Below, piece by piece: positions 1 through 64,000 of a stretch of 64,000 nucleotides of DNA. The notes under the pieces are model-generated. The model had not been told where the DNA came from. It worked only from the letters and a program-made list of their open reading frames with translations, and ran no database searches. The translations under genes were made by a program, and so were the position numbers. The DNA is from Deltaproteobacteria bacterium (GTDB lineage: Bacteria > Myxococcota_A > Polyangia > JAAYKL01), in contig JAFGXQ010000172.1 of NCBI GenBank assembly GCA_016936575.1, forward strand, positions 36,078 through 100,077, read 5' to 3'. The number at the start of each line of letters is the position of its first letter. Position 1 is the stretch's first letter.

Positions 1-615
1 CAGAAACCATTCTCCCGCTTCCCCTTCCCATTCGCGCTCACCGTTAATCACAATACCCTCCGCCCATTCGCCGTTCAGCGGTTGTTGCACACGATCGCCG
101 CTGCCGACCCCTTCACGACCGTCACTCAACCGCATCCACTGTAATTCATGAACCACGTGACGCTCGGTAAACCCCTGTGACCATGTCACCTCGGCGGTTC
201 CCGATACGGACATCGCTCCGTTTCGCAGGTTGTCCCAGGTATGCTGCACAACGACACCAGCGGCATCTGTCGACGACACAGTAACAACATGGCGCCCTTG
301 CCACAGCTGTCCGTTATATACGCAAGTGCCGCCCACCGCGCCGTATTCCACCGAAATCTGCGCTCCGGAAACCGTAACCTCCGCACAGGGCAACTGAGAT
401 GCATAGAAGGCTGCCAATTCCTCCGCCGCCGCGTCCGCCGCCTGTCCCAATGTAAAATTGGTGCTGATTTCAACGGTTCCCCCCACAAGTGTGGCCGCCT
501 GGCTCGCCAGCGCCATCTCTTCCACCGCCACCGCAGCTTCTTCGCGAGTGAGCGCGTCGCATCCCAATAGTCCCCAAACGCATGCCAGCCACACCATGAT
601 ATTCGCTATTTTCAT
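1..615 (-). CDS. Lipoprotein, 3' end truncated by the window edge
   Basis: Reverse-strand reading from ATG at 615 gives MKIANIMVWLACVWGLLGCDALTREEAAVAVEEMALASQAATLVGGTVEI..., a lipobox signal peptide (LLGC). Frame appears open to position 1; absent from the ORF track because it runs off the edge. Confidence 0.75.
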   Translation of the reverse strand, partial: MKIANIMVWLACVWGLLGCDALTREEAAVAVEEMALASQAATLVGGTVEISTNFTLGQAADAAAEELAAFYASQLPCAEVTVSGAQISVEYGAVGGTCVYNGQLWQGRHVVTVSSTDAAGVVVQHTWDNLRNGAMSVSGTAEVTWSQGFTERHVVHELQWMRLSDGREGVGSGDRVQQPLNGEWAEGIVINGEREWEGEAGEWFL

Positions 616-645
616 AACCGCTCCTTGACTACTGCCGGTCAATTC

Positions 646-1362
646 CTACATATCCGTGAAAAACGGACTCTGATAATCCTCTTCCGTCAGCGGCTTACCC
701 TCGGCCAATTTCTCAAAAGTGCGAAATGTCGCCTGCTCCCGCTGACGCTTGGTATGATACTTGACTTTCGGAGTCTCATCGTTTTTCTTTTTTTCCCCTC
801 GCAGATTCTGAAGAGTACTTCCTGCACCGGTAGCGACGGCCGCCTCAGAAACCCTCTCACCGGGAACGGCCTCCCAAATATCAACACTCGCACCGCCCAG
901 ACTGCCTTCAAAAATCTTGATATTATATTTCTTTCGACTGGAATCCAGTTGCGCCAAATCCGCCTGGGACGATTTGGGAATGGCATTATTGATCATGTAC
1001 CCCGTTGAGAACCGCGTCGGTGAAATCTGAATCTCCCCGGCCAATTGCTCGACCAGATATCTTTTCACCGACTCAATCGAATGGGTGCCTTCAAAACGCT
1101 TCACCTTTTCGCTTGCCTGAATCGGCATCATTCCTCGTGGAAGACGAATACCGAACACCATGTGTGTTCCATGAGCAAGCACCGGCACATCTGAAACAAC
1201 CTTCGGCGATGCGGATGGCTCCTGTGCCGCTGAAACATCAACGGCGGGTTCCTCTGAGGCGGTATCTCCGGAACCGGGCGACGGAGCAGCCGGTTTATCG
1301 TTGTGACAGGAAACACAGCAGAACAGAACCACTGCTATTATTCCGAATACCCACCGCCACAT
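646..1362 (-). CDS. Lipoprotein of unknown function, downstream of pilY1
   Basis: ORF 646-1380; likely start at internal Met (MWRWVFGIIAVVLFCCVSCHNDK), lipobox CVSC. Confidence 0.75.
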   Translation of the reverse strand: MWRWVFGIIAVVLFCCVSCHNDKPAAPSPGSGDTASEEPAVDVSAAQEPSASPKVVSDVPVLAHGTHMVFGIRLPRGMMPIQASEKVKRFEGTHSIESVKRYLVEQLAGEIQISPTRFSTGYMINNAIPKSSQADLAQLDSSRKKYNIKIFEGSLGGASVDIWEAVPGERVSEAAVATGAGSTLQNLRGEKKKNDETPKVKYHTKRQREQATFRTFEKLAEGKPLTEEDYQSPFFTDM

Positions 1363-1363
1363 T

Positions 1364-4300
1364 TTACAACGTCCCTCCACCCATCACAATAGACCAGGAA
1401 TCAATTCCTACCCGAGTGAATCCACCCTGGGGCACAGGCAAATCAATAGATTCCGTAATAATGGCGGGAGGCGCCGGTGTTCCCGACGGAGGCGGCGGAT
1501 CCATCGCGGTATCGCTGGCCTTCTGAACCATCAGCGCAAAACCTTCAACACCTCCGCAGGAGGGCTTGCGAACAATGCGCAATCCGGTCAACACATCACC
1601 CGGGTATGCAATGTAGGCAACTTTGGTTCCGCTGGAACTCACCATCTGGTCGTAATTGCGAACATCGGCATCATCGGTCAGCTCATTGAACCGTACTCCC
1701 CAGATTTTCGACCCGCCGTCACTGCACGCGTCTTTGGTGGCAGAACTACTGAGCGGCGTAAAAGTTGTAAAATAAGCTGTTTCCCTGAACACGTGAATGC
1801 GTCCGAGCATTTTTTCCCCCAACCCGAAAAATTCGAAACCGCCCAGAGCGCTCTGCCCTTTGGCAGCTTCGGTCACGGTTGAATCAGACAACATAGCGTC
1901 TTCAATGATTTTCAGCCCCGATGCGCCGTCAATGGTCAACGGCCGGGTATCGCGGTTTTCACCCAGCCACCAGTTTACTGTCGGACGCGCCCGGGTCATG
2001 GCCGATGAGGTCACATCATCAGAAGTATCACCAGTGGTTCCCTGATCATCCACGTTCACCGCAATGGTCGGCGTGACCGTAATTGAAAATATGCGATGAT
2101 GATCGAGGTTTTCCATTCCATCAATTTGCCCGGTGCCGAATAGAAGCACATAATTGCGTTCTTCATCCTGCACGATGGTCGGCGGAGCCAACATGGGAAT
2201 CCGGGGGAATGGGTAATCCGGTGACTTGCACGATGCACCGAAACACTGATCCACCGCAAATTCCGACGCATTATTTCTTGAGGCGAATGCGCCCTGCTTC
2301 CATGTTTCGGTGCACTCCAGCGTCACGTCGGGAATCTTGGTATCACAACACGCGGTCGTACCGATGTAGTTTGAATCGCTACTCAGGCAATCCTTGTATG
2401 GATAATGCTCTGCGAGCAGGGTATCGAAAAACACTTCAAGCTTCCATGCGGACGGGTCTTCACTACTCATATCGATGCGCCAGATGCGACCGCGATCATC
2501 ACCGATATACGCCTCATCATTCACTTTGCCGGTGATAATGCCATTGGGCACGATGGGTTGCCCCACCAGTTGCGCGGTACGCGCCTTGGCTTCCCGCGCA
2601 TCGGCATTCGCCCCTTTGAACAACGGCGAATCCAACAACCCGTACGGGTCATTCACGTCTGATTCAATTCCCGGAGAAAGGTATCGAATCAGCTTTCCGT
2701 CAGCCAGACGTACAATGTACACCCCGGTGGAAATATCCATCCCGCCGCTCTCGTTGGTCTTATACCCGCCGGGGAGTATCGCCACCGCCACCTGATGTGG
2801 AATATCACTGCTGACCGACGTATCGGGCGGCAACCCGTTTAGATACACATACGAGAACGCGGGACGTGTCAACCCCATTCCCATGGCCGAAAACGCAGCT
2901 CGAACCGCGGTTCGGCTGTCCTTCAATGCCTCGGCCTCATCATATTCGGCGGTTCCCTCGGTCAATCCGCTTAAATCTTCATTGGCGTCCGGCTCCAGCG
3001 GCGCATTCATGCCGAAGTTGCCGGGGGACAGCTCCCAACGGAATACCGGTTCGTGTTGGGGTCCTTTGGTCACATCCAATGCATAGTAGCCGTAGCCGCC
3101 TTTACCCAATGCGCCCACCACCATCGACCGCCAATATTTTTCCTCGCCGTCTTTATTGCTTTTATACAGCAGTATGTCCCCCGCCAGCGGCGGTGCGTCC
3201 ACACCGAACAGATGCTGATGTCCGCCGTCTTCAATGGTTACCGCGTCGTAGCTTTCCACATACGACACCTCGGCGCCGGACGTATCTGCCGAATACTTGC
3301 GCTGTATCTGAATCGGAAACTGGGTACCGATGGTGGTCAGCAGCGGACTGGGGACATATCCCCACCCTTCCACCGGCAAATCTTCATATCCGGCCATTTC
3401 AGACATCACATTGAATGAGTGCAGAATGCCGTCATTACTTCCTACGAACAGCAGCGGCTTCCGGTCATACATATATTTCGGCGCGGGGGTATCCTTTGTG
3501 AGCGACACCACCTGATCTGTCCATCCCTGAGATTCTCGAAACTCCTTGTATGAATCAATGGGAACGCGTTCCGCCGGCGGAGACAACACATGCGGCGTGG
3601 AATTGTAAATGTCACCAAGGGGGGTCTCGAATCGGTCATCCGCCGAATTGGTTCCGATGAGGTGCCGGGTGACCTCCGTTACGTAATCGGTCTCCAGACA
3701 ATCGCCATCCTCTGTAACGTTCAGATCGCAATCGGTCAGGTTGGCGGGGGCAAATTCCACCAGGCGTTCATACAGCCCCTCCTGATAATCCACATTTGTC
3801 GTATACTGAAAATCAGTGAACGTTTTCGCCGGATCCAACACATAAACACGTCTTCCCGCAGCGGTCGACACCTGTGCAGCCAGTTCTTCATGATACGCCA
3901 GGTATCCGTCATCATTGTACCCGCCGGAGGTATCGTCGGTATCACCCGCCCCCGAGTCATCAAATGTGCATTCCTGTCCGAGGCGATACAGATACCCCTG
4001 CCATGGGCCGCCGTCTGCAGAGGTGCGATAGCCGCTATTGAAGATGAACTGTGCTACAGAATCCGTGGTTGTCACAGTTGTCGCATTCGTTTCGGGGTTT
4101 CTGGCGGTCACCAATTCGGTGCGCGCAGATACCGTCTCGGGCGAAATGGCCTGCAATGCGTACTCCATAACCTTGGCCAAATCTTCCCGGCTCTCCACAA
4201 ATACCGCACCATGTTCGGTGCCGTCCGGGTCACCGAACTCACCACCGCAATTGTTGTCATCATCGCTGCACCACAGATACGTCCCACTCTCTTCGATACG

Positions 4301-6031
4301 CCAGGGGGGCTGAATGAATTTTCCTCCCGACGAATCGGCAGGGTAAAAAGAAGAATCCTCCGGCCATCCCTCCAACGCCAGCATGTTCAAATATTGACGA
4401 GGTGTTACCCAAACTTGATGATCATACGCATTTGAATCTTCAGCGGTTGCATTGCAGTCTGACTGACCAAGTTCTTTCAGAGTGATACAGTCGTCCGCCG
4501 GCGGTTCGCAGTGACCGCCGCCGCCGAATTCCGTAACCCAAGTGGGCGCGCCGTCACAACGATCGGGAGACGTTTCGGGGTCTTTGTCTTTCATGTTCAA
4601 CCCGATTACCACCAGGTACATGGGTTCTACCGAGCTGATATCAATGCTCGACCCGACCAACCGTTTCACCACTTCGTGCAGCTGGCTCACTTCAGTGGTG
4701 GTTGAATTGAACGGACAATTGTATTTGTAGTTGCTTTTCAGCGCCGTCCACGGTTCCGGCGGACTTCCGGGTTGACTGTCTTTTCCCGCCTTGTCGCAAT
4801 AAGCCTGCGGAAATTCCAGGGCATCGGTCTGAATACCATCAGTGATAAAAAAGACCAGCTTGGGCCGACAGTTGAAAAACATATCCGTCCCACCGTTATA
4901 CATGGGCCGGGTGGAAAAGTTATTGTACAGATATTCGCCTGCGTCATCGAACATGGCCGCATCGAACGAACAGTGATTGGGCTCCACCGCATTCAACACC
5001 GCCCGAAAATCCTGATTCGCCGACTCAAAATCGTCGGCGATGGGTACCAGCCGCCCGATGGCGGACGGATTCGTGTTGCGCACCCCTGCGTTCCAGTACC
5101 GCGAGGGGGAGGTATCTGGAATGGTCGCCGAATAGCCGGCTGTTCCAGGAACCCGCTGCTCGTAGGCGGTGATAAACCAGGGAATATCGCGGCCGTAGTC
5201 CCATCCGGCGCGGTGTTCATATGTGAGGTTAAACGTATCCCCGTCCAAATCCGCTTCAGACTCGGTCGGCGACGGCAGATTGTCAAAGGTCATCAGACTG
5301 AATCGCCCCAGTGTTCGGTACCGCTCCAGCAGTCCGTTGGTTTCCCGGTCCATAGCCAGAGGGTGATAATCCAGACAAATTTTGCGACCGTTCGTCAACT
5401 CATACACATCATCTGCCAAACACCAATAGTCTTTGCCCCGGTTCGGCGCCTCAATGACCTCTCCCACCGCGGTGGTGGGCAAATCGCCGATACATTGGTC
5501 ATATGTGGTGTTCCACATCCCCCGGCCTTTTCCATCCACATCGCGGGGATCGTAACAGTTCACCAACCGGAAGTGCGGTTCGCGGCTGAACTGCCAGTAT
5601 TCGGTAGTCATGTCTGACACTTCGTCCAGATAGCCGTTTTCATCCGTTGCGGCGCTCACACTAAGCCCGGAAAGAGTGTCCAGATCAACTAACGGCCGAA
5701 CCACCGCTTCTTCATAAAAGCAATGTTGAAAACTCTGGGGCACTTCACCCAGCAACGATTCCAGCACCATCTGCCATGCGGTGGTTTCAGAAGTGGGCAA
5801 CGCCGTGCCGTTCATCGCTTCGCACAACGTCTGGCTCATGTTGGTGCGTTCATCCGATTCCGGATTGGAAGAATTGTCCACAATTTTGGTCCAATTCATT
5901 CCCCGCCCGGTGTCGAGTAAGATGACCACATTGGGATTGATTCGCTGCCCCGGCAGTTGCGCGGAAGCGGAAACTGACAATGCCAGTATCAACGAAACGA
6001 CAAAAAACGATAGTCCATTCATACGGTTCAT
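1364..6031 (-). CDS. pilY1: PilY1/PilC-type type IV pilus assembly/adhesin protein (1555 aa)
   Basis: Signal peptide, vWA-like N-terminus (NVVILLDTGRGM...), PilC beta-propeller motifs (PLLFVGSNDGILHSFNV, EAYIGDDRGRIWRIDM); follows minor pilin genes. Confidence 0.9.
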   Translation of the reverse strand: MNRMNGLSFFVVSLILALSVSASAQLPGQRINPNVVILLDTGRGMNWTKIVDNSSNPESDERTNMSQTLCEAMNGTALPTSETTAWQMVLESLLGEVPQSFQHCFYEEAVVRPLVDLDTLSGLSVSAATDENGYLDEVSDMTTEYWQFSREPHFRLVNCYDPRDVDGKGRGMWNTTYDQCIGDLPTTAVGEVIEAPNRGKDYWCLADDVYELTNGRKICLDYHPLAMDRETNGLLERYRTLGRFSLMTFDNLPSPTESEADLDGDTFNLTYEHRAGWDYGRDIPWFITAYEQRVPGTAGYSATIPDTSPSRYWNAGVRNTNPSAIGRLVPIADDFESANQDFRAVLNAVEPNHCSFDAAMFDDAGEYLYNNFSTRPMYNGGTDMFFNCRPKLVFFITDGIQTDALEFPQAYCDKAGKDSQPGSPPEPWTALKSNYKYNCPFNSTTTEVSQLHEVVKRLVGSSIDISSVEPMYLVVIGLNMKDKDPETSPDRCDGAPTWVTEFGGGGHCEPPADDCITLKELGQSDCNATAEDSNAYDHQVWVTPRQYLNMLALEGWPEDSSFYPADSSGGKFIQPPWRIEESGTYLWCSDDDNNCGGEFGDPDGTEHGAVFVESREDLAKVMEYALQAISPETVSARTELVTARNPETNATTVTTTDSVAQFIFNSGYRTSADGGPWQGYLYRLGQECTFDDSGAGDTDDTSGGYNDDGYLAYHEELAAQVSTAAGRRVYVLDPAKTFTDFQYTTNVDYQEGLYERLVEFAPANLTDCDLNVTEDGDCLETDYVTEVTRHLIGTNSADDRFETPLGDIYNSTPHVLSPPAERVPIDSYKEFRESQGWTDQVVSLTKDTPAPKYMYDRKPLLFVGSNDGILHSFNVMSEMAGYEDLPVEGWGYVPSPLLTTIGTQFPIQIQRKYSADTSGAEVSYVESYDAVTIEDGGHQHLFGVDAPPLAGDILLYKSNKDGEEKYWRSMVVGALGKGGYGYYALDVTKGPQHEPVFRWELSPGNFGMNAPLEPDANEDLSGLTEGTAEYDEAEALKDSRTAVRAAFSAMGMGLTRPAFSYVYLNGLPPDTSVSSDIPHQVAVAILPGGYKTNESGGMDISTGVYIVRLADGKLIRYLSPGIESDVNDPYGLLDSPLFKGANADAREAKARTAQLVGQPIVPNGIITGKVNDEAYIGDDRGRIWRIDMSSEDPSAWKLEVFFDTLLAEHYPYKDCLSSDSNYIGTTACCDTKIPDVTLECTETWKQGAFASRNNASEFAVDQCFGASCKSPDYPFPRIPMLAPPTIVQDEERNYVLLFGTGQIDGMENLDHHRIFSITVTPTIAVNVDDQGTTGDTSDDVTSSAMTRARPTVNWWLGENRDTRPLTIDGASGLKIIEDAMLSDSTVTEAAKGQSALGGFEFFGLGEKMLGRIHVFRETAYFTTFTPLSSSATKDACSDGGSKIWGVRFNELTDDADVRNYDQMVSSSGTKVAYIAYPGDVLTGLRIVRKPSCGGVEGFALMVQKASDTAMDPPPPSGTPAPPAIITESIDLPVPQGGFTRVGIDSWSIVMGGGTL

Positions 6032-6046
6032 GACTTACTCCCTCGC

Positions 6047-6715
6047 TTAATTTCCATATGCGCCGATGGGGCCGATGGTCACCCGCCCTGCCCCCTGCGC
6101 CCGGGCATTGACTACAAATCGCCTGTCCCAGAAAGACGGCGCCGTACCGAACTGGGCATCAACGTTCACACCGAATACATACCAACCGTAATTCTGTTCA
6201 TCAAAACAGGAATACCCGGGCGGGCACGGCCCCACCAACGGCAGGTTATACGTGATCACCGTGCGGTAGGCGGCGTAATTGCCATCGTCCATGTTGGTTA
6301 AATCGCCGATGCATCCCACGGTAGACCAGGGTTGCCCGGTTGCGCAAGCGCTGGTACTGCCCGAACTGTAAAAGCTTCCCGAAAGCGGTATGGCGATTTC
6401 CGCGTTCCAAATGTCATTGGCCGCTCCCACATTCGCGGCAGACGGGTCTGAAAACATCACCCGATAATAGTCAGGAGCCGCGCGCAAATCCGTGATGGCC
6501 ACCGCCATGCCGCTCTCCACCAGCGCCACCGCCTGGGTTGAATCGGCATAAGCGCCCGTGGCCCTGGCCTCCTGCTGGGTGTGCCGCACTGCCAACAACC
6601 CCAGTCCGCTGATCATGATGATCAGCAACAACACGATAATCAGAACAAATCCCCGTTCGCCCCGGCGCTTTTGTATTTTTTTATTCATCGATACGCTCAT
6701 ACATCTCTCCATCAA
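6047..6715 (-). CDS. pilX: PilX-like minor pilin/pilus assembly protein
   Basis: N-terminal RGERGFVLIIVLLLIIMISGLGLLAVRHTQQEARATGAYADSTQAVALVESG; position between pilW and pilY1. Confidence 0.8.
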   Translation of the reverse strand: MMERCMSVSMNKKIQKRRGERGFVLIIVLLLIIMISGLGLLAVRHTQQEARATGAYADSTQAVALVESGMAVAITDLRAAPDYYRVMFSDPSAANVGAANDIWNAEIAIPLSGSFYSSGSTSACATGQPWSTVGCIGDLTNMDDGNYAAYRTVITYNLPLVGPCPPGYSCFDEQNYGWYVFGVNVDAQFGTAPSFWDRRFVVNARAQGAGRVTIGPIGAYGN

Positions 6716-8034
6716 TACGTGATTGCGCCCGAATATTGAAAATCCGCCATCTGACTGGCGATATTGGGAAGCTTTACCTCAACGGTATACCTGCGGACTT
6801 TGTAATTTCCGACATCTTGAGCCACACCGCTGCCATCGACTGGAGCAGACGCCAATTCATCCTGAACCACCACGCCGGGCGAAGCACCCCGCTCCTGAGA
6901 CTGATCCGTACGCTCCATTCGCACGGCCAACGAAACGACAGCCGACCGAATGTGCTCCGGAAAAACCATTGCTCCAGTGGTCGCAATATCCGCAACGGTG
7001 GGTGAAATTAAATGAGTGCCCGTTTCAACGGTCGGAATCGCCAGCACGTTGGTCACCGGCGGAAGAGTGGTCACCGGCTGTGAATTCAATAAATCATACC
7101 TCGCCACATTGGTAGGTGACGGGTTACTGTTCGGGTTGTCAATGGGCCGAAACCACACCTGAAAATCAACCACGTTCTCGGCGATGACCACTGCGGTGGC
7201 GGCCGCATTCGCAGTGATAAACCCATCCACGGTTGAATCGGTAATCGCCCCGGCATTCTGACCATCGTAATCGATGAAGTACCGCATCAGTACATCCCGC
7301 GCCCCCGAGGAATGACCTGAAATGGTCTCCACGCGATACAGCGCCGCCTGATTGGCCGACACCCTTACCACTCGCTCCCCGAAAGCCCCGTCAATCAGCT
7401 CTCCCTGTGCAATCGACAGCACACAATCGGTAACGAACCCGTCGCCGTCATCATCGCTGCCCGGACTCACGCTGGAGACTTTCACTTCGTGGGTCTGACC
7501 GGTGGCGGTGACCAAATGCGCGAACGCATAGTCGCCGCTGAATTCCTTTTCGCAGATGCCCGGCTCCATACTGGACCGAATGGTAATGTCACCGGCGAGT
7601 ACATCCACCTCACCCTCATAAGTGCGATCGCCGATAAAATTCCCCACCAATACCACCGTATCCGGACCGGCATTTCCGCCGTTGAGATGCACAATCGGGT
7701 TGCGGTAGTACGCGTGATGGGTGCCGCCGCTGCCGCCGGTCGCGGTAACCATCGAATTGGGGTTCACATTTGCCCTCGGGTTCGCCGAATACGACATTCC
7801 CGTGCGCATAAAGTCAAACCGCAGCATGTCGATTCCCGCCCGTGCCCCCTGCGACGCTTCCACGATCATCTGCTCATTGGCTGCGCTCTCGGCCATTGAA
7901 CGGGTGATCAACGTAAGCGATGCCGCCACAATGGTGCCGATCATCAGTGCGATGAGCATTTCAATCAAAGTAAAACCGCGTTGTTTGGTCATCGGCATTC
8001 CCCTACTGTTGCTCAATTTTATTAGAAAAATCAC
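6712..8034 (-). CDS. pilW: PilW-like minor pilin with prepilin leader
   Basis: MTKQRGFTLIEMLIALMIGTIVAASLTLITRSM type III leader; 440 aa; true start probably the internal Met of MTKQRGF. Confidence 0.82.
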   Translation of the reverse strand: MIFLIKLSNSRGMPMTKQRGFTLIEMLIALMIGTIVAASLTLITRSMAESAANEQMIVEASQGARAGIDMLRFDFMRTGMSYSANPRANVNPNSMVTATGGSGGTHHAYYRNPIVHLNGGNAGPDTVVLVGNFIGDRTYEGEVDVLAGDITIRSSMEPGICEKEFSGDYAFAHLVTATGQTHEVKVSSVSPGSDDDGDGFVTDCVLSIAQGELIDGAFGERVVRVSANQAALYRVETISGHSSGARDVLMRYFIDYDGQNAGAITDSTVDGFITANAAATAVVIAENVVDFQVWFRPIDNPNSNPSPTNVARYDLLNSQPVTTLPPVTNVLAIPTVETGTHLISPTVADIATTGAMVFPEHIRSAVVSLAVRMERTDQSQERGASPGVVVQDELASAPVDGSGVAQDVGNYKVRRYTVEVKLPNIASQMADFQYSGAITY

Positions 8035-8647
8035 GGGTCATGATCTGCTGCAGCAATAACGAATGATAATTCGTCGGCACCGCGCCGTTCGCCGCAGTCA
8101 CATTCCCCACCCGGTTGGTGCAATTATCCCACCCGGTCACATACTGACCAGCCTTGGGCCAGGTCACCAGGACCGACACATGATACAGATTACTGGGCAG
8201 TACATTTGTCGACGTGGGCCCATTGGTTGGAAGCACGCGATAGTGAACACAGAATTGCGCAGTGTTCACTGCGCTGTACTTAGTATCTGAACTGTTCGAT
8301 AAATATTCATCAAAACGGACAGAGCTGGTCAGCGGCTGCCACCCGGTATTCGTAGAATTGGTGGAAATCAGCGGAAAATAAGTGCCTCCGACAGTTGCCA
8401 ATGCATTGTCCCAGGAGGCATAAGACGAAATCTCATTATGCAGCCAGGTCATCGAGTATTGAGCGATATTCGCGGCGGCGGTGCGCTCCCGTCCGTTTAC
8501 CGTCGCATCCATCGATACCTTGTTCAACGCCGCCAGCCCCAGGGCTGTCACCGCAAAAACGGCCATGGCCACCAGCACTTCCACAAGGGAAAATCCGCGT
8601 TCTCTGCTCTTTCGCGTGGTTATATTCATGAACGCATATCCTTTCAA
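8003..8647 (-). CDS. pilV: PilV-like minor pilin
   Basis: SRERGFSLVEVLVAMAVFAVTALGLAALNK prepilin leader. Confidence 0.82.
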   Translation of the reverse strand: MKGYAFMNITTRKSRERGFSLVEVLVAMAVFAVTALGLAALNKVSMDATVNGRERTAAANIAQYSMTWLHNEISSYASWDNALATVGGTYFPLISTNSTNTGWQPLTSSVRFDEYLSNSSDTKYSAVNTAQFCVHYRVLPTNGPTSTNVLPSNLYHVSVLVTWPKAGQYVTGWDNCTNRVGNVTAANGAVPTNYHSLLLQQIMTRDFSNKIEQQ

Positions 8648-9495
8648 TCGTTCGGGCTTACCAATTTAACAATCGGGTGCCCCCCCGCAGGCACAATCAC
8701 TCGACGGGTAATATCTTCAGAACCGGTCGGTGCGGCACTGTCGAGTCCCCCTGAGGCACAGCTGCCGCTACCTGCCGTAAACCGATTAAACCGCACATCC
8801 GCACCGCTGAACCATGTGCCTTGCGTCGCAGACACTGTCGCATTGGCGCCAATCCACGGTACACAGGTTTTCTGCCACCCGGCATCGGGATCCGGCGCGC
8901 TGCTGTCCCCGCATGCGGTGTTTGTCGCCTTATCCGGATCTGTTCGGGCCCATAATTGTCCTGTTCCGTTGTAACAGAGGGCAAAAGCATCACCGATGGT
9001 AATATTCTCGGTGCTGCAGGCACCCGCATCTAAAACCGCCACCCGAATATCACACATGGCCACACCCGCGTTGGTGTATTCCGGCAGCGCCAAATTCACG
9101 ACATTACTTCCCAGACTGTCAATCAGCTGAATGCAGCGCTTGGTATCAGCGGCGCCGTCATTTTCTATCGGGCCGTTGCATTCGGTGCCCGCAAGCATAT
9201 TCACCCATAGCTGATTGCTGCGCACTTCCACCACCACCGCCTGACGGGTTTTCATCGCCAGGGCACGTGCTTCGGCCATGGTTTCCTGAAACAGGTTGGT
9301 GACTTCGCCCAGTTTATTCCGGCTGGAAACCTGCATCATTTTGGGAACTGTCACCGCCGCCAGAATGGCCACCATCACCACCACAATCATCAGTTCCAAC
9401 AACGTAAACCCGCGATTCATCTTTTTTTTCATGGACTTGCTGTACTCCTGCAAAAGCGTCTCAAATATAAAAATGCAATAAATATACCGCGCCAC
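8644..9495 (-). CDS. fimT: FimT/GspH-type pseudopilin
   Basis: MKKKMNRGFTLLELMIVVVMVAILAAVTVPKMMQVSSRNKL; start probably at internal MKKKMN. Confidence 0.8.
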   Translation of the reverse strand: MARYIYCIFIFETLLQEYSKSMKKKMNRGFTLLELMIVVVMVAILAAVTVPKMMQVSSRNKLGEVTNLFQETMAEARALAMKTRQAVVVEVRSNQLWVNMLAGTECNGPIENDGAADTKRCIQLIDSLGSNVVNLALPEYTNAGVAMCDIRVAVLDAGACSTENITIGDAFALCYNGTGQLWARTDPDKATNTACGDSSAPDPDAGWQKTCVPWIGANATVSATQGTWFSGADVRFNRFTAGSGSCASGGLDSAAPTGSEDITRRVIVPAGGHPIVKLVSPND

Positions 9496-9663
9496 TCAAA
9501 TTTCACGCCGGGTTCGGCACCCGCCGGCATCGCCCCTCGTTTTCACCGCTATTTCCTTTTCAAAGAAATCATTCATTATTATAAATGCCCATGTAATACA
9601 CTTGGCAAATACGCAGATTTTTCATAACTGTGCATTTTTTTCATAGCAGGAGGCGAATCATTT

Positions 9664-10677
9664 ATGCGACACTCAACCCTTCGAATTATTTCGGCGACAT
9701 CTGTACTCATCTGTTTGTTGGGATGCGGTCCGGACCGAGGCACCGCCGACCCGAATCCTTCCGCAACCACACAAACGACAAAAACCGACGAGTCCGCAGG
9801 GGAACCCCACGCGACGAAGTTACCCGAATTGGCGAACATCACGTTACAGGGGCCGGCTCAGATATTGAAAAAAACATACGGAGAATGGTCCATGGCGACC
9901 GCACCCAGGTATTTCGGCCCGGACAACCTCTACGATCTGATTAACGGCGGCTCAGAAATATTCGTGGGATACGGATTCAAACAAATCGCCACTCAGGACT
10001 ATAAAAACAAATCCCGACCCAACGTTACAATTACAGTCGAAGTATACGACATGGGAACCCCCCTCGGCGCGTTTGGACGGGTATCCAAATATCTGGACAA
10101 CATGGTGACACCCGGAGATGCAGGGAAAAAGCTGCCCGAAGGAATGGCCGAACGCGGTATTCTGGGGGACGGAGACCTGGTGTTTTGGAAAGAAAAATAT
10201 CTGGTTCATCTGACGCTTCTCGATGAAAATCCGGAAGCCACGATTGAAAGTATCACCAAGTTATCTGATGAGGCCGTCCCGGCAATCGGCAAAGCGATTT
10301 ACGATGCTATTCCCAATGGCGAAGACGTGGAAAAAACAATTCTAACCCGCTTTCCAGCTGATTTTCAGTTGAAACGCAGCCTCGCGTTTCACTACAGTTT
10401 CTCAGTGGGAGAAAAAAACATCCGCGCGTTTTCCTGCCGATATCAAACCGATGCGGCGCAATGGCAGCTCTTCATGTCGGAAACCGCTGCCGAAAATGCG
10501 ACGGTGCAAGAAACGGTAGACGTCCTGAAAAAGTCAGAAGACGTTTTGGCAGTGAAAAAAATCAACGGATTTGTTGTCGGCGCACTAAAAACGGGAGACG
10601 CCGGTCCCACCGATGCGCAATTGAATACCCAATTTATGGAAATGGAAAAGTCGCTGACCGCAGCTGACAGCAAGTAA
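9664..10677 (+). CDS. Lipoprotein, DUF6599-like
   Basis: Lipobox CLLGC; RYFGPDNLYDLINGGSEIFVGYGFKQ and GAFGRVSKYLD resemble the DUF6599 family. Confidence 0.75.
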   Translation: MRHSTLRIISATSVLICLLGCGPDRGTADPNPSATTQTTKTDESAGEPHATKLPELANITLQGPAQILKKTYGEWSMATAPRYFGPDNLYDLINGGSEIFVGYGFKQIATQDYKNKSRPNVTITVEVYDMGTPLGAFGRVSKYLDNMVTPGDAGKKLPEGMAERGILGDGDLVFWKEKYLVHLTLLDENPEATIESITKLSDEAVPAIGKAIYDAIPNGEDVEKTILTRFPADFQLKRSLAFHYSFSVGEKNIRAFSCRYQTDAAQWQLFMSETAAENATVQETVDVLKKSEDVLAVKKINGFVVGALKTGDAGPTDAQLNTQFMEMEKSLTAADSK

Positions 10678-10688
10678 TGTTGCCGGTG

Positions 10689-11618
10689 CTACGCAATCTC
10701 ATCGCTGTTCACCGCTTCTTCGGCAAACGCAATCAGTTCAGTTACCTGGTTCGGCGTTAAATTCAAGCGATAGAAAATCGCATCCGACATGGGGTCGGCC
10801 TTTTTCTGCGGCACCCCCGCCCCGACATGACGAAGCAACACATCGGTCACCGCAATTACCGTGGCCATGCTCATTTCGTCTTTGTACTCATTCACCCGAT
10901 GATGAAACAGAATTGCATCTGCCAACACTTTGGGCAGCCCCCAGCTTTCGCAGATTCGTGCCCCCACCTGCGAGTGAAGTACATCAATGGCCGCCTGCAG
11001 ATTTTCAAGAGAATACAATTCTCGTCGCTCCTTTTTGCATTCACCGGCAATGATTCCCAGAATAATCGCCTCTCCCATATCGTGCAGGAGCCCACAGAGA
11101 TAGGCCATTTCGGATTCAAACTTCAACCGGATGCAAATTTCCCGCGCCAAAACGCCGGCCAGTTGCGCTGCAGAATACAGTTCACGCATTCGCGCCGCAT
11201 AACCGCTCACTTTGAAAATGGTTGTCTGCGCAACCACCTGAAACGCCACATCGCGCACTGCGGAAAGCCCCAGACGCGCAATGGCCAACCCCAATGAACG
11301 AACCGGTTGTCCTCGGCTATAGAACGCCGAATTGGCCACCGCGACAATCTTTGCCGCGACCAGAGGGTCTTTGGAAACCACTCGCTCCACCTGAGGGAAA
11401 TCCACATCCGGCCGATTCGCCAACTGCGTCAGGGACAAGGCCACTTCCGGCAGAATCGGCGGCTCATAGTTATCTGAATCCAGAATCTGCTTCACCTTCA
11501 TAGCGACGTGAAGACTGTTTTTGTCTCCACCGGAGATATCCATCAACTGTTCTTCGTTGATGGTATATTGCCCCTGTGCGAAATCCGCGGTTCGTCCTTT
11601 TTTTACATTTGTGTTCAT
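10689..11618 (-). CDS. HDOD domain protein
   Basis: LPEVALSLTQLANRPDVDFPQVERVVSKDPLVAAKIVAVANSAFYSRGQPVRSLGLAIARLGLSAVRD; LLHDMGEAI. Confidence 0.9.
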   Translation of the reverse strand: MNTNVKKGRTADFAQGQYTINEEQLMDISGGDKNSLHVAMKVKQILDSDNYEPPILPEVALSLTQLANRPDVDFPQVERVVSKDPLVAAKIVAVANSAFYSRGQPVRSLGLAIARLGLSAVRDVAFQVVAQTTIFKVSGYAARMRELYSAAQLAGVLAREICIRLKFESEMAYLCGLLHDMGEAIILGIIAGECKKERRELYSLENLQAAIDVLHSQVGARICESWGLPKVLADAILFHHRVNEYKDEMSMATVIAVTDVLLRHVGAGVPQKKADPMSDAIFYRLNLTPNQVTELIAFAEEAVNSDEIA

Positions 11619-11818
11619 ATATGAGCTCCGTACTGGAATCCTGCCCCGTCTGATACGTACTGAAAGAGTAACGTCCCAATCGCAAAAGGGTTAAGCACAC
11701 AGCCTTGCCAAAACGATAAATTCCAAAAAAAGATTCGCTCGACACACGGTAACGAACGCCTTAAAAAAAATCCGTTGCGGACGTTATTTTTGATAATGCA
11801 CGGTGTGGATACGATGGA

Positions 11819-12670
11819 ATGAAAATTAAAATCACAGACAAAGAATTTCTCATTCTTAAAGAGTACATCGAAACACACTGTGGAATCGCATTGCGAAATA
11901 CTCAAAAATACCTGTTTGAAAGCCGGTTGTCAAAACTGGTTGCCGAGCATCGATGCAATAATTTCACCGAATTCAGTCAACTGATTCACAGTGGAAAGGT
12001 GAACGGGCTTCAGGAAAAAATCGTGAATGCGATGACCACCAATGAAACCCTCTGGTTTCGCGACAATCATCCGTGGCAAGCATTCAGCGAACATATCCTC
12101 CCAACGTGGGCATCTCAAATCACAGAATCTAACATGTCACCTCGCATCTGGTCGGCCGCATCGTCCACCGGCCAGGAGGCCTACTCCATTTCTATGCTTA
12201 TTCACGAGTACGCCCGATTGCAGCGTCACCCATCACTGCTTCAAAACATTGAAATTGTCGGTACAGATATTTCCACCTCGGCACTCTATGTGGCTATTTC
12301 CGGAAACTACGATGAAATATCAATGACACGCGGCTTCATCCCCCCGTGGGATCAATTAAAAACCCGCTATTTCACACACCGCGGACGGGTATGGGAAATA
12401 AATCCCGAATGCAAAAAGCTGACCCGGTTTCGCCATTTCAATCTTCAGGAAACGTTTCGCTCCCTCGGAAAATTCGATATGATCTGCCTTCGAAATGTCA
12501 TCATTTATTTTGCAGACGATTTTAAACGCGAGCTGTTCCGAAAAATGGAAAGTAGTCTGAACCCGGGCGGATACCTGCTTCTGGGGGCGTCCGAAACGCC
12601 GATACGATACACCGACAATTTTAAAAGTATCAAGCTCGGGATAAGCACTTACTATCAACTGAAGGGGTAA
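11819..12670 (+). CDS. cheR: CheR-type chemotaxis protein methyltransferase
   Basis: MTTNETLWFRD, IWSAASSTGQEAYSISML, FDMICLRNVIIYF, LNPGGYLLLGASE motifs. Confidence 0.92.
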   Translation: MKIKITDKEFLILKEYIETHCGIALRNTQKYLFESRLSKLVAEHRCNNFTEFSQLIHSGKVNGLQEKIVNAMTTNETLWFRDNHPWQAFSEHILPTWASQITESNMSPRIWSAASSTGQEAYSISMLIHEYARLQRHPSLLQNIEIVGTDISTSALYVAISGNYDEISMTRGFIPPWDQLKTRYFTHRGRVWEINPECKKLTRFRHFNLQETFRSLGKFDMICLRNVIIYFADDFKRELFRKMESSLNPGGYLLLGASETPIRYTDNFKSIKLGISTYYQLKG

Positions 12671-12674
12671 TGTC

Positions 12675-13535
12675 ATGGACAGAACTGAAATGCTCGCCGC
12701 GATTGCGCGAATTGAAACCCTTCCGTCATTTCCGGATGTACTGTTGCGATTTCAGAACGAGATGTCCAATGATACGCCCGACATCTCAAAATTGGCTGCG
12801 ATTGTTGAAGATGACCCATCGTTGGCGGCGCGGTTTTTGAAGGCGGTGAATTCGGCCTATTATTCTCGCACGAAACCCATATCCTCTATTTCGCAAGCGA
12901 TCAATCGATTGGGGTTGGTGGAAACCAGACGATTGGCAATCACCACCGCGCTGGTTGATCGATATCGTTCGTTCGGCGGCATGGTTCCCCAATTTTTCTG
13001 GACCCATTCCATCGCTGTGGCGCTCACCAGTCGTTCTATCCTGGAGCTGGGAACACATTCCCTGAACGACGAACAGAAAGATGCGGCATACCTGGCGTGC
13101 CTGCTTCACGACATCGGCGTAATTGTGCTGTTTCATTTATTCGAGCACGAGTTCACTTTGGAATACAACAAGCAAATCAACGCAGGCGGCATCAGCATCG
13201 AGAACGAAACCGAACAGTTCGGTATAAACCATCCGGAAGCGGGAGAAGCCCTGGCGAAAAATTGGAACCTCCCCGAAGTTCTGTACGACCCCATTCGATT
13301 TCACCACACGCCGTCGCAAGCGCCGGACTCATCGCAAACACTCTGCCGCCTGGTGCATCTGGCGGATTTCGTTTGCAACAATCTGGGGATTTCCCGCTTG
13401 GAAACGCGTATCGCCACAGAATTTGACGAGTCCGCATTTGAAGAGTTTCATCTCTCACTGCAACAGGTACCGGATATTATTGAAAACGTGAAAGTACAAG
13501 CTCAGGCCGCTGAGTCCCTCGTAACGTTGTCCTGA
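12675..13535 (+). CDS. HDOD domain protein
   Basis: LPSFPDVLLRFQNEMSNDTPDISKLAAIVEDDPSLAARFLKAVNSAYYSRTKPISSISQAINRLGLVETRRLA; CLLHDIGVI. Confidence 0.9.
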   Translation: MDRTEMLAAIARIETLPSFPDVLLRFQNEMSNDTPDISKLAAIVEDDPSLAARFLKAVNSAYYSRTKPISSISQAINRLGLVETRRLAITTALVDRYRSFGGMVPQFFWTHSIAVALTSRSILELGTHSLNDEQKDAAYLACLLHDIGVIVLFHLFEHEFTLEYNKQINAGGISIENETEQFGINHPEAGEALAKNWNLPEVLYDPIRFHHTPSQAPDSSQTLCRLVHLADFVCNNLGISRLETRIATEFDESAFEEFHLSLQQVPDIIENVKVQAQAAESLVTLS

Positions 13536-13554
13536 AAACACAGCACGCGTAAAG

Positions 13555-13575
13555 GCACATTTTTGTGCATTTTTC
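13555..13575 (+). terminator. Weak candidate intrinsic terminator after the CheR-HDOD pair
   Basis: GCACA-TTTT-TGTGC followed by ATTTTTC. Confidence 0.35.
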
Positions 13576-13662
13576 AATTCATTCCCAATTCCCCTTTACA
13601 ATCAGGGTTTGACGATTAATAAAAGCTCAGCGACTATGGCTTTTAACTGTTGGGAGCGAACC

Positions 13663-15234
13663 ATGATTACTCTACTCGATTACGGCGCAGGAAATGTTCG
13701 AAGTGTTATCAACTCCATCACCAAACTGGGGCATGACGTAAAAATGGTTTCACATCCGCAAGACATTGCAAACGCGGAGAGGCTCATCTTTCCCGGAGTC
13801 GGCTCGTTCGGCAGCATGATGCGAATTCTCGAGGAGCGCGGCTTTGTCGCACCGTTGCGTGAATATCTGAGCGCCAATCGACCGTTTTTGGGTATATGTC
13901 TCGGAATGCAGGCACTTCTCGAGGGAAGCGAGGAAAGTCCCGGCGTAAACGGACTCGGCCTCTTTAAAGGCACGGTGAAACGATTTGACGTGGATTTAGC
14001 TGTGCCCCACATCGGCTGGAACGGAATTGTCCCCGAGCAGAAATCCATTCTGTTCAGCGGTTTGTCCGGTGATGAAAAATTTTATTTCGTACACTCGTTT
14101 TATGTGGATCCGCAAGATGAGGAGGTTGTGCTCACGCGAACAGACTACGGTCGGAATTTTGTGAGTGCACTGCAGCGGGGCAACGTGATCGGTACCCAGT
14201 TTCACCCTGAGAAAAGCGGTGCAGTCGGATTGCAGGTGTTGAAAAATTTCATTGAGAACACCTCGCCGGCACTGCCGCGAAAACCGTTGACCGGCGCTAC
14301 TCGGCTGGCCAAGCGCATTATCGCGTGTCTCGATGTTCGGAGCAACGATGACGGAGACCTGGTGGTGACCAAGGGGGATCAGTACGATGTGCGGGAAGCG
14401 GGCGCGGTCCGAAATCTCGGTGCGCCGGTGGAATTGGCGGAACGCTATTATGCGGAGGGGGCCGACGAAATCACGTTCCTGAACATCACCGGGTTTCGAG
14501 ATTTCCCATTAAAAGACATGCCGATGCTCGAAGTGCTCAAACAAACCTCCAAAAATGTGTTTGTTCCCCTCACCATTGGAGGAGGTATCCGAAATTATAC
14601 CGACGAAAACGGACGCACTTACTCGGCCCTTGAAGTAGCGTCCGAATATTTTCGCTCCGGCGCCGACAAAGTATCTATCGGTAGTGACGCGGTGTATGTC
14701 GCGATCGAGTATATAAAAACCGGTAAAAAAACCGGTACCAGTCCGATTGAAACCATCTCTGAGGTGTATGGTTCGCAGGCGGTTGTCATCTCGGTTGATC
14801 CGCGGCGGGTATATGTGCGCGCCCCCGAAGATGTTCCGCACCGAGTCATCGAGACAGAATTTCCCGGTCCGAACGGAGAACGGTACTGCTGGTACGAATG
14901 CACAGTGAAAGGCGGCCGAGAAGGAGCGCCCATCGACGCGGTTACCCTCGCCCGAGTTACAGAGGAACTGGGCGCCGGAGAAATATTGCTGAATTGTATC
15001 GACAAAGATGGAACCAATTCGGGGTTTGACATCGAATTGATTGCAGCAGTCAAATCCGCTGTAAACATCCCGGTGATCGCTTCCAGCGGCGCCGGGAAGG
15101 TGGAACATTTTTCTGAGGTGTTCAACCAAACCGATGTTGAATCCGCACTGGCGGCGGGTATTTTCCACCGACGGGAGGTGCCGATTGAATCGGTAAAAAA
15201 CCATCTTCAAAAAGAACTGGAAATCAGAAAATAG
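13663..15234 (+). CDS. hisHF: Bifunctional imidazole glycerol phosphate synthase, HisH-HisF fusion (HIS7-like)
   Basis: N-terminal glutaminase (MITLLDYGAGNVRSVINS, FLGICLGMQALLEGSEES, GTQFHPEKSG) and C-terminal HisF (RIIACLDVRSNDDGDLVVTKGDQYDVREAGAVRNLG, ITFLNITGFRD, PLTIGGGIRNYTDENGRTYSALEVASEYFRSGADKVSIGSDAVY) in one uninterrupted frame; start set at the internal ATG. Confidence 0.93.
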   Translation: MITLLDYGAGNVRSVINSITKLGHDVKMVSHPQDIANAERLIFPGVGSFGSMMRILEERGFVAPLREYLSANRPFLGICLGMQALLEGSEESPGVNGLGLFKGTVKRFDVDLAVPHIGWNGIVPEQKSILFSGLSGDEKFYFVHSFYVDPQDEEVVLTRTDYGRNFVSALQRGNVIGTQFHPEKSGAVGLQVLKNFIENTSPALPRKPLTGATRLAKRIIACLDVRSNDDGDLVVTKGDQYDVREAGAVRNLGAPVELAERYYAEGADEITFLNITGFRDFPLKDMPMLEVLKQTSKNVFVPLTIGGGIRNYTDENGRTYSALEVASEYFRSGADKVSIGSDAVYVAIEYIKTGKKTGTSPIETISEVYGSQAVVISVDPRRVYVRAPEDVPHRVIETEFPGPNGERYCWYECTVKGGREGAPIDAVTLARVTEELGAGEILLNCIDKDGTNSGFDIELIAAVKSAVNIPVIASSGAGKVEHFSEVFNQTDVESALAAGIFHRREVPIESVKNHLQKELEIRK

Positions 15235-15254
15235 CGAAATTATTTCGCATTTTT
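15234..15254 (+). terminator. Intrinsic terminator after hisHF
   Basis: GCGAAA-TTA-TTTCGC stem-loop followed by ATTTTTC, directly at the stop codon. Confidence 0.55.
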
Positions 15255-15458
15255 CTGCGTATAGCTACCCGCTTTAATTCGTCTGCCGACAATTACTAGA
15301 ACAAAATCAGATCGGTAATTCAGGAGCCGAGATGTTAAATCCGTTGAGCCCTTATTCAAGGTTTGACCTACTCTCATAATGCTAGTAATGTGCGCATAAA
15401 TTTAAGCCAATTTTTTAAATTTGAGGAAAGACATCTTTACTAAAGAGAAGGAAGTCCC

Positions 15459-17699
15459 ATGAGAAAAATGAAAAACGTTTTAAAACTCGGCCTCGTTGCC
15501 ATGCTCGTCGGTGCATGCGGAACCTCCGCACCGCCCCAGCAGAACCAGCAAGCCTCTGTTGCAACGGTTGACCTTGGAAATGTGGAGACGGTTGCCAAAA
15601 CCAATCCCGCCCAACCCGGCGTCAACGTTCCCGTCATCAAAGTGAATACGGTCGGATACGCAACAGACTGGAGCAAAATGGTCATTTTCAATGTTGACCC
15701 CAAAGGCGCGGTTGTGAAAGACGCCTCCGGAAAAGTTGTGATGACCGTCAAAGACAGCCAAATCAAAGAGTTCGGCCTCGACCCCGCCAGCAAGGATCAG
15801 GTTTGGCAGGTTGACATCTCCGAACTGAAAACCAAAGGCACGTACACTGTAGAAGCCGCCGAGATGAAAAACGAATGGTATAAAAGCGATCCGTTTGTGG
15901 TTGACGACTACTGGAAGGTTCAGAGCCATGCGGTGCAAACGCTGGTAAAAAGTTTTTACTACCAACGTACTCGCACGAACATCGTGGATCCTTACGCAAA
16001 ATGGAACGGCCACAGCTATATTCGCGAAAATGTTTCTCATGCGCATGACGATGTGGGCTGGGACTGGCAGTACTATCCCGAGAAAAAAGAAAACTGGAAG
16101 GACAGCGCTGACAAGAAATGGTGGCCGGGAGAACAACTGAAAAAGGGTTGGTTCGATGCGGGCAATTTCGATATGTACATCGATTCTACCGGCATCTCAG
16201 CGCAAATCCTGTTGATTGCCTACAACCTGGCGCCTGAGCTCTTTAAGGACAACGAGCAGAATATTCCGGAGTCCGGAAACAACGTTCCCGATATTCTCGA
16301 TGAAACCACCTGGGCGCTTGACTGGATTATGTCTTTGCAGCAGAAAGACGGCGGTTTCCGCCACTCTGAAGCCGTTGCCACATGGACCGGTCCAATGCCT
16401 GCAGACGAAGATAAGACCGTTCGCTGGATTCGTCCTGAAAGTACGTCTTCCACCGCCAAGGCGGTCTCCGTGCTCGCGATGGCTTCGGTCATTTACAAAG
16501 ATTTCCCCGCATATGCTGAAATGGCGAAAAAATACGAAGAAGCTGCCAAACTGGGGTGGGAATGGATGAAAAAACATCCCGAACAGATGCGCTGGAATCC
16601 GCTGGACAGCCCTCAGCCGGGTTGGGATGACCGCGTCAGCCACGACAAGGGCGAACGCGCACAGGTAATCAACGAAGAAACCGGCGAATACCTTTACAAC
16701 GATATCGGAGCTCGTTGGGCGGCAGCCGTTGAAATGTGGGTCCGGTTCCGCGACAAAGACGCATTGGCCACTATCCTCGGTATGTACAAAATTGACAAAT
16801 TCGACCAAGTGCTCGATGTGAAAGCCATCACCACCGGTTCATGGCCAAATGTATCTCGCTATGGTCTGATAGAACTCGCTTTCGATGACGGATCTCCCAA
16901 AGAGGTTCAGGAATTCGCGAAAAAGAAAATCATTCAATGCGCCGACGAGTGGCTTATTCCCCGCTGGGAAAAAGACGCTCACAAAGTGGTTGCTGTGGAA
17001 TGGGAATATTATTGGGGCTTCGGTGCCAATACCGCAGAAAAGGTCCACATGCTGGCCATGGCCGCCAAACTCACCGGCGAAAAGAAATATATGGAAGCCG
17101 CACGTGACAACTGGCACTATCTGATGGGACGCAACCCCAATGGGTACTCCCTGGCCACAGGCGTGGGCAGCAAAGCCCCCACCAAGTTCTATCACCTGGA
17201 ATGGGGTCCCTACGCAGACGCTTTAGATATTCCTCCGGCACCCGGCTTCGCCCTGGGTGGTCCGAACTACACCGACCTTCCCGCACTGGCTCCGGATATG
17301 CCCGCAAAAGCATTGCTTTGGGACAACCAGGAACCCACACGCGTTGGTGGAAAACCCCACCAGATGTGGCACTGGAAACAGGAAGAACTCTGGGACGGAG
17401 GATTTGAACCGGAAGGTGGTTGGAACAAAGGTTGGTGGTGCGTGGTAGAAACAGACCTGCTCTACAGTGCAGATTTCACGCTTGCCGGTATTGCCGTGGG
17501 CAACATTGACAAACCCAGTGACAAATATCGCGCGAAAAAGGTCGACCCGGGCAACCTGGACGCGTTGGCGAAAAAATACACCCGTCGTCCCGCCAAAGCC
17601 TCAATTGCCAAAAACAGCCCCGGAGGCGAAGCCGGCTACCAGAAAGCCATCGACGCCGGTCAAATCATGGTTGCCAAAGAAACCGTCGGCAAGAAATAA
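15459..17699 (+). CDS. Glycoside hydrolase family 9-like lipoprotein
   Basis: Lipobox VGAC; N-terminal Ig-like cellulase domain (VIKVNTVGYATDWSKMVIF), KKGWFDAGNFDMYIDSTGIS, GNNVPDILDETTWALDWIMSLQQKDGGF, MGRNPNGYSLATGVGSKAPTKFYH, VVETDLLYSADFTLAGIA. Confidence 0.88.
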   Translation: MRKMKNVLKLGLVAMLVGACGTSAPPQQNQQASVATVDLGNVETVAKTNPAQPGVNVPVIKVNTVGYATDWSKMVIFNVDPKGAVVKDASGKVVMTVKDSQIKEFGLDPASKDQVWQVDISELKTKGTYTVEAAEMKNEWYKSDPFVVDDYWKVQSHAVQTLVKSFYYQRTRTNIVDPYAKWNGHSYIRENVSHAHDDVGWDWQYYPEKKENWKDSADKKWWPGEQLKKGWFDAGNFDMYIDSTGISAQILLIAYNLAPELFKDNEQNIPESGNNVPDILDETTWALDWIMSLQQKDGGFRHSEAVATWTGPMPADEDKTVRWIRPESTSSTAKAVSVLAMASVIYKDFPAYAEMAKKYEEAAKLGWEWMKKHPEQMRWNPLDSPQPGWDDRVSHDKGERAQVINEETGEYLYNDIGARWAAAVEMWVRFRDKDALATILGMYKIDKFDQVLDVKAITTGSWPNVSRYGLIELAFDDGSPKEVQEFAKKKIIQCADEWLIPRWEKDAHKVVAVEWEYYWGFGANTAEKVHMLAMAAKLTGEKKYMEAARDNWHYLMGRNPNGYSLATGVGSKAPTKFYHLEWGPYADALDIPPAPGFALGGPNYTDLPALAPDMPAKALLWDNQEPTRVGGKPHQMWHWKQEELWDGGFEPEGGWNKGWWCVVETDLLYSADFTLAGIAVGNIDKPSDKYRAKKVDPGNLDALAKKYTRRPAKASIAKNSPGGEAGYQKAIDAGQIMVAKETVGKK

Positions 17700-17711
17700 G
17701 TCGTATAACAT

Positions 17712-17738
17712 ACGTCCTATGGGTCCTATACGTCCTAT
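17712..17738. repeat. 9-bp tandem repeat, three units
   Basis: ACGTCCTAT GGGTCCTAT ACGTCCTAT, 12 bp after the GH9 stop codon. Confidence 0.8.
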
Positions 17739-18364
17739 GCTGGTGGGCGATTTACCGGACGTATCTTTTCGTGATTATCATAATGTACCGCATTCGGTCC
17801 GTAATATCGGTTAAACGAATGTTTTCCGAACAAGGGTAAATAATAAAAACGCCCGGTTCGCGCACGACGGTATGCGATAAGAGACAATATTGTGTAGATA
17901 AGATTCCAAAGTAAAATCACACTGAGAACAACCAGCACACTTGTTGAAAAAAAACTGTCCCAATACTCCGCCGGGCGACGAGCCAGCTCCACAATCAGCC
18001 AGGCCAACCCACCCCAAAGCGCCAGACTGGTCGGAATTTGAGAAATAAACGACTGGTACGCGTGAAACGCAACGAAACGCTCCCGTTTGCGACACACGAG
18101 ATAATAAATCAGCGCAGCAATCAGGTTGATGAGCGGGAGAGGCAGATACTGCGCCGCAAACATCATTATATATGCGCCGGCGGCGGTTTCACGAATATTG
18201 TCGGGAATTTCGTCGGGCTGCGGTAGAATAACCTTTTTATTTTCATCAAATGTCAATGGTTCCATCGGATCACTCACCTTTCGACCAAAGAATACACTGA
18301 ATCGCCGGGCCACCGTGCGAAAAAGATAAAAAAAGCAGTCATCTCTTGAAACAAAACGCATCAA
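17735..18364 (-). CDS. DUF4870-like membrane protein
   Basis: AAGAYIMMFAAQYLPLPLINLIAALIYYLVCRKRERFVAFHAYQSFISQI; several hydrophobic segments. Confidence 0.7.
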   Translation of the reverse strand: MMRFVSRDDCFFYLFRTVARRFSVFFGRKVSDPMEPLTFDENKKVILPQPDEIPDNIRETAAGAYIMMFAAQYLPLPLINLIAALIYYLVCRKRERFVAFHAYQSFISQIPTSLALWGGLAWLIVELARRPAEYWDSFFSTSVLVVLSVILLWNLIYTILSLIAYRRARTGRFYYLPLFGKHSFNRYYGPNAVHYDNHEKIRPVNRPPA

Positions 18365-18429
18365 CCTGTATAAGCTCCGCTTGAAAACTTGTTCAATAAT
18401 GAACTATTTGAAAAAATAGAGAGGACAAT

Positions 18430-18690
18430 ATGGCAAAAGCAGAAAAAATGAATCGCGGTGTGAGCTCAAAACAACAACGCGGTGGCGGTACTGAAATCAA
18501 ATTTCCCGACGGTGTTCATTCCATCGATCGTCACGGCAACGTATACGCATCGATTCCGGAATTGAGCCGGGTTCAGCCGAAATATTTCACTATGGATCAG
18601 CTGAAAACGGCCTTGGAAGCCGGGCAACTGACTACACTGACCGAAGACGGCATTAAAGAGCTCGAAGCAACCATCGCACGCGCGAAATAG
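18430..18690 (+). CDS. Small hypothetical protein (86 aa)
   Basis: Complete ORF with upstream purine-rich GAGAGGACAAT; KFPDGVHSIDRHGNVYASIPELSRVQPKYFTMDQLKTALEAGQL. Confidence 0.65.
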   Translation: MAKAEKMNRGVSSKQQRGGGTEIKFPDGVHSIDRHGNVYASIPELSRVQPKYFTMDQLKTALEAGQLTTLTEDGIKELEATIARAK

Positions 18691-18702
18691 TCCGTTTTCA
18701 AA

Positions 18703-19146
18703 ATGGGTCATTTGAAGGCACCCTCCCCTTTGCCTGAACTACAACCGGCGCTGAAAAAAGCGCTTGAAACCATTTACCTGGCGCTCGCAGAAGAGCAAGC
18801 CCAGTTGGGCATTCCTTGTCATCGTTGTGGGAGATGCTGCAATTTCTCAGACTACGATCACCAACTGTGGGCAACCACCATCGAGCTGGCGTATCTGATT
18901 GAAACCGCCGGTCAGAAATCCATTGTGCACGACGGTATCTGCCCATATCTCCATCAACATCAGTGCACGGCGCGGGACGGTCGCATGCTGGGGTGTCGCA
19001 TATTCCTGTGCGAAATGAACGCTGTACAAATGGAACAGCTTCACGAAAAATACATTGCACAGATTCAACAGCTGGCCAGTGAATTTGATATCGAGATGGA
19101 GTATGACGAGTTAATTTCGAGCTTGAAACGATTGACCGCTGGATAA
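18703..19146 (+). CDS. YkgJ-family cysteine cluster protein
   Basis: IPCHRCGRCCNFSDYDHQLWATTIELAYLIE, CPYLHQHQCTARDGRMLGCRIFLC. Confidence 0.8.
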   Translation: MGHLKAPSPLPELQPALKKALETIYLALAEEQAQLGIPCHRCGRCCNFSDYDHQLWATTIELAYLIETAGQKSIVHDGICPYLHQHQCTARDGRMLGCRIFLCEMNAVQMEQLHEKYIAQIQQLASEFDIEMEYDELISSLKRLTAG

Positions 19147-19147
19147 C

Positions 19148-19477
19148 CTATCCGACCGCCTTTTCATCTTCGGGAACAAATCCGTGAACAAATCCATAGA
19201 AGTCCACCTGATTTTTATTGGGTCGAATAATATCTACAACCGCAGAGGTCTGGACCAGCGTCCTCTTTTCGGCACTGTAGAACTCCAGCGTTCGACCGAT
19301 ATACGGCGTACGTGGAGGAACGGGCCGCAAACGCATACCAATGGCGCGATGCCCCGCTATCCACACTGAGCTTTTTCGATCACGAACAGCCATACACACG
19401 CCGGCTTTCACGTGGTATTCTCTGTTGTGAGTTACAAAGCAGATGTGAACGCGTCTTTCTCTGCCCCTTTGTCGCAT
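19148..19477 (-). CDS. Hypothetical protein
   Basis: ORF 19148-19528; probable start at internal MRQRGRERRVHICFVTHN. No confident domain; possibly a divergent PilZ-like beta-barrel. Confidence 0.5.
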   Translation of the reverse strand: MRQRGRERRVHICFVTHNREYHVKAGVCMAVRDRKSSVWIAGHRAIGMRLRPVPPRTPYIGRTLEFYSAEKRTLVQTSAVVDIIRPNKNQVDFYGFVHGFVPEDEKAVG

Positions 19478-19633
19478 TATGATGCCTCCCTGAAAACGGA
19501 TAATAGAAACCGAATTTACTTTCACCATACGCAGATTGTTCGATGAAGGTCAAAAAAAGGGCGAAACTGTTTACACAAAATGCTTCAGTTACCAATCAAC
19601 GGGATGAATTCCTTGCGTAGATGGTGAAACGGG

Positions 19634-20773
19634 CTATTGCTCATCTGAAACGCGAGCCGACTCCATCAGCAGCCCTTGCATAGACATTTTGATTTTATCA
19701 GTGGAATGAACTTCCTGGGGCGAAAATTCGAATTGTCCGGTGGTCCACGAAAGAATTTTCACCATCATATCGACATGCGAAACGCTCTTTGTTGCACCCT
19801 CCATCTCAATATCAAGGGGGCGCCCCTTACGAATATACAAACGACAAAGCGTTGGGCCCACAATCACACAGATACCGGTCTTCTGATCCATTTCGAGCAA
19901 CGAGAGAACCGTAGGCAAACTCACTTGCTCCAAATCACCGCGAAGCGCCTTAGAACCTCTCTGAGACGGATTGTTCTTCCGAGTGCGGTTGACGAGTCGA
20001 TTAATGCGAACCAGCAATTCTGTAGTGGTGTACGGCTTCGCAATGTAGTCATCCACCCCCAGCTGATACCCAAGCAACCGGTCTTTCTCGTCGCGCAACG
20101 ACGTTTGAAAAACGACCAGCGTGTTGTTCAGCGACGCTCGGGCGCGAATGGTTTTCAAAAAGTTCCATCCATCCATTTTGGGCATCTGAACGTCTGATAA
20201 AATCAAATCCGGCGGTTCCTGTAAACACGTGGCCAGTCCTGACAAGCCGTCTTCCGCGGTCCGCACCGTATGCCCCTTCGAAATCAACGCTTTCGAAGCT
20301 CGTTCCCGAACGGTTCGATCATCGTCCACCACAACAATCGAAAGCGGAACAAAGGTTTCCTCCCGCTGCACCATTATTTTTTGTGTCGTCAGGTCCGAAA
20401 TGTAATCTTCTATAAACGCCCGATGTTCCGCAGACATATCTCGAAACACAATTGCCATGCCAGTCGGAATATCTGATTTTTCGTCTTGCTTGTGAACTCG
20501 GGCAACCTGTCCGATACACTCAATTTCAGGCCCATCGTGCGGCATGACCAGTTTGATGCGAACAACGGTGTTCAGCGGCAGCAATTTACTCGTTCGAACA
20601 TAAATACCGCCCTTCGAGATATTCTCGGTGTACGCGGAGACCAGACTGTCCAATGTTTTGTATCGGACTTGAAAAGTCGCGCGCACACGATTTGAACTGC
20701 GTCGATTGGGGTCATTATTGACGATTTCGTCAGTATTGAACGTTTCAAGTTTTGCCATCGTTTTTTTCCGCAT
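19634..20773 (-). CDS. PilZ - response regulator receiver - DUF4388/PATAN-like protein
   Basis: RRSSNRVRATFQVRYKTLDSLVSAYTENISKGGIYVRT (PilZ); LSIVVVDDDRTVRERASKALISKGHTVRTAEDGLSGLATCLQEPPDLILSDVQMPKMDGW (REC); LRGDLEQVSLPTVLSLLEMDQKTG (DUF4388). Confidence 0.85.
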   Translation of the reverse strand: MRKKTMAKLETFNTDEIVNNDPNRRSSNRVRATFQVRYKTLDSLVSAYTENISKGGIYVRTSKLLPLNTVVRIKLVMPHDGPEIECIGQVARVHKQDEKSDIPTGMAIVFRDMSAEHRAFIEDYISDLTTQKIMVQREETFVPLSIVVVDDDRTVRERASKALISKGHTVRTAEDGLSGLATCLQEPPDLILSDVQMPKMDGWNFLKTIRARASLNNTLVVFQTSLRDEKDRLLGYQLGVDDYIAKPYTTTELLVRINRLVNRTRKNNPSQRGSKALRGDLEQVSLPTVLSLLEMDQKTGICVIVGPTLCRLYIRKGRPLDIEMEGATKSVSHVDMMVKILSWTTGQFEFSPQEVHSTDKIKMSMQGLLMESARVSDEQ

Positions 20774-20999
20774 CCGCTTTTACAACAAGAGGACGAAATT
20801 GCATTGTAATTGTATGTCCGGGATATTCAAACAAAAAATTTTTTTTCCCTTTTCACCCACACTGTAGAAGCCTGTTTCACACCAGCTGATTCCTGCTTAT
20901 TTGCAAACAGAATCGGTTCACTCCGCAGCGCATTCCGCATCGAATTTTGTCTGCGCCCACGATTGATCTTAATTATTTCCGGTGATACGTGTACTACTT

Positions 21000-22475
21000 A
21001 TGAATACAATAAAATGTCCCAATTGCAACGCGTTGTTGAGTCATCCGGCAGACGCGAAAACAAAAAAATGTGAATTCTGCGGATTTGAAACCTACATAAA
21101 ACCTAAAACTGTCGCGCAACCCAGGGTGAACCATCCCGCACCTACGCCGCGCCAACCCGCTTCCGCCCAAAAATCAGGCCCCGGATGTCTCATCATCGTT
21201 CTTGTCCTATTCGTTCTGGCCGGCGCATTTTTGGCATTCGCGTTTTCGACCGGCCTATTTGATACCGGCTTGCCTGCGACTACCGGCCTGAACGAAACCA
21301 TTACCCTTGAGGGAAGAACCGAAACCATTCCCGGTGTTGCGATCAAAGCAACCGGTGTGAACACCAAAGTATTCATTCGAGACTGCAATATAAAAGCGGA
21401 CAAGCTGCTTGTTGCTACGCAGCCGAATATTGAAATCGAAATTGTGAACAGTCGTATTGAAACCAGCGACAATACATTTGAACTGCCGCTCAACCCCAAA
21501 ATTCGCATTTCTGAAAACAGCGAAATTGTTTCTACCCAAGGCACTGTTTTCAAAGGCGGTCAAAATGTCGAATTTACACTTACGAACAGCCGGATTATCG
21601 GCGACAAGTATGCGTTTGAAATGGGCAATAACGGCACATTTGTTCTTGAAGGGAAAAGCCTCATCCGCGGCGGAAAATCCGCAATCAAGGGAGAACACAA
21701 CATTCACGTGGAAATGTTGGACGGAAGCGCGATTGAGTCGGACGGCACGGTACTCGACCTCCAATACAACGGAAGGTTGAAAATGGAAAACGCAGTGTTG
21801 AAAGGCGACGTGGGGGTTGAAGCCGATTCAAATTTTGAGCTCACCATGGTCAGCGGAAAATTGCTCGGCGAAAACATCGGATTGTCGTTGGCCACCAACG
21901 GAAAAGTGAAAATGGAAGGTGGCGTGATTGCCGGTAAAACCGCCATCGAAGGCAATGACAACAGCATTACCGTTGAAATGGAAGGTGGAGAAATCATCGG
22001 AACGGACGTGGGCATACTCGGAAATCAAACATTGAAACTGGAAATGGAAAGCGGAAAAATACGGGGGCAAACCGCTGTGCGTTCATTGGGAGACTTCGGG
22101 GGGAATGACGTCACCATTGAAGGAGGAGCCATTGAAGGCGTTCAGTTCGGTATTCAATTCGAAAAACGAGGCACTATCAAATTGACGGGCGGAACAGTCA
22201 CCGGACAGACGGCAATTCAGGTTCCGGAATACTCAGAAATCAAAATTTCGGGGGGAACGATAAACGGCGCCAAAGTAGGCATTGAAGGCGCCGACCGTCT
22301 GACCATCACCGGACAGAGCGGAACCATTAAAGGCGGCGAATATGCCATCGTCAAAGGTTCATATGGGTCATTACCCGAAAAAACAGTGACTATTGAAGGG
22401 GACATTAAAGAAAAAAAAACGGACCGTCCCCACATCCCTGCCGGATTTTATGTGAACGGAAAACGTGTGATGTAA
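21000..22475 (+). CDS. Zinc ribbon - transmembrane - repetitive beta-helix-like protein
   Basis: MNTIKCPNCNALLSHPADAKTKKCEFCGFETY (two CPxC/CxxC knuckles), TM GCLIIVLVLFVLAGAFLAFAF, then many ~23-25 aa MEGGxIxG-type repeats. Confidence 0.75.
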   Translation: MNTIKCPNCNALLSHPADAKTKKCEFCGFETYIKPKTVAQPRVNHPAPTPRQPASAQKSGPGCLIIVLVLFVLAGAFLAFAFSTGLFDTGLPATTGLNETITLEGRTETIPGVAIKATGVNTKVFIRDCNIKADKLLVATQPNIEIEIVNSRIETSDNTFELPLNPKIRISENSEIVSTQGTVFKGGQNVEFTLTNSRIIGDKYAFEMGNNGTFVLEGKSLIRGGKSAIKGEHNIHVEMLDGSAIESDGTVLDLQYNGRLKMENAVLKGDVGVEADSNFELTMVSGKLLGENIGLSLATNGKVKMEGGVIAGKTAIEGNDNSITVEMEGGEIIGTDVGILGNQTLKLEMESGKIRGQTAVRSLGDFGGNDVTIEGGAIEGVQFGIQFEKRGTIKLTGGTVTGQTAIQVPEYSEIKISGGTINGAKVGIEGADRLTITGQSGTIKGGEYAIVKGSYGSLPEKTVTIEGDIKEKKTDRPHIPAGFYVNGKRVM

Positions 22476-22549
22476 TCTACAAAGCAGTACATTCAAACGA
22501 GAGACGTTACACTTAACAGGAAAAAACGAAGTTCACTGTGATAATTGAT

Positions 22550-25500
22550 TCAGCTGTTTACCCAATGTACGAAGCGCTTGATGTTGCGAGAGATATCGTC
22601 GATCAGCATGTACAAAGCGGGAACCAGCAGCAACGTGATCACGGTCGAAAACAACACACCGAAACCAAGGCTGATAGCCATGGGAATCAGAAAACGCGCC
22701 TGCAGAGACGATTCGGCAATCATCGGTGCCAGACCAAGGAAAGTAGTCAGCGATGTGAGTAGAATCGGACGGAACCGTCGAGTTCCCCCATACAAAATCG
22801 CCCCCAGCGCCGTATCCCCTTCCCGTCGCTTATTATTTGCCGCATCAATCAACACCAGAGAATCGTTCACCACCACGCCCGCGAGGGCAACGATACCGAG
22901 TATGCTGATAAAACTGAGATTATATCCCATCACCAGATGACCGAAAATGGCACCGACAAAACCGAACGGAATGGCAACCATGATAATCAGCGGCTGGACA
23001 TAGCTCCTGAAAGGAATCGCAATAAGCGCAAACATCACCGCCAGCGCGATCAGGAAGTTCGCCCCCAGCGCGGCAAATGCCTCTTTTTGCTCCCGTTGTT
23101 CTCCAGCCATTTCATAGGTGAGCCCTGGGTACTGCTTGAGCAATTCCGGAAGAATTTCGTTCGTCAGACTCTTCAACACTTTGTCGGGGGTTGAAACGCC
23201 GGCAGCCAGTTCCGCACTGACGTTCACAACGCGCTTTCCATCCTCCCGCTGAATCGATGTGGGTGCCATGTTACGATTCGCCTGGGCTACATATTCCAAC
23301 GGGACCTGACCACCCTCCGCCGTTCGAATCAGCATATTCTCAATATTGAACTCTGATCGGCGTTCACTTTCGGGATAACGGACCATCACTTTCAATTCGT
23401 TTCGCCCTCTTTGCTCACGAAGTGCTTCTGTGCCGTAAAATGCGCTGCGAATCTGCCTCGCAATTTCGAACGATGTGAGCCCAAGGGAACGCGCCTTCGG
23501 CAACAATTTGTAGTCAACCTGTTTTTTTCCCTCCGAGTAACTGGTCTCGATGTCTACCAACTCAGAAAAACCGCGCAGTTCATCTGCCAGGGTGTTCGAT
23601 GCAGTCTGCAGCACTGTCACGTCATCACTTATCAGCTTCACATCAACCGCTGCTCCCGCACTGGGGCCTGCCTGAGACTTGAATGTCAACGATTTCAGGC
23701 CTGCCATCTGCGGCAGCAGCGCTTCCCAATCCGCCCGAATACGCTCAGATCCCACGCTCCGGTCATCGCTGGGTACCAGGTTCAACTCAATCGTCACCAG
23801 GTGACTTCCCCCTGACCCGCCGCTCCCGGCATGGGGCCCGCGGCTGACCGTCGCCCCCGAACCGAGGTTGGTAAACATGCCGCGCAAGATTTTTTTGCCG
23901 CCATGTTTGTCAATCGCTTCATAGGCACATTCCTCCAATATTTTCTGCACCTTGATGGTTTCTGCAACAGGTGTCCCATAGGGCAACTCGGCGGTTACCG
24001 TTACCAGATCGCCTTCCAGCTGCGGAAAGAATTTAAACGGCACAAAGCCACCGGCAACCAACCCCACACTAACCAATAAAACCGAGATTCCAATTGCCAC
24101 GGTGACAAAGCGGTATTTCACGGTTCGCTCCAGCAGCCGTCGGTACGCATTTTGAATAAACCAATCCAACCCGTCAGAAATGTGCGCCTGCATTCGCGAA
24201 AAAAAACCGGTTCGCTTTTCGCCGTCTTTTCCGGTGGAATGTGCCAGGTGTGCAGGCAGAATAAAAAACGATTCAAAGAGTGAGAAACCCAGCACCAGAA
24301 TAACCACCAGCGGAATGAGGTAAAAGATTTTCCCCATGATACCCGGCACAAACAACATGGGGGCAAAAGTCACCATCGTTGTCAAAATGGAAAACGTGAT
24401 GGGCATTGCCATCTCACGGGCCCCCTCCACCGCAGCCTGCAGTTTCGGCACCCCTTGCTGCATCTTGTGAAAAATATTTTCACCAACAACAATAGCGTCG
24501 TCCACAACCATACCCAATGTGACAATAAAGGCGAACAGTGTGATCATATTGATAGACGCGTCGAACCCGGGCATCAGAAAAAATGCACCAAAAAAAGAAA
24601 TCGGAATTCCCACCGATACCCAGAGTGCCAGTCGCAAGCGCAGAATGAGCGCCAGCAACAACACCACCAATGCACCGCCGTACGCGGCATTCTTGTTGAG
24701 AAGCTCAATACGCCCAGTCAGCAGTTCCGAGTCGTCCTGCCAAAGCACCAGTTCGAACCCGTCGGGCAGTTTTTTCTGAACCACTTCTTTGTATTTGTGG
24801 ACCACATCTGAAATCTCTGTGGGCGTTTCATCCCCCACCCGGTAGGCCGTAACCCGCACTGCCCGTTTTCCATTAAAAAACGACGCCATGTCGGTTTCAA
24901 CAAAACCATCCCGAATCTTGGCGATATCGCCGAGGCGTACTTTCGACCCGCTCAAACTACTTCGAAGAATAACATCTTCAAACTCATGACCGGACCGCTT
25001 TCGATCGGTCACGCGCACCAACACTTCACCGGCAGAGGTTTTTACCGATCCCCCCGGCAGCTCCACAGACGCCGCCTTCACCGCTGCTGCCACCTGCTCC
25101 AATGTGAGCCCGTACGATTCAAGTGTTTCCTGCGGAATTTCAATACTCACTTCGAGCGAAGGTACCCCCTCGATTTCAACCTGTGTTATTTCCGGATACC
25201 CCAACAGATCATTTCTCGCCATTTCCGCAACTTCATGCAGTTCTTTCAAGTCGCGATCGGCCGCAATAACCAGCGATATCACTCTTGCCTTGGGAGCCAG
25301 CAGTTTGACCAGCGGACGCTCCGCTTCCTCCGGAAATGACGTAATTCGATCAACCGCATTCTTTACATCGGCCAGCACCGCATCAGGGTTCTCCCCTGAC
25401 AGCAACTCCACCGTGACCATTCCCGAACCTTCGGCCGCTGTAGACGTCACCCGCTTCACACCATCCAACCCCCGCACGGCCTCCTCAATTGCCAGCACAA

Positions 25501-25717
25501 TGCCCTGTTCTGTTTCTTCCGGGCTCGCACCGGGATACGGCACCTGCACCTGAATGGTGTCTAGCGAAAATTCAGGAAACACCTCTTGTTTGCTTTTCAC
25601 CACACCGATGATTCCACCAAGGATAATCACCACCATCAGCAGATTCGCGGCAACCGAGTTGTGCGCCATCCATCCGATGGCGCCTTTTTTCAAATTATTT
25701 GCGACATCCTTGACCAT
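22550..25717 (-). CDS. RND efflux transporter permease (AcrB family)
   Basis: 1055 aa; AANLLMVVIILGG, VPYPGASPEETEQGIVLAIEEAVRGLDGVKRV, IVTLGMVVDDAIVVGENI, LAGVVVNDSLVLIDAANN. Confidence 0.95.
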   Translation of the reverse strand: MVKDVANNLKKGAIGWMAHNSVAANLLMVVIILGGIIGVVKSKQEVFPEFSLDTIQVQVPYPGASPEETEQGIVLAIEEAVRGLDGVKRVTSTAAEGSGMVTVELLSGENPDAVLADVKNAVDRITSFPEEAERPLVKLLAPKARVISLVIAADRDLKELHEVAEMARNDLLGYPEITQVEIEGVPSLEVSIEIPQETLESYGLTLEQVAAAVKAASVELPGGSVKTSAGEVLVRVTDRKRSGHEFEDVILRSSLSGSKVRLGDIAKIRDGFVETDMASFFNGKRAVRVTAYRVGDETPTEISDVVHKYKEVVQKKLPDGFELVLWQDDSELLTGRIELLNKNAAYGGALVVLLLALILRLRLALWVSVGIPISFFGAFFLMPGFDASINMITLFAFIVTLGMVVDDAIVVGENIFHKMQQGVPKLQAAVEGAREMAMPITFSILTTMVTFAPMLFVPGIMGKIFYLIPLVVILVLGFSLFESFFILPAHLAHSTGKDGEKRTGFFSRMQAHISDGLDWFIQNAYRRLLERTVKYRFVTVAIGISVLLVSVGLVAGGFVPFKFFPQLEGDLVTVTAELPYGTPVAETIKVQKILEECAYEAIDKHGGKKILRGMFTNLGSGATVSRGPHAGSGGSGGSHLVTIELNLVPSDDRSVGSERIRADWEALLPQMAGLKSLTFKSQAGPSAGAAVDVKLISDDVTVLQTASNTLADELRGFSELVDIETSYSEGKKQVDYKLLPKARSLGLTSFEIARQIRSAFYGTEALREQRGRNELKVMVRYPESERRSEFNIENMLIRTAEGGQVPLEYVAQANRNMAPTSIQREDGKRVVNVSAELAAGVSTPDKVLKSLTNEILPELLKQYPGLTYEMAGEQREQKEAFAALGANFLIALAVMFALIAIPFRSYVQPLIIMVAIPFGFVGAIFGHLVMGYNLSFISILGIVALAGVVVNDSLVLIDAANNKRREGDTALGAILYGGTRRFRPILLTSLTTFLGLAPMIAESSLQARFLIPMAISLGFGVLFSTVITLLLVPALYMLIDDISRNIKRFVHWVNS

Positions 25718-25719
25718 GG

Positions 25720-26982
25720 CTATTTCTCCGTATCAGACGTCGCGGTAGTCGCACCATCGATAGAACGTTTTGATTTGTCGTGATCTGTGTCGGGCAACTT
25801 TGCGGATGACACAACCTTCTCATCAACACGATGAATACGCATCCCGTCCAGCGGAAACGAAACCGGGCTGGTGATAATTTCATCGCCTCCAGCCAAACCG
25901 GAAGTCACGATCACATTTTCAGGCTCCCGCCACCCCACGACCACATCCCGCCGCTTCATGCGGTTGTCTTTTGTCGCCAACCATACATATACTCCTTCTC
26001 GCAATGCACCACGGGGAATGCGCACCACATCAGTCATCACATCACCGTGAATCTCCACTTCCACATATGCACCTGCCAGCAGGGGCAATGCCCCATCCTT
26101 GGCGTCAAACGGATTCGGAACCGACACCAGCAATGTGGCCGTTCGATTACGGCTATCTAATTGCCCCTGCAATCGAATAACCGTACCGGTACGCAGCACG
26201 CTGCGGTCCCCCCCCACCTTCTGAATAACAGTTGCCGGCGAACCGGTATCGCTGTTGAAGCCGGGAATCTGAATGGAACTTAGTTGCTCCACGGGCACCG
26301 ATACATCCACCCACAACTCCTCTGTCCCCATTAGAGACACAACCTGAGAACTGGGGCCGACCACTTGCCCAATGTCTACTCCCTTTTCCAGTACCAGCGC
26401 ATCAAAAGGCGCTTTAATAACCGTCTTCTTCAAATTCAGCTTGGCGCGGTCCAACCCACTGCGCGCCGATTGTTCCGCCTGTCTGGCTTCCTCCAGATAC
26501 GGTTTGCGAAGCGCGAGAGATGCCTGGTTATCATCCTGGGAAGGTGAACCTCCGGTAAGCAATGCCCATTCCTCTTTGGCCACCTGCCCGCGACTCTGCT
26601 CCACCGTCAGGTTTAACTTGGCTTGCTCCACTTGACCGACTTGCTGTTCCAGCGCCAACTTGTAATCGCGTTTATCAATTCTCGCGATCAGCTCGCCCGC
26701 TGCGAATCGGCTGCCGGGGATGAGATTGGGCGAAATGTACGTGATGCGCCCGGTCACTTCCGGTGTCAACACAATCTGCTTCGCGGCGCGCACCGACCCA
26801 CTCGCCGTAACTTTCATCGGCAGACTCTGCAGTGAAACCGTCTCGGTTTCAACCATGAGCACTCGCTCCTGAGGCTCCACGTGCTCCGCCTTTTTTACTT
26901 TGCCTTTCAATTGAATCAATGCGGCAACACCGATTCCCACGATAATTAACGGTAAAATCACTTTGAATATCAGCGCTTTCAT
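25720..26982 (-). CDS. RND periplasmic adaptor (MFP)
   Basis: VETETVSLQSLPMKVTASGSVRAAKQIVLTPEVTGRITYISPNLIPGSRFAAGELIARID; IKAPFDALVLEKGVDIGQVV. Confidence 0.92.
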   Translation of the reverse strand: MKALIFKVILPLIIVGIGVAALIQLKGKVKKAEHVEPQERVLMVETETVSLQSLPMKVTASGSVRAAKQIVLTPEVTGRITYISPNLIPGSRFAAGELIARIDKRDYKLALEQQVGQVEQAKLNLTVEQSRGQVAKEEWALLTGGSPSQDDNQASLALRKPYLEEARQAEQSARSGLDRAKLNLKKTVIKAPFDALVLEKGVDIGQVVGPSSQVVSLMGTEELWVDVSVPVEQLSSIQIPGFNSDTGSPATVIQKVGGDRSVLRTGTVIRLQGQLDSRNRTATLLVSVPNPFDAKDGALPLLAGAYVEVEIHGDVMTDVVRIPRGALREGVYVWLATKDNRMKRRDVVVGWREPENVIVTSGLAGGDEIITSPVSFPLDGMRIHRVDEKVVSSAKLPDTDHDKSKRSIDGATTATSDTEK

Positions 26983-26985
26983 TTT

Positions 26986-28461
26986 CTACTCCGTCTGGTC
27001 TGCAACGAGTTCACGGGTCCAGGCACCACCCAGTGCTTCCAAGAGACTGATTCTTGCGTTCAATAAATCTCGTTTCGCCTGTAACAAATTCAGTTCGTTC
27101 AGCTGCAATGCATCATTCGCACTGAGCACATTCAGATACGTGGACAATCCGGCAACGTACCGTTTGGTCGCCTCCGTTACGGTTTGTTCAGTGACCTGTG
27201 TTTGAATTTCCAACGCCTGCACGTACGCACGTTGCGCGTCCTCACGCTCCTTTGCCAGCAGCACCGCCGATACTGACTGACGTTGTGCATTCTCATAGCT
27301 GTATTGTGCACCCAATGTTGCCGCCCTCGCCTGCTTCAGCGATGCATGGTTGGCCCCCCCCATATAAATCGGAACCGTTAGCGTCGCCCCCAGCCCCCAT
27401 ACATCACCATCACTGGAATCCCCTCCATCCATGCGAATCCATTGATACCCCACATTTCCAAAAACACCCAATGTCGGCAGGAGCGCTCTCCTGGCACTGA
27501 CCTCACGATCTTTCAAAGCAGTTATACGTATTTGCTGCGCTTTCAACTGAGGCAAATTTTCCTGCAAATGACGCGTCAACACCGTAGTATCCGGTACCTC
27601 CAACGGGGATGTCACAAACGGAAGGGTAGCATCAATTTCAGGGAGCGACTCTACAGTATCACCAACCAGGGATGCCAATTGGACTTTGCCACTCTCTACA
27701 ATGATATTCACCAGCGGCAGCTGCGCTTTCTTTGCCTCCAGTTGGGCGCGTTGCTGCAGCACCTCCAGCGCGTTTGACGAACCCACATTAAACTGCGCCA
27801 AAATCAACTTAAGCAACTTTTCATAATTGGCGATCTGCGTTTCAACCAACTTCACCCGCAGCTTCGCAGTTACAACATCATAATAGGCCTGAACAACCAG
27901 AGAAGTAATGGCGACGGCTTGTGCATGCACATCTTCAATGGACGCACTCAAATCCTTTTGAGCAGCCTCACGCGCTTTCACATACCTTCCGGTTATATCA
28001 ATATTATATTGCGCAACCAGTTTTGCCGTGAACGATTGAGAGTAATCAGGAGCGGATGATGTCCCCTCCGGCACATCAATCTGGATATTTTGCGCAGCCA
28101 GCGCCCCGAGCAACGCTTCCATTAATTCTGCCGAGGACCCCGAAGATGACGACGGACCAATGCCATTCAAGGCATAGCTGCCCTCCCCGTATACTTTTGG
28201 AAGAAGTGATGCTCTTGCCAACTCGACCTGCGCTTCGGCTTGTTCTATGCGGGAAAGAGCCACTTGAATACTGAAGTCTTCATCAATGGCGCGATGAATC
28301 AATTCATTCAATACGGGATCGTTGAAAGATGCCCATGGGGCTCCGGGGATGGTTTTGCTGTGCCCGCCGTCATCTGATTTGTCTGCGGCCATCGCGGCTC
28401 CTGCAGCCAATATCAGACTGAGCACGAGCAGAAATTTCACATGTATCAAACGATAGTACTT
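26986..28461 (-). CDS. TolC-family outer membrane efflux protein
   Basis: Signal peptide MKYYRLIHVKFLLVLSLILAAGAAMA, heptad-rich repeats typical of OEP; last gene before the adaptor. Confidence 0.9.
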   Translation of the reverse strand, partial: KYYRLIHVKFLLVLSLILAAGAAMAADKSDDGGHSKTIPGAPWASFNDPVLNELIHRAIDEDFSIQVALSRIEQAEAQVELARASLLPKVYGEGSYALNGIGPSSSSGSSAELMEALLGALAAQNIQIDVPEGTSSAPDYSQSFTAKLVAQYNIDITGRYVKAREAAQKDLSASIEDVHAQAVAITSLVVQAYYDVVTAKLRVKLVETQIANYEKLLKLILAQFNVGSSNALEVLQQRAQLEAKKAQLPLVNIIVESGKVQLASLVGDTVESLPEIDATLPFVTSPLEVPDTTVLTRHLQENLPQLKAQQIRITALKDREVSARRALLPTLGVFGNVGYQWIRMDGGDSSDGDVWGLGATLTVPIYMGGANHASLKQARAATLGAQYSYENAQRQSVSAVLLAKEREDAQRAYVQALEIQTQVTEQTVTEATKRYVAGLSTYLNVLSANDALQLNELNLLQAKRDLLNARISLLEALGGAWTRELVADQTE

Positions 28462-28466
28462 CATAA

Positions 28467-29081
28467 TCAGCGCTCCTGCGTTTTTATCTCCCTGCAAAAA
28501 TTGCGGGCGGTTTCCAGAATATAAACATCATCAGACAGCGTGTCGGCGTAGGACAAAATCCTGGTAAAAAAGACGCGCCCCTGCATGGCTCCCATCAGAT
28601 TCATCGCCAATACAGAAGCGTTGAGTTGATTGTCAATCTGCCCATTCCGTTGCGCGCGTTTTACAAATTGGATAATCCCTTCCAGCACCCTGACCGGGGG
28701 CGGCTTTTTCATCAGCGATATCAATTTGTCCGGTGAAATGCGGCTTCGCTGAGAGTGCATGGCAATCACCCGTGGCAGGATTTCAATCAGCACATTCCAC
28801 AGACGTGTCAGCAATTCCTCAATCTGAGGTTCAAAATCACCTGGCCTCGGATGGGTACCCAGCCAGGAAATCAGTTCCATCACCCGCACGAAAATCGCTT
28901 TGGTGCCCAACGCGGCCAGAAACAAATCTTCTTTGGTCTTGAACCGCTTAAATAAAGTGGGTTGCGACAGACCGACGCGCTTCGCTATTTCCAGCGTGGA
29001 AACCTGTGGCCCTTTTTCGAGAAAACACTGCCTGGCAATCTCAAGAACCTCGTCATCAGATATTTTTTTGGGTCGAACCAT
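28467..29081 (-). CDS. TetR-family transcriptional regulator
   Basis: DEVLEIARQCFLEKGPQVSTLEIAKRVGLSQPTLFKRFKTKEDLFLAAL helix-turn-helix; first gene of the efflux operon. Confidence 0.9.
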   Translation of the reverse strand: MVRPKKISDDEVLEIARQCFLEKGPQVSTLEIAKRVGLSQPTLFKRFKTKEDLFLAALGTKAIFVRVMELISWLGTHPRPGDFEPQIEELLTRLWNVLIEILPRVIAMHSQRSRISPDKLISLMKKPPPVRVLEGIIQFVKRAQRNGQIDNQLNASVLAMNLMGAMQGRVFFTRILSYADTLSDDVYILETARNFCREIKTQER

Positions 29082-29093
29082 ATTGACTCCCTG

Positions 29094-29115
29094 TTAGTAA
29101 GTAAGCACTCACTAA
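29094..29115. promoter_or_regulatory. Candidate TetR operator (22-bp inverted repeat)
   Basis: TTAGTAAGTAAGCACTCACTAA fits the symmetric core TTAGTNAGTNNNNACTNACTAA, 13 bp upstream of the tetR start codon. Confidence 0.75.
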
Positions 29116-29225
29116 CTATCCTTAGCGACAAAAAATGGAAAAGGCAACCCAATGGGTCATTTTTTTTCCAAACGCTTACCTTTTTTGCGGAGCCGCCGAC
29201 ATAAGGAATGAAACCGGAGTGACCC

Positions 29226-30764
29226 ATGAAACAGATGTACGGCGAAAACAATTCACAAAATGAAGAACTGGCGAGAAACTTTGTGCAAACGGCATTTGAA
29301 AAAAAGCTGTTGGCCGAACAAATCGATTCTTTTTACGATTCTGTGGACGACCTCGGCGCCGAGATGGATGTAGAATCGCGAAAAAAATTATTCGAGAATG
29401 CCAGCATCCACATGAAAAAACTGGCCGGGCGACTGGAAAAACTGGAATCGCAACTTGAGCAGATGCTCCCGGCTCTGGAACAGTTCCGCGACACCATGGA
29501 CGACGAATCGGAAGCGACTCGTCTTCAACAAATTAAATCCATCGCCGACGGCGCAGCTGCCATGACCAATCCCATACAAGTGGCCCGACTGAAACCGGAA
29601 ACCCCGACACTTATGGCAATGGAACCGGCACCCATGGTCCCGGACGACGAAGAGTATGATAGTCGTTACGACGATGGGTTTGCCACGGAATACATGCGTT
29701 CCGAAGAAGAAGAAGAAGCCGACTTTGAGCATCCTGCACCGCCGTTGATAGAATCTCAAACTTCAGATATTTCAGAAGATGACACAGAGACCATTTCCAT
29801 TCACGACCTGGATGCGGCCGATATCACACCACCGGTTCTGTTCGAAAAATCGGCAGAGGAACGTCCGATTTCGTTAACTGCGCCCTTTCCCACCGCTGCA
29901 GAAGTTGCAAACTCACTTCCACCCGGCCCGGCAAGCGACGGGGCGTATTCCCAATCACAAACCACTGATAGTTCGGGATTCAACGCAAATGAAGCCGATG
30001 AATCATGGGCAAAGCTGCCCGCCGCAACCGATAGCGGACCCGAAGAGATTCAGCTGAACGACGAGGAACGAGAAGCAATAGAATCGCTTGAACTGGCCAC
30101 CCCCGATACCGATGCCCAGATACTGGAACTGACAGAACCTGCCCCCGGTGAACCCGGAAATTTGGCCAGCGTGCTGGAACCGGAAACCGAGGTGCATGAA
30201 CTGACATTGTCGAAGGTCCCCGCAGACCCTTCTCAATGGGACGAAGAAGAGCCACCCACCATCAATCTGGGCAGTTCGCTGGAAGGGGCTTCAGAAGAAG
30301 AACATATCCTGTTTTGGAAACAACAGACTGTGTCCGCTGGATCCGACGAAACACATCAGGCGACACATGAAGCGGTTACCGCACCGCCGCGACCGGTGGC
30401 AGCGCACCCGGAAGCCAACCAGGAGCCGATTGCGCTCCGCGAGCTATTTTCCGAAGAAGACAATCTCGACCACATAGAAGACTATGGCGACAACGACGAG
30501 CAGACCGACGACGAGCAAACCGAAGAGACTGAAATGGAAGCTGAATCCGACACCGATGAAGTATCGGCGGTGTACCCGCTCGAAGATTCAACCGAAACCA
30601 CACTGGAGCAGGATCTGTACGAAATGCTCGGCGCTCATCCGGTTGCGCAGCAATTCCCCAAGGGAGCCAAACAGACATTGGTCGGCCTTGGGACGTCAAC
30701 CATTGAAAAGGTAAATGCTATTGCAACGGAGGCCGATCCGGTCTCCAATGAGGGAACGAACTGA
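29226..30764 (+). CDS. Large acidic low-complexity protein (512 aa), unknown function
   Basis: Complete ORF; N-terminal coiled-coil-like segment, then a Glu/Asp/Pro-rich region. Confidence 0.75.
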   Translation: MKQMYGENNSQNEELARNFVQTAFEKKLLAEQIDSFYDSVDDLGAEMDVESRKKLFENASIHMKKLAGRLEKLESQLEQMLPALEQFRDTMDDESEATRLQQIKSIADGAAAMTNPIQVARLKPETPTLMAMEPAPMVPDDEEYDSRYDDGFATEYMRSEEEEEADFEHPAPPLIESQTSDISEDDTETISIHDLDAADITPPVLFEKSAEERPISLTAPFPTAAEVANSLPPGPASDGAYSQSQTTDSSGFNANEADESWAKLPAATDSGPEEIQLNDEEREAIESLELATPDTDAQILELTEPAPGEPGNLASVLEPETEVHELTLSKVPADPSQWDEEEPPTINLGSSLEGASEEEHILFWKQQTVSAGSDETHQATHEAVTAPPRPVAAHPEANQEPIALRELFSEEDNLDHIEDYGDNDEQTDDEQTEETEMEAESDTDEVSAVYPLEDSTETTLEQDLYEMLGAHPVAQQFPKGAKQTLVGLGTSTIEKVNAIATEADPVSNEGTN

Positions 30765-30765
30765 T

Positions 30766-31128
30766 ATGAACACAGAATCGCGTCCTCTTTCAAAGGGGCT
30801 AATCGAAGAAGCCATCTTCCTGGCGCAACGCAACGACACTCCCGGTTGCCGGGTAAAAATTGAACAGATGGATCGCCGGATTGCGCACATTCAGCAGCAG
30901 ATCGACGCCCGGCCGAACATCCCCACCGAGCTTCAGGACGCTTATCGTTCTGAAATAGACGAGCTGACATTAGAAAACATGCAGCTGACAAACAAGCTGG
31001 AGCAAACCGCGCACGCCCTCGAAAAAGCCAAAGAAGCGTATCGAAATGAACTTCAGCAAACCCGATTGTTACGAGATCGGCTGGACGAATTGGAGCACCG
31101 TCTACTCCAGTTGGTGAACAACCCTTAA
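30766..31128 (+). CDS. Small coiled-coil protein
   Basis: MNTESRPLSKGLIEEAIFLAQRND...LQDAYRSEIDELTLENMQLTNKLEQTAHALEKAKEAYRNELQQTRLLRDRLDELEHRLLQL; starts 1 nt after the upstream stop. Confidence 0.75.
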   Translation: MNTESRPLSKGLIEEAIFLAQRNDTPGCRVKIEQMDRRIAHIQQQIDARPNIPTELQDAYRSEIDELTLENMQLTNKLEQTAHALEKAKEAYRNELQQTRLLRDRLDELEHRLLQLVNNP

Positions 31129-31145
31129 GGGAGACAGAATAACCC

Positions 31146-32429
31146 ATGAGCACAAAATCAATCTCTCAATTCCACGTATACACACTTCTGGCTGTCGCAT
31201 GGTTTATCGGTATTGTCGGATTGTATCCAGGTACCGCTGCGACAAACCCGATACCCGCAGCAGATATCGTTGTGGTTCTCGATTTATCGGGGAGCATGAA
31301 ATCCACAGGCGAGGGCGATCGCTTCGATGCGTTCATCCGCTGGAATGAATCTTTTACAAACGAAGCAGACCGAATTGCGGTGGTCGCCATGGGGCACGGC
31401 GCCAAGTTGGTGGCACCCCTCAAAGAAAAGTCCGCTTTTTCGTTTTCGGACTACCGCGAACAACTCAATCATCGGGCCAAGTACACCGATGTGGCTGCAG
31501 GACTGGAAAACGCCTACTACGAACTGAAAACAAACGGACGATCGGATGCAAGCAAAATTATTCTTCTGGTATCAGACGCGCAAATCGACATGCCCAAAGG
31601 GCAGTGGGACTTGGATAATTCCCTTCGCTACCTCCACGATAGTCTCATCCCTGCGATGCAGCGCGAAAAAATGAAACTAATTGCGATAGTTCCGGAGGGG
31701 CTGAAAGCAAACTTCCCATTGTTGCAGGAACTAGCCGCGGGAACAGATGGGGTATACTTCAGAGGGCTCCCGGCCGACGCGGTAGCCGTGCGTGAAACCC
31801 ATTTGAATTCCGAAGCGTCTCAGCAACCCGCAGTACCCAAAATCGCTACTGCCCAACCGAAGCAGGCACCTTCTGCATTGCAAGCGAATTCAGTGCGGAA
31901 ACCCGTTGTAAAAAAAAATCCGTCGCCGGTGGAACAAAACAGTCAACTGAACGCGCTCGTTCCCCCCACTGCACCACAAACCAATTCGACAATTGACGGA
32001 TTCTGGTTGCTCGTCGGCATTCTTGTCGGCGGATTTGTTCTGGTGTTCGTCGCTCTCGGTGTTCTGTTTCGAAAATCCAGCAACAGGCATTCAGCGAAAA
32101 ACGACGAGCTGATGGAAGTTCTTGAGGAAGTCCAGTCCCTGAAAAAAGCTTCCCGGGAATCGGAAGTACAATCCAGACAGTTTGTGGAAGACAACGATGA
32201 ATCCGGTGAATTGGACTTTGGTGAACCCAAAGAACAATTATCGGTAAGCATGGTGGCCCCGTTCCTCGACTACGAACAAATCGGTTCCGAACCGCCGCCC
32301 AGTCCCATCGATGAAATCGTCAGCAAGCCGGCTTTTGCCGCAGATGACTTTGAAGATTCAAGTCTTTCGGTGTCAAACATGGAAACACTAATCGGTACCG
32401 CGTCGGCACCGCTGCATGAAAAAGAATGA
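31146..32429 (+). CDS. vWA domain membrane protein
   Basis: Signal sequence, MIDAS DIVVVLDLSGSMKS, C-terminal TM (FWLLVGILVGGFVLVFVALGVLFRKS) and cytosolic acidic tail. Confidence 0.85.
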   Translation: MSTKSISQFHVYTLLAVAWFIGIVGLYPGTAATNPIPAADIVVVLDLSGSMKSTGEGDRFDAFIRWNESFTNEADRIAVVAMGHGAKLVAPLKEKSAFSFSDYREQLNHRAKYTDVAAGLENAYYELKTNGRSDASKIILLVSDAQIDMPKGQWDLDNSLRYLHDSLIPAMQREKMKLIAIVPEGLKANFPLLQELAAGTDGVYFRGLPADAVAVRETHLNSEASQQPAVPKIATAQPKQAPSALQANSVRKPVVKKNPSPVEQNSQLNALVPPTAPQTNSTIDGFWLLVGILVGGFVLVFVALGVLFRKSSNRHSAKNDELMEVLEEVQSLKKASRESEVQSRQFVEDNDESGELDFGEPKEQLSVSMVAPFLDYEQIGSEPPPSPIDEIVSKPAFAADDFEDSSLSVSNMETLIGTASAPLHEKE

Positions 32430-32438
32430 GGTCTGAAG

Positions 32439-33350
32439 ATGAATAAACCGGCAATCATTCCAGTGGCAGGAGGCAAAGGGGGAATCGGCAAAAGCATCAT
32501 TGCTGCCAACATCGCAGTCACCCTGGCAAGCCAGGGGCACAATGTTGTTGCCATGGATCTGGATTTGGGCGCGTCAAATCTTCACGCTATTCTGGGAATC
32601 AAAAATTCCGAAAAGAACATTATGAACTTCGCCACCAATCACGATGTGACACTGGAGCAGATGGTATTACCCACCCGTTATTCCGGCACTAAAATTATCT
32701 GCGGCGCGGCCAACATCGCCGGAGCAGCCGACATTCCCGCTACTCAGAAGCTTCGTATCATTCACAACATCGAAACACTGCAGGCGGATTACGTAATTCT
32801 GGATTTGGGAGGCGGCAGCTCATTCAACGTCACCGACTTTTTTCTCACCGGTGAAATGGGCGTGATTGTGGTTGTTCCTGAAATCACTTCGCTGCTTGAC
32901 GCATACAGTTTCCTGAAAACCACTCTTTATCGTCGTCTGCAGATGGAATGGCAGCATGAACCGGAAATCCGTTCATTGATTGAGCAGTTTAAAAACCCAA
33001 AAAATGTGATGCAAATGCAGACCACAGAAGACTTGCTGAAACACGTACGGCTGGTAAGCGAAGAAACTGAGCACGAAATGCGCATGAAGCTGCAAAGCTA
33101 CGGTGTCAGAGTAGTTGTGAACAAAGTTCGCCAGAAAAAAGATTTTCAGGTTGCGCGAACCATTCAGCAACTCGCGATGAAGAACCTCAATCTGTCTGTA
33201 TACAACACGGGGTATGTACCTTACGATCCCACAGTGGAACATTCGGTAAACAAAATGGTTCCCTTTGTTCAACTCTTCCCGCAGAGTGCCGCCGCCCACC
33301 AGATAAGCCAACTGGCCCGCAGCCTCACTGCCTCTCCCAGCGCAGCATAA
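32439..33350 (+). CDS. MinD/ParA-family P-loop ATPase
   Basis: IPVAGGKGGIGKSIIAANIAVTLASQGHNVVAMDLDLGASNLHAILG deviant Walker A; LQADYVILDLGGGSSFNVTDFF. Confidence 0.9.
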   Translation: MNKPAIIPVAGGKGGIGKSIIAANIAVTLASQGHNVVAMDLDLGASNLHAILGIKNSEKNIMNFATNHDVTLEQMVLPTRYSGTKIICGAANIAGAADIPATQKLRIIHNIETLQADYVILDLGGGSSFNVTDFFLTGEMGVIVVVPEITSLLDAYSFLKTTLYRRLQMEWQHEPEIRSLIEQFKNPKNVMQMQTTEDLLKHVRLVSEETEHEMRMKLQSYGVRVVVNKVRQKKDFQVARTIQQLAMKNLNLSVYNTGYVPYDPTVEHSVNKMVPFVQLFPQSAAAHQISQLARSLTASPSAA

Positions 33351-33473
33351 ACCGTATTGTCATAAAAAAATGGACAGGGAAAATGGATTGAAGCTTTTGT
33401 CTTACCAGTGATATATTCGCCATAAGAACAAATTTTTCAACGGCTCACTGGAACCCCGGAAAGGAACCCCGGA

Positions 33474-34703
33474 ATGAAACGATTCATTTTTACCGCGTTT
33501 GCCATTTGCCTCTCTTTCGCTTGTTTTTCATGCGATTCAGCAGATGGCGAGCCGCAAAACAGGTTGGCTGACGACAGCGGCTACGGGTGGAACTGCCCGG
33601 AGCTTACATTCTCGTCCATTGCATGGACCGATGTCACCCCACTGGAACAATCCCCGGCGGAGTTGTTCGGCAACGCAGCGGGAACATGTACCGCACCGTT
33701 TATTCTTGACGCTGCCAATTCGGGGTTATCGCCGCAATCCGGAGAGACCGAGGTGACAGTGTCACTGGTTATGGACGAAACATCGGCGCAATTGGGAATC
33801 GCCTCCGGAACCGATAAGGAACTCGCACAATGGGAGGCGGACGAATGCGCCACGGTCAGCGTCTCTGCGCAAGGAACCGCCACCGTTGAAACAGCGGACG
33901 GCCTGTTTGCGAGTTCCGGAACCGTAACACTGACTACCAGCGGCGCCAATCCCACATTTCGAATTCGAATGTCCGTTCCTTTCGAGGAATTCAACGAAAG
34001 CTTCACTTACACCCCGTACTCTGAAACAGACGAAGCCACCGAACTGATCTACCATTTCAGCCCACCGGGAAGCGACAGTTGCAGCGGTGAAGTGGATTTG
34101 CACACCCACGCGAATCTGGATGACGGCATCGCCATGGACAGCATGGGGGTCATTGCCAATTGGTCCGATACCGGATGTGACGATGGAGAAGACGCTGTGA
34201 ATATTGATGAGGCCTACGGCACGCCGATGATGCAGCAAATCTCGGAAATATGGACTGCCGTGCAAATAAGCGGACACTGGGACGACAACACCACCGACAC
34301 GCTGCATATATCCGCAACGGTTCCCAATCCGGTCGGCTGTCGCACAAACGGTTCTATGGAAATCATTCTTCCTGCGACCATCACATACTATACGGAGAGC
34401 GACGCGCTGATGGAACGTACGGTAATCGCGGACAGCTTCTCGGTTTCCATAGACGATTCCGGTACGCTTTATTCCAGCAGTCTGTGGCTGGACGACCACA
34501 TCGCGTGTGATTCAGAAACGACGCTCGACAGTTACGGTGCGGCAGATTGCAGCACGCTTTCGGGGGTCACCATTCAATTGGGGGTGCAGTGGACAGATGA
34601 CGACGCACTGTATGTCGGAGACGGCGGTCTCTTTGTGTACGAATACAATGCAGACTCCACACCGGACGGACAGGCAAGCAATGTTAGAGAACTGTCGTTG
34701 TAG
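33474..34703 (+). CDS. Hypothetical lipoprotein
   Basis: MKRFIFTAFAICLSFACFSCDSADGE lipobox; 409 aa. Confidence 0.7.
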   Translation: MKRFIFTAFAICLSFACFSCDSADGEPQNRLADDSGYGWNCPELTFSSIAWTDVTPLEQSPAELFGNAAGTCTAPFILDAANSGLSPQSGETEVTVSLVMDETSAQLGIASGTDKELAQWEADECATVSVSAQGTATVETADGLFASSGTVTLTTSGANPTFRIRMSVPFEEFNESFTYTPYSETDEATELIYHFSPPGSDSCSGEVDLHTHANLDDGIAMDSMGVIANWSDTGCDDGEDAVNIDEAYGTPMMQQISEIWTAVQISGHWDDNTTDTLHISATVPNPVGCRTNGSMEIILPATITYYTESDALMERTVIADSFSVSIDDSGTLYSSSLWLDDHIACDSETTLDSYGAADCSTLSGVTIQLGVQWTDDDALYVGDGGLFVYEYNADSTPDGQASNVRELSL

Positions 34704-34835
34704 CAACTCATGCATCGGCGTCCCGATGCGCATATCGATTTTTGTTTCTGAACCTTGAAATTGCGTTCGAAACAGCCTACACAGGTCGATGAATGGTTGA
34801 ATTCCAAACTTGAGTTGAGAAAACGAGGAAAACAA

Positions 34836-36077
34836 ATGACAGAAAGCTACTTACAGGAAAACTTCGCCGCACGCATCGGCGGCAATATGTTCGGCAAAGA
34901 CACCACCATTTACAAATTTGAAAAAATCAAACGCGCAAAAAAGGCGGCTTTGGCGGCGAACCCCAGCTTGCCAATCATAGACATGGGAGTGGGCGAACCC
35001 GATGAAGGCGCGTTTCCGCAGGTGGTTCAGGCGTTGGCGGAAGAAGCCGGAAAATGGGAAAACCGGACCTACACCGACAATGGTATTGACGAATTCAGAC
35101 TGGCTGTTGCTCGATACATGAAGGGATTGTTCGAGGTTGAACTCAACCCGGAAAGCGAAATCGTTCACGCCATCGGCAGCAAATCGGCGCTGTCTCTGAT
35201 TCCGGCAGCCTTCATCAACCCGGGCGACATCACCATTATGACTGTTCCGGGATATCCCATCATGGGTACGTGGACCAGGTATCTGGGGGGTGAAGTGGTG
35301 AATCTACCGCTGACCACCGCAAACAATTATCTTCCCGATCTGGATTCGCTGACCGCCGATCAGAAAACTCGCGCCAAGTTGCTGTATCTCAACTACCCCA
35401 ACAACCCCACCGGCGCCTCGGCAACGATTGAATTTTTCAAAAAGGCCGTCACATTCGCCAGAGAAAACAACATACTTATCGTTCAGGATGCCGCCTATGC
35501 ACCGCTGAATTTCACCGGAAAACCACTGAGTATTCTCAGCGTGGAAGGCGGTATGGATGTGGCGGTAGAGCTGCACAGTATGTCGAAAGGATTCAATATG
35601 ACCGGATGGCGCTTGAGTTGGGTATGCGGAAACAAACTGGCAGTGAAAGCGTTTGCCAATGTGAAAGACAATACCGATAGTGGACAATTCGCAGCCATTC
35701 AGAAAGCATCGATTCAGGCGCTGGATGCGCAGGAAGAAATTACACCCAAAATATGCGAGAAATATGAGCGTCGTCTCACCCAAATGACCGAAACCTTAAA
35801 AAAAATCGGTTTCGACGCGATAGTGCCGCAGGGGTCATTCTACCTATACGTTGTCGCCCCCAAGGGAACAGCCGACGGTGCGATCTCGTTTGATTCGGGA
35901 GAGGCGTTCAGTCAATGGCTGATTAAAGAAAAACACATCAGCTCTGTTCCATGGGATGATGCCGGCAATTGCGTTCGATTCAGTGCCACGTTCGTAGCGA
36001 GGGGTGGAATGGAAGAAGAAGAACAGGTTCTGGGGGAATTTGAGAAGCGTCTGAGTGATGTGAAATTCGTCTTCTAG
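34836..36077 (+). CDS. dapL: LL-diaminopimelate aminotransferase
   Basis: IIDMGVGEPDEGAFPQVVQALAEEAGKWENRTYTDNGIDEFRLAVARY, LYLNYPNNPTGASA, ELHSMSKGFNMTGWRLSWVCGN. Confidence 0.85.
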   Translation: MTESYLQENFAARIGGNMFGKDTTIYKFEKIKRAKKAALAANPSLPIIDMGVGEPDEGAFPQVVQALAEEAGKWENRTYTDNGIDEFRLAVARYMKGLFEVELNPESEIVHAIGSKSALSLIPAAFINPGDITIMTVPGYPIMGTWTRYLGGEVVNLPLTTANNYLPDLDSLTADQKTRAKLLYLNYPNNPTGASATIEFFKKAVTFARENNILIVQDAAYAPLNFTGKPLSILSVEGGMDVAVELHSMSKGFNMTGWRLSWVCGNKLAVKAFANVKDNTDSGQFAAIQKASIQALDAQEEITPKICEKYERRLTQMTETLKKIGFDAIVPQGSFYLYVVAPKGTADGAISFDSGEAFSQWLIKEKHISSVPWDDAGNCVRFSATFVARGGMEEEEQVLGEFEKRLSDVKFVF

Positions 36078-36111
36078 AAATTCTCGTCACCTTCCCCAAA
36101 TCAGCCGTCAC

Positions 36112-37230
36112 TTATTCGGCTTCAACTTCTACTTCCACAATCTCTTCGCCAGGGCATGCCAAGCGAACTGATACTTCATTCACAGAACCCGATTCCAATT
36201 GCGCGCATGCTGCGTCACAGAACTGAATGGTGGTGCGAGCAGCGCTGGTCCATGTCCACCCTTCACCTCCGGCACAGCCGGTATCGCGACCGATTTGTGT
36301 GCCGTCAAAGGTCACCAGAACCTGATCCAAGTCCACTTCGTCCTCTCCGAACGCACCCACCTGGAATTCGCAGTTCACAACCACGGTTTCACCGATGGTG
36401 TTCAATGCGTCGGTCAGCGAGGCCGCATCGTCCGCAACCAGGTATGTATTAAATTGAGTTCCGCCTGCCTGCGCGATAGCAGTGAGTTGGTCTTCGGCTT
36501 GTTCGGCACCATCACCGAAACCGATTACAAACGTGCGAATACCGAACACATTCAACAGATTGGTGGTCACCGCAGATAATTCATCAGGTGTCGCACCGTT
36601 GTTCTGGTCAAACTGTCCATCCGTACCGCAGGTATCGGCCCCGTCCGAAATGATCACCAGATAACTGCCGCCGTTGCCGTCAAGAAACACCGGCGCATAA
36701 GACGAGTCGGCATAATTGGTCATCGCCAGCAACAGCGGGGTGGCTGCACTGGGGCCCCAATTGTCGAGTTCGTTGATAATCGTTTGACCATTATTCAGTG
36801 CCACGTCGAGAATTACATTTTCACCCACCGCGCACATATCTCCCCCGCCCTGATTGGTGGTCGTGCTTCGTGCGAACAAATCAAGCCCAAATTCAATATT
36901 CGCATCAAATGCTGTCACCATCTGCTCAATCGCACCGACTGCGTCGTTCCACTTATTGTCATCATCCATAGACAGCGACTTATCCTCAAGAATCATCAAC
37001 CTGCTGGTTACTGCTGTTAAATCCGTCGTGATGGTTTCGCAGGCGACAAAATCACCGTCCGCATCGCTATCGCCGTCGCTGTCCCCGTCCGAATCTCCAT
37101 CCGAGTCACCGTCGGTATCTCCATCCGAATCTCCATCACTTCCCGAGTCCCCGGAATTGTCGTCGCTACATCCCTGCGCCCAAATCACGGCCATCAATAA
37201 TGCGATTGCCAGTATTAACAGTTTTTTCAT
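36112..37230 (-). CDS. vWA domain lipoprotein with Ser/Asp/Gly linker
   Basis: MKKLLILAIALLMAVIWAQGCSDDNSGDSGSDGDSDGDTDGDSDGDSDGD...; MIDAS-like RLMILEDKSLSMDDDNKW. Confidence 0.88.
   Translation of the reverse strand: MKKLLILAIALLMAVIWAQGCSDDNSGDSGSDGDSDGDTDGDSDGDSDGDSDGDSDADGDFVACETITTDLTAVTSRLMILEDKSLSMDDDNKWNDAVGAIEQMVTAFDANIEFGLDLFARSTTTNQGGGDMCAVGENVILDVALNNGQTIINELDNWGPSAATPLLLAMTNYADSSYAPVFLDGNGGSYLVIISDGADTCGTDGQFDQNNGATPDELSAVTTNLLNVFGIRTFVIGFGDGAEQAEDQLTAIAQAGGTQFNTYLVADDAASLTDALNTIGETVVVNCEFQVGAFGEDEVDLDQVLVTFDGTQIGRDTGCAGGEGWTWTSAARTTIQFCDAACAQLESGSVNEVSVRLACPGEEIVEVEVEAE
37058..37143. repeat. Coding Ser/Asp/Gly low-complexity repeat
   Basis: Encodes SGSDGDSDGDTDGDSDGDSDGDSDGDSDAD in the vWA lipoprotein. 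Confidence 0.8.
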
Positions 37231-37730
37231 TTGTCCTTCTCCTTGAGTAAAAATGTTACATCTATTGTACATTTTACATTTATTGAAATTCGCCCGTCAG
37301 TATTTTCAATTTCACTTGAATTTGTTTTCACTTCTACTGCACTTCAAATTAAATCTAACAATAATTTCGTACAGTTATAAATTTCGCCACTTTTTTCCAA
37401 TCTTATTTAACAAGAGTACTTCGTCAATTATGTCGTTCTCATTCTCTTTCTGTGACGAAAAAAAATAAAAAAGACACGCGCTCGAACGAAAAGGCACACG
37501 CGATACGGTTTTTTACACACCCAGGGTGAACAATCACCATTTCACTAAAACACTGGGTCTCCATTGTATCGTATGCGTCCCATCTATCGGTACGGCTATG
37601 CTACTCATGCCTGTAGTTCAGGAATATCAGTCGGCTCTTGTTGTTCAAATCAGGATTTTTCTTTTTTTTTGCAACGCCTTCCCGAAGCGGCCGAGTACCT
37701 CCAGACATCCCATTGCCGACAAGGAGCACC

Positions 37731-38567
37731 ATGAGCGAGCTACAGATTGAAATTCGAATCGACCGACACACCGAGGCTATGTATCGATTTTCCTCATTCC
37801 CGGTAAAAATCGGACGTGATCAGCGCAACGATCTGTCCATCTGTCATAGCGCGATTGCCAGACAACTCTGTACTGCATGGATTGAATCCAACAAACTTAT
37901 TCGACTGGAGGAATGTCCCGACTTGACCAATCCGATTACCGAACACGGAAAGCCGATCATCGGCGGACTCAGTAAACAGCAAATACATGCATCCGTTGGA
38001 CCGGTTGAGTTGATCTTTTCCATTCCTCACACCGGGAAACACCGTAATAAACCAACGCACCGCCGGTTGTTCATCATCGCAGCAGTAGCATTTGCAGCTG
38101 CTGCGGTCATGTTGTTCGCCGGCGTATTTTTTCAAAACCTCAACCCGAAATCCTCGTTATCGAGTATTCAATTTCCTCTCGAAATCCGGTTTCAAATCGA
38201 CAACGAGGCAGCCGCTGCAGCCTCACAAATCGAAATGCTGAAGCAACATGCAACCGCATGTTACTACCGTCTCCCCATGAATATTCACAACCGCCGAAAC
38301 GCCATCGAACAGTTGTTGCGCGTCAGACAAATCGAAATCCGTTCAGGGATATTCAATGATAACACACAAAAGCAAATCCAAACTTGGCGGCGCACGTTTA
38401 ACCGTGCATATCGCGCGGAAGTGGCCGCCTTTATTACGGCTCAGAAATGCATGGACAGCGAACAGATAAAAGAGAGTGCTAAAAATCTCAAGGCTTACCT
38501 GGCTCGCCAGTCTCCTGCTATCTGCCGACAACTCACCTTATACGAACAGGAAGGAAATTCTCCATGA
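37731..38567 (+). CDS. FHA-like domain membrane protein
   Basis: YRFSSFPVKIGRDQRNDLSICHSAIARQL resembles a degenerate FHA core; TM FIIAAVAFAAAAVMLFAGVFF. Confidence 0.75.
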   Translation: MSELQIEIRIDRHTEAMYRFSSFPVKIGRDQRNDLSICHSAIARQLCTAWIESNKLIRLEECPDLTNPITEHGKPIIGGLSKQQIHASVGPVELIFSIPHTGKHRNKPTHRRLFIIAAVAFAAAAVMLFAGVFFQNLNPKSSLSSIQFPLEIRFQIDNEAAAAASQIEMLKQHATACYYRLPMNIHNRRNAIEQLLRVRQIEIRSGIFNDNTQKQIQTWRRTFNRAYRAEVAAFITAQKCMDSEQIKESAKNLKAYLARQSPAICRQLTLYEQEGNSP

Positions 38568-38938
38568 ATGCATTACGATTAAGCATGTTTTTCTTCATCA
38601 TGTCTGCGCAGGCGTGTTCCGGCTCCCAGTTGCCGCAATCGTCCAAAAATGCTTCGTTGCGACAAACCGCTTTGGTGTTCAAAAACGCGGGTGACCACAT
38701 CAACGCAAGCTACTATCTGGAAGCCGCCGTCGTTGAAACAGATCAACCGGACATGGCGTTGTATCAGTTGTTGGTGGAGGAGCAAATTCTCGCCGGTCGG
38801 CTACTGGCTGCACGCGATTCGCTCAAACAGCTGGAAGAAAAGTTCCCGCCGCACCCGTCCATCCAAAATCTTCGAAAGATACTTGAAGCGCTGGTCGGTT
38901 ATCCCTCTGACCGCGCGACACAGGAGGTTTCATTATGA
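38564..38938 (+). CDS. Small lipoprotein with TPR-like helices
   Basis: MNALRLSMFFFIMSAQACSGSQ lipobox; helical remainder; 4-nt overlaps at both ends. Confidence 0.78.
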   Translation: MNALRLSMFFFIMSAQACSGSQLPQSSKNASLRQTALVFKNAGDHINASYYLEAAVVETDQPDMALYQLLVEEQILAGRLLAARDSLKQLEEKFPPHPSIQNLRKILEALVGYPSDRATQEVSL

Positions 38939-39948
38939 TTCCGGGAGGAATATTCAAAGAATCGATTGAAAAATTTCTGCAACCCATTGCCCCGCTCCTT
39001 TGCGATGATACTGTGAGTGAAATCATGATCAATGGGCCAAACGACATCTGGGTGGAAAGAAAAGGTACATTACATGCGACTACACTTTCGTTCCCAAACT
39101 CTCAAGCCTTGCATTGTGCCCTAACCAATATTTCACAGTACTGCGGCAAACCAATTAATGAGGACTATCCAATACTGGAAACACATCTCCCGGACGGTTC
39201 TCGGTTGGAAGCGGTCCTTCCTCCCGTCGCCAAGAATGGCCCAACCGTGGCTATCCGTAGATTCTACAAATCCAAACTCACCATCTCCGATCTCATTACC
39301 AATGGAACCATCAGCGATGAAGCCGCCCTCTTTCTGGCACAAGCCATCTCGCAAAAGAAAAACATTGTCATATCGGGTGGAACCGGCAGCGGAAAAACAT
39401 CGCTACTATGCGCACTGTCTTCATTTTTCATGAAACGAGAACGCATTGTGGTTATTGAAGACACTCACGAACTGGATTTGCATCAACCTCACGTGGTGTA
39501 TCTGGAAAGCCGTTCTGCAGACGAACATGGGCGCGGCGCTATCCGTATCCGCGAGCTGCTTATCGCAACACTCCGCTTGCGTCCAGACCGAATACTCATC
39601 GGCGAAGTCCGCGGAGAAGAAGCGTTGGATTTAATACAGGCAATGACCAGCGGCCATTCCGGATCCATGACAACGGTGCACGCCAACACCCCTACCGACG
39701 CGCTTCGTCGATTTGAAACAATGATACTCAGCAGCCAGTCGGCCATTCCCCATCGCGCAATTTGTTCGCAAATCAACTCAGCCATTGACATTATCGTACA
39801 AATTAACCGTAGTCAGAACGGAAGACGACTGGTGAACGATATCAGCGAAGTACTCCCGCTTTCATCCTCCGGCGATTACCAGGTGCATCCTGAGTTTAAA
39901 CGTTATCTTGACGGTCCACTAAAGAAAGTAAAAAGGAGTGAATCATGA
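38935..39948 (+). CDS. CpaF/VirB11-type secretion ATPase
   Basis: VSEIMINGPNDIWVERKG, NIVISGGTGSGKTSLLCAL (Walker A), VVIEDTHEL, LRPDRILIGEVRGEEALDLIQAMTSGHSGSMTTVHANTPTDALRRFETMIL. Confidence 0.93.
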   Translation: MIPGGIFKESIEKFLQPIAPLLCDDTVSEIMINGPNDIWVERKGTLHATTLSFPNSQALHCALTNISQYCGKPINEDYPILETHLPDGSRLEAVLPPVAKNGPTVAIRRFYKSKLTISDLITNGTISDEAALFLAQAISQKKNIVISGGTGSGKTSLLCALSSFFMKRERIVVIEDTHELDLHQPHVVYLESRSADEHGRGAIRIRELLIATLRLRPDRILIGEVRGEEALDLIQAMTSGHSGSMTTVHANTPTDALRRFETMILSSQSAIPHRAICSQINSAIDIIVQINRSQNGRRLVNDISEVLPLSSSGDYQVHPEFKRYLDGPLKKVKRSES

Positions 39949-40556
39949 ACGAAGAATATTCCTTCGATGAAGAAGAAACACGCGTCGCGATGGTTCACCC
40001 ATCAACCGGAAAGGAAAGCCGGCCCTTATCTAAAAATCCACAATGTTCAATGGATGAGGCCACGATTGCGTGCGCCCCCCGTTTAGTCTCAAATCCATAC
40101 TCAAATAAAACAACAGAAGAATTTATTCCTCTGACACACGTACTTTCCTCTAGTGAACAAACCTGCGTGTGGAAATCAAAACCAAACCACCTCATGCAAA
40201 TGCTCCATCGGTGTCGACATGTTTCCCATCGTAAAAAAGCTGTAATTATGGTGGGCATCGCTTTATTGGTCAGTTTGCTGTTTGTTTTACCCAACGTTTT
40301 CGAATCGAAAGTCGAAAAGCCCTTGGCGCCATCAATTCATTTCGGTGAATCAGAACAAAAAAAACAGAGAAAACCGTTCTCTTCCCCAACAAAATCAGAA
40401 GGACAGCCATCACTTCACCGCGCTATTCGACTGCTTCGAGAAGGAAAACTCCAACACGCCCGGCAGGAATATGAACAGCTGTCCATTCAATATCCCGACA
40501 GTGACTCGTTTGCCATCTCCGTATCGATTTTGAATGCTCAGGAAAACCAGCTATGA
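39945..40556 (+). CDS. Single-pass membrane protein with C-terminal TPR-like helices
   Basis: TM AVIMVGIALLVSLLFVLPNVF; HRAIRLLREGKLQHARQEYEQLSIQYPDS. Confidence 0.72.
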   Translation: MNEEYSFDEEETRVAMVHPSTGKESRPLSKNPQCSMDEATIACAPRLVSNPYSNKTTEEFIPLTHVLSSSEQTCVWKSKPNHLMQMLHRCRHVSHRKKAVIMVGIALLVSLLFVLPNVFESKVEKPLAPSIHFGESEQKKQRKPFSSPTKSEGQPSLHRAIRLLREGKLQHARQEYEQLSIQYPDSDSFAISVSILNAQENQL

Positions 40557-41236
40557 AATATATCGGTGTTTTTTTAATCATTCTGTTGGTGGGGTGTACA
40601 TCCAAGCCGGTTTATAGGGAATTCGCTGTTGATGTCAATGTGGTTGATGATGAGCAAATTCCCGTGAGTTCAGCGATTGTCACTTTTTCAACCCTGGATT
40701 CAAAAAAACCCTTCCCCAAAAAACAAAGGACCGACAAAAACGGAACGGCACATTTTTCTTTCTGGGGAACTAAGGGCGAAAGTCTCAAGGCAAGTGTACA
40801 GTGCCCGAACAGATGGACTCCGGCATCAGACACACTGGTGGAACTGCGTTCACGAGCATTGACAACCATAGACGGAAAAAAAATAAAACCGGAACAAATC
40901 ACTTTTGTATGCATCCCACCCCAAAAAAAACATGTAGTGGTCGTACAAACCCGCGGTGCACATCGCTTGACGGTGAAATACAACGGTAAAAGCGCTGCCA
41001 TGACCGACGCACAAGGCATCGCTCAATTCGCTATACAGGGAGCACCGGGACAACTGATACAACTGGCGCTCGACACATCATCCCAACCACATCTTCGTCC
41101 CCAGATGCCCGTGCGCCAGCTGACGCTCCCGGCGAAACGTCGTTTTCTGATATTTGAACAAACCTTCTCAACCGTCTCGCCACCAAAAAAACGCCGAAGA
41201 AATAGTCGCCGAGTTGGGGTTCCGAAACGATTATAG
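40553..41236 (+). CDS. Lipoprotein with Ig/carboxypeptidase-regulatory-like beta domains
   Basis: MKYIGVFLIILLVGCTSKP lipobox; VDVNVVDDEQIPVSSAIVTFSTLDSKKPFPKKQRTDKNGTAHFSFWG. Confidence 0.7.
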   Translation: MKYIGVFLIILLVGCTSKPVYREFAVDVNVVDDEQIPVSSAIVTFSTLDSKKPFPKKQRTDKNGTAHFSFWGTKGESLKASVQCPNRWTPASDTLVELRSRALTTIDGKKIKPEQITFVCIPPQKKHVVVVQTRGAHRLTVKYNGKSAAMTDAQGIAQFAIQGAPGQLIQLALDTSSQPHLRPQMPVRQLTLPAKRRFLIFEQTFSTVSPPKKRRRNSRRVGVPKRL

Positions 41237-41300
41237 GAACGTCATTCAAAAATATCCGACAGAGAAAAAAATACTGAACGCGTACGGCTGCGATTCTATA

Positions 41301-41705
41301 TCAGCTATTGATTTCGCGACGAATATCGCGAATCACCTCAATTAATTTTCGATAAATAAATTGATTCAGGTTTCCCGAAGACACGATCACGGATAAAAAC
41401 AAGTCGTCTCCCATACATACCGTCACGCTATCGAGATGATCGGCATGAATCTCCATCTGTTCAAGTTTTCCGAGTGAAAGAGACTGAAACGCGCGGGTCG
41501 CCGTAGACACGACCACACCAATATGCGCAGCCGCCAACCGAGTGTCAAAGGGATCAAGATACGAATGATAGTCGATGGTCTCTCCTTCGGCATCATAAAA
41601 AACCGCTGCTTTGAACCCGGGACAAACACCGTCAATATGGGAGAGAATATCAGCGAATGCGGAACGATCCGTATCTCGATGTAGCGTGCCGTCAGACTCC
41701 ATCAT
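41301..41705 (-). CDS. Roadblock/LC7-like domain protein
   Basis: FADILSHIDGVCPGFKAAVFYDAEGETIDYHSYLDPFDTRLAAAHIGVVVSTA. Confidence 0.6.
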   Translation of the reverse strand: MMESDGTLHRDTDRSAFADILSHIDGVCPGFKAAVFYDAEGETIDYHSYLDPFDTRLAAAHIGVVVSTATRAFQSLSLGKLEQMEIHADHLDSVTVCMGDDLFLSVIVSSGNLNQFIYRKLIEVIRDIRREINS

Positions 41706-41719
41706 AACGCTATAAACAT

Positions 41720-42691
41720 CTAGTGCGCAGATTCTGCGAAGTTACTGTTATTAATTTCAATGTCATAGATAAAAACATTCCCCCGATTGTAGACATCATC
41801 AATTAGCTCCGAAATATATTTCTGTCGTTCAAAACTGAATATCTCATTTTCCAGCGTCTTTCGAGCGTCAGTAAATGAGATATCGACTGCCGGCTCCTCA
41901 TTTTTTACAAATATCACATGGTATCCGAATTTGGTTTTTATCGGTTTGGATACTTTTTGTCCGGGATAATCGATCGCGAACGTTCCCTCAACAAACGGCT
42001 TGACGAACCCAGTGTTTCTCTGGTCGAAGGGAGGCAAATCCTCCACTCGAATTTTGGTACCGTCCGCACCGACCGTGGCAACCGCTTGTCGAAACGCTTT
42101 TTCAGAGTCGGCATTAGCTGCTGCAATACTCATCTCTCGGGCAATACGCTTTGCATCGTTATCGGAGTACAAACCGTCTCCCGTCATCGCAAGTGCATGA
42201 ACAACATCTCGCTGAGCGCCATGCACAAAACGAAATTTCTGCGATTCATACCTTTTTTTCAACGTTTCAAGCGGAATACTCTTTTCGGTGAATGCTTCGC
42301 CTTCTTTTTTCAAATACGCCAGCGCCAACGCCTTTTTAAATTCTGAAATAACCGTTTTATCACGAGCATATCCACGGCGACGCGCCTCTTCCTCCAGCAA
42401 ATAGAAATCGATTGCCTCTGCCAACGCTTCCTCTTTCGACAACTTCTGTTGTAATTGCTTCGCCTGAAATTCCACTGTTTCGGGGTAGATAGGAATACCG
42501 TTCACTTGTGCCAGAACCATAGAATCGTTCAGTTTTTTCGCTTTGATATGGCTATCCCATGCCTCGATATTGGTGGACACATTCGGCGCCGAATCCTCAG
42601 ATGAACATCCGATTGAAGAAGCACAGCAGACAACCCCTAAAATAATTACCGAAAATTCAGTGTGAAAATGCTTTTTAAAATGCTTTTTCAT
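41720..42691 (-). CDS. Parvulin-type peptidylprolyl isomerase lipoprotein
   Basis: Lipobox SIGC; VNGIPIYPETVEFQAKQLQQKLSKEEALAEAIDFYLLEEEARRRG; GFVKPFVEGTFAIDYPGQKVSKPIKTKFGYHVIFV. Confidence 0.85.
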   Translation of the reverse strand: MKKHFKKHFHTEFSVIILGVVCCASSIGCSSEDSAPNVSTNIEAWDSHIKAKKLNDSMVLAQVNGIPIYPETVEFQAKQLQQKLSKEEALAEAIDFYLLEEEARRRGYARDKTVISEFKKALALAYLKKEGEAFTEKSIPLETLKKRYESQKFRFVHGAQRDVVHALAMTGDGLYSDNDAKRIAREMSIAAANADSEKAFRQAVATVGADGTKIRVEDLPPFDQRNTGFVKPFVEGTFAIDYPGQKVSKPIKTKFGYHVIFVKNEEPAVDISFTDARKTLENEIFSFERQKYISELIDDVYNRGNVFIYDIEINNSNFAESAH

Positions 42692-43989
42692 TATCGAACT
42701 CGAACCATCGTTCCCTTATCATTCGCGGTTGAATACACAGACCACCATCCCGCAGGTACCGAAGGCGCCGTCCATCGATAAAACCATTCCGCGTCGGCCG
42801 GCGCCATATTCACGCAGCCGTGGCTTTTTCTGTTTCCAAATTTATTATGCCAGTAAACCGCATGCAACGCATAATTTTCATGAAAAAACTGTGTCCACGG
42901 CACATCCTGCAAGGAATACAGTTTCCGTTCTTCCGTCGGCTCAATCACCTCGGAGTCCGAATCCAACTCTTCTTCCTCATCAGTGTTGTCCATGGCAATC
43001 GCAGCCACCTTTACCCAAATACGAAATTGTCCCCTCACCGTTTTCGACGCGCCGTATCGTCCAGTAGATACCATCGTGGCGTACACCGGTTCATCCCCCA
43101 CATATGCAGTAACGATTTGCTGATTCACATCCACGTCGATCCAGCGTTCGTCATCGGCTATCCCCTCCGGCCGGGTTGCATTTGTCGTCACACGAACATC
43201 TTTTCCTGAAACCCAAAGACCATCCGACAGTTGATAAAAATGTTTCTTTTTCACGTCGACCTGCCCCTGCACCGCAAAAAAATCATATCGGCTCAGTTTT
43301 CGAACACGCTGCTCTTTTTGCTCGGCAGGCTCTTGATATGCCCATGCCTCCTGTGAGTTCACCCACCCTACCGGCCATTGCTGGTCGCGACTGACGGGCA
43401 CCCCCTGAAACGTGGAGACACGCCCGGAAACCCGCGCCGCATAGGTGGGAATCAACTTTCCTTCAGGAGTTTTAAAATACTTTTCGCCGTCGATGGATAC
43501 CCGCTTTTCCACACCGAAACCGAACCCCTTGAAAATTTCGCGCGTTTCTTCAACCCACCCATGACTCGACCACTGGTATTCAATCGCCGTTTCCTTTATG
43601 AACGCATATGGCCACGGAGTGACTGCATCGTTTTCCATCGGAGGCTGTTCGATTGCAGCGGGCGCGTCTTCAATCAGTGTGACCCCATTCCCACACACCC
43701 ACCCTTCTTCGTAAACCCGATACCACACATCTCCAGAACAACCATCTCCCTCTTTGCTTTCATAGATGGGCAGACGAGAACCTTTTACAGCCATTCCGCG
43801 CAACTTGTATTTTCCAGAAGGTCCTCGCTTAATCGCCACCCGATGACGCTCTACCAGCAACGAGCCGCCTGAATGCGCCGAAGTGGATGCTCGTTTCGAC
43901 TGTGCCTGTAATGTCCCGGAAGCCATTAACCCAAGCGCTCCAAACATCAACATCGCCGCAATACCTATTGTAATTCTGCGTGTACCCAT
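42691..43989 (-). CDS. L,D-transpeptidase (YkuD family)
   Basis: HAVYWHNKFGNRKSHGCVNMAPADAEWFYRW active site; RWIDVDVNQQIVTAYVGDEPVYATMVSTG. Start placed at MGTRRITIG. Confidence 0.9.
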   Translation of the reverse strand: MGTRRITIGIAAMLMFGALGLMASGTLQAQSKRASTSAHSGGSLLVERHRVAIKRGPSGKYKLRGMAVKGSRLPIYESKEGDGCSGDVWYRVYEEGWVCGNGVTLIEDAPAAIEQPPMENDAVTPWPYAFIKETAIEYQWSSHGWVEETREIFKGFGFGVEKRVSIDGEKYFKTPEGKLIPTYAARVSGRVSTFQGVPVSRDQQWPVGWVNSQEAWAYQEPAEQKEQRVRKLSRYDFFAVQGQVDVKKKHFYQLSDGLWVSGKDVRVTTNATRPEGIADDERWIDVDVNQQIVTAYVGDEPVYATMVSTGRYGASKTVRGQFRIWVKVAAIAMDNTDEEEELDSDSEVIEPTEERKLYSLQDVPWTQFFHENYALHAVYWHNKFGNRKSHGCVNMAPADAEWFYRWTAPSVPAGWWSVYSTANDKGTMVRVR

Positions 43990-44058
43990 TCCCTTTTCCT
44001 TGAAAGTAGAAAATGTAAATCTGTTGGACGGTTTTCGCCAGTGAAACATTCACCCGGT

Positions 44059-45321
44059 TTATTCATCCGTCGAGCGCTTTTTCCCCAGGAAAAATACCAC
44101 CAGAATCGACAGGTAATAAAGTATCACAAGTGGCGTCGCCAGCATAATTTGTGTCACAACATCCGGCGGAGTGATAATCGCAGCGAAAGTTACCGAAAAA
44201 ACGATAAACCAGCGACCAAAGCCGATCAACTGCCGATAGTCGACAATACCGGCATATGCCAGAAAGAAAATCAGTACCGGCAGTTCAAATACCAGGCCGA
44301 ATGCCAGCAACAACTTGATGGCGAAATCCAGATAATCCTTCACCATCAACACAGGCGCCAGCTTCTGTGCTGCCGCATGTACCACTGTCACTCTGTACAC
44401 CGACGGATGCGATGTCGCCTTGCGGTCAAACGCCTTGTAGGTGGTGATTCCGTTTTCAGAAGCGGAAACAATCATTTCCAGATTAATAGGGCGCTCATCT
44501 TTGAAAACCCGAATGGATGAAGGCGCTTCCCCACAGCGTTTTGAATCAAACCGATATATCAGTTGCACCCCCTTGGGCTCCGAAACACCGCGAAGCCTAC
44601 CGCAGTTTTCCCCCACCAGCTTTGCCTCCACCCACTGATATGCAGCGAACAACTTTGCCCATTTGTCTTTCTGTTCTGAACGCTTGGGCGATTTGACGGT
44701 TCCAGCGGATTTCCGGTTCATTTTTTTGTCAGGCGTGCGTTCCGACTTTTCGGCCGATTTCGTCTTACTCCCGGTATCCGCAGACGTTGTTCCGTCATTG
44801 CGATCCGCAGAAGCCTGCAATACTGCAAGGGGCTGGGTTTCCAAATGTTCGACTGTCCCACCGCTTGAAAACTGTAAAAAAAACGAAAAACCGATTGGAA
44901 ACACATAGGTATACGCACCAGCCGCACCCACAATAAACAGTGCCGAAGAAATAATCACAAATGGAAACGCGATTTTCTTTTCTTTCTTGTAAAGCCCCGG
45001 CGAAATAAAACGCCACAGATGATAAAAAATCACCGGAGAAGCGAAAAAAACGCCACCGATGGCTGAAATCTTGAGATAGGCCACAAACGGTTCCATCAAA
45101 CTTTTAAAACTCAACGGGGAAGGCGCCGGCAACCCGGGGACGCTCTTCCAGGCGGTATACAGCGGGGCTTCCAGAAACTGACGCAATTCCTCCCGAAAAA
45201 ACCAGCAGATGAAAATTCCGACCACCACCGCGAGGATGCATTTAATCAATCGCTGACGCAGCTCTTCAAGATGCTCCAAAAACGTCATGGTCTCCTGAGG
45301 CTCTTGTTCGTGCTCGCTCAC
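44059..45321 (-). CDS. tatC: TatC, twin-arginine translocase subunit, with large periplasmic-loop insertion
   Basis: MTFLEHLEELRQRLIKCIL; YLKISAIGGVFFASPVIFYHLWRFISPGLYKKEKK; DYLDFAIKLLLAFGLVFELPVLIFFLAYAGIVDYRQLIGFGRWFIVFSVTFAAIITPPDVVTQIMLATPLVILYYLSI. Confidence 0.94.
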   Translation of the reverse strand: MSEHEQEPQETMTFLEHLEELRQRLIKCILAVVVGIFICWFFREELRQFLEAPLYTAWKSVPGLPAPSPLSFKSLMEPFVAYLKISAIGGVFFASPVIFYHLWRFISPGLYKKEKKIAFPFVIISSALFIVGAAGAYTYVFPIGFSFFLQFSSGGTVEHLETQPLAVLQASADRNDGTTSADTGSKTKSAEKSERTPDKKMNRKSAGTVKSPKRSEQKDKWAKLFAAYQWVEAKLVGENCGRLRGVSEPKGVQLIYRFDSKRCGEAPSSIRVFKDERPINLEMIVSASENGITTYKAFDRKATSHPSVYRVTVVHAAAQKLAPVLMVKDYLDFAIKLLLAFGLVFELPVLIFFLAYAGIVDYRQLIGFGRWFIVFSVTFAAIITPPDVVTQIMLATPLVILYYLSILVVFFLGKKRSTDE

Positions 45322-45323
45322 AA

Positions 45324-45698
45324 CTATCCCTTCATCTCTTTTTTCACGTCGTTCATACCTTGGGCAACGTCATCAGAGACCGCTGTCAAATCTTTCTGAA
45401 CACCCGATTTCACATCTCCGATGTCATCCTGAAGTGCCTTGTATTCTTCATCGAGGGCTCGAGCTTCGGCGTACACAGACTCGGCCTTGGCCATCATTTC
45501 ATCGGTGATTTCAGACTTCACCTGATTCAACTCCGCCACTTCCGCATCGATCTGATTTCGTAAATCCCGACTGGCCGCCTTCAGCTGCACCACTACGTAG
45601 GCAATTTTACTGAACAGCTCCGGCAGTTTCTGCGGCCCCACAAACAACAACAGGATCAGTGCGATAACAATGAACTCCGTCCAGCCGATACCCGTCAC
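45324..45698 (-). CDS. tatB: TatB/TatA family Sec-independent translocase subunit
   Basis: MTGIGWTEFIVIALILLLFVGPQKLPELFSKIAYVVVQLKAASRDLRNQID. Confidence 0.88.
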   Translation of the reverse strand: MTGIGWTEFIVIALILLLFVGPQKLPELFSKIAYVVVQLKAASRDLRNQIDAEVAELNQVKSEITDEMMAKAESVYAEARALDEEYKALQDDIGDVKSGVQKDLTAVSDDVAQGMNDVKKEMKG

Positions 45699-45739
45699 TT
45701 GTTTTCTCCTTGAACCAAAAAATGCCTGGAATTCCCTGC

Positions 45740-47350
45740 CTAATTGGATGAGGTGAGGCCGCGCATCCGTTTGTGCAGCTGTTTCACGCTCTGCAGCGCT
45801 GTTTCGTTGTGGTCTACCGTCTGTGTCAATTTCTCCACCAGGGAAAGCACTTCCTGGGTACTGGTGTTGTGCTGGTGATGCGACATATTCAATTCGCTTA
45901 CCATTTTTGAAATCGACTCAATCGCCTCGGTAATCTGTCGGCCGCCTTTGGCCTGCTCAATGGTGGAACGCTCCACATGCTGAGTGATGGACCGCATCTT
46001 CTCCGCACCGCGGATAATCACTTCCGACCCTTTGGCCTGCTCCGAAGTGGCCATTGCGATTTGCTGCACCGACTCCGCAATGCGACTGATGGTATCGGTC
46101 ACCTGCTTCGACCCTTTCGACTGCTCTACCGTTGCCCGCGCAATGGACCGCATCATACTGGTGGATTTCTGAGAGCTTTCCAGAATCTTACGCAACGCTC
46201 GCTCGGCATCGTCTGAAACCTGCACCCCTTTATCAACATTCTGATTACCACGTTCTACCGCCGAAATCGCATTGATGGTTTCGGATTGAATGGTTTTAAT
46301 CAGATTGGCGATCTCTTTGGTGGATACCCCGGAACGCTCCGCCAAATCCTTGATTTCGTCCGCCACCACCGCAAATCCTTTTCCGTGTTCCCCCGCCTGA
46401 GCCGCGATAATCGCCGCGTTCAACGCCAACAGGTTGGTTTGTTCCGCCACATCATCAATCACGCTTAAAATCTGTCCAATGGCCTCGATCTTTTTCCCCA
46501 GATTCAAAATCACATCCATGGCCTCTTGAGAGGACCCTTTCGCTTCTTTGATCACCGCGATGGTCTTGGCTACCGCATCAGCAGATCGTTCGGCATCTCT
46601 GGCAACACCCTCGGAAATAATAGCGGTTTCATTGGCATTCGTCTGCACCTGATTAATCGAAACATCCATCTCATTCATCGCGGAGGACGTCTCTTCAGCG
46701 GTAGTTGACAGCTCTTCCACATTCTCGGCAACCTCTTTCACAGACACCGCCATCTCTCCAATGGAGTTCACCGTATCTCGCACAGAGACGCCCATGGCCG
46801 TCATGTTTTCAGCCACCTCCTCGTTGGTGGTGGTCATTTGTAAGATGGATGATGCGCCCTGCTCCGCTGCGGATGCAAGAGATTCCACGTGAGAAGCGAT
46901 GGCGGCAAAAGCCACCGACATATTCTTCACCGCACTTTGCGTTTGACTCACGTCCCCCTGCTGCTCAGTCAAGTCTCTTTCAAATAATGCAATCACTTCC
47001 TCACAATCTTCCACCACACGTTGCATTTCGACCACTTTCTTCTGTGCCGCTGCCGTGTCACCGTCCAACTGTGCAATCAGAGAATCAATATCGCCGCACA
47101 ATGCCGAAAACACCCCGCTGGTTTCAGGCGCCTTCTTACCCGGCACCACCCTTGCATCGGAAATCCATCGCCGGACAGCATTAATATCCCGTTGAACCAC
47201 CAATCTGGAAACCAACATGTACATCACACTCGCAGATGCCAACACCGCTATCACCAGAAGGATGTCGTCGTTTTGTGGAACCAACATACCGGTGAGCATC
47301 AACCCAATCGCTGCAATTGAAAAAAATATTTCGGGTACCCCGCGTTTCAT
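45740..47350 (-). CDS. Methyl-accepting chemotaxis protein
   Basis: Signalling hairpin [58 protein letters not shown]. Confidence 0.95.
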
Positions 47351-47579
47351 TCCTCTTTTCCTTCCGCGAAATTTAAAACAGTGTCTATTTTCCGAAAATC
47401 ATCACCGACAAAACGGCAATCATATTGTAAATCGGTCAAAACCCATTCTCACGTAAGAGCAATAGTACTATTTTCATAATAATTAAATAAAGTTCTAAGT
47501 CGTTTTTTTATTAATTACTTCTCTGGACATCTTGAAAAGTTTTGATAGCGTCCTTATTTGAGGCAATCGGGAGGACCAA

Positions 47580-48128
47580 ATGACCGTACATGTACTTGTT
47601 CCTATTTCAACGGGTTTTGAAGAAATTGAAGCCACCACCATTATTGATGTGTTGCGACGCGCCGGCATTGCTGTAACCGTGGCGGGACTCACCGACGGAC
47701 CGGTGACCGGACGTTCCGGAATCACTATGCTGCCCGACACTCCGCTGGATAAGGCCCTCGGGCACCCCTATGAAATGATCGTCCTTCCGGGGGGTCAGCC
47801 CAATGCCGATACCCTGCGCGATGACAAACGCGTCATCACCGCATTGCAAAAAGCGCATGAGGCCGGAACCTACGTCGCAGCCATTTGCGCAGCTCCCGCC
47901 GCCCTCACTCGGGCCGGTCTCCTTGAACACCGAAAAGCGACCATTTATCCCGGTTGCGAAAAAAATCTTCCAGACGGCAGCTTTGTACCCGACCGGGTCG
48001 TTGTGGAAGAAAAAATCATTACCAGCCGCGGTCCCGGAACCGCCATGGAATTCGCGCTAACCCTGGTATCTCTCCTGGTCGGAGAAGAAATCGCCAAGAA
48101 AGTTGCCGGCGCATTGCTGGCACCCTGA
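47580..48128 (+). CDS. DJ-1/PfpI family protein
   Basis: VHVLVPISTGFEEIEATTIIDVLRRAGIAVTVAGL, VAAICAAPAALTRAGLLEHRKATIYPG. Confidence 0.92.
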   Translation: MTVHVLVPISTGFEEIEATTIIDVLRRAGIAVTVAGLTDGPVTGRSGITMLPDTPLDKALGHPYEMIVLPGGQPNADTLRDDKRVITALQKAHEAGTYVAAICAAPAALTRAGLLEHRKATIYPGCEKNLPDGSFVPDRVVVEEKIITSRGPGTAMEFALTLVSLLVGEEIAKKVAGALLAP

Positions 48129-48139
48129 TATTCAACTGT

Positions 48140-49804
48140 ATGCTCTCATTCCTACAAATCAAAAATCTTGTGCTCATTGAAGAGATGTCCCTGTCATTCT
48201 CGAGTGGCTTCAATGTGCTCACCGGTGAAACCGGAGCCGGAAAATCGCTCATTGCCACCTCGCTTGATCTACTGCTTGGCAAACGGGCGTCCAGCAATCT
48301 GGTTCGCAAAGGGGCTGCCGAAGCCGAAGTGGAAGGCATCTTTGACATTGCCGACGAACACGACGTCAAACAGCGTCTGATTGCCGCCGGACTCCCCGCC
48401 GACGATGAGCTGCTCATCAGACGTATTATTCCCGCAGACGGTCGCCACCGTGTCTTCGTGAACGGCAAACTCGCGTCACTCTCGGTGCTTGCCGAGTTGA
48501 CCGACGGTCTGGCCAGCGTGATGGGGCAACACGAACAACATCACCTGTTCGACCCGCAGCACCAATTATTCCTGGTGGACGGGTATGCATCCCATGACGC
48601 GTTATTGGCGGAAATGGCCGAGACCTATCGTACCTACCGCGATACACAAAAAACGTTGGAAGACCTTCGCAACAAAGAAAAGGACCGCAGCGGCCGTATC
48701 GATTATCTTCGATTTCAGCTGGAAGAGCTCCACCATCTGTCGCCCAACACCGGCGAAAGCGAACAGCTGGAACAGGAACTGGGGATTCTGAAACATCAAT
48801 CCACTCTGCTTGAAACCACCGGTCGATGCGCATCGGAGCTGTATGAGTCCGATAACTCCATTTTCGAACGGTTGAGCCAGCTTTCAAACGCACTCGATGC
48901 CATTACCCGATACGATGCCGCCCTGGAAACCGATGCCCGACAATTGGCCGAAGCAACCATTCTGATTGAGGATGTCGCCCGTTCCCTCAGCGCCTACAGC
49001 CAGAATATGGATGCCGACCCCGAACGACTCGACGATGTGCAGTCCCGGCTCGAACAGCTCAGTCGTATGTCGCGTAAGCACGGCGTTTCCGCCGACGATC
49101 TTCCCGACTTCATCACTTCCCTCGACAATGAACTCGCGGCGCTGGAAAGCTATGAACACAATGAGAAACGGCTGGTGGCAGAAACCAAAAAGGCACTTGA
49201 GTCTGCGATGTCCTGCGCGAAAAAGTTATCGACCAGCCGAAAAAAAGCCGCGCTGAAGCTCAGCAAGAATATTTCGACGGAACTGGTGGACTTGTCATTT
49301 GAAAAAGCTGAATTCTCGACGACCATTCAATTCGACGAAGCATCGCTTGGCGCAGATGGCGCCGATAGAGCAGCGTTTGTGGTGGAACTCAACCCCGGAG
49401 AAGGCGCGCATCCGCTCAAACAGGTGGCCTCGGGCGGCGAGCTGTCGCGTATCATGCTGGCGGTGAAGCGCGCGCTGGCCGGCGTGGGACCGCTCGGCAC
49501 CTATGTGTTCGATGAAGTTGATGCGGGTATCGGCGGCGCGGTGGCCAATGCGGTGGGCAAAAAGCTCGCGTACGTGGCCAAGCATCACCAGCTCATCTGC
49601 ATTTCGCACCTTCCCCAAATCGCCTCCATGGCTGATGCGCACTTTCATATTTCTAAAACCCAGAAAGGAAACCGCACCCATACCGAGGTGCGCAGACTCG
49701 AATCGGAAAACCGCGTCACTGAAATTTCCCGAATGCTCGGCGGTGATGCGACCAATAAAAAAATGCTGGCAGCTGCCAGAGAATTGCTCAAGAGCTCGGC
49801 GTAG
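48140..49804 (+). CDS. recN: DNA repair protein RecN
   Basis: MLSFLQIKNLVLIEEMSLSFSSGFNVLTGETGAGKSLIATSLDLLLG; QVASGGELSRIMLAVKRAL; YVFDEVDAGIGGAVANAVGKKL. Confidence 0.96.
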   Translation: MLSFLQIKNLVLIEEMSLSFSSGFNVLTGETGAGKSLIATSLDLLLGKRASSNLVRKGAAEAEVEGIFDIADEHDVKQRLIAAGLPADDELLIRRIIPADGRHRVFVNGKLASLSVLAELTDGLASVMGQHEQHHLFDPQHQLFLVDGYASHDALLAEMAETYRTYRDTQKTLEDLRNKEKDRSGRIDYLRFQLEELHHLSPNTGESEQLEQELGILKHQSTLLETTGRCASELYESDNSIFERLSQLSNALDAITRYDAALETDARQLAEATILIEDVARSLSAYSQNMDADPERLDDVQSRLEQLSRMSRKHGVSADDLPDFITSLDNELAALESYEHNEKRLVAETKKALESAMSCAKKLSTSRKKAALKLSKNISTELVDLSFEKAEFSTTIQFDEASLGADGADRAAFVVELNPGEGAHPLKQVASGGELSRIMLAVKRALAGVGPLGTYVFDEVDAGIGGAVANAVGKKLAYVAKHHQLICISHLPQIASMADAHFHISKTQKGNRTHTEVRRLESENRVTEISRMLGGDATNKKMLAAARELLKSSA

Positions 49805-49819
49805 CGCGAGGAGGCCCCT

Positions 49820-50299
49820 GTGCATTGGAAAGTGAGACGTGAATTTCTGGGACGACTCGAAATATTTGCCGATTTGGGCAACCGCGACTTGAAAGCAGTG
49901 GCCAAATCATGCAGCGAGTCAGATTTTGATGACGGCGAGTATCTGTGCAAACAGGGAGAACGGGGCATTGCGGCGTTCCTCATCGTCTCCGGAGAAGTCG
50001 AAGTGGTCAATCAATTCGACGATAACGATGAAATCCTGCTGGCAACGCTGGGCCAGGGCGCGTTTGTGGGTGAATTGTCTATCATTGACGGTGCCCAGCG
50101 GGTGGCTTCGGTGCGCGCAAAAGGCCCGGTAAAAACCCTGGTGCTCACCCAATGGGCCATGCTGGGCCTGATGAAAAGCAAACCGTCCATTGCGGCGGCG
50201 ATGCTGCCGGTGATTGTGAAGCGATTCCGAGAGACCACTCAGGAGCTTCGACACCACAACCACGAATCAGAACACGGTCGAAAATCCGCATTTCAATAA
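49820..50299 (+). CDS. Cyclic nucleotide-binding domain protein
   Basis: GEYLCKQGERGIAAFLIVSGEVEVVNQFDDNDEILLATLGQGAFVGELSIIDGAQRVASVRAKG; no DNA-binding domain. Confidence 0.9.
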   Translation: MHWKVRREFLGRLEIFADLGNRDLKAVAKSCSESDFDDGEYLCKQGERGIAAFLIVSGEVEVVNQFDDNDEILLATLGQGAFVGELSIIDGAQRVASVRAKGPVKTLVLTQWAMLGLMKSKPSIAAAMLPVIVKRFRETTQELRHHNHESEHGRKSAFQ

Positions 50300-50386
50300 T
50301 GGGTACATATTTTTTACCCGAAAGCGCCGCATTGCACACTTCGATGCGTTATATTATTGCAGAAATATATTGAAAGGTGAGTACAA

Positions 50387-50845
50387 ATGAACAAATGGAT
50401 TTTATTGATAACGATTTTGCTGAGCGCATTGGTCGGCTGTTCCGACGACGTGGCTGACAGCGATTCCATGGGCACAGACGGCGATGCGGACAGTGACAGC
50501 GATGCGGACGGCGATTCAGATACGGATTCAGATGCGGATTCCGATGCCGATGCCGATTCATCCGCAGATACGTCCGAATCAAACGATACAGAAACCGATT
50601 CAGATACAGACAGCGGAGTGACCGATGCCGGCTGTTCATTCGACAGCGACTGCGAGGATGGCGCCTTTTGCGAACTGGAAAGCTGCACCGGCTCCCCCCT
50701 CGCCGGCAGTTGCATGGCCAAACCCGAGATGTGCACCATGATTTACGCCCCGGTATGCGGCTGCGACGGTGCCGAATACAGCAATGAGTGCATGGCCTGG
50801 GCCGCCGGCGCCAGCACCGCCCCCGACGCCCGGTGTAATCAGTAA
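50387..50845 (+). CDS. Lipoprotein with Ser/Asp linker and Kazal-type inhibitor-like domain
   Basis: Lipobox [29 protein letters not shown] linker; PEMCTMIYAPVCGCDGAEYSNECMAWAAGASTAPDARC Kazal signature. Confidence 0.85.
   Translation: MNKWILLITILLSALVGCSDDVADSDSMGTDGDADSDSDADGDSDTDSDADSDADADSSADTSESNDTETDSDTDSGVTDAGCSFDSDCEDGAFCELESCTGSPLAGSCMAKPEMCTMIYAPVCGCDGAEYSNECMAWAAGASTAPDARCNQ
50479..50625. repeat. Coding Ser/Asp/Ala low-complexity repeat
   Basis: Alternating Ser/Asp/Ala codons within the Kazal-like lipoprotein. Confidence 0.8.
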
Positions 50846-50903
50846 GTCAGCTTCCCAATCATTTCTATCGGATTTCAATTTTTCTATTTCGGAACCCTTT
50901 TTA

Positions 50904-50920
50904 ATATGATAGTATCATAT
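50904..50920. promoter_or_regulatory. Perfect 8-1-8 inverted repeat, candidate operator
   Basis: ATATGATA-G-TATCATAT followed by a further GGTATCATC half-site; 47 bp upstream of the radical SAM start codon. Confidence 0.6.
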
Positions 50921-50967
50921 GGTATCATCAAAAATATTCATACATACCAAAACCGAGGAGTCAGAAA

Positions 50968-52434
50968 ATGAACGTGGCTGTTCTTGAAATCACATCCCTT
51001 CCTACCTCGGGGTTGAAATCACTCACTGCCAGGCAATTCACCAGCGTGTTTCCCCAGGCCATCGCCTGCTGGGCGAAAGCAGCCGGATACGATGTGGATT
51101 ACCAGGTGTATTCCGGCACCGGCCCGCTTCCCGAATTCAATGCGCCGGATATTCTGTTCGTGAAAACCACCAGCCAGTGCAGTGTGCTGGCCTACCTGGT
51201 TGCGGCGCGCCAACCCGCAAAAACCCTCACGGTTATCGGCGGCCCTCACGCCATCTGCCACCCCGAAGAATGCCTCAACCATTTTGATGTAGTCGTGGAT
51301 GGCCCATGCAACAAAGAACTGATATTGACCATATGCCGACGGGAACATACAGATTCGGTGCTGCACAGTTCTTCTCCGACCGCAATTCCTTCAGTGAAGG
51401 AGCGCTGGCCGTTCATTCAAGCTGCACAGGGGCGACTCCCGTTCTTTTCGGTCATCGGCATGCTTTCGTCTGTCGGCTGCGGCAACGGATGCGCCTTCTG
51501 CATCGACTGGAATGCCCGGTGGAACGCCCTTCCGCTCAAGTTACTGGAAGCGGATCTGCAATTTTTGAAAACCCACACCCGCCGCCCGATTCTTTTTCAG
51601 GACCCTAACGTGGGTCGGCATCTCGACATGGTGCTGGACACCATGGAATCCGTCGGCTGGAAGAATCGATGGGCGTTCGAAACCGACCTCCAGTCCCTAA
51701 CCCCGCTCCGTCTGTCGCGACTGAAGCGCACCAATTGCGTCGGCATCGGCATCGGCATCGAAAGCTGGACCGATTACGGCCGCAAGGTGGGGCTGAGCCA
51801 ATGCACACCGCAGCAGAAATACGCCCGAGTCACCGAACATCTCGAACAGGTGAAGGCACATATTCCGTTGATTACCGCCAACATGATGTGGCCCAACGAC
51901 ACCGACGAGGGCGACCTTCCGGTGGAGCTGACGAAATCGCTCATACGCGACCATGCGGACATCTGGTGCGTGCTCAATTTTCCAACGGCGTACAATCGCA
52001 CACCGCTGCACAAAAGGCTGAAAAAAGAAAACCGTCTGCTCCCTCTACCGCTGGTCTTTCAGGTAAACGGCTACATCAGCGTTATTCCCAAGCACTACCC
52101 CACAAACGAGGCGATACAAAAATTTGTAGAATTCGAAATCGCCTCGGAAACGGCGCGAAAAAAAGCAAAACAAAGCCTGTTCATCAAATTCGTTTCGTGG
52201 ATTTACAAGCACGGCACCGGCTCGACCGCCCAACGGCTGCTGGCGGCAATGGATCAGAAAGAAATGAAACTGTTTCATGAGGGTCGTTCAAAAGTGATTC
52301 CTCAGTGGTACTGGCAGGAATACCGCCAACTACTCGGCCCGTATGCAAAAGCAGCGCTTGCGCTCGAATCCCGAACCGCATTCACCCCCATCGAAAACGC
52401 CGATCTGATCCATATCCCGCAATCGGCTCAATAG
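50968..52434 (+). CDS. Radical SAM protein with N-terminal B12-binding-like domain
   Basis: TLTVIGGPHAICHPEECLNHFDVVVDG; SSVGCGNGCAFCIDWNARW (CxxxCxxC); FQDPNVGRHLDMVLDTM; CVGIGIGIESWTDYGRK. Confidence 0.88.
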   Translation: MNVAVLEITSLPTSGLKSLTARQFTSVFPQAIACWAKAAGYDVDYQVYSGTGPLPEFNAPDILFVKTTSQCSVLAYLVAARQPAKTLTVIGGPHAICHPEECLNHFDVVVDGPCNKELILTICRREHTDSVLHSSSPTAIPSVKERWPFIQAAQGRLPFFSVIGMLSSVGCGNGCAFCIDWNARWNALPLKLLEADLQFLKTHTRRPILFQDPNVGRHLDMVLDTMESVGWKNRWAFETDLQSLTPLRLSRLKRTNCVGIGIGIESWTDYGRKVGLSQCTPQQKYARVTEHLEQVKAHIPLITANMMWPNDTDEGDLPVELTKSLIRDHADIWCVLNFPTAYNRTPLHKRLKKENRLLPLPLVFQVNGYISVIPKHYPTNEAIQKFVEFEIASETARKKAKQSLFIKFVSWIYKHGTGSTAQRLLAAMDQKEMKLFHEGRSKVIPQWYWQEYRQLLGPYAKAALALESRTAFTPIENADLIHIPQSAQ

Positions 52435-52501
52435 ATGATTCATACACCTCTCCATTGAACGTATTTTTTGTTTCTTGCGAAAAAATGAGAGATAGTAACG
52501 T

Positions 52502-53080
52502 ATGCCTGCTCGGCGCTTCACATACGATTCGGTGCTCCTCTTCATCAGTTTTGGATTGCTCATCACTGTCGCATCCAAACCGGTTTCCGCGGAATCCGAT
52601 TCTGCTTCGCTGCCGCTTTCCAGACGGGGAGTGTTCATGGGGCTCGACCCGGGACTGGCGCTTCGCTTCAACGAATACGGTACACCGATGTATGCGAGGC
52701 TCAACCTTCGCTTGGGGGGATGCGTGAATCAGCGGGTACAGATAGGGGCCGACTGGCGTATGGATATTCTGGTGACCGGCGCCCCGGAAGCCCCGCTCAC
52801 CCGACATGAAATCGGGCCGGTAGCCACGTTCTACCTGCACAAAGGCTGGTTTCTGCGGCCGTTCGCTCACATCGGTTCCGTAAAGCCGTTCATACTCAGC
52901 GTCGGCACATCGATTGGGTACGAATGGAGCATGGGCCGCTTCAGCGGCGTAGGCATCGCTGTGGGCGGAGACACCGACATTCGCTTTGACGGCCCGCCCG
53001 ACGGATATTCCGTATTCTTCTCAATCTACCTCACCGCCTACGACCTGGGCACCCGCCGCGGCCGCAATGACTTTGATTGA
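52502..53080 (+). CDS. Hypothetical exported, outer-membrane beta-barrel-like protein
   Basis: Signal-like N-terminus, alternating beta pattern (YARLNLRLGGCVNQRVQIGADWRMDILV). Confidence 0.6.
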   Translation: MPARRFTYDSVLLFISFGLLITVASKPVSAESDSASLPLSRRGVFMGLDPGLALRFNEYGTPMYARLNLRLGGCVNQRVQIGADWRMDILVTGAPEAPLTRHEIGPVATFYLHKGWFLRPFAHIGSVKPFILSVGTSIGYEWSMGRFSGVGIAVGGDTDIRFDGPPDGYSVFFSIYLTAYDLGTRRGRNDFD

Positions 53081-53265
53081 GCCGCAATTAGGTCGGAATA
53101 AGAATGGTTCCGGTACCAGGCGACCATATCGATTTAAAATGTGACAACCGGATACCCCATCCCGTCGGAGTATGGCACAACTTCCCTGGGGAAAATCAGA
53201 AAAGCGCTGTCATTAGAGTTGCATAATTTATTTATAGTAATAATATTAAGAGCTTAAGGATTAAT

Positions 53266-54597
53266 ATGATAGAACGTATAGGCAATTGCAGAATCATCGA
53301 AGAAGTCGGCGCCGGCGGTATGGCGGTCGTGTACAAGGCGATTCAGGAACCGCTGGGCCGTACGGTCGGGATTAAAGCACTAAAATCTTCCATTGCTGTT
53401 GAAACGCAATTTGCGGAACGATTCGAACGGGAAGCCAAATTCATGGCCTCCCTCCAGCAGGAAAACATCATCAATGTGTACGACTTCATCAAATACGGCG
53501 GCACGATGTTTATCGTCATGGAATATGTAGAGGGAATCGACCTGTACGATCTGCTCGACAATTTTAAAAAGCTGCCGGTCGAAGTGGCCACCATTATCAC
53601 CCTTCAGGTGGCAAGAGCCCTGAATCATGCGCACTTTCGCGGCATCATTCACCGCGACATCAAACCCGCCAATGTGATGATTTCAAAACGGGGAGATGTG
53701 AAGCTGATGGACTTCGGAATTGCCCGGGACGAAACCCTTTCCGACCTGACCGAAACCGGCACTGGACTGGGAACGCCGTCGTATATGTCTCCGGAACAAA
53801 TCCTCGGCGACAAGCTGGACCAGCGCACAGACATCTGGTCGCTGGGCGTGGTGTTCTATCAGATGCTTAGCGGAAAAAAGCCGTTTATTGAAGATGCCAA
53901 ACGCTCCGTACTGCAAAAGATTCGACTCGACCGCTTCGTGCCGGTTCGCAAACTGAATTCCCGCGTACCCCGTGTGCTGGAACGAATTCTGGGACGCTGT
54001 ATGGAGAAACAGCCTGCAGACCGATATCCGTCGATGCAATCGTTGATTCACGATTTAGAAGACTTTTTAGCCAGTCGCGTTGTCATGAACTACAATGCCT
54101 ACATGGTAAAATACCTGCAGGAGCAGGACGTTCTCTCCAGCGACGAAGCGAGCGGCATACTGACCACCGGCGCGGTTCGAGACGGCCAGAAAATTGTACG
54201 GGAAGATCGCCGGGCGGTTCGCACCATAGGTATGGTTCAAGGCGTGGTGTTGGCGTTCTTTCTGTTTGCGGGCATCATCATTCAACTGGCGTCGGGTGAG
54301 CCCTCATTTACCGCTGAAAAAACGATGGTATCCACCAATCCCAAAGACATGGGTGAACTGAAGATTGTTGCAGACCCCTGGGCGAAGGTGGTCATTGACA
54401 ACGAAGAAGTCGCCCTCACTCCCATAGCTAAACCGTTGACGCTGCCGGCCGGAAAACACTTTGTTGAACTAATCAATCCGTATTTCAAACCCAAGCGGCT
54501 GGAGGTTGAAATCAAAGCGCAGCAAACGGTGAGAATTGTCGAAGAGTTGGCCCTTGATAACGACCAAAACGACAACAAGAAAAAATCATCCAAATGA
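53266..54597 (+). CDS. Serine/threonine protein kinase with TM and PEGA-like domain
   Basis: IHRDIKPANVMISKRGDVKLMDFGIARD, GTPSYMSPEQILGDKLDQRTDIWSLGVVFYQMLSGKKPF; C-terminal GELKIVADPWAKVVIDNEEVALTPIAKPLTLPAGKHFVELINPYF. Confidence 0.95.
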   Translation: MIERIGNCRIIEEVGAGGMAVVYKAIQEPLGRTVGIKALKSSIAVETQFAERFEREAKFMASLQQENIINVYDFIKYGGTMFIVMEYVEGIDLYDLLDNFKKLPVEVATIITLQVARALNHAHFRGIIHRDIKPANVMISKRGDVKLMDFGIARDETLSDLTETGTGLGTPSYMSPEQILGDKLDQRTDIWSLGVVFYQMLSGKKPFIEDAKRSVLQKIRLDRFVPVRKLNSRVPRVLERILGRCMEKQPADRYPSMQSLIHDLEDFLASRVVMNYNAYMVKYLQEQDVLSSDEASGILTTGAVRDGQKIVREDRRAVRTIGMVQGVVLAFFLFAGIIIQLASGEPSFTAEKTMVSTNPKDMGELKIVADPWAKVVIDNEEVALTPIAKPLTLPAGKHFVELINPYFKPKRLEVEIKAQQTVRIVEELALDNDQNDNKKKSSK

Positions 54598-55532
54598 AAC
54601 GAATCACCACCATCTTCATTCTCGCTTTTCTTTGCGGCTTTTTCGTTGCCGGACGGGCACATGCGTGGATTCACGTAGCACGGGACGGCGAAACACTGGA
54701 GCAGCTGGCAAACTTTTATTACGGCGACCCGAGTAAATCGATTATCATCCGCGCCGCCAACGGATTCATGCACCCTGATGACGGTTCAGTTCTCCAGGGT
54801 GAACGGATTGAGATACCTGGAATTACTTATCACACGGTCACTGATTCCGAAGACTGGTACGCACTGGCCAATCGTTATCTCGGCTCCTCCAGTCGGGCAT
54901 CTTTTCTGGCCGAACTGAATAACCGCAAAGTGGAAACATCGGTGGCGGCCGGACAAATTATCCGAATTCCCTACCAATTGCTGTATATTTTTGCCCCGGA
55001 TGAAACCATTAAAAGCGTCACAAAAATGTTCATGGGTGACAAGTGGAAGCCCGAATGGCTTCAGGCGTACAACTTGAAAAAAAAGAAAAAGTACGGACGC
55101 GGCGACGCATTGCTGATTCCCCTGATAAATGTGGACTACACCGCAGCAGCCAAAAAAGAGATTGAAGCCAAACAGACCAAAAAAGTTTCTGTCGATGACA
55201 AAAAAGCTCAGCTCCAAGCGGTGTCCCAAATCGCGGAGCTGCGAAAAATGTACTCAAAAGGGAAATACCTGCAGATTGTTGTAACCGGTCAGAAACTGCT
55301 TGCAAATCCGCGGCTGACCAATCCACAGAAAATCGGCGTGTATCAGTATTTGGCCTTTGCATATGTGGCGTTCGATGAAATCTCGCTGGCCACCCAGACC
55401 TTTAAAAGTGCCTTGGAGCTGCAACCATCTATGGAACTGTCACCGATCACCGTATCCCCTAAGATTCTTCGCGTATTTCAAAAGGTTCAAAAAGAACTGC
55501 TGGAGCCCACCGGCGATGCGTCGTCGAAATAA
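54594..55532 (+). CDS. Exported LysM-like protein with TPR-like C-terminus
   Basis: Signal peptide to AHA; WIHVARDGETLEQLANFYYGDPSKSIIIRAANG and YHTVTDSEDWYALANRYLGSSSRASFLAELNN resemble LysM; overlaps the kinase stop by 4 nt. Confidence 0.78.
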   Translation: MKRITTIFILAFLCGFFVAGRAHAWIHVARDGETLEQLANFYYGDPSKSIIIRAANGFMHPDDGSVLQGERIEIPGITYHTVTDSEDWYALANRYLGSSSRASFLAELNNRKVETSVAAGQIIRIPYQLLYIFAPDETIKSVTKMFMGDKWKPEWLQAYNLKKKKKYGRGDALLIPLINVDYTAAAKKEIEAKQTKKVSVDDKKAQLQAVSQIAELRKMYSKGKYLQIVVTGQKLLANPRLTNPQKIGVYQYLAFAYVAFDEISLATQTFKSALELQPSMELSPITVSPKILRVFQKVQKELLEPTGDASSK

Positions 55533-55635
55533 ACCCATTTTGGGCAGAAAATTTCTCTTCTGTGCGTTGATTGGATAAAACAAGGAGAAGCGAATAAACC
55601 GCTTTCAACCGGATAGAACGCTGGAGTAGGTAAAC

Positions 55636-56346
55636 ATGAAGAATATCCAAACGTTAATTATATTGATTTCTTTTATCATCTCTGCATTCGCATTTTCGGC
55701 ATGCGATTCAGAAGAAGGCGGCACCCACGATTTGGTGGTTCACTGGAACATCGCCGGGCTGAACGTATGCAAGGCGTTTCTTCCGGAAGGCCAATATGCC
55801 CAGGATGAACTCGTTTTCACCACCGTCGAAGTGAATATATATGAAGACGAAACCGAGGAAACCGCGATTCAGGCGCCCATCACCGCCAATTGCGGTGCCG
55901 GACAAACCCGCATTACGCGGCTTGATCGCGGCTCGTATTTTGTCACCGTTGATGCCTTCACCGATTATGACGGTTCAGAACTGGCATTTTTCCGCGGCGA
56001 ATCAGAAGTATCGGTACCCGCCCCGGGTAATGTGGTAGACATTCCGCTGATGGTCGGAGATGGCAAAATTGAAGTTACCTGGCAATTTGCCGGCGGAATG
56101 ACCTGCGGTCTGGATCACGCGGGCGAGATCGCTGACATCGTGGTATCTTTGGACGGCGTTGACTATGAAGCCGCCTGCGGAGACGGTCGAATTGTGATTG
56201 AAGATGTATTCCCCGATAGCGAGTACCGCATCACCGCGGTTGCGCTGAATAAAGACGGAGACGTGGTGTACGATGCTATCCATGACGGGAATCCGTTTGA
56301 GGTGCTTCCCGGCCAAGTCTATCCCGCAACAGTGGTATTTCAATGA
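55636..56346 (+). CDS. Hypothetical lipoprotein
   Basis: Signal with FSACDSEEGG lipobox; beta-rich repeats (FFRGESEVSVPAPGNVVDIPLMVGDGKIEVTW). Confidence 0.7.
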   Translation: MKNIQTLIILISFIISAFAFSACDSEEGGTHDLVVHWNIAGLNVCKAFLPEGQYAQDELVFTTVEVNIYEDETEETAIQAPITANCGAGQTRITRLDRGSYFVTVDAFTDYDGSELAFFRGESEVSVPAPGNVVDIPLMVGDGKIEVTWQFAGGMTCGLDHAGEIADIVVSLDGVDYEAACGDGRIVIEDVFPDSEYRITAVALNKDGDVVYDAIHDGNPFEVLPGQVYPATVVFQ

Positions 56347-56996
56347 CCGCTTCCCGTCCGTTTCATATCACTGTTCTGCTTTCCGGTTCCGGCACCACCA
56401 TGGTCAATCTGCAACAACATATCGAAGGCGGAAAAATTCCGGGAAAAATCGTACAGGTGGTATCCAGCCGAAAAAATGTACTGGGGGTTGAACGGGCGCG
56501 CGAGTATGGAATTCCGGTTTCGATACTGGGAAGAAAAAAATTCACCCGGAACAAACAGTTCGATGCCGATGCGTACGCTGAAGCGCTTGTCGAGTTGGTA
56601 TCCCCGTACGAACCGAACCTGGTTGTGATGGCGGGATTCATGACCCAGCTCGCAGATCCGTTCCTGAAAAAATTTCAAACCATCAACGTTCACCCTGCCC
56701 TCCTTCCTTCATTTGGCGGCAAAGGATTCTACGGTCACCATGTACATGAAGCAGTACTGGCGGCAGGTGTAAAAATTTCAGGAGCCACGGTTCATTTTGC
56801 CGATGGCCGGTACGACAGAGGGCCGATCATCTGTCAGGAAGCCGTTCCGGTGGAAGAATCCGATACGCCCGACACACTTGCCGCTAGAGTGCAGGCTGCA
56901 GAGCGCCGCATCTATCCGAAGGCTGTTTCTTTGATTGCAGAAGGCAGGGTGGCTATCCAGGGGCAACGAACTGTCATTTCCGACAGGGAGGCATAA
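56343..56996 (+). CDS. purN: Phosphoribosylglycinamide formyltransferase
   Basis: ITVLLSGSGTTMVNLQQHI, NLVVMAGFMTQLADPFLKKFQTINVHPALLPSFGGKGFYGHHVHEAVLAAGVKISGATVHFADGRYDRGPII. Confidence 0.92.
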   Translation: MTASRPFHITVLLSGSGTTMVNLQQHIEGGKIPGKIVQVVSSRKNVLGVERAREYGIPVSILGRKKFTRNKQFDADAYAEALVELVSPYEPNLVVMAGFMTQLADPFLKKFQTINVHPALLPSFGGKGFYGHHVHEAVLAAGVKISGATVHFADGRYDRGPIICQEAVPVEESDTPDTLAARVQAAERRIYPKAVSLIAEGRVAIQGQRTVISDREA

Positions 56997-56997
56997 C

Positions 56998-57495
56998 ATG
57001 ACATTTCGCATGGTACCTCTGCTTATCTTTGTTTTCGCACTGCCCATATTCGCCGGGTGCGATCAACATCCGTCGATGACGCCGGCGGAAACCGCGTTGC
57101 ACCTGTTATCCATGCATGGATTGCTCGGCAAAACCCCGGGAGAGCGCAGCAAGGCGGCCAAAGAAACCCTGGCATCCGAAGCCGAATTGAACGATATGTT
57201 TGTCGACTTAAATAAATACGACAAATTCACCAGGGAGCTGTTTACCGGTATCGTGATCGGAGCCATCGCGCGTCACCAGTCAAAACTACTCGAAAGTAAA
57301 AAGAAGAAGACTGCCATCGTCACTGCCGGACAGGCCGCGATTTACTTTGTTCTCGTTGACAATACCTGGAAAATCAGTCTGGAAAAAACCATTCCCGACG
57401 AACTGAAAGCGAAGGCGAAAATCGAAAAAGCGCGCTATGAGGCGGCCAAAGCGGCCGGCGAAGCGGCTGTTGCCACCGGACAATCCGGCGTTTGA
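56998..57495 (+). CDS. Small lipoprotein
   Basis: MTFRMVPLLIFVFALPIFAGCDQHP lipobox. Confidence 0.7.
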   Translation: MTFRMVPLLIFVFALPIFAGCDQHPSMTPAETALHLLSMHGLLGKTPGERSKAAKETLASEAELNDMFVDLNKYDKFTRELFTGIVIGAIARHQSKLLESKKKKTAIVTAGQAAIYFVLVDNTWKISLEKTIPDELKAKAKIEKARYEAAKAAGEAAVATGQSGV

Positions 57496-57590
57496 ATCCC
57501 TTTTTCTCCATTCATTTTTTGATTGCCGTTAATTCAAAAGTACTTACAATCCACGCTTTGTGAATTTGGTAACGAAATGGTTGAATTCTG

Positions 57591-58769
57591 ATGCCCGATG
57601 ACAAACAGACCGCCCCTGTAAAAGGCGCCTTCCTTGTATTCAGTGCAATTGCCGTTCTATTGCTGGTCGGAATCGGGCTGGCCGCTGAACTGACCCGGAT
57701 ACACGCGAATACCCACCAGAATCCGGAGTTTGAATCCATGTGCGCCATCAGCGATGGGCTGAACTGCGAAACGGTGGCGTTGTCACCGTATTCTATTTTT
57801 CTGAATCTCCCGGTCAGCGTGTGGGGGCTGTTCGGATACCTCACCATCTTTGCTGTGGCGGTGGCTTCCTTGTGGAAGAAAGCCGCTTCGCCATTGTACG
57901 GAGCCATGTTCGGACTCTGCACGGTGGCGTTTCTGTCATCGGCTACACTGGCATTTATCTCATTTACGAAGATTGACTCTTTGTGCCTGTTCTGCATGGG
58001 TACGTATACTGTGAATACCTTGCTGATGACGCTTGTCACTGTTGCGCTGGTGCGCGGCCAAAGAAACCCGATTCGATCCATCGTCGATGACATTACCACA
58101 CTCGTTCGAAAACCGTTGTTGCTCGGGATGCTCTTCATAATCGGCACTGCGCCGATTGGCGTAGGATACGCACTAATCACGCCCTACTGGCAAACGGCCG
58201 GATTCAACGAAATTCCGACCCTGCCCACCGGTGTGGATACGGATGGATATCACTGGGTGGGCGCCCAAACGCCCAAAGTGACCATTATTGAATACAGCGA
58301 CTACGAATGCCCCTACTGCCGAACCGCACATCGACAGCTTCGCGAACTGATCAGTCATTACGCAAAGGATGTGCGACTGGTTCATCGTCACTTTCCGCTC
58401 GACCAGAAATGCAACCCGCGCGTTCGTCAAAAATTTCATCAGTTCGCCTGCCATTTTGCCAGCGCCGCCGAATGCGCCGCCAAACAGGACAAATTCTGGG
58501 AAATGAATGATGCGATCATTTCCAGCCAGGATCACCAGAAGCCCCAAACCATTGATGTAGAAAAATTCGCCATCCAATTGGGAATTGATCGCAGCGAATT
58601 TGATAACTGCATGAAGGAAGAAACGGTTCAAAAAGATATTCTGCGGAACATCAATGCGGGCATTAATGACTACGTTTCGGCAACCCCCACATTCATGGTA
58701 AACGGTCAGAAATTCAAAGGACGTATTACCGAAGAACAGCTGCAGCGGTTGTTGCGAGTGTCGGAGTAG
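57591..58769 (+). CDS. VKOR - DsbA-like thioredoxin fusion protein
   Basis: Multi-TM VKOR region (MCAISDGLNCETVALSPYSIFLNLPVSVWGLFGYL; DSLCLFCMGTYTVN) plus YSDYECPYCRTAHRQLRELISHYAKDVRLVHRHFPLD. Confidence 0.9.
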   Translation: MPDDKQTAPVKGAFLVFSAIAVLLLVGIGLAAELTRIHANTHQNPEFESMCAISDGLNCETVALSPYSIFLNLPVSVWGLFGYLTIFAVAVASLWKKAASPLYGAMFGLCTVAFLSSATLAFISFTKIDSLCLFCMGTYTVNTLLMTLVTVALVRGQRNPIRSIVDDITTLVRKPLLLGMLFIIGTAPIGVGYALITPYWQTAGFNEIPTLPTGVDTDGYHWVGAQTPKVTIIEYSDYECPYCRTAHRQLRELISHYAKDVRLVHRHFPLDQKCNPRVRQKFHQFACHFASAAECAAKQDKFWEMNDAIISSQDHQKPQTIDVEKFAIQLGIDRSEFDNCMKEETVQKDILRNINAGINDYVSATPTFMVNGQKFKGRITEEQLQRLLRVSE

Positions 58770-58816
58770 TTCGGTCCGTACTTACCGATTCGATCGACTG
58801 GCGCAGCACATCAACA

Positions 58817-59263
58817 TCATCGCCCCGGAATTACACGCTCCAACCAGACATCGGCGATGAGCATGCTGTATGGCCCGATTTTTTTACCATTACCGCTTTT
58901 CCCCCATGCCAACTCCCACGGAATAAAAAACCGATATCGCGCGCCCTCCCGCATGAGCATCAATCCCTCCTGTAGTCCTTCCATTGTCTCGGACACGCCG
59001 AAAGTATCCTGCTCCCGCTCCAAAAAAGTATCGCGCACCACCGTACCATCCACCAGTTTAATTCGCTGATCCACCACCACAGTATCCTCCAATCGTGGAC
59101 ATCCACCTTCCGAAGATTCCGCAACCGGAACATATTGAAGACCGCTTGGCAACGTAATCACTCCGGCTTTCTGTCTGTTTCGGTACCAAAAATCTTCGCT
59201 CATTTTTCGATTTTGTCCCTGCGAACCCCGCTGCCCCTTGGTTTTCTTTTCTTTTTTCTTCAT
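58817..59263 (-). CDS. FKBP-type peptidylprolyl isomerase
   Basis: LEDTVVVDQRIKLVDGTVVRDTFLEREQDTFGVSETMEGLQEGLMLMREGARYRFFIPWELAWGKSG; no signal peptide. Confidence 0.85.
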   Translation of the reverse strand: MKKKEKKTKGQRGSQGQNRKMSEDFWYRNRQKAGVITLPSGLQYVPVAESSEGGCPRLEDTVVVDQRIKLVDGTVVRDTFLEREQDTFGVSETMEGLQEGLMLMREGARYRFFIPWELAWGKSGNGKKIGPYSMLIADVWLERVIPGR

Positions 59264-59441
59264 AATTCACTCCCGAAAACTGCTCTATCGAACTCTCCCT
59301 AAAATTACAACTGCCTAAATATACAGAGCTTTTTTGCGATTCGCATTTTTTTTAGATCCCCCTCTCCCCCGAGGCGTCACAACCCATAACAACACCACAC
59401 ACCAACGTGTATCCGTGTGGTACACCTTAAAAGGAGTCGCC

Positions 59442-60347
59442 ATGAAACCGTTTCAATACATATCAACCATTCTTGCCGCATGTATTTTCACATTGATAGC
59501 TGTTCACGCCGAAGCCGGCACCAATGACTCTTCCGCGAACGGCCGATACAGCTTTCAAATAGAAACCACCTACGGCAGTTCACTGCCCACCCACTACTGG
59601 AACGGCTATACATACGTGGAAGGACGCGAGGGTCAGGGATACAACATTCGCGTTTTCAACCACAGCGGCAAACGTATTGAAGCGGTGGTCACCGTAGACG
59701 GACGCGATGCCATCAGCGGCGAACTGGGGAACTACCTGAATAACCGCGGTTATGTCATTGAGCCATACGGCTCGGTCCTTATCAAAGGGTTTCGCACGTC
59801 ATGGAACAACGTGGCCGGATTCTATTTCACCGACATTGAAGATTCGTATTCCGCACGCATGGGCAGCGGGCAGCATGTGGGGGTCATCGGCGTCGCGGTG
59901 TTTGAAGAAAAAGAACGAAACCGTCCGCGCCCCAAACCCATTCAAATCGCACCTCGCAAAAAACGACTGGGAACCGGGTACGGCAGCCGGGGACACCAGC
60001 ACGCAGAAGAAGCGGAGTCATCCGCAGACGCTGCGGCCCCCAGCAGCTCACGGGAAGGCGCGCGACGCTCCCGAGGAACGCGCACGCACGCGCCTAGCCA
60101 GAGCATCGGTACCGGGTACGGTACACGAGAATACTCACCGGCCACACAGACTGAATTTGAGCGCAAGAGTCGACGCCCCCACGCCCGACTGGCTATCTAC
60201 TACGACGACAAAGAATCTCTCATCGAACGAGGCATTATTCCGCGCCCCAAACCACCGGTAAAAAAACGCCGCACGCCAAATCCGTTCCCCGAAAACAACG
60301 ACCCGGGATTCGCGCCTCCGCCGCCGCCACGACATTATTGGGAGTAA
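59442..60347 (+). CDS. Hypothetical exported protein with basic/Pro-rich C-terminus
   Basis: MKPFQYISTILAACIFTLIAVHAEA signal peptide; YNIRVFNHSGKRIEAVVTVDGRDAISGELG; two RLGTGYGSRG / SIGTGYGTRE repeats. Confidence 0.75.
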   Translation: MKPFQYISTILAACIFTLIAVHAEAGTNDSSANGRYSFQIETTYGSSLPTHYWNGYTYVEGREGQGYNIRVFNHSGKRIEAVVTVDGRDAISGELGNYLNNRGYVIEPYGSVLIKGFRTSWNNVAGFYFTDIEDSYSARMGSGQHVGVIGVAVFEEKERNRPRPKPIQIAPRKKRLGTGYGSRGHQHAEEAESSADAAAPSSSREGARRSRGTRTHAPSQSIGTGYGTREYSPATQTEFERKSRRPHARLAIYYDDKESLIERGIIPRPKPPVKKRRTPNPFPENNDPGFAPPPPPRHYWE

Positions 60348-60423
60348 CCCCCCGCTTCGTCAGGCTTCGGTTCAACCCCGTCTCTACTTCGCGTTCACTA
60401 TCAGAAAATATTCGATGATGATT

Positions 60424-62283
60424 CTAGAACAAATCGAGGGCAGTGGTGTACAGGGTTTTGAATTCCGCGCGATCGGGGTCGAGCCAGTCGTCGGTGACGA
60501 TTGCGGTGATGTCATCGAGATACGCTTCATCAGCGAACGGGCTTTCCTTCAATATCTCGGCAAACGCAGCCACTGCCGCCGCCCACTGCATGTCTTCATC
60601 GGCATCATCCAACCGTGTCAGCATCGCAGCGGCGGGCAATGATGTACGCACCTCAGTGGCCGGGTCTTCGGTAGCCGCATGCAGCTCTTTATAACGAACC
60701 TTCACCAGCACCAAATCCTCTGCCGCTACTTCCGGAACCAAATCGCTTTCCTCTCCCGTCGACACCTCCGGCGCGCCGTCCGGCATCGGAATCTCGCCGC
60801 CCTCCATTACCAGCTCATACAATGCCGTTACCTGATGACCGGAGCCGATTTCACCGCCGTCAACAATATCGTTCGTAAAATCGGTATCTGCCACCGCCCG
60901 ATTTTCATATCCCAGCAGACGGTACGCCAATACATGTTCAGCATTGAACTCAACCTGCAGCTTCACGTCTTTGGCGACAAACAGAATCGACGACAGCATT
61001 TCGGTTTCCACGTAATCGTCTGCATCCGCTTCGCTGCTGATCACCGCGTACGTGCCGTTACCCGCATTGGAAACCATTTCCATCATGGCGTCATTCAGGT
61101 TTCCGGTTCCAAAACCAAGAACCGTCAACGTTACGCCGGTTTCTCGCTTTTCCTGGATGATATCCAACAGCTCGGCATTCGAGGATGGCCCCACATTAAA
61201 ATCGCCGTCCGTGCATAAAATCACATGATTCAGACCATCTTCAATAAACGCCGCTTCCGCCTGCTGATATGCCAAGTCCAGACCTGCCGCCCCTGCCGTG
61301 CTTCCACCGGCGGTGAAACTGTTGATCACCTCGACGATTTCATCAGAATTTGACACCGGCGTCGGTTCCATCGCCACATTTGTACCGGACGCATACGTAA
61401 CAATCGAGATAGTATCCTCCGGATCAAGCATAGATACCGTACTCGACAATAAATGTTGTACCAGCGGCAGTTTCAAATCGCTCGACATAGAACCGGATAC
61501 ATCGATGAGAAATACCAAATTGGTGCGCGGCTTTTCCCGAACCGCCGCCTGAATGCCTACCCGAAGCATTCGCGTCTCTGCATTGAAGATGCCCGGCGCG
61601 GCAGCCAGCGAAATCGAAAACGGATCGGCGGCCTCTTCTGCAGGAATCGGATAGTCGTACTCAAAATAATTGATATATTCCTCCAGCCGCACACTGTCCG
61701 GCGCGGGCAACAGACCATTCTGGATATCGCGTTTGAAAATATCATAGCTGGCGGTATCCACGTCGGCGGCAAATGTTGAGAACGGATCACTTTCTGTATA
61801 CACAAACGGATTGGTGCCCACCGGTTCGAAATTGTCATCGGGATTGGTATTGGAGCCATCGTCAATATCGTCAATTATATCGGCATCTGCATCAATATCC
61901 GAATCCGCGTCTGAGTCGCTGTCCGCATCTGAATCTGCGTCCGCATCTGAATCCGTGTCCGCATCTGAATCTGTGTCCGCATCTGAATCTGTGTCCGCAT
62001 CTGCGTCGCTGTCCGAATCCGCGTCACTGTCGGTATCCGTATCCGCATCTGCATCGCTATCGGCATCTGCATCCGCATCTGCATCCGCATCACTATCGCT
62101 ATCTGAATCACCATCCATGTCACCATCGGCGTCGCCATCACTGTCGGAATCGCTGTCGCCGTCTGCATCTCCATCTGTCTGCGCGGGTTCCGATGCGGTA
62201 TCTTTGTTGTCCTCTCCCGACGCACATCCGCACATCACGATGATAAACAACCCCATCATTACTCTCATTAAACTTGCCATCAT
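60424..62283 (-). CDS. YfbK-like vWA lipoprotein with long Ser/Asp/Ala linker
   Basis: Lipobox MCGC; ~100 aa S/D/A linker; [72 protein letters not shown]-terminal DUF3520-like region. Confidence 0.9.
61879..62181. repeat. Coding tandem repeat (includes 18-bp units at 61921-62010)
   Basis: GTCCGCATCTGAATCTGY repeated with an 18-bp period from 61921, surrounded by degenerate 6-bp Ser/Asp/Ala units. Confidence 0.85.
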
Positions 62284-62496
62284 TTGGGCCCCCTCTTTTG
62301 GTTTTTGAGTTGAATTGTCCAGCCCGAAGCAAAGCAAGGCATGTGCCAACCATTGACACATGGAAAAAACAATAATTACAGGGTATTACAAATCAATGTG
62401 TGCCAAAATGTGCCACATCCCATCCAGGGTACGCAACTCCGAACCATGTGGAACGCGAACTTCCTCGACGCCGGCACCAGATATATTGTTCAGGAG

Positions 62497-63195
62497 CTAC
62501 CGCTTGACTGCGACATCCCAGAGGGTATGACCGCCCTCGGTTCGAGATGCGGCAAACGAGAGAATGCGAAGCCCGAGCTGAACGATACGACCGTCGGGTT
62601 TCTGTAGAGAGATATGTTCATCATCGAGTTTAACAACCGAACAATCACCGAATTGACGATGTCTCACCACATCGCCCACCATCGGTTGCCCCGCAGGTTC
62701 CGACTCCCATAGATGGGCACTGGTCCCCTTCTTTTCAAGCGTCGATGACAAATCCATTGCCTTCGCCCATGCTTTATCTTTGACCGCCTTATCCGCAGTT
62801 TTCTTACCCAGATAGGTACCTGCCGAAATCGGCAGTGCATCCTCCACCGTCTGCAACGGAACCAGCGCCAACTCTAAAAAAGCCGACTGACCGGTGATCA
62901 GTTTACCCCCAACCACGGAGATGCCGTTGTCGGTATGTTTCGCCAGCAGTACCCGATAGTCGCTCATGGTAACGGTTCCGGCATGGCGCACCCTACCTCG
63001 CAGCGATAACAGATCAATCGGTCCATCCAGGTGAACCCGCTTTCCCGCACTGTCTTCGATTTCCGCCCAATTCAGATTTCCGAACCCGGTTATATCGCAA
63101 AAATCCAAATGACTCGAAAGAACCGCGTCATCAAGCGCTTTGGGAACATCAACCGGAGATTCAATGGTTTTGGCAAGAGTGGATGCTTGTGTCAT
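62497..63195 (-). CDS. Hypothetical protein
   Basis: 232 aa complete ORF; GRVRHAGTVTMSDYRVLLAKHTDNGISVVGGKLITGQSAFLELALVPL weakly resembles the PPC/DUF296 fold. Confidence 0.6.
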   Translation of the reverse strand: MTQASTLAKTIESPVDVPKALDDAVLSSHLDFCDITGFGNLNWAEIEDSAGKRVHLDGPIDLLSLRGRVRHAGTVTMSDYRVLLAKHTDNGISVVGGKLITGQSAFLELALVPLQTVEDALPISAGTYLGKKTADKAVKDKAWAKAMDLSSTLEKKGTSAHLWESEPAGQPMVGDVVRHRQFGDCSVVKLDDEHISLQKPDGRIVQLGLRILSFAASRTEGGHTLWDVAVKR

Positions 63196-63307
63196 ACCCT
63201 TTTATCTAGCGCCAATCAGAACCCTGCGCAACTAAGATTCACCTGTAAAAATGTCCCATTGAAAAAAACGCATCGAAAGAGGACATTGATGTCCGTGGAG
63301 CTGAAGT

Positions 63308-63898
63308 TTATCCGGCGTGTTTGGCAAGATAATCGGCCACACCTTCCGCAGTGGGAACCATGGCGTCCTCACCTTCATGCCAGTTTGCCGGGCACACCTC
63401 GCCGTGCTCTTCAGTGAATTGCAGCGCATCCACCATGCGCAATGCCTCATCGACGTTTCTTCCCAGCGGCAGGTCGTTAATTACGCTATGGCGCACAATT
63501 CCTTCTTTATCGATAAGAAACAGTCCGCGCAACGCAACACCGTCCTCGATGAGCACGCCGTAATCCGACGAAATCTTTTTACTCAAATCGGCCACCAGGG
63601 GGAACTGCACGTTTCCGATGCCGCCGTCCTCCACCTTCGTATTTTTCCACGCATAGTGCGAGAATTGAGAGTCCACGGATACGCCGATCACCTCAACACC
63701 CTTTTTCTTGAACGCATCAAGTTTCTTATCGAAAGCGATAATCTCTGAGGGGCACACGAAAGTAAAGTCCAGAGGATAGAAAAACAGAACGACATACTTC
63801 CCTTTGTAAGACGCCAGTTCAAGCTCTTTAATCTCGTTGTTTCCGTATACAGCGGTTGCGGTAAAATTGGGGGCTTCTTTAGTGACTAACGTACTCAT
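63308..63898 (-). CDS. Typical 2-Cys peroxiredoxin (AhpC/Prx family)
   Basis: [57 protein letters not shown]; resolving Cys [11 protein letters not shown]. Confidence 0.95.
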
Positions 63899-64000
63899 AT
63901 GCTTTCTCCTTCTGTGAAAATACAGTTAAAATGATTGCCCCGTCCTAGTGCTGAAACTGTGCCAAATAAATCGCATCTCCATAAAGCAAATAATTTCAGC

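Follow-up and report, generated by a model that had tools for sequence, protein, structure and literature searches.

We found that five genes in the genome of a Deltaproteobacteria bacterium probably form the distal half of a two-ATPase Tad (type IVc) pilus system, set apart from the rest of that system. The genes are located at positions 37731-41236 of the window, that is, the whole stretch of 64,000 nucleotides analysed here (GCA_016936575.1 JAFGXQ010000172.1:36078-100077). The system was recognised from its gene content and gene order, the paralogy of its two CpaF ATPases (CpaF1 and CpaF2), and the single TadB/TadC pair of the genome.

The five genes lie on the plus strand and each of their four junctions is an exact 4-nt ATGA overlap (Table 1); the coordinates are exactly those given in a preliminary description of this DNA. 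Since the same five-gene order recurs in six loci of the same family (L054-L059), with junctions that are mostly 4-nt ATGA or GTGA overlaps, the overlaps are not due to chance. The neighbouring genes on both sides are on the minus strand, so the unit consists of the five genes. A scan for promoters and terminators gave results no better than those from shuffled sequences.

Table 1. Features of the five-gene operon and its surroundings in the window
Feature	Position	Strand	Length	Description
Upstream neighbour	36112-37272	-		putative lipoprotein, vWA-like in appearance, with a long SDGDSDGD linker; only a weak Pfam match
Gene 1	37731-38567	+	278 aa	predicted model: cytosolic FHA domain (residues 4-97), one TM helix (110-135), periplasmic helical domain (165-274)
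FHA domain of gene 1	37740-38021	+		from alignment, model and fold search
Gene 2	38564-38938	+	124 aa	short TPR-type lipoprotein, lipobox Cys18
Gene 3 (CpaF2)	38935-39948	+	337 aa	compact CpaF-type ATPase
Walker A of CpaF2	39376-39402	+		GGTGSGKTS
Walker B region of CpaF2	39580-39615	+		RPDRILIGEVRG
His box of CpaF2	39670-39684	+		TTVHA
Gene 4	39945-40556	+	203 aa	cytosolic N-terminus, one TM near residue 100, periplasmic TPR-like tail
Gene 5	40553-41236	+	227 aa	lipoprotein, lipobox Cys15, two tandem Ig/CNA-B-like beta domains
Downstream neighbour	41301-41705	-		
Two genes downstream of the operon	41720-42691 and 42691-44049	-		PPIC-type prolyl isomerase and YkuD L,D-transpeptidase

As had been noted before, no tadB, tadC, secretin or flp gene is adjacent to the operon in the window. 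The genome, a 252-contig draft that is 94.9% complete, carries them on other contigs. Searches with profiles built from the genes of relatives located the secretin on contig C222 (21661-22854; PF00263, 8.9e-31) and CpaB on contig C59 (19207-19914; profile, 1.3e-52). CpaB lies beside an A24 peptidase (Peptidase_A24, 7.2e-20), and next to these two a Flp-like pilin (Flp_Fap, 4.9e-4) and a TadE-like protein (3.4e-4), both scoring below the curated cut-off; a 539-aa protein with no Pfam match on the same contig is TadG-like by position and N-terminus only. Contig C233 carries an FHA-fused CpaF1 (517 aa), TadB and TadC. At locus L040, the platform proteins matched PF00482 (TadB, 1.3e-9; TadC, 1.5e-19), and CpaF1 matched FHA (4e-8) and T2SSE (4.5e-64). 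The T2SSF search of the genome revealed one TadB/TadC pair only, the other strong matches coming from two platform proteins, each of two domains, on C33 and on C40. The genome thus encodes two CpaF-type ATPases as against one TadB/TadC pair. A search with PF16968 (TadZ/CpaE) gave no match in this genome and none in the control genomes either. In five genomes of the same family (G001, G003, G007, G012 and G013), the secretin match contains one stop (TGA, TAA or TAG). The preliminary description had considered that a Tad locus elsewhere might lack a cpaF of its own, which would make the window ATPase its split module. In fact an FHA-fused cpaF is present at that locus, which makes the window ATPase an additional CpaF of a distinct kind and not the displaced sole one.

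Related families have these five genes, in unchanged order, as the tail of a ten-gene Tad locus. At locus L051 the order is CpaB-CpaC-CpaF1-TadB-TadC-FHA-TPR lipoprotein-CpaF2-TM/TPR-lipoprotein; all ten genes occur in this order at ten loci (L044, L046, L048, L049, L051, L173, L177, L180, L183 and L184), and several further loci have a near-complete set. At L047 the lipoprotein match is located upstream, near CpaB. In group f29 (G065 and G136), the genes from CpaB to the TPR lipoprotein are together and CpaF2, gene 4 and the lipoprotein are elsewhere; the locus has thus been broken at more than one point.

CpaF2, the product of gene 3, is a compact CpaF-type ATPase with intact catalytic motifs, as was first described. 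It matched PF00437 at 2.4e-52, and its best NCBIfam match was the TadA-family model TIGR03819 at 3.5e-81, a score below that model's own cut-off. The closest PDB chains were CpaF (1.7e-75) as against VirB11 (2.2e-34). A VirB11-type conjugation ATPase was considered for this gene and was rejected on these scores. The window copy has an intact Walker A, Walker B and His box; among the CpaF2 rows checked, Walker A was intact in 57 of 57 and the Walker B region in 55 of 57. In the window CpaF2, about 14 residues precede the NTD, too few to accommodate a three-helix bundle or an FHA domain. In most CpaF2 orthologues whose reading frame does not extend in from the upstream side, this segment has 11-19 residues, compared with a median of 118 in other CpaF proteins. 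Yen et al. divided CpaF into classes I-III, of which class I, with the three-helix bundle, is the minimum architecture (PMC12019362). CpaF1 is a class III (FHA) protein. CpaF2 has the NTD and the ATPase domain in common with these classes, but unlike the minimum architecture it has no three-helix bundle and therefore falls outside classes I-III. Since C. crescentus CpaF without the IDR and the three-helix bundle was not expressed (PMC12019362), CpaF2 must have another means of stabilisation or a different function.

In a tree of 128 CpaF sequences, the 37 compact CpaF2 formed one clade against the 91 others, with an SH-aLRT value of 100 on both sides (the tree is unrooted), and the FHA-CpaF1 of these loci fell among ordinary CpaF. 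A CpaF2 profile scan of contigs, which yielded mostly ordinary CpaF from many phyla, was used for the tree and not as a census. For the census, CpaF2 was defined by a score of >440 bits with the CpaF2 profile, and lower-scoring CpaF were counted as CpaF1. CpaF2 was found in 54 of the 238 sampled genomes of the phylum, at least 50 of which (of the 54) have CpaF1 too; in four of the 54, CpaF1 was not among the matches listed at the cut-off used. CpaF1 is located 3.0-5.3 kb upstream of CpaF2 on the same strand in at least 28 genomes, and 15-18 kb away on the other strand in at least five. In some families, CpaF2 is monocistronic and far from Tad genes. One of these is family f8 (L060:9648-10787; L166:1823-2962), in which CpaF2 has no Tad neighbours and a Kil-like CpaC-FHA/CpaF-FHA locus is present elsewhere (L165). 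Rhizobium lusitanum and a Planctomycetaceae genome each contribute one member to the CpaF2 clade, and on their contigs there is a Tad set with FHA-CpaF1 as well. On the Rhizobium lusitanum contig (L084:1677-11107), the compact CpaF2 gene is divergent from the Tad set with FHA-CpaF1. CpaF2 of this species possibly reflects lateral spread.

Single-protein Pfam/NCBIfam scans yielded no name for genes 1, 2 and 4, and a direct Pfam scan of gene 1 gave no FHA match. Orthologues of gene 1 in other families match PF00498 at 1.9e-9 and 7.3e-15, and the family profile matched FHA structures in the PDB at 8e-11. The best PDB fold matches of the predicted model (mean pLDDT 87.3) were FHA domains, and YscD/PscD of the T3SS was also present. 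On this modelling gene 1 is predicted to have the FHA fold, and its earlier designation as an FHA-like protein with a TM segment was borne out. According to the fold match, the YscD/PscD inner-ring proteins of the T3SS have a cytosolic FHA fold like gene 1, and they also have one TM and a periplasmic part. Unlike in YscD/PscD, the model of gene 1 has a helical periplasmic part, in which no ring-building domain was recognised. In the FHA alignment the GR motif is kept; phosphothreonine binding by gene 1 is uncertain because the Ser of SRH is replaced by Ala in the window family. The binding Ser is retained in the orthologues of L051 ('SISRH') and L045. A PP2C phosphatase gene (L121:8271-9095; 1.7e-10) is present inside a two-CpaF Tad locus of an uncultured bacterium, and a Ser/Thr kinase gene (L088:1-915; 4.4e-38) adjoins such a locus in a Planctomycetaceae genome. 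Their presence would be consistent with an FHA-phosphothreonine circuit.

Gene 4 encodes a single-TM protein with a TPR-like tail, in agreement with the previous assignment. Its N-terminus, before the TM, contains the acidic-Thr motifs EEETRV and SEQTCV. Such motifs, as defined after viewing the sequences, number 50 in the gene 4 orthologues counted, which are related to one another, against 14.7 +/- 3.7 in composition-preserving shuffles; 0 of 1000 shuffles reached 50. The gene 4 orthologues of sister families (for instance L184:13200-14654) are longer and match the FHA profile of gene 1, with PF00498 just below the cut-off. Comparison of the sequences suggests that gene 4 of the window family lost an FHA domain.

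The two remaining products had been described as a small TPR-like lipoprotein (gene 2) and a beta-domain lipoprotein (gene 5), and both descriptions were confirmed. TPR_19 matched the window copy of gene 2 at 0.039 and the L051 orthologue at 6.7e-11, and the PDB matches were mainly TPR proteins. Gene 5 matched Big_1 at 1.7e-8, and its predicted model (pLDDT 86.4) gave fold matches of low TM-score to Ig-like domains of Gram-positive pilins and adhesins. The lipobox Cys is invariant across the gene 2 alignment and across the gene 5 alignment. TadD is the basis of a pilotin analogy for gene 2 (PMC10499894). TadD/PilF pilotins are TPR lipoproteins to which the C-terminus of the secretin binds; a TPR and a lipobox are present in gene 2, of which the window copy has only 124 aa. 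By this analogy, gene 2 is a candidate TadD-like pilotin.

The system has CpaF, TadB, TadC and a secretin with a pilus N-domain in common with Tad/type IVc systems (Caulobacter Cpa and Aggregatibacter/Pseudomonas Tad-Rcp), as well as a CpaB/RcpC-like protein, a Flp pilin, an A24 peptidase, a TadE-like protein and a TPR lipoprotein. Unlike those systems, it has two CpaF paralogues differing in architecture, FHA proteins and an Ig-like lipoprotein, and its genes are split over four loci; multi-locus Tad has been called very rare (PMC6668835). Leaving aside TadZ/CpaE, for which the control genomes gave no match either, all Tad features that were tested are present except the single motor ATPase per system that is reported for studied Tad pili. 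Compared by genes alone, the Kil system of Myxococcus xanthus (PMC8460266, PMC12075869) has an FHA-fused CpaF, several FHA proteins, outer membrane lipoproteins and dispersed gene clusters in common with the system described here. The gene order differs from that of Kil, and unlike Kil there are a second ATPase and a TPR lipoprotein in the window and a TadG-like protein assigned by position. In the open-access papers searched, no report of a compact CpaF2 was found for Kil or for the Kil-like systems of Bradymonadales. Type IVa pili likewise use two paralogous ATPases, PilB and PilT, for one platform, and the two share PilC. Unlike PilB and PilT, the pair described here is of separate origin, both ATPases belonging to the CpaF/TadA family.

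Since two catalytically intact CpaF paralogues occur with one platform pair, two motors would operate on one machine, and we infer from the genomic arrangement that CpaF1 and CpaF2 serve the same pilus. Both the FHA-fused CpaF1, taken as the usual assembly motor, and CpaF2 would act on the cell's one TadB/TadC platform. CpaF2, which has no N-terminal regulatory part, would most likely be a dedicated second motor, and retraction or disassembly is the favoured direction. Gene 1 and gene 4 may constitute an inner-membrane regulatory or scaffold pair that couples the phosphorylation state to the motors, and FHA proteins may switch between the motors. Gene 2 would serve the secretin as a TadD-like TPR lipoprotein with a putative pilotin role, and gene 5 would be a beta-domain lipoprotein of the outer membrane. 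We put forward tentatively, as a possibility that falls short of an even chance, that a two-motor Tad evolved independently, in which the FHA-gated CpaF1 extends, CpaF2 retracts, and phosphothreonine switches between them through FHA and Thr-motif proteins. A search of the open-access literature for a Tad system with two CpaF/TadA yielded only a few usages of cpaF1/cpaF2 or tadA1/tadA2 (Sinorhizobium, Micrococcus luteus), which we take to denote separate tad clusters. Since the Tad motor that has been studied serves both functions (PMC12019362), a pilus of this kind could do without a retraction motor.

CpaF2 might instead be a regulatory or assembly ATPase, which forms mixed hexamers with CpaF1 or drives assembly of the part made up of secretin, lipoproteins and FHA proteins and does not itself move pilins. 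CpaF2 sits with accessory genes and not with platform genes, stays with genes 4 and 5 when loci are split, and is without the three-helix bundle, all of which favour such a role. However, its catalytic motifs are conserved and its homology to CpaF-type motors is close, and we regard this alternative as rather unlikely. Much less probable is an ordinary Kil-type predation system of which the ATPase module has been split, with CpaF2 as a redundant duplicate. The traits of Kil (PMC8460266) include an FHA-fused CpaF, a content rich in FHA, lipoproteins and gene clusters that are dispersed, and Kil-like systems have been reported in Bradymonadales, but descriptions of Kil give it one ATPase and neither TadD nor TadG (PMC8460266). 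Moreover, CpaF2 constitutes a distinct clade with synteny conserved across many families and is not a recent duplicate.

The preliminary description raised the possibility that the five genes make up a minimal or orphan secretion or pilus machine. The isolation of the operon from platform, secretin and pilin genes agrees with this, as does family f8, in which the single CpaF2 gene is truly isolated. Nevertheless, the idea is very improbable and is largely refuted by synteny, since relatives join the same five genes to the full Tad set; in addition, the genome itself has the rest of that set at three other loci, and the operon is without a platform protein. The terms 'orphan' and 'minimal' were therefore given up, whereas the picture of an ATPase-powered envelope machine with a cytosolic FHA domain and two lipoproteins, as part of a split pilus system, was retained.

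We thus prefer the two-ATPase Tad system as the explanation of this operon. Tad pili have been described as single-motor systems, and the way in which one CpaF both extends and retracts the pilus is still to be explained (PMC12019362). Two CpaF with one platform, in a widespread lineage, would allow each direction to be tested separately, and the two-CpaF design would parallel PilB/PilT. For Kil, the killing system of predatory bacteria, signalling through FHA proteins is so far a proposal (PMC8460266). With the system described here, phosphorylation would become an input to a contact-dependent machine that is related to Kil.

Follow-up and report, generated by a model that had tools for sequence, protein, structure and literature searches.

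The only TatC protein of the window (the whole stretch of 64,000 nucleotides analysed here) carries a folded domain in P2, the loop between TM3 and TM4. A large P2 insert is already known from M. xanthus. What is new is that a different and seemingly unrelated domain occupies this loop in the family of uncultured bacteria to which the window belongs. By analogy with M. xanthus, we propose, with a probability of about one half, that the domain serves as a cap that would stabilise or position the TatC trimer. The evidence comes from the anatomy of the insert, from its distribution among related genomes, from its comparison with other TatC inserts and from the gene neighbourhood.

A genome search returned a single TatC, encoded on the minus strand in an uninterrupted reading frame of 420 codons running from 45321 to 44059. 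The gene is organised in the following way:

44059..45321, minus strand: tatC, 420 aa from GTG, or 409 aa from ATG at residue 12
44863..45321, minus strand: TatC core with TM1-TM3, residues 1-153 (Pfam stretch 16-155; helices in the model)
44359..44862, minus strand: P2 insert, residues 154-321, about 168 extra residues (gap between the Pfam stretches, alignment)
44059..44358, minus strand: TatC core with TM4-TM6, residues 322-420, carrying the FELP and TPPDVxTQ motifs

The Pfam TatC profile (PF00902) matches the protein with an E-value of 2.9e-64 and 217 bits, for a cut-off of 25.1. This match is split in two, a first stretch covering residues 16-155 and a second one resuming at TM4. The model has the six-helix TatC fold, as judged from its superposition on 4B4A, 4HTS, and 9DZZ (TMt 0.72-0.83), and the functional motifs FELP and TPPDVxTQ are both present. 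As the core retains these transport motifs, the window TatC should be a working Tat receptor, and the function of its core is likely intact. The start of the gene is ambiguous (window 45288-45321, minus strand), either at the GTG of residue 1 or at the ATG of residue 12; residue 12 is a methionine in all 14 TatC sequences of the family.

An insert of about 165 residues in P2, at 44362-44859, had been noticed in the sequence-only reading. It is borne out here, with measured limits at residues 154-321 (44359-44862). The insert is bounded by the end of TM3 (FFLQFS) and by the conserved LxPVLM sequence preceding TM4, that is, by the limits of P2. By alignment, it enters just after the position of E. 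coli A141, and we infer from TatC topology that it lies on the periplasmic side. The following elements can be distinguished within it:

44839..44853, minus strand: short strand predicted after TM3, residues 157-161 (residues 146-150 of the full-length AlphaFold2 model)
44683..44811, minus strand: Ser/Lys-rich linker predicted to be disordered, residues 171-213 (pLDDT <50, model residues 160-202)
44380..44667, minus strand: predicted folded domain, with a helix (219-236) and a beta-sandwich (241-314) (AlphaFold2, 14 sequences)
44602..44604, minus strand: Cys240, invariant in 14/14 sequences
44533..44535, minus strand: Cys263, invariant in 14/14 sequences

The Ser/Lys-rich linker and the two cysteines, Cys240 and Cys263, are thus as first described. 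Structure prediction of the insert, which had been suggested as a check, gives a domain of about 95 residues made up of one helix and an Ig-like beta-sandwich, with block pLDDT values of 82-92 over the sandwich (AlphaFold2). The domain would be tethered to TM3 by the long flexible linker and joined to TM4 by a short connection. The strand and linker together vary freely in length, from 30 to 165 aa across the family, and the linker is net basic in some members, including that of the window, and net acidic in others. Mean pairwise identity is 67% for either half of the core but falls to 24% for the domain and to 20% for the strand and linker taken together.

The window belongs to a draft assembly of 252 contigs, and an assembly artefact or a foreign sequence placed in frame had been named beforehand as a possible refutation. 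However, 14 genomes carry this domain at this position, each time within an uninterrupted frame. Moreover, the base composition of the insert is not foreign-looking but close to that of its flanks (GC 0.52-0.53 vs. 0.475; GC3 0.53-0.56 vs. 0.55-0.58). Because the insert recurs in 13 other genomes, an artefact has practically no chance of being the explanation.

The insert is present in all of the sampled genomes of the window's family (14/14, from 10 genera), and no loss was seen. In a search of 59 genomes, each of the 13 other family members yielded a TatC, with open frames of 381-629 aa, and the family alignment shows a conserved core with the insert in every member. The alignment with related TatC sequences called for by the sequence-only reading leads to the same picture. 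When the L of FFL and the P preceding TM4 are taken as landmarks throughout, the P2 stretch is large in the family only, with 133-270 residues vs. 7-29 in 115 other TatC loci, a comparison set biased by its many Psychrobacter sequences. Among 318 class genomes, the domain profile matches the TatC of the 14 family genomes and no other TatC. One genome, G271, gives a marginal domain match (E=0.009, on C29) that is separate from its TatC (on C81). No second copy of the domain was found in the window's own genome, where the next match has an E-value of 0.55. In a survey of the phylum, TatC was found in 271 of 285 genomes and, among the matches listed, nearly all were one continuous match. Genomes of the phylum giving two matches were considered as candidates for split P2 inserts; most of them were rechecked, and these were rejected, as they have second copies or fragments elsewhere.

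In a tree of the TatC core, the 14 insert-bearing sequences form one clade (95/92), nested among insert-free relatives of the same class. The gene directly upstream of tatC helps to follow the history of the locus:

45324..45698, minus strand: TatB-like protein (TatA_B_E family), directly upstream of tatC, adjacency kept

The two genes, tatB and tatC, are likewise adjacent across the family and in relatives from the same class. The order MCP-tatB-tatC is found in the family and is shared with several class relatives devoid of the insert, which points to an insertion into an inherited locus. Since the insert-bearers form one clade among insert-free relatives, the data fit a single gain by the family ancestor, within a vertically inherited locus. 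The earliest-branching family member, L016 (genome G006), has the shortest insert, with 128 aa, of which 30 aa make up the strand and linker. Elongation of the linker may thus have come later.

Inside the domain proper, the two cysteines are the only invariant residues of the 14-sequence alignment; all other invariant columns fall in the LxPVLM sequence leading into TM4. More generally, the conserved positions are mostly hydrophobic-core, Gly/Pro, or Cys residues. Going by the strands predicted in the model, both cysteines share one end of the first hairpin, which makes a Cys240-Cys263 disulfide plausible. VKOR is matched four times in the genome, DsbB not at all. One VKOR protein is encoded in the window:

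57591..58769, plus strand: VKOR protein, 392 aa, with a CPYC-containing C-terminal part (context only)

This protein is the probable source of periplasmic disulfides. Its C-terminal part looks, by eye, like a DsbA-like fusion. Overall, the idea of an added periplasmic domain, possibly stabilised by a disulfide, is upheld by the position in P2, the sandwich model, the cysteines conserved in 14/14 sequences, and the presence of VKOR in the genome. Thioredoxin-like CXXC chemistry in the insert was considered and rejected, the two cysteines being separated by 22-25 residues across the 14 family members.

The same reading had gone further in proposing a role in substrate handling or quality control. 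The domain would indeed face the compartment that receives the substrates, and two cysteines could in principle take part in redox chemistry. However, the spacing of the cysteines is not that of a CXXC motif, a conserved exposed site is not apparent, and the conserved positions are mostly structural. In addition, the signal peptide is the only part of the substrate seen to touch the core complex in published structures, and transport is argued to take place at the periphery of the complex (PMC13323110). A domain that handles or checks emerging substrates at the periplasmic side is thus very unlikely, and this part of the proposal finds no support.

Sequence searches in Pfam, NCBIfam, and the PDB gave no match to the insert domain. 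With Foldseek, a similar strand arrangement was found in Ig-like domains, namely beta-2-microglobulin, MHC C-type domains, and the N-terminal sandwich of the glycosidase Apg, the matches being weak (E 0.006-0.05, best 0.006; TM normalised to the query 0.35-0.52).

Other TatC proteins also have large extra sequences on the periplasmic side. Kneuper et al. (2012) reported lengths of 14-248 aa for P1 and 19-183 aa for P2, with M. xanthus at the upper end of the P2 range (PMC3712464). The 248-aa P1 is that of Pirellula staleyi (PMC3712464). In Nitratifractor salsuginis TatC (9E02), the extra sequence is located by alignment between TM1 and TM2, hence in P1 rather than in P2, and is disordered in cryo-EM. 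The case of M. xanthus is closer, its otherwise normal TatC likewise having a sizeable folded domain in P2; its insert site falls in the same flanking alignment columns as that of the family insert. The M. xanthus insert was shown to form a homotrimer augmenting TatC-TatC contacts (Deme et al., 2026; PMC13323110; 9E0S for the crystal structure, 9E03 for cryo-EM), whereas for the family domain we only infer such an arrangement.

Despite their common location, the two domains look unrelated at the sequence level. The M. xanthus insert is rich in Ala, Glu, and Leu, helical-looking, and devoid of cysteine, whereas the family domain is predicted to be a beta-sandwich with two invariant cysteines; the M. 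xanthus sequence was taken from the PDB copy, with the query insert X-masked, and its helical character is read from sequence, not structure. The family domain profile left the M. xanthus insert unmatched at E<=10 in the PDB copy holding 9E0S and 9E03. The superposition of the full model on the M. xanthus insert is poor (TMt 0.51), the orientation of the domain in the monomer model being uncertain, and 9E0S is absent from the best 50 structure matches listed for the family domain. A search for M. xanthus-like TatC in 377 genomes of the phylum, run with a fragment of the M. xanthus protein and without a positive control, gave no match at E<=1e-38. The same spot would appear to have been filled by seemingly unrelated domains in two lineages, and folded P2 add-ons arose more than once. 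As for the novelty implied by the sequence-only reading, it holds for the domain of this family but not for the large P2 loop itself, the 183 residues of M. xanthus being on record since 2012.

The P1/P2 cap is essential in TatC. It is a site of TatC-TatC contact, and the G144C variant in E. coli P2 self-cross-links (PMC5102672). In the mechanism that we favour, the domain would have been gained once in the family ancestor and would sit in P2 of an otherwise normal TatC. Three P2 domains would then cap the TatC trimer on its periplasmic side, stabilising TatC-TatC packing or positioning the complex in the envelope, a role likened to the one apparently played by the unrelated insert of M. xanthus. 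The mostly structural nature of the conserved positions supports this cap, as does the location of the insert near insertion-tolerant positions, single-residue insertions at N139 and P142 being tolerated in E. coli P2 (PMC3712464). On the other hand, the domain is loosely placed on the TM3 side, given a linker that can reach 165 aa, and, at 24% identity vs. 67% for the core, it is more variable than tight packing on the core suggests. The latter objection is softened by the fact that lineage-specificity is common to the M. xanthus insert and the family domain.

The tolerance of this region would also be compatible with a nearly neutral insert that the ancestor acquired in a permissive loop and that has been retained since because it is harmless, as would the drift of the linker in length and composition and the fast divergence of the domain. 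This explanation is rather unlikely, the insert being kept in 14/14 genomes from 10 genera without loss, with two invariant cysteines and a conserved hydrophobic pattern. With regard to the periplasmic cap, a second unrelated domain at the M. xanthus spot suggests repeated reinforcement or extension and offers a natural way of testing what this part of TatC does. In practical terms, TatC proteins of this family offer extra mass outside the membrane, a property sought to help cryo-EM of Tat complexes.

Genes for tatB, tatC, a YkuD L,D-transpeptidase, and a PPIC-type PPIase-like protein follow one another at 41720-45698 on the minus strand, with gaps of at most 9 bases, an arrangement like that of one operon. 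This gene order is kept in G001, G002, and G006. Ig-like sandwiches often bind proteins or glycans. With YkuD and PPIase genes close downstream of tatC, the domain could instead be a docking module for a periplasmic partner, such as peptidoglycan or an envelope protein, and would confine export to particular sites or link it to the assembly of the envelope. We regard this explanation as possible but tentative. Indeed, few residues are conserved outside the hydrophobic-core, Gly/Pro, and Cys positions, so that no obvious binding surface emerges, and in several other family loci, including some truncated by the end of their contig, the YkuD and PPIase genes were not found beside tatC. A wider proposal, that P2 is a recurrent docking site for unrelated domains and that a disulfide-bonded sandwich here senses or recruits a partner, the cell wall or the redox state, thereby regulating Tat export from the trans side, seems doubtful. 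At the other end of the block, an MCP-like gene (45740-47350, minus strand) lies just upstream of tatB. A second TatA_B_E protein, encoded elsewhere in the genome, is presumably TatA.
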